A stretch of 64,000 nucleotides of DNA. It comes from Acanthamoeba sp. SK_2022b. Its lineage: Eukaryota; Discosea; Longamoebia; Acanthamoebidae. Positions 1-64,000 of this stretch are shown here, piece by piece; the stretch's first letter is position 1; each line of letters starts with the position of its first letter. A program made the position numbers and the translations under genes. Under the pieces are notes generated by a model. It ran no database searches, was not told the DNA's origin, and saw only the letters and a list, made by a program, of their open reading frames with translations. The stretch is from the NCBI GenBank assembly GCA_027943245.1, contig JANDJZ010000033.1, positions 51,016 to 115,015 on the forward strand, read 5' to 3'.

Positions 1-1573
1 AATACCCTGTCGCTCAGCATCCAACCCGCATATTTAAGGGTCTTGTCGTTGAGGAATTTGATGGGATAGGCGGCCACCCACTCGCCCAGGCTGATCACGC
101 ACTCGGCCCTGATCTCGGCGAAGATGTCGCGGTAGCGATGCACGAAGATTCTGCACAAGCGAGTGGCCACACGCGAGTCAGCGAGAAAAATGGCCTCGGG
201 CCAGCGTTGCCCTCAGAGCCACGAGACGCACCCCTTGAAGATCTGATCCATGCGCTCGTCGAGAATGTCGATCTTGTCCTTGAGGTCTTGTGCCTTCTCG
301 GTCAGGTCGCGCACTTTGGCAGTCTCGTTCTTGGTGGGCCGGGCGCTGGCCTTGCTCTTGGCGCTCTTGATCTGGCGCAGCGTCACCTGCAGCTCCTTGG
401 TGATGATGTTCACGACCTTGATGATCGAGCCCATCAGCTGCAACCCGAGCAGGGTGCCCGTGTGACGGAAAGGACGCAGCGCCGAGCTGTAACAGAGAGA
501 CACAACACAACACAACACAACACAACACAGACGAGAGAGAGAGAGAGAGAGAGAGCCACTTAGCGCAAGGCTCTGAATTTCCAAGAGAGTTCATGCTATG
601 CCGCACCTGGACACGACCAGGGCAATGGTGACCAGGTTGCCGAGGAAGGCTTCGTCGTAGATGATTGTGTATTGGGTCTTGTTGATGAGCTTGTCCCAGA
701 ACTCGAGGAAGTTGTTCTTGAACTTTCGCATCTTGCCGCGTCCGATGATCGGGTACTGTCCGCCCTCCTGCATGCAGCACGAGCCAGCGTCGGTCAGGCC
801 CCCCGGGTGGCGTACAAGGAGCCAGCTGGGGCGTACTGTACCGCTTTGTACTTTTCATCCTCCACGATGTTGGCCAGGATTCGGCCAATGTCCTGCTTGA
901 GGTAGACTGACTTGCTGACCTCGAGCGGGTAACCGCAAGCCTACACAAAGTGACGATGAACATTTAGAAGACGAAAGAGAGGTTGGACGCTCTTGCTGTT
1001 CGGCAAGCAGAGGAGAGGTTTGAATACCTTGAGAATGAAATTGAGAAGTTCGCGCATCGCCTCATGAGCCTCCTCTTGGTACCGAGAAATCCACTCGGCG
1101 ACCGTGACAGACATGGCAGTGCGATTTTTGACCATTCCTGCAATCCAATCAAGAAATTAAAATAAATAATTTTAAAGGTTCCATTAGCGGGAGCATACCG
1201 AAGAGCGAAGTGTCCTCTTCCTCTTCTTCTTCGGGGGCATTCTTCTTGCCTCTGCCTTTCTTCCCCTTCTTTGCAGGCTGCGCCTCGGCGTTCTCAGCCT
1301 CTTCGCCAGCTGAAGAAGCGCTGCGCTTCTTGCCCGCCTTTTTGCCCTTCTTTTGCGATGTCTTCCTCTTCTTAGTGGGTGAATGGTATTCTTCTTCCTC
1401 CTCCTCCTCTTCAGCGTCCTCTTCTTCTTCATGCTCGCTTCCTTCCTCCTCTCGCTCTTCCTCCCTGAATACGGGTCAAATTAATCCCAAATACGGCGTA
1501 ACAAAAAGAATGATAGCACGCACCTATCGCTCTCCCCCTCATCTTCCGACCTGTGCTTGCGCTTGGAGGACAT
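1..1573 (-). CDS. Cohesin subunit SCC3/STAG (SA), 5' part of gene; 3' end beyond the window
   Basis: This is the HEAT-repeat cohesin subunit that loads and holds the cohesin ring on chromatin in the nucleus. The start is the ATG at 1573 ([17 protein letters not shown]). It is followed after an intron by a long acidic, Lys-rich tail, typical of the disordered N-terminus. The first ordered exon reads [18 protein letters not shown]. Later exons contain [36 protein letters not shown] and [15 protein letters not shown], and finally [15 protein letters not shown] and [18 protein letters not shown] at 1-160. These follow the STAG-domain order, including the conserved 'GVFVHRYRD'-type block. One clear intron is 1138-1198; another holds CACAA repeats (501-528) and a GA tract. 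The open frame runs off the left edge, so the C-terminal half is unseen. Identity is confident from motif order; exon borders are approximate. Confidence 0.88.
501..552. repeat. CACAA pentamer array followed by GA tract in an SCC3 intron
   Basis: About 5.6 copies of CACAA at 501-528 are followed by a GA run at about 534-554. On the coding (minus) strand these read as CT and TTGTG repeats. The same pentamer family recurs in an intron at 25261-25315. Confidence 0.8.
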
Positions 1574-1745
1574 GATTATGACGCTAGCGTTAAATCCAAT
1601 TCAACGACGTTCGTGCTCGCTCTACTCTGGCCGAATGTAATGGTCAAAAAGGCGCCAAAGCGGTACGTCTCCCGCCATTTTTGCCAATTCATTTGAAGAA
1701 ATTCGAAGAAAAACTTTGTAATTCAATTTGGGCTTGGCTGCCGCT

Positions 1746-3133
1746 CTACTTGACCTTGATGATGCCGGCAGCGATAAGCTTCTGGATGTTGTTCATGATG
1801 ACTGGGTCCTTCATGTACCTGTTTGAAACAAGGACCCCATACACAATAAAATTTTCAATTATATAAAAACTGTGTAGCGCCAGCGACAGGCAGGTAGACG
1901 TACGTTTGAACGGCGGCCGGGTTGCTGCCAAGCTCGGAGAGGACCTTCTTCATCATGGGGTCGCTGAGGATGCGCTGGATCTCGGGATCATTGGCAGCGG
2001 CGGCCATGGCCTCCTTGTCCTCGGCCTCGCTGGAGCCCTCCTGCCTCCTGTTGATGGCTTCCATCGTCCGCCTCAGGCCCTCGTTGAGCTCCTCGTTGTT
2101 GGGCTCCACCTTGAGGCCCTGCTCGTAGGTCTCGAGGCACTTGTGGTACTGCTTCATGAAGAACTGGCAGTGGCCCTTACGCGTGTACGCCTTGACTGCA
2201 GCCGAGACAAAATGCCCCAAATAAATACACAAAATAATCATTAAATATATATATATATATCACACACAGCGCGCGTCATGCGGGCGAGGGGGTTACCAAA
2301 GGTGGGGTTGAGCTCGATCGCCTTGTCGCAATCCTTGGTGGCCATGGGGAACTCGCCAAGCTTCATGTAGCACGCGGCACGGTTGCTGTACAGCACGTGA
2401 TCCTGCGTGTGCGTGTTTTTTTAGCCATTTATATTTGATATTAGATTTGATATTTGATATTTTATGGGCCACGCATGTGGGGGGCGTACGGTGGGGTTCC
2501 TGCGGATGGCCTCGGTGTAGTGCTTGATGGCCTCGGGGTACTGGGCGTTCCTGAAGCAGTCGTTGCCCTTCTCCTTCTCCTGCTGGGAGATCTCGGGGTT
2601 GATGTAGTTCTTCTCCTCGCTCTCCTTCTTCAGCTGTTCGGCCTGTGGAAGAGAGGGAGGTGGTGAGTGAGATCATGAGGAGCGCCTCTTGCAAGAGGAC
2701 CTACTCCCCCCCCCAAGTTGAGCCTGGCGTGGGCGTTTCAGTCGAACGCACCTTTCGGAGGGCGTTGAGGGAGTCGGGGTTGCGGTGCTCGGTGAGGGCT
2801 CGGTTGTAGGAGTCGATGGCTTCGGCGTACTTCTCCTGCTTCATGTAGGCGTTGCCCTTGCGGTGGAAGGCCCTGTGCCACACAAGCCGCCACATGTCAG
2901 GTCGGCCCATATGAAGTGCGTGTATGTATGTATGAAAGAGAAAGAGAAAGAGTGGAGCTCTTCGTACCTCGAGATGAGCTTGTAGTCGGCAAACACTCTA
3001 CGTCCGACGTCGATGGCCTCGGTACAGGCCTTGATGCACTCGTCAAAGTTACCCTGCTCAAAGTAGACGGCTACTCACCCAAAAACGCTCATCGTGAGTT
3101 CTCCGTATCGCGTGCGCTCTTGACGTGTTGTGT

Positions 3134-3184
<51 letters not shown>

Positions 3185-4409
3185 TGCGTGCATGCGTGGT
3201 CGAGGTACCAGCCAGGTTGGTGAGGAAGGTCATGTTGTCGGGGTCAAGCTCAATGGCCTTCCTGTAGTGGACAATGGCGTTGTCAAAGTCCTTCTTCTTG
3301 TAGGCCTGGTTGCCGAGCTCCTTCTCATCCAGGGCCTGCTTCTTCTCGGCAGGAAGCTCGGGCTCGGGCTCCTTGGGCTTCTCTTCGGTCTTGGGCTTCT
3401 CCTCCTTCTTGGGCGCCTCCTTCTTCGGCTGCTGGGCGGGCTCCTGCTGAGCCTCCGCGCCCTGAAAACGAACCGTGGCAACACAGCAATAACGCCATCC
3501 AGGTCAGGCTCGTGATCACTGGCGCCAGCATAGGAGGAGCGGGCAAGCGGTACCGGTGGCTTTTGGCTGATGCCAAGGATCACTGCGAACACGTTGGCAA
3601 TGCGAGGGTCGCTCTGGAGGTACCTGCTCGCGAGGACGAGGAGTGGACAAGGAGGAGGAGGATGAGTGCCGCTCAGTTGAGCGTTGATAGGGCGTCGCGA
3701 GAGTGGCGTGTGCGTACATGGGCAGTTCGCTGGGGTTCTTCTGAAGACGAGAGAGCAGCGACACAAAGGCGGGATCGTCGAGGTAGGCTCGGGTGAGGTC
3801 GTTCTGCCTGAGCTTGGTCCAGATGTCGCCCTGAAGCATCTGGCCGAACACATTGCCGAGTTCCTCGCCGCCACCGCTCTCGGCCTGCTCTTGCTGCTCT
3901 GCCTCCTGCAGGGCCTGCTTGAGCTGCTCGTTCGTGGGCTCCACCTCCAGGCCGGCGGCGTAGGCGGCCTTGGCCTCGGGGTAGCGGCCCAAGTAGCATA
4001 GTGCCGCGCCCTTGCGCGAGTAACCCTGGCACCCACGCAACGTTGATAAGAGTCCGTTGCGTGGAGGTTTTGAACAGCTGCTGCCCAAAGAGCATACCTT
4101 GGACCAGTCGGGCTTCAACTCGACGGTCTTCTCAGCGTCGGCGAGCGCCTGATCGTAATTCTTGAGGCTGGCATGAGCAGCCGAGCGATTGCTGTACAGA
4201 ACATGATTCTTGGCATCGTGCTGAATGGCAGCTGTGTAGTGCTCCACAGCGGCCTTGAAATCGCCAGCGGACATAGCCGCATTTCCCTTGTTCTTCTCCT
4301 CGAGCGCCTGAAGTAGTACACGATTAAATTAAATTAATAAATTCAAATTGCAAGGTTCCACATTTAAAGTGAGGTGCCTCTGTGGGAGAGACCGTACAAT
4401 ATCAGCCAT
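1746..4409 (-). CDS. STI1: Hsp70/Hsp90-organising co-chaperone STI1/Hop (STIP1)
   Basis: This cytosolic TPR adaptor passes clients from Hsp70 to Hsp90. The start is the ATG at 4409: exon 1 encodes only MADI and is spliced to [17 protein letters not shown], matching the usual start of the family. Domain order is complete: TPR1 ([36 protein letters not shown]); a DP1/STI1 segment ([28 protein letters not shown]); a Lys/Glu/Pro-rich linker; TPR2A ([17 protein letters not shown] onward); TPR2B ([46 protein letters not shown]); and DP2 ([35 protein letters not shown]). The stop is at 1746-1748. At least eight introns, one holding a (GT)n array. It was ancestrally divergent from the GT47 gene with only about 170 bp between their start codons, before a retrotransposon inserted. 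Confidence 0.95.
3135..3182. repeat. (GT)n microsatellite in an STI1 intron
   Basis: About 24 GT units on the plus strand ((CA)n on the coding strand), inside the intron between the exons encoding NLA and AVYFEQGNF. Confidence 0.9.
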
Positions 4410-4564
4410 CTCGTTGACGCGGTGTGGTTCTGTGATCTGATCGCAAATCTGCGGCCGTGCAAATAAGAAAATGCACCAACACCGAACGCGTTCTTCTCTT
4501 GCGAGAATGAGGGCAGAATTCGCGTGCGCGAGCCAGAAATTCCAAGGGCGCTTACTTTTACCGC
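4410..4564. promoter_or_regulatory. Remnant of the ancestral bidirectional promoter between STI1 and GT47
   Basis: These 155 bp separate the STI1 start codon from the left retrotransposon duplication. Joining 4564 to the duplication and then to 11158 rebuilds a spacer of about 170 bp between the two divergent start codons. No TATA box is assigned. Promoter role is inferred from position alone. Confidence 0.45.
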
Positions 4565-4580
4565 GTCTGTCCCTGCAAGA
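4565..4580 (+). repeat. Left target-site duplication of the LINE (16 bp)
   Basis: GTCTGTCCCTGCAAGA, identical over 16 bp to 11142-11157. The bases on either side differ between the copies (C/A before, A/T after), so the duplication is exactly 16 bp unless the tail boundary is shifted. Confidence 0.93.
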
Positions 4581-5032
4581 AGTGTCAGGATCAGCCAACG
4601 GCGGGAGAGGATGGAGGAGGCATCAAGAGCAGCTGCGGATCGATTTTTTGCGTATTGAAGTGGATAACCAGCCACTATAAAAAGCGGTTACGCACCACAT
4701 ATGTGGGGCCGTTCTTTGCTCATTTATTCTGGCTGATTTACACATTCATTGTATCAATCGATCCCCCTCGTCTCTTCGCCTCTGTCCTCCACGTCGCGCT
4801 GCCCCCGTACCCGTCCCATCCTCCCCTCTCGATGCCTACCGGTCGCCCCCCCCCAGGCCTGAATGTCCAAAGGGGCTACCGATTTTTTATTATTAAATCC
4901 CCGACGACCTTGAGAATTAGATTAAAACGGAACCCTTTCTCTGGCGCGCTTTTCGTAGCCGTCACTCTCACTGCCCTGACCGCAACACACACACACCTAA
5001 CCCAAACTCTAGTACACGCGCACCTTATCCAA
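4581..5032 (+). other. LINE 5' leader
   Basis: These 452 bp between the left duplication and the first plausible ORF1 ATG (5033) contain stops in all frames and a short ACACAC stretch near 4985. By analogy with other LINEs this region would hold an internal promoter; no specific promoter element was identified. Confidence 0.5.
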
Positions 5033-6246
5033 ATGGAAGGTCAAGGCCCCACCTCTACCCAAGTGCCCAACCGCACGCCACCCAATCGACCCTGTCATCA
5101 GCGCCCTCCCTGTCGACCCAGCAGCCTAACCCGGGCAAGCGGCCTAGTAACAGTAAGGACGATCAGCGCTCTGTGCAAGCTCGCATAGGCGATGGATCCA
5201 GCCCGAGGGACCTGGCTTGGAGGGAAACCGTAGAAACGGAAGCGGAGGCTCTGCGAATGTCAGCAATCCAGTCGCGGATGGAGGCGGCCCGCAAGGCCAT
5301 AGCCCAGAAGCGCTCTCTCGGAAAACGCCGGTTCAACAACGCTAACAAGAGGATCGACAAGGCACTCGAGGAAGCCGAGAAGAAGTCGAGAGTCAATGAG
5401 CTGAGCGAGCAGGGCCTGATCGACCTCACCAAGCTTTCAGGGGTCGATGATCGTACTATCCGCGACATGGAGGACCAACTTGAAAGCCTGATCCCGGTGG
5501 TCTGTGTGGGCCAAGTCACGGAGGATGATTTCGCCAACATCCGCCGTCAAGTGAGGGCAATCTGCAGAGGTCTTGTTGAGGACGACAGCAAGCTCGAACC
5601 CGAAAAGCAGGCTCTCACGTTGGCCTTCGAGAATGAGACGGACGCAGACCGAGTCAGGACCTCCGACTACATCGCCAAGCTTGGCAAAGTGGTGGAGGTT
5701 TACTCCCTCCCTCGTAAAATACTGACTGGCGACTGCCGCTGCGTAGGCCTGGTAGAAACTGGAGAAGGCTTGGAGCTAGCAGACGTCATACGTGATGCCC
5801 GCACCCTGGACACGAACTACAAGAGCGTCCGAACTACGGCCACTGGGGGATACCTAGTAGAGTTCTGGGACCCGGTATCACTCACAACGTGGCTCCGCTC
5901 TCCCATTCTGAAGGAAAGACGTGAATGGGCCAAGAGCGAGTCTATCTACTCGAGAGCTCACCTCACACGCTGGATCGGACGGCTCCCTGCCTCGCTCACC
6001 CCTACCATGGCGGCCAGCATCCTCCTCAAGGCCTGGGGGGTATCTGGCAAGGTAAAACTGATCAGAGAGCCAAAAACTAACCGGTTCAAGAGGTGCGGCT
6101 ACGTAATCTGTGACTCGGCAGCAGACGCAGCCCGCCTCTCAGGGCTCAAAGGCTCCCTTTCCTTTGATGGCCTGACGACGAGTGTGGTGGACACCATCAA
6201 CAAGCCCAGACCCGAAGATGAGTCAGTCTCTACCAATGATGACTGA
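5033..6246 (+). CDS. LINE ORF1 (putative RNA-binding protein), start region uncertain
   Basis: The main frame is open from 4921 to the TGA at 6244-6246. Its N-terminal part is rich in Ser, Thr, Pro and Gln. A helical, probably coiled-coil stretch follows (about 5245-5400: ARKAIAQKRSLGKRR, KRIDKALEEAEKKSR). The C-terminal part ends in an RRM-like segment (about 6040-6190: GKVKLIREPKTNRFKRCGYV, then an Ala/Leu-rich helix). No CCHC knuckle is seen. The frame has no ATG before about 5257. The nearest good ATG (5033, MEGQGPTSTQ) lies in the frame one base away and ends at 5188, so a one-base indel or a non-canonical start must be assumed. ORF1 proteins of LINEs bind the element RNA; that role here is inferred. 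Confidence 0.7.
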
Positions 6247-9200
6247 CATCGCTGCAACACTGATGGTCCACCCCAATAAACCTTTCTTCAAAATCCAATC
6301 AGTCAACCTCCATGGAGGTTGGGACCATAAGTTACCCCACCTGGTCCATTGGCTTGCTAAGCACGCTCCTGACGTCCTACTCATCCAAGAACTGATGTTA
6401 ACCAAGGAGCAGGCCAGCTTCGCTCAACTTGATGGATATACAGCGTTCACCAACTGCCTCTCCAGAGAGCAACTAGCAGTAATGAGTTTGGGACAGGTGC
6501 CCAATGGTAGCCACGCAGTCCCGCTCATGGAACGCCTCCCAAGCCCCAAATGGGGCACAGGAGTATGGGTCAAAAAAGGTCTGGAAGTGACTGATGTCAC
6601 GCCCACGGCAACATGGGCAGCTGGCCAGGTGTGTGCAGTTTATGTCGCCACACCCACTGCGCCACTCCATATAGTAAGTGTCTACGCACCGGCATCAGGT
6701 CATACAATAAAGGAGGACTTCTACACCCAACTTTGGGATTGGTCATCCAAACTTAAAGGGGAGTTACTCTTAGGTGGGGACTGGAACATGACCCTCTCAC
6801 AAAAAGACCAGAAACTTGGCAAGTTCAACCACGAGAAAAATGCCCCCCTCCGACAACTGGATGATGACCTCTCACTTACAGACCTCTGGCGTAAACTCAA
6901 CAAGGGGCGCCCGGTAGAGTTCATGTGGAAAGGGGCGTCCAGCAAAAAGGCACAATGAAAGAGGCTTGACGCATTCCGCACTAACCAGCCTGGCGAGTAT
7001 GTCCAGTGCCGAGTCATCAAGACTGGGTCATTTGGCTTGGACCACAAACCCATTGAGACCATCTGGCAGTGGACCCCATTACTGGAGGCGCCTACAGTAC
7101 TGCACGTCAAGTGGAGACTTCCCTCTGACGTCACACTGGAAGAGCGCGTGAAATTCAACTCAGTCTTTACTTTGCACACTGACCCAGCTAACACAGTCCT
7201 CCCTCTGCTGGACGCTCCTACCCAGATGGACATTGATGTGGCCTCCTGCCGTATAGCTGACGCCCTCCTGGAGGCCACCAGTGCAGTACTTGCAGATCAT
7301 GCATCTGCAACTCCCCCTCCCCGCCCAGATGAAGGTATCAGGCATAACAAAGAGTGGGGCTTGGTCCATAAGGCGCGCAAACGGCTCTTAGTGGGGCAGA
7401 AAGCGCTCAAACGCCTCACGAGTAGTACACCAGACAACCCTCGTGACTACGATCGCCTTGTCCGCAGGGTTAAGAGAGCCCTTAGAGTGCTGCCTCACCT
7501 GGACTACAGAGATGCCCTCCAATTCATCCAAGACCAAGTGGTGTGCCAACAATGGTTGGCCAACACGGCAGCTAAGGCTAGAAGCCTCCGCGTCGAAATG
7601 AACACCATATGCGATGAAGACAAAGCCAGAAGGATAGGGTACATCATTGAGCAGTTGCGCAGTGAAGGCGACACCAGGTCCAAAAGGTTCTTTTCTAAGA
7701 TACGCCGCGCCCTCCGCCCAGAGAGCAACCAAGCCGTCAAGATGGCCATTGAGGACAAAGATGGGGAGAGTAGGGTGCTCACTGAACCCACGCAAGTGAG
7801 CGATTACATCCGCAGAGTGTGGGGTGAATACTTTGGCCCTCGCCCCCATCCTGAACATGAGCTCGAAAAGCCTACTGACTGCCCACAAATCCCGCCACAC
7901 TTATCAGATTGGCTCCTCTCCCACATCTCACTGGATGAGTTGAGGACCGCGCTAGCCAGTATGGCCAACAATAAAGCACCAGGACCCACTGGGGAAACAG
8001 CGGACATGCTTAAGCTCCTAGACACAGACAACCTCCAGGCCATTGCACACCTCTACAACGCAATCCTCAACACTGGCATCACGCCATCCATATGGAAAGA
8101 GGCCCTCCTCTATGGCATCTACAAAGGCGGCAACCCCAACTATCCGCTCAACTACCGCCCAATTGCCCTGCTCTCGGTACTGTATAAGCTCTTCTCTAAA
8201 GCCCTCACTTCTCGCTTGTCAGAAGCAGTAGAAGATAGTGGTGTACTGAGCTCTGCACAAGGAGGCTTCCGCAAACAACGCTCCGCCCTTAGCCACGTTG
8301 CGGCACTCAGAGGCATCATGGAAGAAGCCAAAGCGCTTAATAAAGAGCTTCATGTAGCCTACATTGACCTAGCAGGGGCGTACGACTCAGTACCACTTAA
8401 CCTACTATTTAACACTCTGAGCCATTACGGAATGCCGCCCAGATTCGTAGCCCTCCTCAACAGCCTTTACGCGGACAACACTCTTAGAGTGGTGACAAGG
8501 TATGGACTCACAGGGGGAGTGAAGGTTGCACAAGGGGTGCGCCAGGGAGACCCTATGTCCCCCCTACTCTTTAACCTTTTTATCAATCCCATCGTACACC
8601 AGATCAACGCCAACAGAGAAGGTTACACACTTGAGAGTGGCGATTGTGTTGGCATTCTAGCCTACGCAGATGACATAGTCCTGATCAACAGCTCCAGTCA
8701 AGGCGCCGAGGCATCATGGGGCGTGTTTAAGGAGTGGTGCAGCCGATCGGGCATGACGATCAAGGCTGCTAAGTCGGCCTACGCAACAAACCGCCCACAG
8801 ACAAGCACCCTTATGACAGTAGAGGGAGAGCCTATCCGCAATCTGGGCACTGATGGCGCCTATAGGTACTTAGGCGTGCACCTCCGCCTGGACCTCAAAT
8901 GGGATACACATGTCTTTGAGGTCCGGCGAAAGTTCAACAGAATCATGAACTACCTGGCACACCGGGCCATCACTGCTGCCCAAAAAGTGCTTCTTGTAAA
9001 TGCCATGGCTCAATCCATGGTGGGGTACAGCATGGGCGTAGTCAAATACCCATTAGAAACACTCACCCAGATGGACCGCACTCTTCTCAAGGTCGTAAAG
9101 CGCGCCCTCAGACTCCCCTCCGACACGCCATCAGCGTGGCTTTGGGCGGACACCTCGTGTGGTGGTATGGGCCTATGCCGGCTTGAGGACACGCAGGCGG

Positions 9201-11038
9201 CAGAATTCCTCAGCACTACGGTCGACCACATTCTCAAAGGACCGGACGTACCGGGCAGGAGGGTCCTGCTGAGTAACATCTACTGCTATCGAAATAAAGG
9301 CGACAGGGAGCTCCTCACGATTAAAGGGACCGTAGGACAGACCTCACGCCCGTCTCTGCATACAGTACACCAGCTGGTCAAGGAGATGAAAGCAAGCCAC
9401 CTGGACATTATCTCAGAAGCGGTGGAAGAGCAGGCCCGCTCAGTTAACATGAGCCCTCTACCAGAAGAGTTGGCCAATTCAGCAGAGAGACGCCACGCTG
9501 CCCGGTCCTCAGTCGCGATACTCCAGTCGGATCCTCGCTTCCTGGCCGCACTCCATCGGATACCCCCCCCTGCCCCACTTACCCCCAGCCCGATGGTAAC
9601 CAGGGTCACGCTAGACACCCGTACGACAACAGAGGAACCTGGAAGTGTAGTGTTGCGAGAGATCCGCTGCAAACGCATCACCCGCCTACACCACACCGCT
9701 AGCAATGGCAACAAGCACTACACGTCTGAGGGGGAGCTCCTAGTGTGGACAGACGGGTCGCGCACTAGTAATAGTGCAGGATATGGGGTGTACGTGGGGG
9801 TAGGCAACCCAGCCAATGTAGCAGCCCGCGCCATAGGTGACCAGACGTCAGACAACGCAGAGCGACAAGCAATTCTACACGCTTTGGAGACCCACGCCAC
9901 GATACCCAGGCTGTGCATCATCACTGACAACGAATCAGTACAGACACTCGTCCAATGGGCAGCGGGCTCAAGCTCCAACAGAGTCTCTAAAATACACAGG
10001 GCAGTAGAAAAGAGAATAGTGGCCCTGGTCAGACAGCGCACATCGCAGGGATTCGCCACCAGATGTGAACACGTGTTCAGCCACATCGACAAGAAAATCA
10101 AAGAACGCAAGAACGACAGTAAGTGGCAAGCTAGGTTGGCGGCACAGAAGGGCAAATGGGGCCCTCTGTTCCGGAAGATCGTCAAAGGGAATGAGGCCGC
10201 AGACCAGCTCGCGGCCAAAGGGGCGGCTATGCCGTGCCCGCCAAAGTACTCACGCTTGGCAGGCCAACAGGCCGACATTGGCGTCTTCGTACAAGGACAG
10301 TGGACGGATGAGAAGCTTGGCCGCGTCGCCAAGGCGGGGCGGAAAGAGGCGTACAACACGTACGTAAAACAACGTGGCTGCGCCGGGGTCGTGGAACCAA
10401 CGGAAGTCAACTGGGGGGTGGCCAGCCTTGCCACCAAGCGCCCACGACACAAGGACGAGCCGTCCCTCCGCGTGGCGATCGCCCTGAAGTCGGGGCGGTC
10501 GAGATCGGCCCTTCACCGCTCCCGGATACCGGGAGAGCTCAGCGATGGCCCATGGTGCCCACTGTGCGTACGCACAAGTGGGAACAAGGTGGAGGAGGAC
10601 AATGTCCACCTCCTAGGTGGATGCCCGGTTACGGAGATGGTACGACTCACAGCCGTGGAAGAAGTCACGAAGGTACTACAATCCCACGCCACTACTTCTG
10701 CTGACGCCAGAGCGTGGGCCGAATGCAGCCCGCAGCGCACCACGCAGCTCCTGCTAGGGCTCCTCCCTTGCTCCCTCTCGAAGTTACTCAAGCCCAGGGA
10801 TATACATACGGCAAAAGGTACGGTCCGCTGGAAAACCAAGTACTCGAGCGCAGCCCTCCACGCCGCAAGAGCCATCTACCAGGACCGCAACCTCCGACTC
10901 CGCGACACCCTCAACAGCCCTCCACCCCGAGAGCCGACACCCTCAACACTCACAGGAACAAGCCCACCACACACAAACCAGCTCACCGACGTCCACCTCG
11001 TAACGAATTCCAGTCAGACCGCCGACCAATCCCCCTAA
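6236..11038 (+). pseudogene. LINE ORF2: APE endonuclease, reverse transcriptase, RNase H, zinc knuckle; one in-frame stop
   Basis: About 1,600 codons in one frame, interrupted only by TGA at 6956-6958. The APE-type endonuclease shows its catalytic series: SVNLHGG (Asn), LLIQELML (Glu), VYAPASG, GGDWNMTL (Asp/Asn), RLDAF and LDHKPI. The last two lie just after the stop. The RT core runs from about 8090 to 8780: NYRPIALLSVLYK, AYIDLAGAYDSVP, QGVRQGDPMSPLLFN and catalytic AYADDIVL (TAC-GAC at 8663-8674). RNase H begins at VWTDGS (Asp near 9752) and continues through AERQAI, ITDNESV and GNEAADQLA. Near 10552 a C-x2-C...H-x4-C knuckle follows (WCPLC, HLLGGC). Start candidates are the ATGs at 6236 and 6239, overlapping the ORF1 stop. 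Called pseudogene because of the stop; readthrough cannot be excluded. Confidence 0.88.
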
Positions 11039-11141
11039 TGTAAATAACCAGAGCAGGAGGCGCCACGGAACACTTCGTGTGACGTCATTATGACGTAGCG
11101 CTAGGCTCAATAAAAGACCGTTAGAAAGAAAAGAAAGAAAA
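11039..11141 (+). other. LINE 3' UTR with polyadenylation signal and A-rich tail
   Basis: A short 3' UTR contains TGACGTCATTATGACGT near 11080 and AATAAA at 11109-11114, and ends in GAAAGAAAAGAAAGAAAA. The tail meets the right duplication at 11142. After insertion this region is the immediate upstream sequence of the GT47 gene. Confidence 0.75.
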
Positions 11142-11157
11142 GTCTGTCCCTGCAAGA
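11142..11157 (+). repeat. Right target-site duplication of the LINE (16 bp)
   Basis: Identical to 4565-4580. Its final base is the A of the ATG of the GT47 gene, so the duplication rebuilt the start codon. Confidence 0.93.
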
Positions 11158-13298
11158 TGGAGAGGCAGCGCTGTTTACGCAGATGTGGCTATCGAGAGCT
11201 ACTCTTCTTCATGATCGCTATAGTCGGGATCTACTTTGGGATCGTCGTCGTGGAGATCGACACCCAGAGCTTCCTTGTCGACACGCTCATCCCTGCAGAT
11301 GAGGGCGAACCCTGCTCGCCGTTGTTCAAGCCCGTTTGGCCCCCCATAAGATCTCTCCTTGCTCCTCGCTCTTCCGCCGCATCCGCACTGGGTCCTGCCC
11401 AATGGTCCCCTTACCGAGAGGATCCTACCGATCTTCACGCCCAGCTCGCCAAAGTAACCTTTTACCTCATCACTTCCTTCATGACCACTCACAACAACGT
11501 CTGCACTTCCGGCACCAAGAGCTACATGCCACCATTGATTTGGCCTGATGCCAGGGCACCCACGGACATGAGAAGTGAGCTGCTCTTCTCCTCGATGCTC
11601 CGTCGCTCTCCTTACCGCACGTTCGACGCGGCGCAGGCCTCGCTGTTCTTCGTCCCCGTGTGGCCCTCCTGCGTGGGTCGGGCGGCCAACACTACGCAGG
11701 CGTGGCTCTTGAATTCGACAGAGTGGCGAGACCGGTATAGGGCAGCTCCCGGCACCTTTCTAGTTCTTCATGAGGAGGCCAACCAGGACAAGGTCTTCCT
11801 GGGCGACGTAAACTTCACGGTCCTGCTCACCGACGGTGTCAAGAAGAAGGGAAAGGGGTTCGGGCTGCCCAATGCTGGGAAGGATATCGCGATGCCTTAC
11901 GCTACCTCGGCCTCCTTCCTCTACGCGCTCGCCGACGAGCACCTCCACGGCATCTCGCGGCCGTACCACTTCTGCGCGCATTGGAACAGGGCCAAGATGG
12001 CCTTCAAGCCCAACATCTTCATGCGTATCCACGACCTCTTCACCGATCCCGAGGGCGGTTTGGCCGGGCAGCTGGCCCCCGATTTTGCCAACACTATAGC
12101 GCACGACCACTACGTCCAGCGAATGGTGGAATCAGTGTTCTGCGTGGTAGCCAATATCCGGGCACTCTTCGACATGCTCGCTGGGGGCTGCATCCCCATC
12201 CTCTTCTATGACCGGTGGCAACTGCCCTTCCTCAACCAGATCCCGTGGCATGAGATGGTCATCTTCGCCCCCGAGACCACCAAGGGCAACTACTCGCACC
12301 TAGTTACGCAGCCACAACCCTCCCCCTCGTCTACGCCCCGTCAGGAAGAGAGAGTTGATCAGCCAGCCGGCAATGCGACCGACCCTGCCAGAGTCGATCA
12401 GCCAGCCGGCAATGCGACCGACCCTGCCAGAGTTGATCAGCCAGTCGGCAGTGCGACCGACCCTGCCAGAGTCGATCAGCCAGCCGGCAATGCGAACGAC
12501 CCTGCCAGCTCTGCAGAGGAGCCAGAGAAGGACAGCGATGCGACCCAACCTGTGCTCCATATGTCGCAACAACCCTCCCCCTTCACGACGCTCCGCCAGG
12601 AAGAGAGAGACAATCAGCCAGCCGGCAATGCGACCGACCCCGCCAGCTCCGCAGACGAGCCAAAGCAGGACTTCAACGCTACCCAACTTGAGCTCCGTGT
12701 GTCGCAACCCTCCCCCTCGACAACACTCCGTCAGGAAGAGAGAGTCGATCAGCCAGCCGGCAATGCGGCCGAGCCTGCCAGGTTGGGTGGCGTTGCTGCC
12801 CTTCTCAGTCGGGAGTGGTCACTGCCACAACACTCCCCCTCGGCGACACTTCGTAAGGAAAAGCGAGACGATCCCGGCAACGCTGTCAAGCCTGCCAGCT
12901 CCGTAGAGGAGCCAAAGAAGGACAGCAATGACGCCCAACCTGAGCTCCCTGTGTTCGAGAACAAGCAGGCCTTACAGGCCCAGCTACTGCGGCTCGTCGA
13001 CGACCGCGAGCTGCAACGTTTCATGCGGGCCAACGTCATCAAGTATCGCCGGAGGTTCTTCTTCGGCATGGGCACGCCCGACCAGTGGGACGCCGACTGG
13101 GACAGCCCGGTGGTCCCGCCCGACCGCGAGTTCTATAGCGAGGGATCGCTCCTGGTCGAGTCCACCTTGTTGGAGGCCCGCAAGAGGGTGCTGCAGGGAT
13201 CGCCGGGCCCACAAAAGCCGTCCACACTCAGTACCATCGACGACCTCGCTGCCCAGATAGACATGCTGCAGGCAATGAGCAGACTCGAAGCCCGCTAA
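11157..13298 (+). CDS. Exostosin-family (GT47) type II membrane glycosyltransferase, single exon
   Basis: A 713-residue intronless frame. After a short basic tail there is one membrane anchor (about residues 15-33, LLFFMIAIVGIYFGIVVVEI), giving Golgi type II topology. The exostosin domain follows: HFCAHWNRAKMAFKP region, FCVVANIRALFDMLAGGCIP (the sugar-nucleotide-binding block of the family), ILFYDRWQLPFLNQIPWHEM, and a final helix LQRFMRANVIKYRRRFFFG. Between the last two lies about 220 residues of repetitive, Pro/Gln/Asp-rich sequence (12301-12960) that splits the catalytic domain. The donor sugar cannot be deduced. The ATG is the first in frame and spans the edge of the LINE duplication, so the native 5' UTR has been displaced by 6.5 kb. 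Confidence 0.85.
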   Translation: MERQRCLRRCGYRELLFFMIAIVGIYFGIVVVEIDTQSFLVDTLIPADEGEPCSPLFKPVWPPIRSLLAPRSSAASALGPAQWSPYREDPTDLHAQLAKVTFYLITSFMTTHNNVCTSGTKSYMPPLIWPDARAPTDMRSELLFSSMLRRSPYRTFDAAQASLFFVPVWPSCVGRAANTTQAWLLNSTEWRDRYRAAPGTFLVLHEEANQDKVFLGDVNFTVLLTDGVKKKGKGFGLPNAGKDIAMPYATSASFLYALADEHLHGISRPYHFCAHWNRAKMAFKPNIFMRIHDLFTDPEGGLAGQLAPDFANTIAHDHYVQRMVESVFCVVANIRALFDMLAGGCIPILFYDRWQLPFLNQIPWHEMVIFAPETTKGNYSHLVTQPQPSPSSTPRQEERVDQPAGNATDPARVDQPAGNATDPARVDQPVGSATDPARVDQPAGNANDPASSAEEPEKDSDATQPVLHMSQQPSPFTTLRQEERDNQPAGNATDPASSADEPKQDFNATQLELRVSQPSPSTTLRQEERVDQPAGNAAEPARLGGVAALLSREWSLPQHSPSATLRKEKRDDPGNAVKPASSVEEPKKDSNDAQPELPVFENKQALQAQLLRLVDDRELQRFMRANVIKYRRRFFFGMGTPDQWDADWDSPVVPPDREFYSEGSLLVESTLLEARKRVLQGSPGPQKPSTLSTIDDLAAQIDMLQAMSRLEAR
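12301..12960 (+). repeat. In-frame coding repeats inside the GT47 domain
   Basis: Four head-to-tail 39-bp units at 12351-12506 (13 residues, RVDQPAGNATDPA) lie within a larger, degenerate repeat beginning with a Pro-Ser/Thr-rich block then RQEER (about 12310, 12570, 12705, 12825). All units keep frame. Confidence 0.9.
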
Positions 13299-13365
13299 CC
13301 TGTGCTTGAATTAAAATATATTTATTTATTTATTTTACACAGAACACCACGAAGACCCATTTACA

Positions 13366-14160
13366 CTAGACGTTGCGGTTATGGTCGCCGCCGCTCATGA
13401 CGTCGAGCTGGTTGACGACGTCCTCCATCGAGGGTCGCTTCTTGGCCTCGGCGTGCCAGCACTTCTTCATCAGCTTCCTGAACGGCACCGGGCAGTCGCC
13501 GGGAATGGCCGGCCGCCGGCCCTCGAGCACGTCGAGCGACACGCCCATGAAGTTGCGGCCGGCGAAGGGCTGCTTGCGGGTGAGCACCTCCCACATGATG
13601 ACGCCGAACGAGAACACGTCGGCCTTCTCCGAGTACTTCTCGCCGCGGATGACCTCGGGCGCGGTCCAGCAGGGCGTGCCGCAGCGGGTCATGGTGGCGT
13701 TCTCCTCCTTGATGCGCGCAAAGCCAAAGTCGGCCACCTTGACGTTCATGTTCTCGTCGACGAGCAGGTTCGACGGCTTGAGGTCCCTGTGCACGATCAC
13801 CGGGTGCAGCGAGTGCAGGTAGTTGATGCCCAGCGCCGCGCTGTGCAGCATCTTGGTCTTCTGCTGCCACGTCAGCTTGACGCCGTTGTTGCCCAGCATG
13901 TCGCGCAGGCTGCCGTTCTTGACGAACTCGGTCACGATGCACAGGTTGGGCCGCTTCACGCACGCGCCGATGAAGAGCACGATGTTGGGGTGGTGCAGCT
14001 CGGCCAGGAAGGCCATCTCGGCCCTGAACTCGAGCATGCGCCGCTCGTCGAGCTTCTGCTTGATGAACCGCTTCACCGCCACCTCCACGCCCTTCCACTT
14101 GCCCCGGAACACCACGCCATACGAGCCCAGTCCGATCTGTTCACACACGCGCCCAGCCAT

Positions 14161-14228
<68 letters not shown>

Positions 14229-14562
14229 TGATGATGATGATGATGATGATGATTGTACCTGCTTGCCGACCGCGATCTCGTTGAAGTCGATGACCCAACG
14301 GCAGAGGTTGGCCGACGTGAGGAAGTTGTCCTCCTGGAACATCATGCCCTCGCCCACCACGGCCTGCACCTCGCCGCTGCTCGTGCTCGACTCGGACCGC
14401 GCCGACCCGTGGCCGCCCCTGCTATGTCCCTTTCCCTTGTCGCTCCCGCTCTGGCCCGACGACGGCGTCTGCTCCGAGTCCTTGTTGTGGAAGCCTCCTC
14501 GCGAGACGCCGCCAAAGAACCGGCCCTCGAGCCCGCGCGGCTTCAACTCGTACAGCTTGGCC

Positions 14563-14628
<66 letters not shown>

Positions 14629-15924
14629 TTAGCCAAAGACATCGTGATTACTGGGTTGTGGGGGGGGAGCACGGTACCGTGGGGCGCGTCGGGCATCTCG
14701 AACTTGCCGAGGCACACCATGCGCTTGGCCTCGCCGCCGGTCAGCTCGCTGTCGCGCACCTTGGCAAAGGTGGCGTCGGAGAGGAGGATCTGGCCGCCGT
14801 GGGTCATGGCGGTGATGCGCGCCGCGGCGTTGATCACCGGGCCGATGTACTCCACGCGCCTCGTCATCGGGTCGCGCACCATGCGCGGCTGGCCATAGTG
14901 CACGCCCATGCGCACGCGCAGGCCCTTGTAGACCACGCGATCGTCCGTGTCGCCCCACTCCTCGGCCGCGCCCGGGTGATCGAGCAGGGCCTCGGGCCAC
15001 TCGAGCTTGACCAGCTCCTGCTGCGCCTCCATGCACCACTCAAGCGCGTCGGCGGTGTTCTGGAACGCCATGCAGAACGAGCCTTCGCCGCTGTTCCGGT
15101 CTCTGTGTGTATGCGAACAGTTGTTGTGGGTCACGTGACGATGTGCCACGTCAGCACCCATACTTGATGCCCTATGACAGGCCCGTGGCAGCTGTCAAAT
15201 GGGAAGCGGGAGGGGGGTAGTGTACCGGATGAACACGACCTCGTAGCCGCGGTGCTTCTTGAGCAGGGACCGCAGCAGGTCGTTGTGGAGGAGGGTGGCG
15301 TCGCGCATGGCCTCGGCGTTGAACTCCCACAGCGAGGCGGCGCGCGTGATGTCGGAGAACACGACCGCCATCTCGCCCTCGGGCGCACGCACGCCCCCGG
15401 CGTTCCCGCCAGCCGACACGGCCGAGGCTCGACCTATTCGGCGCACGAACGGTTGAGAGCCGCGAACGAGAGAGCCCAAGAGGGGGGGGGTGGGCTTGTA
15501 CCATCGGAGCTGGACGAGCCTGTGCTGTTGTTGCTCGCCGAGCCGGCCGAGGGCATAGTCCACGAGCCAAAACGATCGGCGGTGACGCCGCCGGGGCCCG
15601 AGGAGGACGACGTCGAGGTCTTGGTGAACGACGACGTGCCGCCCTCGCCACCAAACGCGCTCAGTCGCGTCATCACCTCCTGTTTGTAGCCCCCCCCCAA
15701 ACAGCGGTGATGAGAACGGGAGAGAAAAGAGGAGGAGAGGCGACGGGAGCGAGGGTAAGTCAAGAGCTGATACCAGGAACGAGGGGCGGATGGTCGGGTC
15801 GTGGTGCCAGCAGTTGCGGATGAGGTCGACGAACTCGCTCGGCACCGTCGCGTCCTCATGCTCGGGCAGCGGCGGCCTTGCGTTGTCCCTGAGCACTGCC
15901 ACTGCCACCGCCGCCGGACTTTAC

Positions 15925-15995
<71 letters not shown>

Positions 15996-18900
15996 CAGCA
16001 TTAGCCGACCAGGTGATATGGGCAGGTTGAGCGGGCGGCGTGATACCTCATGCCGAGGTAGGGCTGCTGGCGGGTCATCAGCTCCCAGAGGATGATGCCG
16101 AACGAGTAGATGTCGGCCAGCATGAAGTCCACCTCGACCATCTCGTTGAGGATCTCGGGCGCGGTCCAGTGCACGCTGCCCTGGACCTCCTTGGTGTTGG
16201 CCCGGTTCATCTCCTCCTTGAACTTGGTGAGGCCAAAGTCGGAGACCTTGACGTTCCACTTGGAGTCGAGCAGCAGGTTGAGCGACTTGAGGTCGCGGTG
16301 CACGATGCCCGACGAGTGGAGGAAGTGCATGCCCTTGGCCGCCTGGTAGGCCATCTTGTTCCTCAGCGCGAACGGAATGTCCGGAATGAGCTCGTTGTGC
16401 AGCAACTGCGCTCGCGTTGGTTGCCACGTCAGCATCAAGAACCAGAGCCATCGCAGGCGGTGGGGGAGAGCGGGCGGGCGTACATCAAAGAGGGAGCCGA
16501 GGGCCATGTACTCCATGACGATGCACATCTTGGGCGGCTTGGTGCAGGCCGCCATGAAAAGCACCACGTTGGGGTGGCGCAGAGCGGTCATGACGCGCAC
16601 CTCCTCCTTGAAGTTGCGCTCCAGCTCGCGGCCGGCGTTGTCCGAGATCATCATCTTGACGGCCACCTCGGTGCCCTTCCACACGGCCTTGTGCACCTCG
16701 CCGTAGCCGCCGGCGCCCAGCTGCTCGCCCATCTCCAGCTCGCCCATGTCGACTTCCCAGTCGTCCTCCCTCCGTCGCGAGCGCCGCACCCACACCAGCA
16801 GGCCGGCGATGATGCAGCACATGATCAGCAGCGCGATGGCTGCTCCAGGAATCACCGAGCCGAGCACGGCGCCCAGCGGCACGTCGCTCCCGGTGCTGGT
16901 GGCGGTGACGATCTCGCAGTAGTTTCCCTCGTATCCGGATTCACACAAACAGGAGCCGTTGCCCTGGTCCTGGTTGCACACGCCGTGGTCGGAGCAGAGC
17001 GTGCTCTTGTAGATGCAGCCGTAGACGGAGCTCACGTGCTGGCCATCGCACATCATGCCCGCGACAAAGTCCAACAGCCGGGCTCGCACGGGCTTCGACT
17101 GCCCCGGCACGCCGAGGTAGTTTCTGTATTTGTGTATGTTTTTTGAGTTTCATATTAGCTTTTTTATGTTTGCATATTGCAGAAAACAGATAAGCGTATA
17201 TTGATTTATCAGATATAAAACAGAATGTGTAACAGGGGGGGAACGCACTTGGCGGCGAGCGTCGCAGCGGCGGCACTCGTCTGACTCCAGTAGATCCAAT
17301 CGACCAGACCCTTGGCCTTGGTGCAGTCGACCATGGTGGTTTGATGCACGATGAACTGGTGGTAGGTAGTCATCGGCCAGCTCTGCGCACCTGGGCCTGT
17401 TTGGTTTTGAGTTGGTTGTTGGTGATGATGAGACACGCATGGTATGGACAACGGGGGGAGGGCATGGCACATACCGTTGATGAAATCGCTCACGCTGGCG
17501 TCGCTGCTGAAGTCGTCGACGGCCGAGAGCAGGGAATCGTAGGTGGGCGAGACGCGGTTGCCCGCCGGATTGATAAAGTCGGCGAAGCCCAGCTGGCGGT
17601 TGGCCCTGACCTTCTCGTAGAGCCACACGCCCATCGAGTAGGTGTTGTTGGCCAGCACCCCCATCGGGTCGCCCGCAATGATGAGGCGTCCGGCGTCTTC
17701 CACCGGAAAGTGCGCGCTGCTGTCGCAGCCCGCCTGTGAAGCATCACCACAACACCAGCGTGAGAATCGTGCGAGGGCTAGCTTGTCGACAATAAAGAGC
17801 TCTCCGAAGCTCGTACCGTTTGATTGAAGTCGACGCTCGCTTCGCACATCGACTTGACGAAGACGTTCGTGATGAGAGTGGTGGTGGAAAGGACCATGGT
17901 GATGGGCATGCTGGGCAGCCGGCTGGCGAGCGTGGGGTTGAGTTCGCGGATGGCCTGGTGGTCCCACGTGTCGACGATGCCGAGCATGATGTCGGCCAGC
18001 GTGGTGAGGTCCAGCACCAGCGAGCCGCGGCCAATCAGTTCCGGAACCTAAGCGAAGCCGTGGTGGGAGGACAGTGAGCACGTTTGGAAGAGCAGAGATA
18101 GAAGGGGGGGGGGCAATGTACGTTGTAGCCAATGCCGACGGCGTAGGCCAAAGCCGGCACCTGCGTCACGTCGGAGGTGTCGCGTTTGGAGGTGGCGGCC
18201 AACGAGCCGGTGATGGCGCCAAAGTCCACGTTGTCTAACGGAGCCGTCAAACATAATGATTAAAAAAATGCAATGTTGAGCACAGGGAGGGGCAGGTACA
18301 GGCTTGCAGGTCGGCGATGGCTGTGGCCGTGGGATTCTCGAAGTAATTGAGTTGAATGTTGGCGGAGTAGTAGGCGTCCATCCAGGCGGGGTACAGGTTG
18401 AAGAGTAGACCCTCCCCAATCAGCACGGTGAGTTCGAATGCACGATCGCCATTGCAACTCACGAGGCCCAGCAAATCGATCATCTTGCTGGATTGTGGCA
18501 GGCGTGTGAGGACACGCACGATCCATCTAGCAGATGCGCGCGCACACCACACAGACGACGTACGTTTTGTAACCGAATGGCATGGGCGCCACGTTGAGGT
18601 TGGTCTTGACCTGGTCAATGACGTGAGGATTGAGTTGCGACCAGGAGAGGAATGACATTAGCCCCTGGATGTACGAGCAGTCCGACAGATTGCTCGACAC
18701 ATTCAAGAGCGCGTAGCTGACCAGGCACATGGGCCACGACGTCGAGTCGTTGCCATTGACCACGTCAACACCGAGGTAGTCAGAGTGGATGTTATCTGTC
18801 ATCTCGTTGAGGGCAGATTGAACTGCAGCAACGGTCGAGTCGACAATTACACCTGAACGCGGTAACAGGTCAACCATCGTTGGGGTAACACAGGTTCATC

Positions 18901-20154
18901 AACCCAACCGCTTACGTACCGGCCTTGTTCTTCATCAGAGCGGTCGTGGCTCCGACTTGGTTCGCAACGGCTTTGGTGGAGTAGCTCAAGCTGTACGACG
19001 TGTTCTGCACTCGTCAAACCGGAAAACCGTTAACAAGAGCTGCGCGGATGCGGTCATACAAGCAGGTGGCCCGTGGCAGATACCTTGACGTAGCTTGCTT
19101 GGGCGAGCCCAGCGTCTCCGGTGTTGACCAGATGATCGCTGATGTTCACAAGTTTCTCCCAGTACATGGCCGTGCCATCCCACATGGAGGCAAACTCGGT
19201 GCTGAACGAACGGAGCGCGTTGGTGAACGACATCGAGATGCTAGCGATAGAGTCGTTGGCGCGGGCGAGGATGATGCGCTGGGAGGGCAGCGTGAAGTTG
19301 GTGTTGAGGCCCTGAATCCTGGTGTCGTTCCACCACACGATGTTGCCCAGCCAGATGTCGGCTAGCGTGGGGCCATCCAACACCTGTGGTGTGGTCCAAA
19401 CCCCACCCCATAAAACAGTAGTCGTCAGGGTTCGGTGCGGGGGTGGCGGAAATGTGGGAAAGGAGGACGCACGAGTGCAGGGATGGACGGAAGGTTGAAG
19501 ACGGCGACAATTGGCTGTGCCATCACGGGCAGCAGCGTCAGCCCCGCCGCCTTAAGGAGAGCCTCCGGGTAGCCGGAGTCAACCAAGGCGAAGTCCTGCA
19601 GTAGAGAAAAGATGACCAATGGAGTCAATCACAAGATTTGTGAATTGAGTAAAGAAGAATTCGCCGCGCTCATTTCAGGTAGTGGTACATTAACGCCCGT
19701 ATCATCGAAATAGTCTGCGACGGCTTGCTCGGTAGTCGACTGGTCATAGCTAATAGTCACCACCTCCTCCGTATACTGAGCCAAGAACGCGGTCAGCCAC
19801 GGAATTTTTCGAGCTGTTGATGTGGAGCGTGGTGGGCACCTGATAGTTGGCACAGAGGAAGTTCATCACCGGAGCTGAAAAGAGGCTCCCACCGCCTACG
19901 ACACTGGTGGCACCTACTTGTACCGCCATGGTACCATAACGAGAAGTGGAGGGCCACCACCAACGGTGTGCGGGTCAGCAAAGTCGTCACACTGTGGAGA
20001 TATTTTTCTAGATATATATATATATCTTGAAGAGTTCCTTGGTACCATCTGCATGCAGTACGCAGATCGCCAGGAGGAAGAAGAGGCACGAAGCCAGCGT
20101 CATGGCGGCGGAAGCGTCGGCGAACCGAGTCCTACGGCAAAGGAGCGGCGTCAT
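13366..20154 (-). CDS. Membrane receptor with PstS-like ectodomain, two kinase domains and a class III nucleotide cyclase
   Basis: Domain order by exon reading: start at 20154 (MTPLLCRRTRF) with a hydrophobic signal segment MTLASCLFFLLAICVLHADG; two periplasmic-phosphate-binding-like (PstS-type) repeats (VLDGPTLADIWLGNIVWWND and LDLTTLADIMLGIVDTWDHQ mark each); a Cys-rich EGF-like module (CSDHGVCNQ, CLCESGYEGNYC); one TM helix (about 16800-16860); kinase 1 (GAGGYGEVHKA, VAVKMM, IVHRDLKSLNLLL, SDFGL, APE); a class III cyclase (VVFSDITRAASLWEF near 15365, VEYIGPVINAAARIT near 14850); then kinase 2 (GLGSYGVVFRGKWKG, VHRDLKPSNLLV, ADFGFA, APE) to the stop at 13366. Both kinases keep Lys, HRD and DFG. 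The cyclase keeps the first metal Asp, but the second (GDSF motif) reads GEGSF. Many introns; three hold long dinucleotide arrays. A lipid- or nutrient-sensing role is not established. Confidence 0.9.
14163..14253. repeat. (GT)n then (GAT)n in a receptor intron
   Basis: About 32 GT units are followed by about 9 GAT units. On the coding strand the CA run lies shortly upstream of the acceptor that precedes the kinase-2 glycine loop exon. Confidence 0.9.
14565..14627. repeat. (TG)n in a receptor intron, fused to the 3' splice site
   Basis: On the coding strand the (CA)n run ends directly in CACAG before the exon encoding GAKLYELKPRG, so the array replaces the polypyrimidine tract. Confidence 0.88.
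15928..15994. repeat. (CA)n in a receptor intron
   Basis: About 33 CA units on the plus strand ((GT)n on the coding strand), in the intron between the kinase-1 exon ending QQPYLGMR and the exon containing VLRDNARPPLPEH. Confidence 0.9.
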
Positions 20155-20607
20155 CGTCCGTGGTCTCGTGGTTCGGTACCTAAACCGGTGGGCAGGCCTG
20201 GAGACTTGAGGTGGGTGAGGTGTGTGTGAAAAATGAAGAGAGTGGTCGAGCGACACATGTTGTTCCTCGTTCTTTTACCCGGTGACCACGGCGCCCCGTC
20301 GCTAGGGCCTGCCACGCTTTATCGGCCAGTTATCATCCCGACGGAGCCTGTTGACAGGCACTGGCATAACTGGAAAAGGAGAAAATCTGGTCATTGGTGG
20401 AGGCTCGGCCAATTGCTGGCCAAGACCGGGGCGATCGTGCTAGTGGTCGATCCCGTCCGTTTACCATTCGTTCACTGCATAAGTCACACGGGGCAACCGG
20501 GGCTGTGCAGCTGGCTGTTTGGTGTTAATTAGCGTTCCGATTCTTTCGAAAGGGAGCTCTCCGATCCGAGAGATGTTGCGCGGGGAATGGCGATCGGGCC
20601 AATTTCC
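20155..20607. other. Intergenic: upstream of the receptor gene, downstream of AGGF1
   Basis: These 453 bp hold the 5' region of the receptor gene (-) and the 3' region of the AGGF1-like gene (-). No convincing ORF, repeat or RNA gene is seen. Promoter function is inferred from position. Confidence 0.4.
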
Positions 20608-22850
20608 TCAAGGGCCCTGGAAGAGCTGTTGGTAGCGCTCGCGCGTCCGTGCCCACCGCGCGTCTCGGCTCGTGGCGGGATTCGCTGTGCTTGGCGCCCC
20701 AGCCGCGGCCGAGCGGTGGCTGTCCCCGCCAAAGCCGAGGCCGCGCGTGGTGTCGCTGAAGTTGGCCATCGCAGCTGCGAGCAGAGAAGTTTACGTTAGG
20801 AGGCCTCTACAAGGTATGGTTGCGATTACCGCTTGGCGAACCGAAGTTCGGTTCCGTACCTTGTATCGGGTCGACGATGCCGGTCTTCTCTCGGCCGAGG
20901 CCCTCGCCCTCCCTCCACCCCATACGCTTAAGCAAGCTCTTGCCCTTGTCCTCCTGCTGCGGGGCCTGCATGGCCTGCGGGCCAGATCCTGGTCGCATAG
21001 CGGCAGGGAGCCGCGCCGTCGCTCGAGTCGACAGCCCCGCGTCGTGGCCGCCCACGTCCGGCTGGCAGGTGGTGGCGGTGGTCGCAGTCGTTGTCGTCGT
21101 CGACTTGTACAGCAGCTGGCGCCGAGCCGCGCGATTGGTGTAGCGTTCCCGCGCCCGCTTTCTGTCCTCCTTCTCCTCCTGCGTGAGCATCTGGTAGAGC
21201 TTGCGCTTGGCCTGCAGTCGCTTCTGTCGCTCCTCTTCTTCTTTCATTGAATCACGCAGCGCGTGGAAGATGGGGTGGTTCAGGTTGGGCTGGAAGTTGC
21301 CGGTGAAGATGCTCCTCTTCTCGCCCTCTCCGCCGGTCGTCGCGAGCTGGGACGTGGACGTGGACGTTGGCGCTGGCGCTGGCGGCGGGGAAGCGGGTCG
21401 TTCGACCACGCGACCGACCACCAGCTTGGTGTTCCCGATGATGATGTGATCATTGATCTGCAGCGGGCACTCCTGTTCGCCTGAGGGCACCCGGCTCTCG
21501 CTCAGCCGCTTGCCGTTCAAGAAGGTACCGTTGTTGCTGCCCAGGTCCTGCCATCATTGTTGTCGACGCGTGTGCGCGCGTTTAGTCGTGCACTGGAGGC
21601 GGCCGCCTCGACACGCCATGTCATGTCACGTCACGTCACGACCGCTCTCACACAGCTGCCGGACCTGCAGCCAGAAGAAGTTTTGCCAGTAGACGTTCTG
21701 CCAGGTGATGCGAGCGTGAAACTTGCTGGCCACGAGATCGTTCAGATGGACGTCGTTCGAGCGATGTCGGCCGAGGCTGAACACTTTCGTGTTCGCTGCA
21801 GCGCCAACAGACAAGTCAAAAGACGCGCGCACGATGACGAGAACGGGCAGATGGTGGTACCGGTGTCGCCCTTGTGGGCTTCGTCGTCGCGCTGAACGTC
21901 GCCGATGAGGAAGGACCCCAGCTCTTGCGCGTCGTCATCGACGTGCTTCAGCGTGAGCGTGAGCCTGGACGGTATGCTCGTGTCTTCCTCCTCCACCTGT
22001 TCCGCATCCTGCTCGGCGCAAGCGCAAGATGCTGAGCTCAAGCCTTTGTCAAGAGGGCCGGGCCCGCACGCACACGCACCTCTTGTGGAGTGACTTGGAC
22101 GTAGTCCTCGCGGGACAGGCGGTGGTAAACGGCGGCAGGGAAGGCGTTGTAGTCCATGTACAGGTCAGATGCCGGCGAGTAGTAGAGGCCCGTCTTCGTG
22201 TCGTAGTAGGTGCTGCTCGTGGCGTCCCACTTCCAGTCCTCGGTCGTGGCCCAGCTCTGCCGCTCTTCGAGCCCTCGCGCACGCACGCTCCTCGCCAGCT
22301 TCTCCAGATCCTCTTCTTCTTCTGCTGCTTCTACTTCTGCCTCTTCGTCCTCTATCTCTCCCTCCTCTGCTTCGTCGCCTTCCCTTTCTCCAGCTTGGGC
22401 GGAGGTGGTGCTGGCGGTGGAAGTAGGTGCGCTGGTATCGTGCAGCGCCTCTTCATCTCGTGGCTTGCTAATGGATGCGAATCGAACAATACGATCGACG
22501 AGCACCGCGAGGAACTTGGCCGATGCTGGGTCCCAGTGGTAGCACGGCGAGGTCTGCTCCATGGAGGTCAGGTTGTAGTACAAATTAGAGGCAAAATCGT
22601 AGTAGAGGCCTGTGTAGGAATCGAGGAAGAGGCCTCTGGCCTTGTCGAACTTCAACCTCTCCTCGCCTTCCTCTGGCACCTCTGCTGGGGGTTGCGTGTA
22701 TTGGTCAGGACGACACAATCCGTCGCCTAATTCGTAGCAAGCGGCCTCACTTGCGCTTGCATCGGCACCGTAGTTGAATGCAGGGGGCGCCTCATGTGCC
22801 ACGTTGTCGTCGTACAAGTCATCGTACGATACCACACCACGCCCATCCAT
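20608..22850 (-). CDS. AGGF1: AGGF1-like protein (OCRE repeats, FHA domain, G-patch)
   Basis: Start at 22850 (MDGRGVVSYDDLYDD). Two OCRE-type aromatic repeats come first (LDSYTGLYYDFASNLYYN and YDTKTGLYYSPASDLYMDYN), separated by an acidic Glu/Asp-rich stretch. An FHA phosphothreonine-binding domain follows (VFSLGRHRSNDVHLNDL, KFHARI, then GSNNGTFLNGKRL across an intron, and DHIIIGNTKLVVG). Next are a basic coiled segment (EEEERQKRLQAKRKLYQML) and a G-patch split by an intron (GKSLLKRMGWREGEGLGR, then GIVDPIQ joined to AAMANFSDTTRGLGFGG). The C-terminus WARTRERYQQLFQGP and stop (20608-20610) fit the family. AGGF1 was named in vertebrate angiogenesis, but OCRE and G-patch domains point to a nuclear RNA-processing role; the latter is the better guess here. 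Confidence 0.9.
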
Positions 22851-23212
22851 CTTTTAATGTTGCTTTTCCTCTTAACTTTTCTCCTTGCTTTCGGAAACAA
22901 AAGGAAAAACAATTCATTTATCCGGAGAGAGACAGAGACGAGGGCGCGACATCTGATCAGGTCTCTTGGAGTACTTGCAGTCTTCGTTCTGGCCTTCGAT
23001 CCAACTCGCTGGCTGGGAGACGAATTGCATGAGAGACAGAGCGATTTCTGCAAGATAGAAACGAGTTAATTTCGGGTGAAGGTTCAGTCTTGAAGAAGCA
23101 GCATGCAAGAACAAATGTTCAACAAGCATTTGGGAAGCACTGGACCTCGCTCCAGTAAAGGTCCTTCCACGTACGTGCACCCACTCTACCAAACAATTCC
23201 TTTTCAGATCAG
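22851..23212. promoter_or_regulatory. Divergent intergenic region AGGF1 / C2-MHD-GRAM gene
   Basis: A 362-bp spacer between two divergent start codons. AT-richer near 22855-22920. No distinct motif is assigned; a shared promoter is inferred from orientation. Confidence 0.4.
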
Positions 23213-26200
23213 ATGGCTTACTCCCCAGTTGTGGCGAGTAGTGCGCATCGCAGCTTCAAGAACACGAAGCAATTCATCGAAGCTGTGGCCGATCTCCCTG
23301 AGGAAGAGGAAGATGAGGGTAAGATCGAACGAAAGTTGAGCAAGGGCTCGGGAGGCCTCGCTCCCGCGCATCGAGATGAGGAAAGCGAAGTCGATGATGA
23401 TGACGACGACGACGACGATGTGGATGACACCACGCCGTTCCTCGAGAACGTCACCGAACAACAGGTTTGCACCTCGCGCCCATCGTGCCAGCAAGCTTGG
23501 CCCAGTGTTGCGTTCTCTCGCTCACCGTCTCCCGCCCTTCTCCGTGCGCTAGGTCTGTAGCGCGTTCGAGCTTGCCGTGCGATGCGTGTGCTGCCCCATC
23601 AACCACAACTACGATATGCTTTCGACGTACATGGCGAACGACTTTGAATACCTGAAGAAGGCGCTCGGTCTCCGCAGAAAGGACCTGCGCACCGAGCTGC
23701 GATCGGGCAGGCGCAAGAGCCGCGTGCGCAGCCCCCCCCCCTTGCGCTACATTCTTTCTCCGTTCTCACACTCCTGTCTCGTCTGCAGCTCATCATCGAG
23801 GAGCTCCAGCAACGCCTGAACAACCTGGACAAGCACTTCTTCTACAAGAAGGCCGCGTTTCAGGTACGCTTGAGACGTCTTCTTCTGTGACCACGCATGC
23901 GCTCGCTCGCTCGGAGGAGGCTGGCGGTTGACCGGCGGACGCGTTGCTGCTTGGTCGCGCCACGCACAGAGCGAGCGTCAGTTTGAGAACTGGAGACAGA
24001 AGGAGAAAAGCGACCTGGAGCGGCTGATCAACCAACTCAAGCAAGTTCCCGCCTTCTCGGCCGCGCTCAATGTCAAGAGTAACCATCTCGTCGACCAGCC
24101 AAAATGCGTTTACTCGTTTGTTGATGGTTGTTGTGTGCTGCCGGCATCTCATCTCGCTTGGCGTGTGTCCCGTGTTGTGCATGGTCCCAGTTCTGGGAGG
24201 CAAGGACCTGGTCACGAAAGACGGCGGTGCGTAGCGCCATGCAGTTGCTCTTGGCCAACACAGGGCATGTGCTGACGTGCTCGCTCGTATGTCGCGTGGT
24301 CACAGTGTCGCAGTCCACGAAGCCCTATTGCGTGCTCACCCTCGGCAAGATCACTCGGCAGACGCAGATCCAAGAGAAGACCGCATCGCCCACCTGGAAC
24401 GAAGTCTACAACTTGTACAAGTCCCCGCCTCGACCGGACCAAGTGACGCGCTTCTTGCGTCGTGTGAGCTCACACGTTCTCCCCACCCATAAAAAGGCAA
24501 GTGGCATCCCTGTCCGACACGTTTCAGATCGAAGTCTTTGAAAAGACTCTGTTGGGCAGCAACTCCCTCGGCTACGTCAACGTGCCTCTGTCCGAACTGG
24601 AAGATCAGCTGGCCGTCGACAAGTGGTACCCTCTTCAGGTAATGAAATCCAAATATCAAAAAAAAAAAAAAAAAACAGAGAAATAATAACTAATAATAAT
24701 AATAAAGCCAACAAGCAACTTATCCTCTTGGAATTGGCAGGCCAAATCAGGTGAGAGGAAGAAGGCCACGGGTTCGCTGCGTCTGGTCCTGCACCTGACC
24801 TACCGCGAGGGCCCGCTGCTGGAGAAGGCCGATGACTCGGCGTCGCCCTTCTACCCGACCAACTACCAGAGCGTCAACTACAACCTGCTCTACCAGGTGC
24901 TCCTCTACTCGCTGTGCGACTGGGACAAGAACCCGGCATCGGCCAAGGTGGCCGCCAAGGGCAAGGGCGGCAGCAACAATGGCGGCAACGAGGACGACGA
25001 TGACGACATCCCGGAGGTGATGAAATGGGAAGACGTGGTCGAGGTCAAGAACATCGCGGAGAGCGGGCCCGATGCGAGGAAGAAGCGAGCCGAGATGATG
25101 AAGAAGGAGGGCATGTCCGACCTGACCTCGTGGCTTCTCCGCGAATACGCCCAACGATACGGCGTCGGCGAAGTCTTTGCCCTTCTAGCGTACGCGTTCA
25201 ACCTAGCCCATGTCCTACTGCGCTTCCTCTGTGGCTTAGCCTCCATTTCGTGTGTGTGCGTGTTGTGTTGTGTTGTGTTGTGTTGTGTTGTGTTGTGTTG
25301 TGTTGTGTTGTGTTGGCGGTGATGTGTGTGACTCTAGATACCTGGAGATGCTGGTCACCCAGTTTAGGCTGACCACCGCGCGCATGGACCTCATCCATGA
25401 AGTGCTGATCGAGCTCAAGGTCATCGTTTCCACGGCCAACACCATCGCCATCCCCGAGGTATTCCCTGCCCCCTCTGCCTGGACGAGCCGTGGAGTGTCT
25501 CACCTCACCCCTCCCTTTCCTCCCTTCCCTCTCTCGCGTCGCGATGCCGATAGACCCAAATGGATGAGCGCCTCACGCAGTCGCTGAAGCGCAAGATCGG
25601 CGCGTTGCTCAAGGACTACCACGCCGCCTTTGCGCCGGACAAGGTGGGGCAGGGCGCCCTCGGGACGGCCATCGTCATCCTCTCGTTCTTGTCGACGCAC
25701 GACTCGGAGAAGCTGTGCAGCATGCTGGAGCAGTACGTCAAGGTTGGTCCACCGGTCCCCCACGCCGCGTCGCTGTGCGCACGGCGTTTGACCAAAAGGC
25801 CAGCCAACCTGATACGCAAGTGGTCGTGCAGCGCGCGGTGGAGAAGACCTACAAGACGTTCAAGCAGCAGGCCACGGGCGAGACTCCCGAAAAGCAGCTG
25901 GTCGTCGCCTGCGGCTTCATTCCTGCGGCCATCGAGCACGACAAGATTCTGTTCCTCGAGGAGTTCCCCAAGTGCGTGCAGCGCGCGCATCGCCTCCCTT
26001 TCCTTTTCCTTTCGCCACCGCCGCTGATCGGGAGCTGGCCTCGTGTGCGTGCGTTGTGTTGTGTAGGGAAATGAATCTTCTGCAGGTATTGTCCGAGCGC
26101 TACTATGCGCTCATATCACACGACGTGCGGTCCTACTACTCGGCCAAGACCAAAGTCTCGCCCCACACCTTTGATCTCTACGACCGCCTGCGCGATCTGC

Positions 26201-27087
26201 AGGAAGTCCTCGGCATCGAACGGTACCGCGTCGTCCGCGCGTTCTGGAGCACGTGGCGCTTGCGCGCGTGCGGCCCGTGCCTCTGCCCGTGTCTCACACG
26301 GTCCTTGCCCCGCGCCACCTGCGACTCTATGTACACAGGGAACAAGCGCTTCCGCTCAAGGCCATCTTCCAGAAGTACATCGACCAGTGGCTCATCAACT
26401 TCGCCAAGAAGGTCAAGAAGTGGAACGAGGAGTCGATCGGCTCGGACGCGGTAGGCCACCCATCGAATTATATATGTCGACATTTATGGCGGCGACCGCC
26501 TGACTGCTATTGCCCCCCTCTCCCTTTTCTCGGCTTTGTCGTGGCAGTGGGTGCCCTTCGTGCCGCTGGCCGAGCACGACGGCGAGGACCAGGACGGGAA
26601 CGGGGACGATGACGTCTCGCGGGCGCTCCACTCGTCGTCCGTCGTCGAGCTCTTCGTCTCGCTCACCGAATGCCGCAAGTTCATGAACAGGATCAAGAGG
26701 TGCGCGCGCCTACGACTCCCTCAGAGAATGCCAGGCATGCGCTGACCAGAACGCTCGTCGTGGCGCGCCCTGGCAGCCTGCAATCGCCCGCCCAGTCGGT
26801 GGCTTTTGCCAACGCCGTGTCGGCGGTGATCAAGGACTACGCGGCGCGCGTGCAGAACGAGTGCTTCGACGAGATCCACTCCGACGCGGGGCAGTTCTCC
26901 GAGACGGTGGACTTCACCGTCTACGTCGACCTCAAGAAAAAGCTCAAGAAGAAGCTCAAGGACTCCGAGAAGGTCGCGCTCATCGTGCGCAAAGAGGTGC
27001 ATTGGCATCCCCACTTAACGACATTCCATTTTTATTGAATTTATTTTTATCATCGTGCGTGTACTCACTCGCCACGACGCCAATGAC

Positions 27088-27154
<67 letters not shown>

Positions 27155-27680
27155 CTATGCGTGCGAATCAACAACCTTGAGCACATCATGGACAACATGC
27201 CCTACTTCTGTCAGAAGGTGGACGATACGCTCGGGGAGGAGGTGTTGGGCGGGAAGAGCTTCACCACCATGATGGCCGACACCGGCGCCTGGCTCGAGAC
27301 CACCCGGCAGGAGATCATCGACGCCATCATCACCAAGATGAACACCTTCCTGCAGTTCGCGCTGGAGATCTCGGCCCAGCCCTCGCTCAAGAGCAAGAAG
27401 GAGCGCAAGGGCTACAACGACGACGACGAGGAGATGACCGAGGTCGAGAAGCGGTCCGAGGCGCTCATCGCCTACCTCAGCACGCAGCTGATCGTGCTGT
27501 CGGACAACCTCTACTTCCCCGTCTTCGTGCGGCTCCTCGACGGCGTGTGGACGCTGCTGCTCAAGGACATCGAGCTCATGATCGTCCCGCCTATCAACGA
27601 CGTGCTAGAGAAGAGCTTCGTGCCCAACGAGGAGTACCGCAAGCTCATCCCCCAGCTCCTCGACGTGCGTCGTCCCGCGA

Positions 27681-27754
<74 letters not shown>

Positions 27755-29201
27755 TTGTGTGAGCGAGCCTGAGGCTTGATTCTCAACGCACGAGCGCGCG
27801 CGGCTGCGTGTGTGGTCGTGCAGGAGTTGAAGCAGTTCATTCACGCCGAGGGCGCGGGCCTGCCGATGGAGACGATCGAGGCCAAGTGCGACACGCTGCT
27901 GCGCACGCTGTCGCTCTTTGAGGAGAGCTCGCGCGATCTCATGTTCCTGTTCAAGGACCTCGTGAAGCGCGCCACCGAGAGCCTCCAGCTGCCGGAGGAG
28001 GTCGGCCACCTTGAAGAGACCGTCCTCAGCATCCTCGCCCAGAGAAAGGGCGACAAGGTACATCGATTTATTGTTTTTTTTAAGAAATTGGTTTTTTAAT
28101 TTATTTTTATTATTTATTATTTATTTTAAATTAATTGGTGGGTGGCGAGTAGGAAGCGCGCAAGTTTGCCAAGGCGAACAAGGCGATTGCGCAGAACATC
28201 ATGCTCCGCAAGAAGTTCGGGCTGGACAACGAGGAGGCGCTGGTGGAGAAGTTCCGCTGCAGCAACGCGAAGATGAACGGCGGCTGGCTCTACATCACCA
28301 GCTCCTTCGTCTGCTTCGACACCCTGCTCCAGCAGGGCGACAGCAGGCTCGCGGTCAAGATCGAGGACATTCGCGAGGTCAAGAAGTACAAGTTCGCCCA
28401 GGTTGTCGACAACGGCATCAAGTTTGCCATGAAGACTGGCAAGGTGCGCTACACCCCACGGCCATATTATGATTATTATTATTATTACTACTACTACTAC
28501 TATTATTTGTTATGATTGGCAAGAAAAAACTCATTGACCAATTTATAAATTATTTATTTATAATGTATTTTTATGTTGTTTTGGCGCAGAAATACCACTT
28601 CTCGGGCTTCCAAAAGAGAAACCAGGCGCTGGCTTGCCTCCTGAGCCAGGCCAAGCAGCTGGACTGCATCCTGGGCCAGAAGGAGCGCGACAGGTCCCGC
28701 ACCATCTCGGAGGGCGGCATGGGCAAGTGCGTGTCCCTCCTTTCCCCCCTCCCTCCCTCTCCTCCCTCCCTCCCTCCCTCCTTGAACACCACGCCGCTCC
28801 GCGCTTGCCTCCCTGCTGACGCGACCATCGACGCGGCAGGCGCTCCGCCAGCTTCTCGGGCAGTATGGAGGAGAGCGACACCAGCGACTGGAGCGAGTCC
28901 GAGTCCGACGACTCCAGCCAAGGTCTCTGCCCCCCCCCTTCGCCTTCTCCTCCCCTTGCCAGACCTCGCGCGCCGGTCGTGCTGACTGTGGCGATCACCG
29001 GCGATGGCCCGTCCGGACAGGCAGCGGAGCGTCGTACCGCACGACCGACGCCGGCGGCCGCAAGAAGAAGGGCATCAAGAGCAAGATCGCGCGCAAGCTC
29101 GGCAAGGGGCGGCACAGCCGCAGCCAATCGCTGAGCGTCGACCCGTCCGAGGCCCACGCCGCAGCGGCCGATGTCCGCTCCTCCCTCTCCGTACGTCTCC
29201 C

Positions 29202-29271
<70 letters not shown>

Positions 29272-29535
29272 GGACTGCGCGTAATGGGCTCATGCGGAGG
29301 ATGGCCTTGGGGGCAGGTGTCGGCCAAGAACATACAGAGCCACCCGCGCTCGGCGGCCAACTCGCCGTTGCTGCGACGGGCGGTGAAGAACAACAACAAC
29401 GGCAAGCGGGCGTCGATGGGCGACACTGGAATGACCACGAGCGAGTCGTCGGACGTCGATCTCGACAGCGACGACAACGACAACGACGACGGCGATGACG
29501 ACGACTTCACCGACACCGACACGGCGACGGACATG

Positions 29536-29566
<31 letters not shown>

Positions 29567-30495
29567 GCCCCCCCATCAGGTCCCGCTCGACCATCTCCGG
29601 CAGCAACAGGACCTCGTCCTTCATCGTCCCGTCTACCACCGCCGCCGCCGCCGCTGCCGGGGGCAGCGCGTCGCCCTTCTCCACCCGGGGGCATCGCAGA
29701 GGCCAGAGCGTGGACCACGGCGCGTTCAAGAAGGTGACCCAGGAGGCCGCCTCGGGGGGCATGGGCATCCCCAGCGGCAGCATGGACGAGCTCAAGGTTG
29801 CCTCCGGCAGGCGGGGCGAGGGCGAGGACAAGGACAAGGACAAGCCGACGAGCGGCGGCAGCAGCGCGAAGGGGGAGAAGAAGAAGCTGAAGCAGGGGGC
29901 CAAGCAGGAGGCGCGAGAGGCCAAGGCCCAGAAGCGAAAGCAGGAGCTCGCCCAGAAGAAGACCTCCAAGCTCGCCAAACGCTTCGCGCTCACCGAGAGC
30001 AGCAAATACCTGAGCGGTACTCACCACCACCACCACCACCACCACCACCACCACCACCACCACCACCACCACCACCACCACCACATAGAGAGGTGCAGGG
30101 CGTGGCTAACGTGGTGGTGGTGGTTGGGCATTGCAGAATTGAAATGTACATATGTGTCGGGTAACCAGTTCAAGGGCAAGCTCTACATCATCAGCAACTG
30201 CCTGTGCTTCTACTCGTCTGCGCTGGCGGGCGTCACCAAGGTTTTCACCGCTGCCTGCCTGTCTGTTCTTTGGTCGTTTTTGGGCGCTGCTCTGACGCTG
30301 ACGTCCGGCGCTTTGGTGCTGCAGATCGTTGTGCCCTGGGGCGCGGTGAGCGCGATAGCGAAGAGGCAGGAGAAGAGAGGCGACGCCGTCGAGATCACCA
30401 CCAAAGACAACAACTTTGTGTTTAGCGGATTCGACGACCGGGACGCCGCGCTCGCCGACCTCACGCAGAGGTGGCAAGCCGCCAAGAAGCGGTAG
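23213..30495 (+). CDS. C2 / Munc13-homology / double-GRAM domain protein
   Basis: A long gene of about 18-20 exons starting at the ATG 23213 (MAYSPVVASSAHRSF). An acidic N-terminus (run of Asp near 23395-23425) precedes coiled coil. A C2 domain follows, split by an intron (VLGGKDLVTKDGG, KPYCVLTLGKITRQTQIQEK, SPTWNE, FEKTLLGSNSLGYVNVPLSE). A long helical region resembles the MHD/MUN module of Munc13/BAIAP3 proteins (exons around 24740-28060, e.g. EKYVSAHDV-like ERYYALISHDVRSYYSAKTK and AYLSTQLIVLSDNLYFPVFV). Two GRAM domains end the protein: KMNGGWLYITSSFVCFDTLL (28270-28680) and FKGKLYIISNCLCFYSSALA (29990-30480), with a low-complexity Asp/Ser linker between. Stop at 30493-30495. Family knowledge suggests membrane tethering or SNARE priming at the cytosolic face; the MHD call is weaker than C2 and GRAM. 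Confidence 0.82.
25261..25315. repeat. (TGTTG)11 pentanucleotide array in an intron
   Basis: Eleven perfect TGTTG copies in the C2/MHD/GRAM gene, in the intron before the exon YLEMLVTQFRLTTARMDLI. Confidence 0.92.
27089..27153. repeat. (AC)n microsatellite ending at a 3' splice site
   Basis: About 32 AC units run directly into CACAG just before the exon LCVRINNLEHIMDN. Confidence 0.9.
27681..27752. repeat. Compound (CT)n(GT)n microsatellite in an intron
   Basis: About 11 CT units followed by about 25 GT units, just downstream of the donor after the exon ending LIPQLLD. Confidence 0.9.
29204..29266. repeat. (GT)n microsatellite in an intron
   Basis: About 31 GT units in the intron before the exon beginning near VSAKNIQSHPRSAAN. 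Confidence 0.9.
30022..30084. repeat. (CAC)21 trinucleotide array in an intron
   Basis: The array begins just after a GTACTC donor within the second GRAM domain. The intron ends TTGCAG before ELKCTYVSG. It is therefore not a coding poly-His tract, although the frame stays open. Confidence 0.85.
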
Positions 30496-30731
30496 TGAGC
30501 CCTCTTGGGGGCTTTTTTCTGTTCTTATTTTGGTTTTTTAGAAGATGTTTTTTTTGTATAACTCTTTTTTACAAAAAAAAAACACACACAGCACGTGAGA
30601 GTTATCTATGGACGGGCAGGGGTTGCATCAGCTGTCGCTTGGCCTTGGTGTTGCGCTCTGTGCCCAAAGAGTGAGAAATTGTTGAACGGACAATGTCACG
30701 TGAGGAGGACGCGGCGAGTAGCGGGCAGCTA

Positions 30732-33181
30732 ATTAGTCGTCTGGCAGGTCGTGCAGCATGCTATCAAGCCTGGTCTTGTATGATTCATCCCTCCGTTCTG
30801 TGGGGCGTGGTACGCGATGAATGACCCGCACCTGCTGCTTCCCTGCACAGCTGGCTTGCAGTCCCCGATAGACCTGTGGCCACACCACAAACCACGTGAG
30901 TTGAGCGTTAAGTTGCCACCACCAGCCGTGTGCGTGCTACATACGTCAGAAACAGTCTCACTGTGCAGACACTTCTCGCCTAAAGCGTGTTCGTAGAGCC
31001 AACCGTCAAGGACCAGCACCTCCATGGTCTGTTCCGTTGCGCGTATGACAAGTAAGATCTTCCCCTCTCTCTCTCTCTCTCTCTCATCAATTTAGAAGAG
31101 GGGCACACACGTGCGGAATGTGGAAGGGCAGGGCGTAGGCGAAGCTGGGATTGTAGGGTAGCCGGACGGTGTCTCCTGCTTGCCACATGCACGCGCACGC
31201 AGGCGCACAAGCACACGCGCACGCACACGCACACGCACAAAGCAAGTCCAATCAATTAATGACAACGGCTGCCGTTGTGGTCGCATGAATGGTACGAACC
31301 AGCGATGACGCGGTAATAGACCCAATCAGCAAGGGCCACCACACGAAACACAGGCCTCTCTTGGGGGGCGAAAACGCAAGTCGTCACCGACAAGTCCAGC
31401 AGTTCCTAGGCACCGCAACAGCGAGATTGATGATGCCGATGGTGATGGCGGTGGTGAGGAAAAAGAAAAAGAAATAGAAAGGGAAAGGCAAGTACAAGTT
31501 TGGAGGAGGAGAGGTAGGCGAAAAAGGCCGCCACTTGGTTGTCGATGAACTGAAAGTCGATGAGACGCAGACGTTTCAGGTTGGGAAGCAGACCGAACGC
31601 GCAGGAATCAGAGCGAGGAAAGAGCGCCGCGTAGTCTTGTTCGTAGCCGCCTCCCCGGCCGCTGTTGCTGAGCTCCAGCTCGGTGAGCGTGGCCGCCAGC
31701 TGAACAAACAGCGCGCTCACGTCCTGTATGGGCGGAGAAGAAACAAAATGCTTGGATTAAACGACGAAATGATGACGAATGGAACGAGTTCGAAAGTAAT
31801 GAACCGGCTGCAGGGACGTGAATTGGAGTTCAACCACCACCAAACGCGCCAACGCGATTGGTGTGCTCTCTGCATTGCAATGCAACCGTGAATGAGTCAC
31901 CAAAAAAGGAAAATGGCCGAGAGGGTGTACGTGCCAGCAGCGTCGGGGGGCTGGACTGTTCTCCACTGCGAAGCCAGAAGCGACAGCACCTTCAGGCCCG
32001 CGTGCCGGGCGAACACAGGCTGCAGGGGAAGTTCCGCAGAATCCCTGAGGCCCAGGTCGAGGGAGGTGAGGTGGGGCAGAGTCGACTCGCCCAAGAGGGC
32101 TCTGATGACGTCCATGGCCCGGTCGTCGTGGGGAGGCGCTCTCGAATCGCGGAGAGAGAGGTGGGCCAGCTGGCTGCCCTGGTACGCCATATCCAACGAG
32201 ACCTCTCGTCGTGGCTGCCGGTCGGACCTATGGTCACACTCTTTGCGTGAGCCAGACATAATGAGCCGCTGAGCGGGGAGCGACACACCTGCCAACTTGG
32301 TCACTTTCGCTCTTCTCTTCCGGCTCCCCGATCGCGTTGTCGCTATAGCTTTCTGGAGTCGCCTGCCGGCGTTCCTTCTTGTTCTTGGCATGCTTGGCCC
32401 GTTCGAACTGGTCTTGCTTCTTTTTCTTGGCCGCGTTTCCGCCCTGCTTCTTCTTGGTCGGCTGGTTGGGCAGCTGGATATCGCAGCCCTCTACCGCCAA
32501 CCACTGCAACCATCGCCCCAAGTCAGGCAAGCCAATTCCGCGCCTACCTACCAGAGCGAGGCATTGATGCGTACCTTGAGGGAGCCGTGAGTGGCAAGCA
32601 GGCGCTTGAGACACGTCACCTCTACCGACAAGTCGCTATAGATGCCGCGTAAAGTTGTAGAGCTCGAGAAGTCAGGTGACAATGTATTTGTGCGTCTGTG
32701 CACTGCACGTGTGTGTACCTAAAATGGAGTCTTTCAAGACGCGTGAGTGAAGTGCACACGGTGTCTATCAACAGGCTTGACGGCACGCCCACCACTCCTG
32801 TCACATCGAGGCTGGTGGAGCACAGCCGATCAACCGTTAAACAACGCCTCACATGGGCAGATGCTGATGCGCGTTGGACTTGGTGGACTGCACCTGTGGA
32901 GGCCGGCATGGGCCGATAAGTCCCTCACTCTCGGCAGTGACAGGACACATCGACGGAGCCTCAAGTCGCGCAACTGCTGCCATCTGCTCAGCAAGCAAAG
33001 GTGAGAAAATGCCACGAACATTGAGAGCACGCAATGATGTACGTGGCCTCTTTGCTCTTCTGTGTGGAGAAGATCGACTGGAGCTTGACGCCAGACAGGT
33101 CCAGGGTGTGCACGCCCGCGTCGTTCTTGGCCAGCAACCGGGTCAGGTTGGGTGAGACGCCCGCACAGTCCTGTACCATAC

Positions 33182-33250
<69 letters not shown>

Positions 33251-34301
33251 CACCGGCCAGTCAGAACCCGCCACCGCACGACTCAACGCCAATGCCAATC
33301 AGAACATCCGCCACGTAGCGTACACGCAGGGCGAGGTGCTGCAGAGAGGAGAGTTTGTTGAGAACGACGATGAGCGACTTGTCAGTCAGTTCGAAGTTGC
33401 CAGAGAGATCTGTTGTTTGCAGCAGTTGGTGGTATGCACTGAGTTAAAAAGTGGTCCAACTAATCAGCACATTCCGAGGGTGTCCGCATGCGCACCGAGC
33501 GACTGGAGGTGCGAACAATGGCTGAGCAACAACACCGACTTATCGGTGAGATTGGTGCACTCAGCCAGCGACACAGTCTTCAACGTGCGGCGCAGGCTGG
33601 CGTTGCTGAGAATCATGCACAGCTGGCCGTCCAGCAATTCTGTGCATCCGCTTAAATCCAGCTGTGCAATTTTTAATTCAAAATATTAAAAAATTTATAC
33701 ATAAAATAATTAGGCCGCAGTCATGTACCGTATCGAGATCGGGACACGTGGCGAGGACGATTTGGATGAGGTCCTTGGCGGTGATGAACGGTTTGGTGGC
33801 CGTCTCGGTGCCGATGACGAACGGAGCGAAGTCACTGTAGCGGAAGGTGCCTCGATTGGCCACGAAATACGCCACTGCACCGCGGCGTCTCAGGCTAAGT
33901 TGAGAGCAAGCAGCAGAAAGCGGCCGTACACGCATTGGAGGAAAGCTGTTCTCGATGCACGATAAGAGACCACAGCCGCTCCTTGAGGTCAACAGGCAGC
34001 TGCAAGAGCGTACACCCGGCATGGTCCGAGTTCTTGTCCCCGGAGGACTCTTCCTGGTGTTGGCTGTGCGCAACATTGCTTTTGTTATTACTATTACTAT
34101 TATTACTATTATTTATCTTTTGATTCTAAAACCGAAGATTGAAATAGGATACCAGAGCATGAGGGCAACACAATCGAGGCACTGCGCGACTAGACTGCGC
34201 ACACGGTTGCCAGTTTCGTCTTCTGCTTGGAGTTGCAAGCCATCATTCTCGTTAGCGCATGTCCATGGCGCCGGCACGCGGCCTACGGGGAGCCGCAACA
34301 T
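30732..34301 (-). CDS. Leucine-rich-repeat protein, possibly F-box-like
   Basis: Read by splicing from the ATG at 34301 (MLRLPVGRVPAPWTC). A short F-box-like block (LLQLPVDLKERLWSLIVHRE) precedes a region of AMN1-type leucine-rich repeats: LRRTLKTVSLAECTNLTDKS near 33560, LAHLSLRDSRAPP and LPHLTSLDLGLRDSAELPL near 32060-32180, LPNLKRLRLIDFQFIDNQ near 31560, and KLELLDLSVTTCVF across the intron at 31400-31490. A Lys-rich disordered insert (about 32340-32470: PTKKKQGGNAAKKKKQDQF, then KERRQATPESYSD) interrupts the repeats. The C-terminal exons (LPYNPSFAYALPFHIPH, MEVLVLDGWLYEHALGEK, DESYKTRLDSMLHDLPDD) lie outside the repeats. Roughly 12 exons. If the F-box is real it would be a substrate adaptor of an SCF ubiquitin ligase; that is inference. 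Confidence 0.72.
33183..33249. repeat. (AC)n microsatellite in an LRR-gene intron
   Basis: About 33 AC units on the plus strand ((GT)n on the coding strand). Confidence 0.9.
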
Positions 34302-34365
34302 CAACGCTTAAAACAAACAAAAAGCTGGGTCAATGAAGTGAACATTAAGCTTTTTTTATTTTATC

Positions 34366-35656
34366 TTAATTACACTGCTTGAGTGCTAGCTTCTTGTGGA
34401 TGATCAGCTTCTTTGCTGGTGACATCTTCACCTGAATCACTTCCCAGTTGGTTTCAACCAGGTCACCCTGTGGACAAGTAGCAGTCAGGTATTGATGGTG
34501 GTATGATGGAACGGGCAGATGTGCATGCACAAGCTTGCCTCAGTCTGAGAGGCCTGCATCTACCTGATGGTCCAACACATGTTGTATTGGCCCAGGATCT
34601 GCAAAAAATGATGTGTGGGGGCTCAAGTAGTTCATGAAGTCTCCTGTAGCATTGTAGACCAAATGGTCTGTTGGACATCTTTTTCCAGTGAGCTGTACAC
34701 CCAAACAAAAAAAATGTTGCAGCGTGTACAAAACATTTTCTATTAGAACCAAAAACAAGCTTTTTTCTGATCAATGCCTGGACTAAGCCAGCCAGGTGCT
34801 TTATTACTTGCATGTATTGACAATACCCACAGCAGTCCATACACAGGCGTTTTGCTGTCCTTCATCCTCATGCCAAGCTTTCTTGAGTGCATCAAAAATG
34901 TTGACCACTCTCCCAAAGGCAATCTCCACCACGTAGTTGTAGTGCTCTTGCTCATGAGTCAGAGTGCATGCGCCCTCAAACATTGCTGAGCAGCCCCTAG
35001 GGCGAGAGATTGTCATGACAAATTTGACACCATCAAAACCTGCTTCACCATACAAAAAGTGGTTGTCAGCCAAAATGATGGTGCCATGGAGCATCATCTC
35101 ACTGAAGTGACACTGCATCTTCAAGAAATCACCATTGTAGATCTTTGGGGAGTATCCCCCCCACAGGCACAGAACTTGCCCCATGCATTGAGTAGAGCCA
35201 TGAAGCACTGACCAGGGGAGTCATCTTGTAGCTCCATGATGGGTCTTTCTTTGAAGTCTTGGTCACTCCAGCAAGACAAACATCAAACAAGTCCATCCAG
35301 AGGCAAGCACCTTGAACAGGACCAGTGAGGTCAAGTTCAGCTGCCAGTCAACACCAAGAAGCAATGTTGCCCAGGTGGACAGTATGCAGGCCCCACTTCT
35401 TGTGGACATGGTGGAGCATGTGGAGACTTTGAACAGCACCTGATCCAGGCCTTGACCTCAGCATAAAGTGCATCTTGGCTGACTGTGTAACAATCCTTGT
35501 ACAAGGTGGCCAAAACAAACTGGCAGTAGAAATGATGGCCATGGTGGAGGCCCCAAAGTGGCAGTTCTTGTGTGGTGATGAAGGTGGTGATGGAATGAAG
35601 GACAGAGGTGGAATCCTTCTTGACACACTCGTAAGTTGTGCTTGTGAGAGAGGCAT
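34366..35656 (-). pseudogene. Degenerate DDE-type transposase-like gene
   Basis: The coding pieces resemble a DDE superfamily transposase/nuclease. A first-Asp block (GACLWMDLFDVCLAG), SKKDPSWSYK and LCLWGGYSPKIYNGDFLK lead into a second block (HGTIILADNHFLYGEAGFDG) and a third (HEQEHYNYVVEIAFGRVVN, with the Glu). These are followed by DALKKAW and TAVGIVN. The frame is broken: an in-frame TGA lies between HLGNIASWC and LAAELDLTG (about 35340), and the frame must change near 35230 and again near 35185. The 3' part may be spliced (GTATGG or GTAATA donor near 34810-34840 to TACAG near 34692; GTAGAT donor to CACAG near 34469), ending KKLALKQCN at 34366. Base composition is more AT-rich than the neighbours. 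Terminal inverted repeats were not found. The exact family is uncertain. Confidence 0.6.
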
Positions 35657-35909
35657 GGTGCAATTGTGGTATGTTGTTGTTGTGTAAATGTTCCTTTTTA
35701 TTGTACGGTCTCCTCAAAAAAACCACCGCTCCGTAGTGTACGTTTTCCAGTGTTTTTAGTTTGGACGTCCAGCTCATTTAAATTGCATTGGATGGAAACT
35801 GCCAACAATGTGGCAGAAAGGGCACGTGAATAAACCACTTCATCAAGCACGAAATGAGCAGAGGCCATTTTTTCAGATCTTCGATACTTAGGCCCTCGTT
35901 TGTTCAACC

Positions 35910-36680
35910 ATGTGGTTCTGGTTGTGGTTTGGGCTTTGGTTGGTGCGGCTGTTGTTGCCGCAGTTGGCCGACTCAGTTTTGTTCCTCTTCTTGTGGCAAC
36001 ACTTTGATTACATCGGCGCAGGGCTCATTATGGCCCTTCTGGTGTCTAAAAGCTTCTCCCTGGGTTGGGAGTGGTTCATTTATCTGTGGGCAATTGCCAC
36101 AGTCACCGCTCGAGTTGCTCTTGCCCACTCAACCTGTATGCACCTCACCCCCTTTCCCTTTCTTTGCCGACTAAACATGTTGCGGCCTGAATTTCTGGCA
36201 GGTGTGAGTACAACAACGACCACAGAGGGGACAACGACGATTGTAACAACGGTGACGAAGACACTTTCCCTTGTTCTGACCTTACCTGTCGATGCTCGGG
36301 GCCACAAGTCCTCCAGCTTTGTCCCTACATACACCTGCCGCTGCTCGCCCACCAACGATGTCTTTGGCGCCATCCATTACGTTTCGTGGGCGGACCGAGT
36401 GGAATACGCCTTCACCATCAACCACTGCGAGCGTTGTGGCTTTCTTGAGCCAGGCGCGTGGTTGAGGGGCACTGAAGAGGATCAGTGGCTGACAATTCAC
36501 CCCCGCCAAGAGCTACACCATTCAACAGCAGTACGACAGCAACTGCTTGGAACCAGATCCCTTGTTGGACATGACAGGAACGATTCTGTTTGTTCTCATC
36601 GTCACATCGACATGTCGCGCGGTACAGCTTCCAACGGCGGCCATCCTTGTATCATCTTTGACGTGCATACAGCTGAATAA
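35910..36680 (+). CDS. Small multi-pass membrane protein of unknown function
   Basis: The frame starts with an ATG followed by a strongly hydrophobic N-terminus (MWFWLWFGLWLVRLLLPQLA) and further helices (FLFLWQHFDYIGAGLIMALL, GWEWFIYLWAIATVTARVAL). A likely intron lies at about 36137-36200 (GTATGC...GGCAG), although the frame remains open through it. A Cys-containing region (YTCRCSPTNDVFGAIHYV, NHCERCGFLEPGA) follows. A second intron near 36450-36515 would move into a frame ending in another hydrophobic segment (LDMTGTILFVLIVTSTCRA); without it the frame stops at 36678-36680. AATAAA lies at 36675. I do not recognise the family. The gene flanks the DDE remnant, so its integrity is also uncertain. 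Confidence 0.5.
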   Translation: MWFWLWFGLWLVRLLLPQLADSVLFLFLWQHFDYIGAGLIMALLVSKSFSLGWEWFIYLWAIATVTARVALAHSTCMHLTPFPFLCRLNMLRPEFLAGVSTTTTTEGTTTIVTTVTKTLSLVLTLPVDARGHKSSSFVPTYTCRCSPTNDVFGAIHYVSWADRVEYAFTINHCERCGFLEPGAWLRGTEEDQWLTIHPRQELHHSTAVRQQLLGTRSLVGHDRNDSVCSHRHIDMSRGTASNGGHPCIIFDVHTAE

Positions 36681-36822
36681 AGATCTTCATTCAGACACCC
36701 CAGCACGGAGACATGATTACAGCACGTGTGTACACCCATACCCATAGGTTATCCTGTATTTGGTGTGTCAACGTGGCAAACAACAGGTATCCGAAAGAAG
36801 CAGAATAAATAGGGACATCTGA

Positions 36823-39329
36823 TCAGCTCTTGTTCTTCTGTGGCATCTTGGACGACCCGTAGAAGGTCTGCCCTTGCTTGTAGGCATCAGCAAGGCGACA
36901 CACGAAGTTGCTCAAGCCGTGCTCTGCCTCAGCCAAAAACTCTTTTCGGTAGGGCTTCCACTTCCACTCGAGGTGCTTGTTGTACTTCCTCTCGTCAACA
37001 AGCAGCTCCTGCAGGTAGTCTAGTGATGGTATGGAACCCGGTAAGTGAAGGCATGGTCAGCGAACCAATTCTGGGGAGTGCCCACCTGTCATTTCCTTGA
37101 TCGAAGGGAAATCATCGATTCGGATCACGGAGTGCTCACCAGGCACGAGCGAATTGGACGAGTCGCTGCCCCAGTACAGCGGTACGGTACCTGTCCGATA
37201 AGCATATGAGTTCCGTACCACCCAAGCATACCGCAGCCTGGGGTAGTACCCATTTTCATCGGCTGCCAGAACTTTTCAGTGGTGTAGTTGAAAGTGACCG
37301 TGTTCTCGAGAGCTAGCACGAACTTGTAGTGGTGAATCAGACACTCCTTTTCAACGTAACGCGAAGTGTAGCTTCCTACAGCCCCATGCCCCAAGGTAAG
37401 GCAAGCTCTGCAATAGCTGCGGTCCGGAGGTTAGCGTACCATGAAAAGGAGTACGGCAGCAGTAGGGGAACAGCTCACAGTAGTCCGCGTTCTTTAAGCA
37501 GGCTCCCAGGTTTTCCACTGGTAGGTACTTCATCACTTCCTCTACGATCGCCGTGCGATGTCCATAGCACCCTGTTTTCGCGTAATCAGGTCAACTCCTT
37601 AGAAGTGCCGAGGTGATGATGTAACCAACAAGTACCGGTGTTGATGAATGTGATGTTGCGCTTCTGCGCAAACGGGAAAGGTGCATTGCGGAACCAGGAC
37701 GGATGATCTTGGATGTGGCTAAGGTGAATGTCTGAAACAGAGAAGTGTGGTGAGCTGCTGATTAGACGCCTGTTTGTGGGTGCGTGATCAATACCGGCCC
37801 AGTTGTAAAACGTCAAGCTGATGTCGAGCTCAGGCAATGTGCTGAACCAATGGCTCACGTGGGGTTCGGCCTCTGTGTTTTGGCGACGTTCAGCAGGTGA
37901 TTCAGCGGAATGGGCGTACAAGTGATTTTGGTGGAGACTCACCGATGTAAAGCAGAGCCATCTTGGAGTTGGGCTTGTTCAAGGTGTGCTTGGTCTCCAG
38001 CATGGCCTTCCACATCTTTTCAATGAAGGGCACATCTGACGACAGGTAGATGTCAGGGTTGACCTGTTAAGCGGTGGAGGTATGGCCACGAGTCAGCAGC
38101 AAACAGCGTTGCGTAAGACATGTGAGTGGAGGAGACCTCTTGGCCCATGGAAGCGTAGTTAACCACATGAGCCCATGAGTTAGGACAATCGTAGTCGCCC
38201 TCGACGTACTTGCCCATGAAGTCAAGAAGCCATCCGGTCATGGCGATCGTCACCCGCTCCTCGGGAGCGGTCTCGGGGCACCGATTCCTGTAGCCCAAGT
38301 TGAGACACGGCCGCCAGCAGGGAGAGCACTACCTCTGCACATTCATAAAGGCAGGGGCGCAACGTACTTGGCGCCCCAGTGTTCCAAGCAAAGGCACTGC
38401 CTCGAGCGAGGATCACAACCAGCATGCTCCTCTCGGAATTCCTTGCCTGATGTATGGACAACAGCGTTGGTTGGTGAACTGCGAACAGAAAGCATGTTAG
38501 GAGAGTCTGTACCGTGGAGGTAGGGGCCCTTCCAGGGGCAGTCCTCCTGGGAGCATGCGGCCTCGTCCGCATTCTCCCACTCGTCCCCGAGAACTTCAGG
38601 ATTCTTGGAGGTGAGCTGCATGCGGGCATCCCAGTTCTCTTTGTCTTTCTCAAACTCCAAGGCGAGCTGCTTCAGGAAGGCTTTCCGCTCCGGACTTTCG
38701 CCGTCTCCCAGACTTTCGTAGTCGTCCGTATCCTTCCTCGGCTCCTCCTCCGCTTCACCAGGACTCTGAGCTTGTTGATTGGCTTTCAATGCTTCTTCCG
38801 CCTGGCGTTGCTGCTCCTCGGCCTCGGCCAATCGCCTGGCAGCTTCGGCCTCCTCCTCCTCCCTCTTCAGCCTGTCCTCCTCCATTTGGCGCCTCTCAGC
38901 TTCTTCCTTTTCCACCTGAACCCTATGGGCTTCCTCCTTTGCTCGACGCTTGAGGTCTTCTTCTTCGTCCTGTCTTCGCTTCTCCGCATCTTGTTTCTCC
39001 TTCTCGCGCTATCACCCCAGATATTAGTATTAGGAAATCGACGCAAGGCAACAAAGAAAGGGTGTACTGCGAGATCGGCGGCGGAGAGTTGAAGATGAGC
39101 ATTGAGGGGTATAGTATCCTGGTACTCCCTCGAAGGGAAGTTGGCAGGCGAGAAAGTAATCGTCATGGTCAAGAGGAATAGCGTCTGAAGCACAGATGAT
39201 TAGCGCGATGACACCACTGCCCCGTGGCTAGTAGTGCATACGTACCACCATCACCACCAAGATGAGCATGTCGATCTTGCTCGAGGGGGTCTCCCTCAGG
39301 CGATTTGCGTGCATGCCACGCCCTCTCAT
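36823..39329 (-). CDS. GT10 alpha-fucosyltransferase with a long coiled-coil stem
   Basis: A Golgi type II enzyme that transfers fucose from GDP-fucose. The probable start at 39329 gives MRGRGMHANRLRETP, then a membrane anchor built across an intron (MLILVVMV joined to TLFLLTMTITFSPA). A highly charged helical stem follows (about 38690-39010, EKEEAERRQMEEDRLKREEE and similar). The catalytic region includes LPELDISLTFYNWA and FAQKRNITFINTGTC, then the GT10 signature YKFVLALENTVTFNYTTEKF and the spliced MKMG/TVPLYWGSDSSNS. Next come VIRIDDFPSIKEMT and DYLQELLVDERKYNKHLEWK. The stop is TGA at 36823-36825. About nine exons. Linkage (alpha-1,3, 1,4 or core) cannot be told. It is divergent from LIG4 with about 340 bp between starts. 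An upstream ATG at 39539 in the same frame is possible. Confidence 0.87.
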
Positions 39330-39670
39330 CTCTATCTCTTCGCTTGTGTTCTCGCAAGGATTTGTCTCTCCGGCAGACGTGGTGTACCTTCCCTTTCCAA
39401 TATGTGTACCTTCCTTTTTTAACCAAGAGGAGAAGGGAAAGAATCCCACGCACGTGCTTGCCCACCAAGCATGTCCTGCTCGCATGGAGCGTGCATGCAC
39501 CACCCCAAACTTGTGCCTGGCATGGTCTCCTTTCCTCACGAGCAGCTTGTCTGACCTGATCCATCTTCAATCATCTTGGGTTTCGGGGCTGGCTCCTGTT
39601 TTGGCGCCAAAAAACAAATGAAAACGCAACAGATTGTTATTTCTAAGATTTTTTTTTTAAGAAGGCCAAG
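39330..39670. promoter_or_regulatory. Divergent intergenic region GT10 / LIG4
   Basis: 341 bp between two divergent start codons. A poly-T run lies at about 39648-39659, just upstream of the ligase ATG. No specific element is assigned. Confidence 0.4.
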
Positions 39671-45440
<5,770 letters not shown>

Positions 45441-45584
45441 CGAGCAAACATGTTTAGCTGTATTTACTTTTATTATCAATTATTTAAATCCCTTTTTCCT
45501 GTGTATACGAGTTCTGTTGTGCCAAGTGTCGGAAGCGCGTGCTGTGTCGTGTTGTGTGTCTGGTTTGTGGTGGTTGTTGGTGGA

Positions 45585-46489
45585 TCAGCAGGAGCAGCCG
45601 CCCTCGTCGCCGGGCTTTGCAAAATTGCCCTTCCTGTCGAGCACGATCCGCTCGTCGACGGCCGCGCTGTCGTCGTGCCCCGTGAGCCAAACCCGCCGCA
45701 CACGATACGCAGCTGCTGTGTGTGAGGAGGGGAGAGGAGGGGAGCACGGGTACCGAGCGACGTGTGCGTTGTCGGCGATGTGGTGTTTCGTGGCGGTCTG
45801 CGCGATGACATCGAACGCCTGCTCCACGCCTGTCCCCTCCTTGGCGCTGCACAACCACCACCGTCATTGTCAGCCTTTGTTTGCCAAAATGACACCACAC
45901 GCAGAACGGAGAGAGAGAGAGAGAGAGAGCTCACCTGGTCTCAAAATAACGCATGCCGTGAGACTCACACCAGGCGGCCGCGTCCTTGGTCAATATCTGA
46001 CGAAATGTGACAAGCGAGGAGCGGATAACGTGAGAAGGAGGAGGCTGTGACGTGAGTCAACGCGACGAGGAGAAACCGTGTACCACTCGCTCGTCCTTGT
46101 CGGTCTTGTTGCCAAGCACGATGAAGGGAAACCGCTCGGCCATCGATGGCGCTGCCTGATGCCCGCAAGGCGTGGCCACATCAAAGCACGAATCGACGAT
46201 GAGAACGGGGGAGTGTCCGTGTGTGCAAATAAACAAAAAAAAAGAAATGAAAACAAATAAATATACCTGCGTGATGAACTCCTGCTGCCAGCGGCCGAGG
46301 TTGTTGAAGGAGCCCACCACGTTGACGTCGAACACCAGCACGCAGCAGTCCGCGCCGCGGAAGAATGCCGTGCCGAGGCTCTGGAACCGCTCTTGGCCTG
46401 CGCCCAGCATCACCACGGCCACCATGTCACCACACGACGCCAGCGTATGCCAAACTACCACAACAAACGGCAACGAAAGACGTGCGGCC

Positions 46490-46545
<56 letters not shown>

Positions 46546-47029
46546 GAGAGAGAGAGGACAGGGGCGGCACCGGCAGTGTCCCACACTTGGAGGGTGACCT
46601 CTCGACCATCTACGATGAGGTCGTGTGTGACAAAATCCTGAGGAGAGTGGGCAGGCATAGGAGAGAGGAGAGAAACCGATATGAGCAGGAGAGCGTGTGG
46701 GAGGGCGGTGGGAGGCAGGTGCAGCCGTACGGCGCCGATGGTGGCCTTGTAGGCGCCGGAGAAGCGCTTGTCCACGAAGCGCGTCAAGAGGCTGGACTTG
46801 CCCACCCTACGGATTGATTTGGGATAAGAATAAAAGTAAAATGATAATAATAATAAGAGGCGAAATAAATTCACAATTAAATGCAAGGAGGCAAGAAGTG
46901 TTCAGGGAAGAAGAAGAAGAGTGCCAAGGGAAGCATAACAAAAAGAAAATATAGAAAAAGGAAAGGTAATGAGGAATGGGCATACCCGCTATCTCCCAAA
47001 AGCACTACCTTCGCAACAAGATGTTCCAT
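45585..47029 (-). CDS. Rab7-like small GTPase (paralogue A)
   Basis: Start at 47029: [15 protein letters not shown] is spliced to [17 protein letters not shown], completing the P-loop GDSxVGKSS. Effector and switch regions follow: [28 protein letters not shown], then [14 protein letters not shown], and the guanine-base motif [11 protein letters not shown] and ETSAKEG. The C-terminus is long and ends GGCSC, a double-geranylgeranylation type signal. The stop is TGA at 45585-45587. KATIGADF and WDTAGQERF with the LGNK(T/V)D motif place it near Rab7. The hypervariable tail (about 45600-45770) carries an unusual stretch ([16 protein letters not shown]) whose splicing is uncertain. It lies head-to-tail with a second Rab7-like gene, suggesting an old tandem duplication. 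Confidence 0.88.
46493..46543. repeat. (GT)n microsatellite in an intron of Rab paralogue A
   Basis: About 25 GT units, next to a GA run at 46544-46557, in the intron between the WDTAG and QERF coding parts. Confidence 0.9.
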
Positions 47030-47323
47030 GTGATGCTGCAGTGGCAACGCTCGATTTAATCGTTGTAGGTTGACGCGGCGATTAAGTGTCTCTTTTCTTG
47101 TCCCTGTTTCGCGCGGAAACTCCGCCACTTCGGGGCTGGATTGTTCGTACGAAAACTAATTAAAAGAAATAAAAAAATGTTTTTTTTTGCATGTAAATGT
47201 TTTGTTTTGCATTTTGTGCGTCTGGCTGGCGAGATGTCGGGACCGGCCGGGGAGATGATCGTGGGGGGAGGGGAGCGTGGAAAGCATATGCCGGGTATGG
47301 TACACAAACGCACACGGCGATGC

Positions 47324-48428
47324 TTAGCCGCAGCAGCCGCCCTTGGGCTGAGGCTCGTAGGAGGCGTTGAGCCTCTTGACGTCGGGAATGTCGATCCTGG
47401 AGTGGGAGGGTGGCGTTGTCTCTGCGTCAGAGTGGCACAACGCGGCAAGGACCAATTGGGGAGGGAAGGCGTCGTACGGTGGCTCTTCGGGGATTCTGGA
47501 GATGGCCAGCTTGGCCGCCATGTAGAACGCCTGGTCGACGTTTGTCGCGTCCTTGGCACTATGGCACGACCATGCGAACGTCAGCCAGGCACAACACATG
47601 ATGACGACGACGATGATGGGTTTACCTCGTCTCAAAGTAGGGCACGTCGCTGTGCTCCCTGCACCAGGCACTGCCCGACCTGGCGCTCACCTACATGCGT
47701 GGGTCAGGGACGAACTCCGGCGCTCGCGTGGGAGGGCGAGTGAGATGGAGGAGGGGAAGGGGTACCACTCGCTTGTCCTCCTGATCGACCTTGTTGCCCA
47801 GCACGATAAAGGGGAAGTGCTCGGGCCCGCCTACCGCGGCCTGGACCAGGAACTCGTTCCTCCAGTTGTCCAGGCTCTCGAAGCTCTTGGCCACCGTCAC
47901 GTCGTATACCTGGTACATGCCAAATGCAAGTGCACGTGGTAAGGCGACAGTGTAGCAGCGCGGAGAGGGGGGGGGGAGAGAGAGAGAGGAAGAGAAGGCC
48001 TACCAGGATGCAGCAGTCGGCGCCTCGGTAGAAGGAGTTGCCAAGAGATTGGAAACGCTCCTGTCCCGCCGTGTCCCAGATCTGGCACGAGTATCATAGA
48101 ACATCAGGAATTATATTTTATGAGTAATTAAATCGCAATAAAAGAAGGCTATTTGTTGGAGGGGGCAGCAACCTGCAGAGTGACCAGTTTCCCGTCCACC
48201 TCAACCTCCTTGGTAAGGAAATCGGCACCAATGGTGGCTTTATACTGCGCGCTGTACTTCTTGTTCACATATCTGTCCATCAGCGAGGTCTTGCCCACGC
48301 TTTTCATGCGATGAAAGAAAACGCAAAGTGAGAAAGGATCCCCAAAATACAGGAGCAGGAATCGAATAGACATCGCACCCGCTGTCGCCCAGTAGGATGA
48401 CCTTCAAGAGGGCTCGTCGTTGCGCCAT
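47324..48428 (-). CDS. Rab7-like small GTPase (paralogue B)
   Basis: Start at 48428: [17 protein letters not shown] is spliced to [20 protein letters not shown]. The G-motifs are complete: [98 protein letters not shown]. It ends KGGCCG with the stop TAA at 47324-47326. YDVTxxxSFESLDxWRxEF and the KATIGADF effector are typical of Rab7, which directs late endosome/phagosome to lysosome traffic. The C-terminal CCG is a variant of the usual Cys-x-Cys geranylgeranylation site. Six or more short introns. Confidence 0.93.
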
Positions 48429-48615
48429 TTCTCTCTTAGCTTTGCGCCAAATGGAAAATCGAATCAGAAAGAAAATGAGGAGGTTGAGGTTTTCGGGGCA
48501 AGCTTGCTCGGGCTTCTGGGAATGCCCATTTCTTCATTTCCTTTTGAAAAAGAGAAAATGGGGAACTAAATGCAAGAATAAAAAACCGATTTATTTACAT
48601 CGATTCTAACTGCAA

Positions 48616-50528
48616 ATGCAGCGCGCCCGAACCACCGTGGCGCCTCTGGCCCAAAGACGCGTCATTGTTGCAGCACAAGTCTCCGCGTCGCATCCATCGT
48701 CGGCCTTGTCGCGCCCGTTACATGTAGCACGACGCGGTAATCCTTCGGCGCAGAGATCGCTGCTCTCCGCTTCCTTCTCCCTGCCCTCGTCGTCTCTCAT
48801 CTCGGCCGCGCCGCTACGATTCAATCTCCCTCTCCGCCATTTTCACGCGTCGCGACACTGCCCGCGATCGACGGCCGCTACTTCCAGCAGTTCCGAGGCC
48901 GACGCCGAAGAGACCAACACACCGCCTGTAGTGGACGGAACCAATCCCGACCAAGTCGCGCAGGCCATCCTCAGCGGTCTCCGGGAGGCCGCGGCCAAGG
49001 GCGAGGTGGCCAAGCAGAGGGGCGTGAGAGTCAAGCTCCTCCTTCGGGACCTGAAGGAGGGCGAGGGCGTGGGCCGCGCCCTGCTCGCCGTCTCCCGCGA
49101 CATCGGGCTTCGACGAACCGGCCGCCTGCTCCCGCTCATCTTCTCGAGCCAGGAGAAGGGCAGCATCAACCGCCTGGCCTACCTTCTGCTCACCCTGGCC
49201 CACGGTCACCTGCACCAAGGTCTGACCTCCTTGCGCGCGCTCTCTCGCTTTCTTGCGCTCACTTGGCACTACCACCAGGCGGCAAGGAGCCAAAGGACAA
49301 GGCCAAGGCTCTCGGCGAGCTCATCAATGGCGTCGTTGAGACGTGGGAGGCAGAGGTGCGCCGATCGAGAGGACAGAAGGCCGAAGAACCCCAATGGGAA
49401 TCGCTGGACTCACTTCACATGCGTATGTGCACGCGTGCAACGCCTTACAGGACGTGGTCAAGTTGCTTCGAGTCATTCCACGCTCGCACTACTTCTCCCT
49501 GGCCGACGACAAGGAGCACGCCAATGCTGAATGGAGCCCGCGCGAGCTTGGTATCTCTCTCTCTCTCTCTCTTTTCTTTCTCCCCAGCGGTCACCTGCGC
49601 TCACTCTCCGCGCTCCCTCCGCTGGGCAGGCGGACTGGTGGGCCAGCTGAGGCACGACCGCGCCGAACGGAGGGACCTCGAGTTCTTCATGGACGTGCTC
49701 GTCAAGTACGTGGGACTCCGCCGTGTTCGATCGCGCTGATCGCCCGATTCGCCAACTGACAACGAACGCGAAACAGGCTGTTGACGTCGCCCGAGAAGGA
49801 GGGAGGCTGGGGCAAGGAGACGTCGATGATGGTGCCGTCTCCAGCAGAGACGGCGGGCGATCCAGCCACGCACAAGGACACGCAGAAGCTGAACAGACCC
49901 GTACGCAGGCCACGCATGCCATGCACGCACGTGAGGCTGTGTGGGCTCACTCGCACGTCGCGGTTGTCAGGTGGTGGCCTATGACCTTCAGTACGTGCCC
50001 AAGGTGGTGGGACCCGCCCTGGCTCCGTTCTTTAGCTACTGGGGCAACCAGGACTACTCCACGGTCATCCAGTGCCTCATCACCGCCTTCTCCCAGCACG
50101 CGGTCACCGCGTACGCTAGCCTGGCTCCCTCCAATCCCTTGAGCTCATTTTGACACATACATCACGCACGCACGCACACGATGTGATCACGTGCATCGAT
50201 AGATATGGGCGACAAACACTGAACAGGGAACAGTTCCACGAGTTTTGTTTGGAGATGATGGCGCAGACGGCCATTTGCTCCAAGCCCACCGTCGGTGCGT
50301 TCCCTCTCCGCCCTCGTGCGTGGCGACACATGTGCCATGGTGACGCGAACGACTCAATTCCCACGCCATCTTGCAGGTATGCTGCACTACATGATGAACG
50401 ACGTCACGGCGGGGTGGGAGGAGAGCGACGTGGACGCGCTTGCCGGACGATTGGAGAAGAGGATGAAGCCTTATAGCTTGTTCAGACGCTGGTTCCGAAA
50501 ACTCTTCAACCAGCCCTCGCCCGAGTGA
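48616..50528 (+). CDS. Probable mitochondrial protein of unknown function
   Basis: Start ATG at 48616. The first about 80 residues are rich in Arg, Ser and Ala, lack acidic residues and contain the presequence-like RFNLPLRHFHASRHCPR, so mitochondrial import is likely. Later exons encode predicted helices: VAQAILSGLREAAAKGEVAK, RTGRLLPLIFSSQEKGSINR, DVVKLLRVIPRSHYFSLADD, DLQYVPKVVGPALAPFFSYW, HEFCLEMMAQTAICSKPT and MLHYMMNDVTAGWEESDVDA. The C-terminus is basic (LFRRWFRKLFNQPSPE). About eight exons. I do not recognise the family. It is divergent from Rab paralogue B across 187 bp. Confidence 0.7.
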
Positions 50529-50697
50529 GTGCCACACTCGAGTATAGCCACACGGTGGGGTACAACGATGGCACAAATAAGACAAATAAATAGCACGCCA
50601 CGTCAGCAGGCGGGAAAACAGCCAGGTGGGCCACGGCGCGCGAGATCACAACACAAGCAAAGACGTCAGCCGAGCGCGAAAGAGGCCGTTGCGAAAG

Positions 50698-51597
50698 ATG
50701 TTCCTGCTCTCGCACTTGCTCGTGTGGGCGTCCTACCTCGTCCTCTTCGCTTTCACATCCATTTGTCTAGGTGCTCTGCCTTTCCTGGTTCTCAATTTTC
50801 GTTCCAATTTTAAATGTAATCTCGCTGCTGATCTTTCCCAACGCACCTCCCTCTTGCACTGCAGCCAGCGGATTGTTCTACCTGGCCGAGTGGGTGGAAG
50901 AGTACACAGTACTAACCAAGAAAGTGATACGATGGACGATCATCACGGTGGCCGTGCTGCACGTGCTGCTCATCATCTTGGAGAACCTGCCCACCCTCTA
51001 CCTCCTCTTGGGCCTCGTGGCCCACGCCACCTACTTCTCCCTCCTCCCCTCCTTCCCCTTCATCGAGTTCACCGACCCCAAGTTCCTCGCCAGCGTCGGT
51101 ACGGGCCCGCCTCTTGCTGTCTATACGATGGATCGTGCTAACCGCTGCTGCCGTTGGTGCTGCTGCTGTTGTGTGATGTGAGGGCAGCCCTGGCGATCGG
51201 TGATCACTGCCTGTGGTTCTGGTACTTCACGCAGTACTACTACCCGTTCTCTGAGATCCTCGCCTTCTTCGTGCTCATCGTTTGGGTGCGTATTTCTCGT
51301 CTACTACTCGGATGCCTAACGCTTCTTCTGCTTCTTTTTCTTCATGTTCTTCTCTAACGCCACACACGTGCTCGTGTATGTGGTACTACACGACAGGCGG
51401 TGCCGTTCCTGTTCTTCCTGTCGCTGACGGCCAACGACAGCAACCTGCCGGGCGCAGGCTACGGGCCGTCGCCCTCGACCAAGAAGAAGAAGGGGAAGGG
51501 GCTCAACCTCCGCTCCCTGTTCTCATTCCTCGGCGAGAAGAAGAACCAGGTCATGGAGCAGGCCGACCCCTACGCCTCGAGCGTCAAGCTCGGCTGA
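50698..51597 (+). CDS. SVP26/TEX261 family ER-Golgi membrane protein
   Basis: Four exons. The start at 50698 gives the first TM segment (MFLLSHLLVWASYLVLFAFT). Then come the family-typical SGLFYLAEWVEEYTVLTKKV, a hydrophobic pair (VAVLHVLLIILENLP, YLLLGLVAHATYFSLL), PSFPFIEFTDPKFLASV, and the strongly conserved WYFTQYYYPFSEILAFFVL followed by WAVPFLFFLSLTANDSNLPG. The cytosolic tail is basic (KKKKGKGLNLRSLFSFLGEK). In yeast SVP26 is an adaptor that loads type II glycosyltransferases into COPII vesicles. The window also encodes two type II glycosyltransferases, which may be coincidence. Confidence 0.93.
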
Positions 51598-51865
51598 GCG
51601 CTCCACGGGCGTGTGGCTTCAACTTCCATGTAGAGAGTAGCGCTACTTGTAAGAGAAGAAAAGCAGAGGGACCATATGGCTCCCTCGTCGTCCACGAACA
51701 ACAACCCCGCTACATCTTTCAAAAGAAGGCAACTACTTCTGGAGAAGGTAATGTAGTGAGTAGTTGTTGTGTGTACACGTCGATGCTACCCGCCCGTGCA
51801 GCTGCTGTCGACGAGATGAGCGTGTAGAGGACTTCTGAGGGGGGAGCCTCGAAGGAAACCTCCTC

Positions 51866-52971
51866 CTAAAAGCCCCAATCGTTGGGCTTGGCGGCCGCAC
51901 GAGTAGCGGTGGGAGCAGCCGTCTTCTTCTTCGCGCCTGCGGTGGGAAGGTGAAGAGGGGGTGAGAGGATGCAGGTGAAAATGCACCAGGAGAAGCGGGG
52001 GAAGAAGACCTGGTGGGGGCGGGAGGAACGGAGTGCCGAAGCCGCCACCTGAAGCAGCAGCAGAAGACCTCTCCTGAGTAGACGCAGACGTGGCTTTCTT
52101 GGGCTGGTTGTTGACAGATGCGCACGTCATGTCTCATGTCAGCAGCTACGCCCCAAAAACGGGTGCGCGGTTGAGGACACGGTACTGTCTTGATGTTGAC
52201 GGTGATGGTCTGTCCCTCCTTGAGGCTGAAATCGAGCGCGGGCTCCTGGGCAAGCCTGTCCTGCGCGTACTTCATCTCCTTCTTTCGCTTCACCTCCCTT
52301 TCCGACCAAACCGTAGTAGCGTTAGGCCACACGAACAACGATTGCCCAGGCACAGGGTTGCGCGAGAGCGTGATGAATGAGGCGAGCATGTACTTGGCGT
52401 GGTCTTGAAGAGCGACGTTGAAGTCAAAGGCCTCCGAGCGCTCTGTGAACCCCATGCCGATGAAGGCGTGGTGTCCCCGTCCTGTGCGACGACAACATCA
52501 CCACATGCACGGCAACAGCCTGTTAGAGGCCTGCGCCACACCAGGGGGCTCCCTGCCAGCCACGTGTGCTTGAACAACGCAGGAGGAAAAGTGCTTGGGA
52601 GGAGGTACCATCTTCGATCCTGAGAACGAAGTAGCGGGAGGAATCGAGCACGGCCTCTACTGCCTGGGGTCCGGTAGTGTTCACGGGGCACACGGCAAAC
52701 AGTGCACCTGCGGAAGGCACCGACCCAAGACATAAGAATTGGAGAGGGGCCAGTAAAATTGCAAGCATCGGGGTGCACCAGTGTTGGGATCCTCGAGGCG
52801 AATGACGCACATCTCGCCTTGCGATTTAACGACGAGGCGACCGCTCCAAATGAAGGTCTCGATGTTCCAATCCTTGGCCCGGTAACCCTCGGCGTTGCTG
52901 CGCGGAGGAATCTTATATACAAAACATTCGTTGATGATGAGCAGCGTCTCCTCGTAATCCTCGTCCGCCAT
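51866..52971 (-). CDS. NECAP-family clathrin adaptor accessory protein
   Basis: Start at 52971 (MADEDYEETLLIINECFVYK). The PH-like NECAP domain continues as IPPRSNAEGYRAKDWNIETF, IWSGRLVVKSQGEMCVIRLE and DPNTGAP. After introns come DSSRYFVLRIEDGT, HHAFIGMGFTERSEAFDFNV and ALQDHAKYM, then LDFSLKEGQTITVNIKT. These are the diagnostic family blocks (GxGFxxRxxAFDFNVALQDH). The Ala/Ser-rich tail ends PNDWGF, a short aromatic motif reminiscent of the adaptin-ear binding peptides of NECAPs. Stop at 51866. In animals NECAPs act with AP-2 in clathrin-mediated endocytosis. About five exons. Confidence 0.94.
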
Positions 52972-53154
52972 CTCTGCCTGTGCGCCCCGAGCTGTTTTAA
53001 TTCTCTGATTATTATAATGGATTCATTTTTTATTTACCTAAAGTCGACAGCGTTGTTTAAATAAGTTATCAGCACCTATTCCACCTCGCGGCAGCGCGTA
53101 CCACATTTTCTGGATTTACAACCTCAGATCATCCGTGTATAACAAGTAATCACA

Positions 53155-53622
53155 ATGGCTGCCACTCCCGAATCGCCCATTCCACTTGCGAGCCCTGTGC
53201 GTTTGCTCGATTTGATGAGCCTCGCGCAATACGATAAGCGAGGAAACACACCAGCGCCATCTCCCTCTGAGTTGAATCTGATTGCTGGAATGAAGTACGC
53301 GGAGAAGAATCAGTGGGGATCGGCCGAGAAGAAACTGCTCGTCTCAAGAGATGAGGCTCTCAAGACTGCCGAACACGAGCCAGAGTCGCTGGCGATTGCT
53401 TACAGCGCGCTGGGCTATGTCTACGCACACACCAGAGAATTCGACAGGGCCATCGAGAACTACCTCCAATCGCTCGATGCCTGGAGGCGAGTGTACAAGA
53501 ACACAGATGATGCCAGGCTCGCTGAATTCTTGAGCGACATCGCCCTTGTCTACCAGCTCAAGGGCGACGATGCCAAGAAGGACGAGTTCGAAAGCAAAGC
53601 AGCCGCCCTAGCCAAGAAATAG
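53155..53622 (+). CDS. Small TPR-like protein, single exon
   Basis: A 155-residue intronless frame from the ATG at 53155. After a Pro/Ser-rich start, at least two TPR-like helical pairs are visible: MKYAEKNQWGSAEKKLLVSR and SALGYVYAHTREFDRAIENY, followed by a weaker third (FLSDIALVYQLKGDDAKKDE). It ends in Ala/Lys (SKAAALAKK). Such proteins are usually protein-protein adaptors; no partner can be named. It is divergent from NECAP with 183 bp between starts. Confidence 0.75.
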   Translation: MAATPESPIPLASPVRLLDLMSLAQYDKRGNTPAPSPSELNLIAGMKYAEKNQWGSAEKKLLVSRDEALKTAEHEPESLAIAYSALGYVYAHTREFDRAIENYLQSLDAWRRVYKNTDDARLAEFLSDIALVYQLKGDDAKKDEFESKAAALAKK

Positions 53623-53910
53623 TGCCATCCCTCTTTTATATCCTCCATCTTCAACTCTGTAAGTACGACAGTTGCCGTTTATTTCTCTCCTCTCTATCTG
53701 TGGACGATTGTACCTGCCATCAGATTTCTGATGCATGTAGTGGCTCATATATTGGTTTTTTCCCACCCAACCTCTTCAACTACGCGTGGGAACAAGTGAC
53801 ATCTCTTTATTCCGATGCTGGCTGAGCGTGTTGGGCTTGCTCCACTACCTGTCGCTCCACTTCGTCTTCATCACACATACACACTACACCCGCACCCCAC
53901 ACCCGCCCAC

Positions 53911-56659
53911 TTACTGGGCGACACCGAACTGGGCGCTGAGCCAGGCCTTGAAGTCATAGCCTCCCTCGGTGGGCGGCAGCACTGACAGCAGGTACTGGAC
54001 CTGATGGCGACGAGCGAAGAAGCGACGATGGTGAGCAACAACAACGAAAGGGTGGTCAGTGGCGGCCAATGTTACCTGGTCCTCGGGGAGCTGCGCGACC
54101 CTCATGTCGTGCTCGGTGATGTAGGCCTTGTTGCCGGTAACCGACGAGAAGGCATCCTGCAGCTGCACGAGCGACGCGGCATCGGAAGTGATCGACACCA
54201 TGTAGTCCACGAACTGGTCGAAGTTGACCTCGGCACCTGGTGGCGTGTGTCCAACGTTGTGTGAGCTTCGTTGGACCCAGGCAAGGGAGATACATAGAGA
54301 CGAAGGCGCCTACCCTTGTTGGAGACCCTCTGGAAGATGTCCTCGAAGGCCTTGTCGCCGCCCTGACCGAAGTCGACGTTGACGATACCGAGCGAAGACA
54401 TGCACGACTTGAACTCGAGCCTGCCAAGAAGGGATCGCGTTAGGTGAGATGATGATGAAGATATGGTCAAGAGAGAGAGGAGCGCTCGGCGTACTTGGAG
54501 AGCTTGCGGTCACCGTCGACGTCAAAGTGGTTGAACGACTCCTTGAACTCCTGGAGCTGCTCGGCAGAGACGCCCGAGGACTGGTCGGCGGCGATCTGGC
54601 TCTCGATAAAGGACACCTTCTTGGCGAACACGGCCGAGAGCTGCTCGTACTCGAACGCGAGATCCTCGTAGGTGTGGTCGCTGTACTCGTTGTCCTCGAT
54701 GTTGGCCTCCTGCGCCCTCTTCTCGGCCTCCTCGATCGGGCCGAGCTGCGGAGCCAAGCTCTTGAGCTCCTGTCATCACACACGAGCACGCGCTCACCAG
54801 CACGTGAGCCAGGATACCGCGGGAGAGGGAGGTTGCTTGGGGGAGAGAGTGGGAGCGGGGCGTGCCTCGGTTTTGGCGGTGAACAGAGCAAGCTGCTCGT
54901 TGAGGTCGGTGGCGGTGGAATGGAGCGCCGAGCGGACGGCCTGCAGGCTGTCGTAGAAGGGGTTGGCGACGTTGGCAAAGTCATGGCGCAGGCAATCTGA
55001 TCGAGCCGAGCAAAGAAATTGTCAGTCGCTCACAGCGCCAAGAACGAGCGGCGGCCGATTATGTTATGGGGGAAGGGGTACCGAGGATGGTCCTGAGCTT
55101 GTGGTTGAGGGCCGAACGACGCGTTCGCTCGGCGCCGCTGAGAGCCTCGAAGTTAATCTCGACGTCCCTCACGGAGAGCCCGGCGGGGGGCGTGTAGAGG
55201 GGGCGCTTGAGCGACTGCAGCTTGGCCTGGATGTTGCCCAGCAGAGTGGCCAGGTTGGCCTGCTCCACGACCCACTCACGCCTCTGCGAGGTCTTGTACA
55301 GCCTGAGAGCCGAGATCTCGGCCTTGACGCTGGCGTAGTCCTCGCCTGCACCATTGAAGCCAAATAACCGTCAGCTCAACTGATGCGACAAGTTGAAGGT
55401 GAAAGGGCAATTACCGAGAGGAGCCTCGCCGAAGTGTCGGGAGTTGTTGGTGACGTGTTCATTGAGGACCCTGGTCCTCTGCTCGTACTCGTGCTGCATC
55501 TCATCGATCTGCCTCGAGAAGTTGACGAACTGGACGACACAACAGTTTTTCGTTTCAGTTGCAAGTGACACTGCTACCTCGTTGCAATGCAACCTTTCGG
55601 TGTTTGCTCTGAGTGGGCTGGTAAGCAGCGAACCTTTCCGAGACGGCGACCGGCATGCTCGACCTTGTCCATGGAGGCAAAGACGTTGTAGAGCTGAGCG
55701 ACGTAGGTCATGACGGACCTCTCGTCGGGACGGGGCATGTTGGCAATATCCTCGGCGTCGAGGATGCGGGGAACGCCCAGGTGCCTGAGGGCCACGTCGA
55801 AGGCAAGGTTGAGGTTGCCCAGCTTGTCCTCGCTAGTCAGCGTCTCGTACTCGATCAGGTCCTGTTGGCGCATCGATGAGACGGGGATTGCTTTCTTTCG
55901 GTGAAGTGAAAGAGGGGGGGGGGGTACAGGTCGGTGACGGTGGATGAGAGCGCAGAAGGCCAGGCCGTCGTGGAACGACGCCGAGAAATCCTTCACGTCG
56001 ACGTTGTTGTAGGGCTCGGTCTTGCGCTGACACCAGAGGAGGAGACCCTGTGTTGTTGACGATCGTATCGCGTGGAGTTGGATCAGTGTGGGCGTTCGCT
56101 CGCTGAGAGGGGAGTACGAGGAATACCTGCTTGGCGGACATGCCCTCCTCGCTGAGGCCGGCAATGGCGAAACGGAGGATGATGGTCCACAACATGCCCA
56201 GCGTCAACCTGTGGTGTAACACGAAGTGGAGGCATGAGCGAGAGTGGAGGGAGGCGTTAGATTCAAGCGGCTTACTTGACGTCGCCGTCGACGATCTCAT
56301 TGGGACCGATCGAAGCCAGCTTGACGTTGTGTTCGGCGATGAACTTGAGGGCCCAGCCTGATCAAAGAAGCGGTGAGCGAGGGAGGTGAGGTTAACGGCC
56401 AAGCCAAGAAGATCATACCGACGTTCTCCACCTTATGGATCTTCATCTTGGGGTGAAGGTTCTTCTTGGGGAGAGTCTCGTCGGAGATGATCTCGAGAAG
56501 GTGGATAAGGTTGACACCATCCTGGAAGGCCGTGCGGACGTTGTCCACTGCGATGGCCCTCTTGTTCAGGTGAGAGTTGACCCACTTGGTAAAGGTCTTC
56601 ACCTGCACCGCCTCCCACTGCGCCACCAGCTCCTGCTGCGAAACCTTTCCTTCGGCCAT
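53911..56659 (-). CDS. Alpha-actinin-like protein with a short rod
   Basis: Start at 56659 (MAEGKVSQQELVAQWEAVQV). Two calponin-homology domains form the actin-binding region: KTFTKWVNSHLNKRAIAVDN, LLEIISDETLPKKNLHPKMK, LTLGMLWTIILRFAI; then GLLLWCQRKTEPYNNVDVKD and FHDGLAFCALIHRHRPDL. The rod (exons about 54690-55560) is only about 200 residues, perhaps one to two spectrin-like repeats, compared with four in animal alpha-actinin. The C-terminus has EF-hands: the first loop DVDGDRKLSKLE has all canonical calcium ligands, and the second (DFGQGGDKAFED region) looks degenerate. It ends WLSAQFGVAQ, stop TAA at 53911-53913. About 12 exons. Expected role: calcium-tuned F-actin cross-linking, with closer filament spacing because of the short rod (inference). 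Confidence 0.92.
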
Positions 56660-57422
56660 AGTGTTGATGTTGAGTAGAAGAAGTAGAAGAAGTTGTTCGA
56701 GAAGTTCTGGATGTTGTTGTTACAATAGACTACACGCTCGAGTGGTACTACTCACAACCACAAGAAAAACTGTAAAACGGAAGAACCAGGCCACTCGACC
56801 AAACCAGCCTGCTGGGGTTCCGGAGTGGAGCCATGCCGACCCCCCTCCCTTGCCTTTCTGGTTTGTGAGTGGGCGGGCGCCCTTGCCGACGTGGCAAAGG
56901 CCGGTTGGTTGTGAGGGGCGCCCATTTATGGTGGCCAGAGAGAAGAGACAAGCAGGTGGCTTGGGCCGAATCATGGCATGCGCGTGGACTTGGCCAGGAA
57001 ACGAGAGTACAACCGTTGCCTCCCGCGGAGGCGCCTTCGTACCTCTCCGCCAGCCGACAACACAGTGAGCTGAGTTGTTGTTGTTGTCGACAAAGCTTCA
57101 TTCCCGTTGCAGCATCAGTAGTACGGCAACGGACCGTTGGCCAGGGAGATTAGAAAAATCAAAATACAGCGCAAAAGAGTGCAGCGAGGTTGCAGCATCT
57201 GGGAAGGGAGAGAAGCCACGGCCGCAGCATTTGACGACTGCAGGCGGGGGAAAACCTTTGGAAGCAGCAAAGCGCTTCTTCTGGACAAAGAAGGCAATCG
57301 ATTCGGTCATAGAAGCTCGACATCGATTCGAGAAAATTGATCGAGACAGGAGCATAGATACAGATAAAACCTGCAAATAAGAACTGGAGGAACGAAGAGT
57401 CGAGAGATTGCAGCTACACGGC
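56660..57422. promoter_or_regulatory. Long divergent intergenic region alpha-actinin / kinase-PX
   Basis: 763 bp between divergent starts. Contains no convincing coding exon, tRNA or tandem repeat. Promoter function for both genes is inferred from position. Confidence 0.4.
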
Positions 57423-58375
57423 ATGTTTGCCTCAAGATCCAGCCGCGATCTGGCGTCACAGGCGTCAGCATCGCCACCACGGAGCCACAAGAAGGGAGAA
57501 CCCCTGAAGAGGGAACCTCATTCATACGGAGGCGCACCTGCAAGGAAGGGCCCTCGTCCCTCCTTCATCAACGACACCGAGCGTGTGCATCGAAAAAAGC
57601 CCTCCATCTCCTTTGCCGATCTGGAGTATGACGACAAATTCAAGACTATTGCCCACAGGAAGCAGGGCAAGACGATTACAGTCCTCGGCCAATACGTATG
57701 CGCCCCTTTCCTCACTCCACTCTCTTCTTCTCCCTCTCCCAGCGCCCTTTCTCCTGGCAACGCACAGTTCCACCCCTCGCGCATTTCATTCATCGCCGCG
57801 CTTAAATTGGTTTCCCTTCGCGCATTCATCTTCGACCTCGTCACTCTTTCGCTGGCCTTGGCACATTCCTTCGCCGATTCCATCCTCATTTCATCGCCGC
57901 CCCGCTTTTTTTTCCCCGTTCGCTTTCTCCTCGCCCGCCGGTTCTTCTTCTCACTTCTCCTCTCTCCTCTCTTCCGCTCTTCCCTTTGCCATGCCCGCAA
58001 CAGCAACTGGTCGAGAAGGTGGGCAAGGGCGCGTTCGGTATTGTATATAAGGCACTCCATTTTGAAACCGGCAATCATGTCGCCATCAAGCGGCTGAGCA
58101 AGGAGGGCATCGACGAGAAGATGCTCCTCAACCTCAAGGTATGGGCTTATGTGCGTGTGCCCTTTGCCCGCGGTGACTCACCATCTTCGTTGCCGCGCTT
58201 GACGTGTTGCTCGCGACCTGCAGGGCGAGATTGACCTCCTCAAGACGTTGGACCACAAACACATTGTAAAATACATGGGCCTGGTGGATTCGGACAACCA
58301 CATCAACATGATACTCGAGTGCGTCATCAGCTGCTGCTGCCGACCCGCCCCATCGCAAGCTCATTCCAACGTTGG

Positions 58376-58443
<68 letters not shown>

Positions 58444-60935
58444 TCGTGGAGAATGGATCGCTTCTGCAGATGATCAACAAGCTCGGCGTGTTTCCCGAGA
58501 GCTTAGCGGCCATCTATGCCGCACAGATGCTCAAGGGCCTCATCTATCTCCACGAGAAGAACGTAACACACAGGTGCCTCCTCTCTCCCCCTTCCAGTCT
58601 CGACCACCTTTTTGTCGACTGGGGACTGACCCGCTTGGTTTGGCCGTCGCAACGATCGCAGGGACATCAAGGCCTCCAACATACTGATCACGCTCGACGG
58701 CCTGGTCAAGCTGGCCGATTTTGGAATTGCCACGACGGGCAACTCTGTCGACGGGGACCAGTCGGACCTCGTCGAAGGCTCTCCCTTCTGGAGTACTCCC
58801 ACCACCATCTCAACCCCCCCCCCCCGCAACCAACAACGGTCGCCTAAACCTCGGCGGGGGCGTAATGTTGTACAGTGGCGCCGGAGATCATTCAGCTGGA
58901 CACGCCGACGACGGCGTGCGACATCTGGTCGCTGGGCTGCACCGTGCTGGAGCTGATCACGGGCGAACCTCCCTACTTTGACATGCCGGCCATGTCCGCC
59001 CTCTTCAAGATCGTCCAGGACGACCACCCGCCCATCCCCGATACCCTCTCCGAGGTAGGGAGACATGTCCCCTCTCTGCCCCTCCCCGAGCCCTCACGCT
59101 CACCCCCACTCATGTCGACAATAATCACTACGACAATAACAACAGGGCCTGCAAGACTTTTTGCTGTGCTGCTTCAAGAAGGAGCCGTCGGAGAGGGCCA
59201 CGGCAACACAACTCCTCAACCACCCATGGATCAAGAACAGCTCCCCCATTCTGGTAGATCTTTGCTCTCTCTCTTCCTTCGAAGCGAAAGAGGGCGGTGG
59301 CTGATCCCGTCGTCGGTTCTGGGCAGAATGGGCTGAGCGAGCTGAGCTTGCGTGAAGCGCAAAGCACTGTGCGCTTGCACAACAACGGGGCCGGCTCGGA
59401 CAAGGAGTCGGGCAGCAGTGGTAGTGGTAGCAGCCGCAGCAGCACAAGCGGGCGTTCCGGAGCTGGCCGGTGTTCGCTGCGTTCCATCGATTGGGGCACC
59501 TCCTCAAACGACAGCGAGGTACGCCTACCACCCAAGTGTGATAGAGAGAGAGAGAGAGAGAGCAAACAGCAACAGATTGACGAAAGGTCGGGCCGCCTCT
59601 CCCCTTGGGACAGGTCACCAACTCTTTCGAACAATCGGCCATCGAAGACTCGGACGAGTGGGAGAAGCCGAGCAGGCCGGTGCGTGTGCAGGACATTTCC
59701 TCGCGATTCGAGGTACCGTACTCCTCGCCCTCGCTTATACAGCCCATATCCACCACCATCCATTTCTGTATATAATGCACTGGCAGCTGGCTGTCTGCCT
59801 GCCAATAACGATAGCCTATTTTTTAAATATTTATTAAACGATTTCTTTGTTTTTCTGTTGTCTCGTCGCCATTTGCCCGGACTTGTTCCTTTGCCCTTGT
59901 GCTTGTTGTGTTACTGTCTCAGGATTTGGCATATCAGGAGTCGGTTGGATATGTCGTGCTCATCACTGGCTTCGAGACCCGCAAAAACAAGCTCATGTCA
60001 TACACCGTACGTCGTACCTCTCGCTCTCCCTCTCTCTCTCTCTCTCTTCGTGTCTCGCCCGTGCGGGTGAGGTTGGCTCAAGCTTTCTCCTTCTCTCCCA
60101 ACACCTCACCGTTTGCTCTCTTCTTGGTGGCACAGGTGTTCCGTCTGAAGGTGTGTCTCGGGAAGGAGACGTGGCGGGTCTACAAAACCTACACTGACTT
60201 CAAGGACATGCACGGACAGGTACCCCTCGTGCTCTCTCCCTCTCCCCCCCCCCTCGGCGCTCCATCTCCTGCTTGCGTCGTCGCGGCTGACATGGCGGTG
60301 TTCCCGGCCCCGAACCCACCGCAGTTGCGAGCGCGACTTAAGAAGACGAAGAGGAAGGGCGAGATGCCCAAGTTCCCGAGCGGCAAGATGTTTGGTGCGG
60401 ACAAGGAGGACTTTGTGAAGAAGCGAAAGCAAAAGCTGCAGACCTACATCTCCGAAATACTCAAGATCCCCGAGGTCATGAAGACCGGCCTCCTCACAGG
60501 TAAACTCTTCACACGCCTCGCCGCTCCCGACACACGCACACACAGCAACCAATTGTTGAGTGACCTGAACCCGAATTGACCGAATGACGCGACGACGTGA
60601 CCACAGACTTCCTGAAGACCAACGGCCACGACGTCATGTCCCTCGGATTCCAAAAGGAGGTCGAAGGTTTGACAACGGCTACCCCGCCTCCCGCTCCATT
60701 AGAGCGTACGCTTGGTCCCACCAGCTCGCGCAACTAGGACTCACGCGCGCGCTCTCACGTGTCTGCAGAAGAGCCGCTGCCCGAGCGGGAACGGAAGCCG
60801 AGCGTGCACGTGATGCGAACCTCGTTGCGAGCAAAGGAGAAGAAGGCCCGGCAAAACGTCGAGCGGGAGATCGGGGAGTGGACCGTCGAGGATCGAACAA
60901 TCGACGCCGAGGAGGGCGAGCTGAGCCCCCACTAG
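57423..60935 (+). CDS. Cdc7/SepH (MAP3K-epsilon-like) protein kinase fused to a C-terminal PX domain
   Basis: Start at 57423 ([15 protein letters not shown]). After a basic N-terminus the kinase begins in the exon [20 protein letters not shown], with VAIKRL, then [35 protein letters not shown], and [17 protein letters not shown] (HRD split by an intron). [42 protein letters not shown] and [15 protein letters not shown] follow. GSPFWMAPE and the short αC pattern are typical of the Cdc7/SepH/MAP3K-epsilon branch (septation and cytokinesis signalling). A Ser/Gly-rich linker leads to a PX domain: [81 protein letters not shown]. The tail ends EEGELSPH, stop 60933-60935. About 13 exons. PX binding to phosphoinositides would place the kinase on endosomes or plasma membrane (inference). 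Confidence 0.88.
58377..58440. repeat. (CA)n microsatellite ending at a 3' splice site in the kinase-PX gene
   Basis: About 32 CA units run directly into CACAG before the exon [12 protein letters not shown]. Confidence 0.9.
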
Positions 60936-61492
60936 CGGCGCTTGCCAGCAACACGAACGAGGCCGAGCCTGGCAACCGAGCCCGATGTGAACACGAACTC
61001 GAACGCGAGCACGAACGCGAGAGGAGTGACCAGTAGGACGTAGAGTAGTGGAGGAGGCTAGATCTCGGGCTAGCGAGAGAGGGAGCGAGGGAGGTGAACG
61101 AAAACGTGCAGTCTCGATCCGACGGCACGGCTTCCCGCACGGGTGGTTGCTCTTCTGGTGATGTGCGCCGTGACTTTTCATCTTATTAAGTCCACCAGCA
61201 ACGTTGGGCGATGATTAAAATTTTAAATATGTTGGCCGTTTTGAAGCGTGCTTGATTGTAATTTTTGAGAATCCTCGACATTCCTCGCGAAAATTAGACC
61301 TGACCCAAGGCACCTTGTCGTGCTCCTCCCCTAAGCCACTTCAACAACAGCACATGATCCTGGGTGTGGCGTGGTGCGCTAGTTCGGTTGATAGATAAAA
61401 GATAGAAGTAGACCCCGCCCATCACTACAAAGGAGAAGCTTAGCGAACAGCTCGACAGATAATCGCCATCGCGCACATATAGAGTAATCATC
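60936..61492. other. Intergenic region kinase-PX / formin
   Basis: 557 bp between tandem genes: 3' region of the kinase and 5' region of the formin. AT-rich from about 61205 to 61300. No repeat, RNA gene or clear ORF is seen. Confidence 0.4.
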
Positions 61493-64000
61493 ATGTTCTC
61501 GTCTCGCAAGAAAGATGACGACAAGGATAAGGATGGCTCCCGCGGTTCGGTAGCCAAGAAGCGCGCCGAACGCGAAGCGATCAATCAAAAACTCACACGC
61601 CTCATGGTACGCTCTCTCGTCTTCTTCAATTATTCAAATTGGAACAACAATCACTGCCCAAGGGGCTGAGCCTCAACCAAAGATCCCAAGCAGATCAATT
61701 TAGCCACATTTTAAGAGGGGTGGGCCTTGGTCGCCTAATTCCATATTTCGAGAACTCCATGTGAGGGTTTAGAAGAGCCCGCTGTGCTTGTGCCTGGTGG
61801 CTCTAATTTAATGTTGAATTTTATTTAGGATGCGCTGGGATTGGCTCCCAACGACCCAGAGAGGGAGGCCATGCTCGACTGGTCCTTCGCCAAGAAGCAG
61901 CGCAAGCTCGAGGAGTGCAGCAAGTCCAAGATCGACCTCGACTCTGATGTTCTCGTACGGCGAGGCCTCTCTCTCTCTTGCCTACTCGCCTCACTCACCG
62001 CGTGGTTGGGTCTAACGCTGTCATCTCGTGCGCCGTGTAGCTGCTGGTCGAGCGGCTGCGCGAGAAGAAGATGGACGTGGAGTCGCTGGATGGCCTCTGT
62101 GAGAAGCTGGCGACGTCGAGCGTGGACTGGGTCAAGAACTTCATCAAGTTTGGCGGCGTGGCATGGCTCTACGAGTGCCTCGCCTTCTACGTCTACAAGG
62201 CCGGGTAAACTCCCACCACCACCACCACCAACGCGCTGTACATGCGATCGCGTGCAATCGCTGATGGCCGCCTGTGTGCGCTGTCTCAGGTGTATCCGAA
62301 AGCGGAAGAAGGATGTGGAGATACTGGAGCTGGTGGTGGCGTGCATTGTAGAAATGATCAATAACGGCGGCGTATGCCTCTCCCTCACTCCCAACAGCCT
62401 CGGATTACATTTTCTTTTTGGCCTTAAAATTTGAATATTTATATAAATATATATATGTATAAACAAGAGTGCTGACTGGTTGAATGGTTTTCCTCTACAG
62501 TCAGGCCTCAAGGAGCTCACGTCCTATCCCGACTGCTTCCGCGTGATCGTGCGCTGCCTGTCCTACATCTCGACCAACAAAAAGTCGCTCATCTTCGAGT
62601 TGCTCGCCGCCATTCTCCTTCTCTCGGAGGACCTCTGGAAGTGCGTCCACGCCTCCCTCGCAAGATTCGCACACAGCACGCCCGCAGTCACAATTCTGAT
62701 GACCGACTCGGCTTTGTTTAATTATTTATTGATTTATTTTAAAATGTTTAATTATATAATTAATGATTTTTGGTGGCTTCAGGGAGGTCACGTCGGCCGT
62801 GCGCCTCTACAAAGCGGTTTACCCGCAGGACTTCCACGCCCTCATGGAGGAGCTCGAGACGGGCGAGGACCTGGACTACAAGGTCGCCTTCCTCACGTTC
62901 GTCAACACGATGATCGTGCAGGGCCAGTCCATCAAGGACCGCGTCAAAGTGCGGGAGGACTTCATGGTGGAGCGGATCACCGACATCCTCGCGGTATGTG
63001 CCTCCTGCTGTGCTTAACACAATCACCCGAAGTCTCCTTGACCGACGGTCGCTGCGCCAACAAAAACAATGCTAACATTTTTAATTCTTTATATCAATTT
63101 ACAAATTAAAATACTTATAAAAACAGGAATTGAAGTCGATCCACGCCGATGACGAGGACTTGCAGGAGCAGTGCATCGTCTTCGACGAGGAGTTGGAGAA
63201 CGACGGCGCCGAGCTCAAGAACCAGACCATGTCTGCTCGGAAGCGCGCCGAGGGCGAAGACGCCAACGAGGAGTACGGGCCTTCTCTCCAGCCCCCCCCC
63301 CTCTCCTTTTCTCGTCGCTCGTGGCTCACTCACACGCGCGCCCGCTCGGCCTCACGCCTCGCAGCAAGCCCATCGAAATCATCACCACGCTCTGGGAGAA
63401 GATCAAGGGCTCCGACAACGAGTCCACGTTCCTCTCGATCATGCACACGCTCCTCCACCTGGGCCTCTCGCTCGACGGCGGCTCGCAAGACCCCACGCTC
63501 TCCAAGAAGGTGCCCCCCCTACCACCATCGCCACCGCCACTGCTGGCCGCCCCTCTCCTCCTTCCCGCGACTCGTCCTGCGCGTCTCGCACACACGCACT
63601 CACTCGCAACCGCGCCTTCAGGTCTGGGGCATCATCGACAAGCTGCTGCGCCAGTTCGATCTGATGGGCAACGGCACGTCGACCCTTTGGCACACGGCCC
63701 TGTGCGACGAGCGCTCTTACCTTTTCCTTCTTCTCCTTCTTCTTCTCGTTCTATCGTGCAGCCTCGGGCCTCACGTACGAGCACGTCCTGGCGGCCTTCA
63801 TGAAGGAGGCACGTGTCATCAACGGCAACGACAGCACGGCCGTTCCCAGCGTCTCGCTCGCCTCCGCCACCGTGGGCATCTCCAAGCCCACCACGCCACG
63901 AGGTACCTGTCAGCAACAATTTTTATTATTTTTATTCTTTTATTTTCGTGATTTTAACAACAAATTATTAACAAATGAATGGCTTTGCAACATGGAACAG
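61493..64000 (+). CDS. Diaphanous-related formin, N-terminal GBD/FH3 part; gene continues beyond the window
   Basis: Start at 61493 (MFSSRKKDDDKDKDGSRGS). Exons encode a GTPase-binding/FH3 armadillo-type region: DALGLAPNDPEREAMLDWSF, LLVERLREKKMDVESLDGLC, SVDWVKNFIKFGGVAWLYEC, KDVEILELVVACIVEMINNG, SGLKELTSYPDCFRVIVRCL, EVTSAVRLYKAVYPQDFHAL and YKVAFLTFVNTMIVQGQSIK, then IHADDEDLQEQCIVFDEELE. The WVxxFIxxGGVxxLxxCL and SGLxxLxxxPDxxRxIVxCL blocks are the FH3 hallmarks. Later exons (KPIEIITTLWEKIKGSDNES, ASGLTYEHVLAAFMKEARVI) lead off the right edge, so FH1/FH2 are not seen. Rho-family GTPases usually relieve autoinhibition through this region; the protein would nucleate actin filaments. Confidence 0.9.

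Follow-up and report, generated by a model that had tools for sequence, protein, structure and literature searches.

A LINE inserted at the start of a GT47 gene in one of two assembled versions of a divergent STI1/GT47 locus of Acanthamoeba

A LINE insertion at the start of a GT47 gene in Acanthamoeba sp. SK_2022b is real and is present in one of the two assembled versions of the locus, since the other version, on contig C505, has a single-copy empty site. The window (the whole stretch of DNA analysed, 64,000 nucleotides) lies on contig JANDJZ010000033.1, which is C498 in the numbering of the assembly (44.9 Mb, 1,129 contigs). The features of the locus, in window positions, are the following:

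1740–4409, minus strand: STI1 gene (Hsp70-Hsp90 organizing protein-like) with several introns, start codon 4409–4407, left limit approximate, from protein comparison
4410–4564, no strand: STI1/GT47 spacer left of the duplication, the head-to-head spacer before the insertion, from comparison with C505
4565–4580, plus strand: left copy of the 16-bp target-site duplication, from the repeat search and the single copy on C505
4581–11141, plus strand: the LINE (6,561 bp), bracketed by the 16-bp duplication, missing from C505 and recognized by domain matches
11142–11157, plus strand: right copy of the 16-bp target-site duplication, the final base being the A of the GT47 ATG, from the repeat search
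11157–13298, plus strand: GT47 gene (exostosin-like, 713 amino acids), from Pfam

The sequence GTCTGTCCCTGCAAGA occurs twice in the window (4565–4580 and 11142–11157; both strands searched) and is absent from the opposite strand. Between 3500 and 13000 there are 44 repeated 16-mers; all but this one are contained entirely in the internal repeats of GT47. When the two 61-bp ends were shuffled 2,000 times, the longest common word was 10, compared with the perfect duplication of 16 bp. The GT47 start codon occupies 11157–11159, with its A (11157) as the last base of the right copy.

We searched each flank in its own assembly and found one further allelic-looking place, on C505; the remaining matches are short and correspond to LINE ends. 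On C505 the left flank (4300–4580) and the right flank (from 11142) join with an overlap of exactly 16 bp, at C505:62753–62768. This interval is a single GTCTGTCTCTGCAAGA, identical to the window 16-mer at 15 of 16 positions, and is followed by TGG, which completes a whole GT47 ATG. The one mismatch is a C in both LINE-flanking copies and a T in the empty-site copy. Compared with the window, the left flank is identical at 276 of 281 aligned positions, a 13-bp length difference aside, and the right flank at 549 of 556.

An earlier, sequence-only reading of this DNA had called for an empty-site check, and the check run here in silico gave a single 16-mer and no LINE on C505. The proposal that a perfect 16-bp duplication brackets a 6,561-bp LINE is thereby confirmed, with 4581–11141 lying between the copies, and the single-copy site bears out an insertion point within the GT47 ATG. 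That the LINE splits a head-to-head STI1/GT47 pair likewise holds, C505 being without the element. The start codons of the pair, put by that reading at about 170 bp apart once the element is removed, are head-to-head and less than 1 kb apart; the computed spacing is 170 bp, and on C505 it is 183 bp because 13 extra bases lie immediately upstream of the 16-mer. As that reading proposed, this spacer may act as a bidirectional promoter.

C505 and C498 are collinear from the contig end of C505 (opposite C498:49117) to window position ∼ 14227–14228. Identity is 98.2–98.5%, with the exception of 93.7% in the alignment that spans the GT47 start and its repeats. The LINE is the biggest difference between the two contigs in the collinear stretch. 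Other differences are the length of the GT47 repeat and a microsatellite near 3155–3165. SNPs and the 13-bp length difference set the C505 flanks apart from the filled version, as expected of an independent haplotype. At a CA microsatellite ∼ 3 kb from the insertion site C505 switches partner, possibly through a misjoin.

We infer that C498 and C505 carry the same locus as homologous copies. An alternative that we consider unlikely is that they represent a recent segmental duplication with the LINE in one paralogue; the insertion mechanism would be the same, but there would be two GT47 genes, of which one is disrupted. The identity of only ∼ 98% and the divergence of C505 from C498 past window position 14228 speak for paralogues, but collinearity is unbroken to the C505 end on the other side and the search with each flank gave just two places. 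That the filled arrangement is an assembly artefact, either a misjoin or a collapsed repeat, is very improbable. Although the assembly is fragmented, a misjoin is not expected to produce a 16-bp duplication with a matching single-copy site on another contig, and a collapsed repeat would call for a nearly identical second copy of the element, which the DNA search did not find.

Returning to two versions of one locus, we consider it very probable that the LINE entered the 170–183 bp spacer of the head-to-head STI1/GT47 pair by target-primed reverse transcription. In the established model of this process, the right flank is never separated from the right-hand copy of the duplication. Applied to the window, the bottom strand would be nicked between 4564 and 4565 and the cDNA primed at this nick. 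The second cut, on the top strand, would fall 16 nt further downstream and separate the A from the TG of the GT47 ATG, giving rise to the 16-bp duplication; the order of the two nicks is the one that the model implies. The right flank would remain joined to the right-hand copy, with the A alone resynthesised on the top strand. Because of this continuity, GT47 retains its ATG and 15 bp of its leader in the context GCAAGATGG, while the remainder of the spacer now sits between STI1 and the 5′ end of the LINE.

Retention of the ATG is therefore automatic and involves no rescue, as would be true of any insertion with its first nick upstream of the ATG. The notion that the duplication rebuilt the start codon is correct in that the ATG is kept, but according to the model the right flank was never detached and only the top-strand A was resynthesised. 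Similarly, the description of the LINE as having landed exactly at the start codon fits the second (top-strand) nick, whereas the first nick would lie 16 bp upstream. The position within the ATG is best taken as coincidence, and no data suggest that the start codon was targeted.

Within the LINE we distinguish the following features, all on the plus strand:

4581–4609: leader of 29 nt that separates the duplication from the 5′ block, unique in the genome by sequence search
4610–4690: 5′ block common to the 5′ ends of family-B LINEs and to three other contigs, with TATAA at 4676, from sequence comparison
4921–6246: ORF1, stop to stop, no Pfam match
6236–6958: first part of ORF2 with the AP-type endonuclease (Exo_endo_phos, Pfam), closed by the in-frame TGA at 6956–6958
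6959–11038: second part of ORF2 with RVT_1 and RNase_H (Pfam)
11051–11108: predicted three-way RNA junction in the 3′ UTR, from fold prediction
11109–11141: AATAAA at 11109 and GAAA-rich 3′ tail, from the sequence

The Pfam matches in ORF2 have E-values of 7.8e-9 (Exo_endo_phos), 8e-35 (RVT_1) and 1.4e-8 (RNase_H). The AP-type endonuclease lies upstream of the reverse transcriptase, with the in-frame TGA between them, and RNase H lies downstream. Because of this TGA, the copy is probably non-autonomous as read from its sequence, barring sequencing error or readthrough. No LTRs were seen at the LINE in the repeat search of the window. In our preferred explanation the element is full-length or nearly so; the first 29 nt, which are common to none of the relatives found, count against it.

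No other close copy of the element was found in a DNA search of the genome. Beyond the element itself, the longest match extends for about 700 bp at 66% identity; shorter ones comprise 84 bp at 81% identity on three contigs and 47 bp at 87% on C398. In protein comparisons within the genome (34 of 102 candidates scored), relatives reach up to 46% identity over half of the query, and LINEs of a second family, family B (C719, C595 and C851), share ∼ 40% amino acid identity over most of ORF2. Family B also has a similar 5′ block around GTGGATRACCARCCAC. It differs in having several copies that are 97–98% mutually identical, another 3′ tail and, at C851, a 13-bp duplication. The relative on C398 is severely truncated (89 bp); its tail resembles that of the window element in being GAAA-rich, and it is flanked by a perfect 16-bp duplication. 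Such relatives, with duplications of their own, support the proposed insertion mechanism.

By its domain content the element belongs with the APE-type LINEs that have RNase H, putatively the I-like group. It shares with this class two ORFs, an AP-type endonuclease, a reverse transcriptase, RNase H, a target-site duplication and no LTRs seen; it differs in its GAAA-rich tail and in the low similarity of its best relatives outside the genome (∼ 29% identity; 24 proteins at E ≤ 0.001 among 7,993 scored candidates). The reverse transcriptase core also matches the sequences of proteins of solved structure, R2 (6.8e-39) and LINE-1 ORF2 (2.4e-26), and the RNase H match lies outside the part covered by these two. 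The endonuclease of R2 is not AP-type, unlike that of the window element. A further comparison is with the TRE elements of Dictyostelium, described in PMC5006619 as LINEs that target tRNA genes in an amoebozoan with a compact genome. In contrast, ARAGORN (bacterial setting, which intron-bearing tRNAs could escape) found no tRNA gene in the window or at five related loci (L018, L051, L025, L012 and L013).

Two explanations for the 5′ end of the LINE were set aside. Capture of the leader from a surviving source copy was not seen, because both leaders occur only once: 28 of the 29 nt of the window leader have a single occurrence in the genome at ≤ 3 mismatches, and so does the C851 leader of 27 nt. 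That the 5′ block is a promoter captured from a host gene was suggested by the 84-bp match on C990, C808 and C594, but since the 5′ ends of family-B LINEs resemble the block, it is more likely LINE sequence. A motif search gave 16 matches and its reversed-pattern control one. Eight of the 16 (C1028, C260, C316, C360, C394, C468, C637 and C1063) belong by eye to a different dispersed repeat, and one (C86) is a probable chance match.

Positions 1–16000 gave no match in Rfam, and the fold of the LINE 5′ end is no better than that of shuffled sequences (z 0.56). The three-way junction at 11051–11108 has a z of −3.02, which 1 of 200 shuffles matched. For the truncated C398 relative the prediction is the same junction (z −1.87, matched by 9 of 200 shuffles), and the two sequences differ between conserved edges. 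On the basis of these two folding models, the junction appears to be a structure that the reverse transcriptase recognizes.

At the three sites with an identifiable 5′ neighbour, that gene points away from the LINE: STI1 in the window, an F-box gene at C398 and an amino-acid-permease-like gene at C851. One could suppose that this group of LINEs favours promoters, in particular those in spacers between divergent genes, and that the position at the start codon reflects preference instead of chance; we regard this as doubtful. Equally doubtful is the broader scheme in which the LINEs settle head-to-head with a host gene in or beside divergent promoters, the host promoter serving the LINE and the gene on the far side being sacrificed. 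The window and C398 copies do both lie within divergent spacers (at C398, locus L018, the F-box gene has its ATG at L018:5205 and a second gene, with a DUSP domain, has its ATG at L018:4649), and the permease-like gene next to the C851 family-B copy is head-to-head with it and starts ∼ 130 bp from the duplication. However, in a compact genome three sites at which either orientation is equally likely are no proof, and the permease-like gene scores just under the Pfam cut-offs (best score, 26.9 versus 27). A 317-amino-acid open frame that points towards the C595 family-B copy ends at the 3′ side of this copy, which on the 5′ side reaches the contig end, so that its 5′ neighbour is unreadable. 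No common target motif was seen by eye between the window and C398 junctions. At C719 there is a possible head-to-head neighbour, with no Pfam support. The numbers being too small, we reject promoter targeting as a firm claim and retain the head-to-head preference as a weak lead.

For the locus itself, the preferred reading remains an insertion whose place in the ATG is coincidental. The best match of the STI1 protein, with its exons joined by hand, comes from Acanthamoeba castellanii and covers the full query at 87% identity. Sequence similarity by itself thus points to an Acanthamoeba as the most likely source, and probably to another strain than the one from which that match derives. The GT47 frame contains an Exostosin_GT47 domain (2.8e-15, Pfam). 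A search with GT47 that scored 7,993 candidates gave two relatives, which cover 41% of the query at 55% and 42% identity. GT47 has no frameshift or stop on C498 or C505; the filled and C505 copies differ at 33 of 674 compared codons, 20 of the differences being nonsynonymous.

In the filled copy, the LINE 3′ UTR precedes GT47. It brings an AATAAA at 11109, and two upstream ORFs, both very short, lie at 11038 and 11090. The spacer (4410–4564) has no TATAA on either strand, and the LINE has one at 4676, within the block that resembles family-B 5′ ends. A bacterial promoter scan was also run and is uninformative for a eukaryote. The filled GT47 copy would have lost most of its transcription, and STI1 would be little affected. 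The earlier reading put forward a new promoter or silencing for the filled copy. Silencing is the likeliest outcome by analogy with A. castellanii, in which LINE and LTR elements, above all younger copies, are preferentially methylated according to PMC12344493. Since there is a second, uninterrupted GT47 copy on C505, silencing would concern one copy only, and the C505 copy presumably covers for it.

Target-primed insertion of LINEs is already well known, and the mechanism proposed here is an ordinary LINE insertion. In the literature on Acanthamoeba retrotransposons, promoters and ploidy and on LINE insertion, no description of this insertion appears among the matches listed, which cover titles and the beginnings of abstracts, with most subscription journals outside the coverage. 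What the locus offers is a clean natural experiment: one head-to-head spacer occurs in the assembly both with and without the LINE, and SNPs mark the two versions. Copy-specific RNA could therefore reveal the effect of a LINE on a gene that it has cut from its upstream region, and the same comparison could show whether the freed promoter drives the LINE.

In the window, 29 nt (4581–4609) separate the target-site duplication from the conserved 5′ block of the LINE, and in the related family-B LINE on contig C851 the corresponding leader is 27 nt long (C851:49438–49464). Neither leader has any other match in the genome. Three 5′ ends of family-B LINEs were seen, on C719, C851 and C2; their sequences diverge immediately upstream of GATGGAG, even between C719 and C851, which are 97–98% identical elsewhere. 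A leader of near-constant length and variable sequence would be odd, with the duplication readable in two cases only, the window and C851.

Sequences resembling the LINE 5′ block occur in two further settings:

Loci L003–L005 and L014–L016, on contigs C990, C808 and C594: LINE-like 5′ block, 84 bp.
Loci L053 and L055–L061, on contigs C260, C316, C360, C394, C468, C637, C1063 and C1028: dispersed repeat carrying ATGGATCACCAGCCACTTATAAG or a close form.

The 84-bp block contains a perfect 25-nt core and is followed 93 nt downstream by an ATG that starts a frame of 72 aa, which on L005 reads MESHRPAIEL.... This block may be what is left of a LINE, or else a LINE promoter adjoining another gene. 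The ATGGATCACCAGCCACTTATAAG of the dispersed repeat is similar to the block that holds the TATA sequence at the 5′ end of the LINE, and the repeat itself was judged by eye to be distinct from the LINE.

Within 51 LINE-related genome matches, the in-frame stops listed comprise 16 TGA, 3 TAA and 3 TAG codons, which are not independent because the copies are related; one way to account for this tally would be biased mutation of methylated CpG sites.

The GT47 gene contains 39-nt tandem repeats (window 12351–12506), whose number is unequal between the window's contig, C498 (713 aa), and C505, the contig with the empty site (674 aa). Further downstream, identity between C505 and the window drops from about 98% at a CA microsatellite (window 14163–14228; C505 about 59782–59864), past which C505 consists of pieces with 77–88% identity to window 13415–16765, a kinase-like gene region. 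This switch represents either a misjoin or a structural difference.

At the 3′ end of the LINE, the palindrome TGACGTCA (window 11080–11087) lies 70 nt 5′ of the start codon of GT47. In the predicted 3′ UTR junction it makes up one of the hairpins; taken as DNA, it could serve as a factor-binding site as well.
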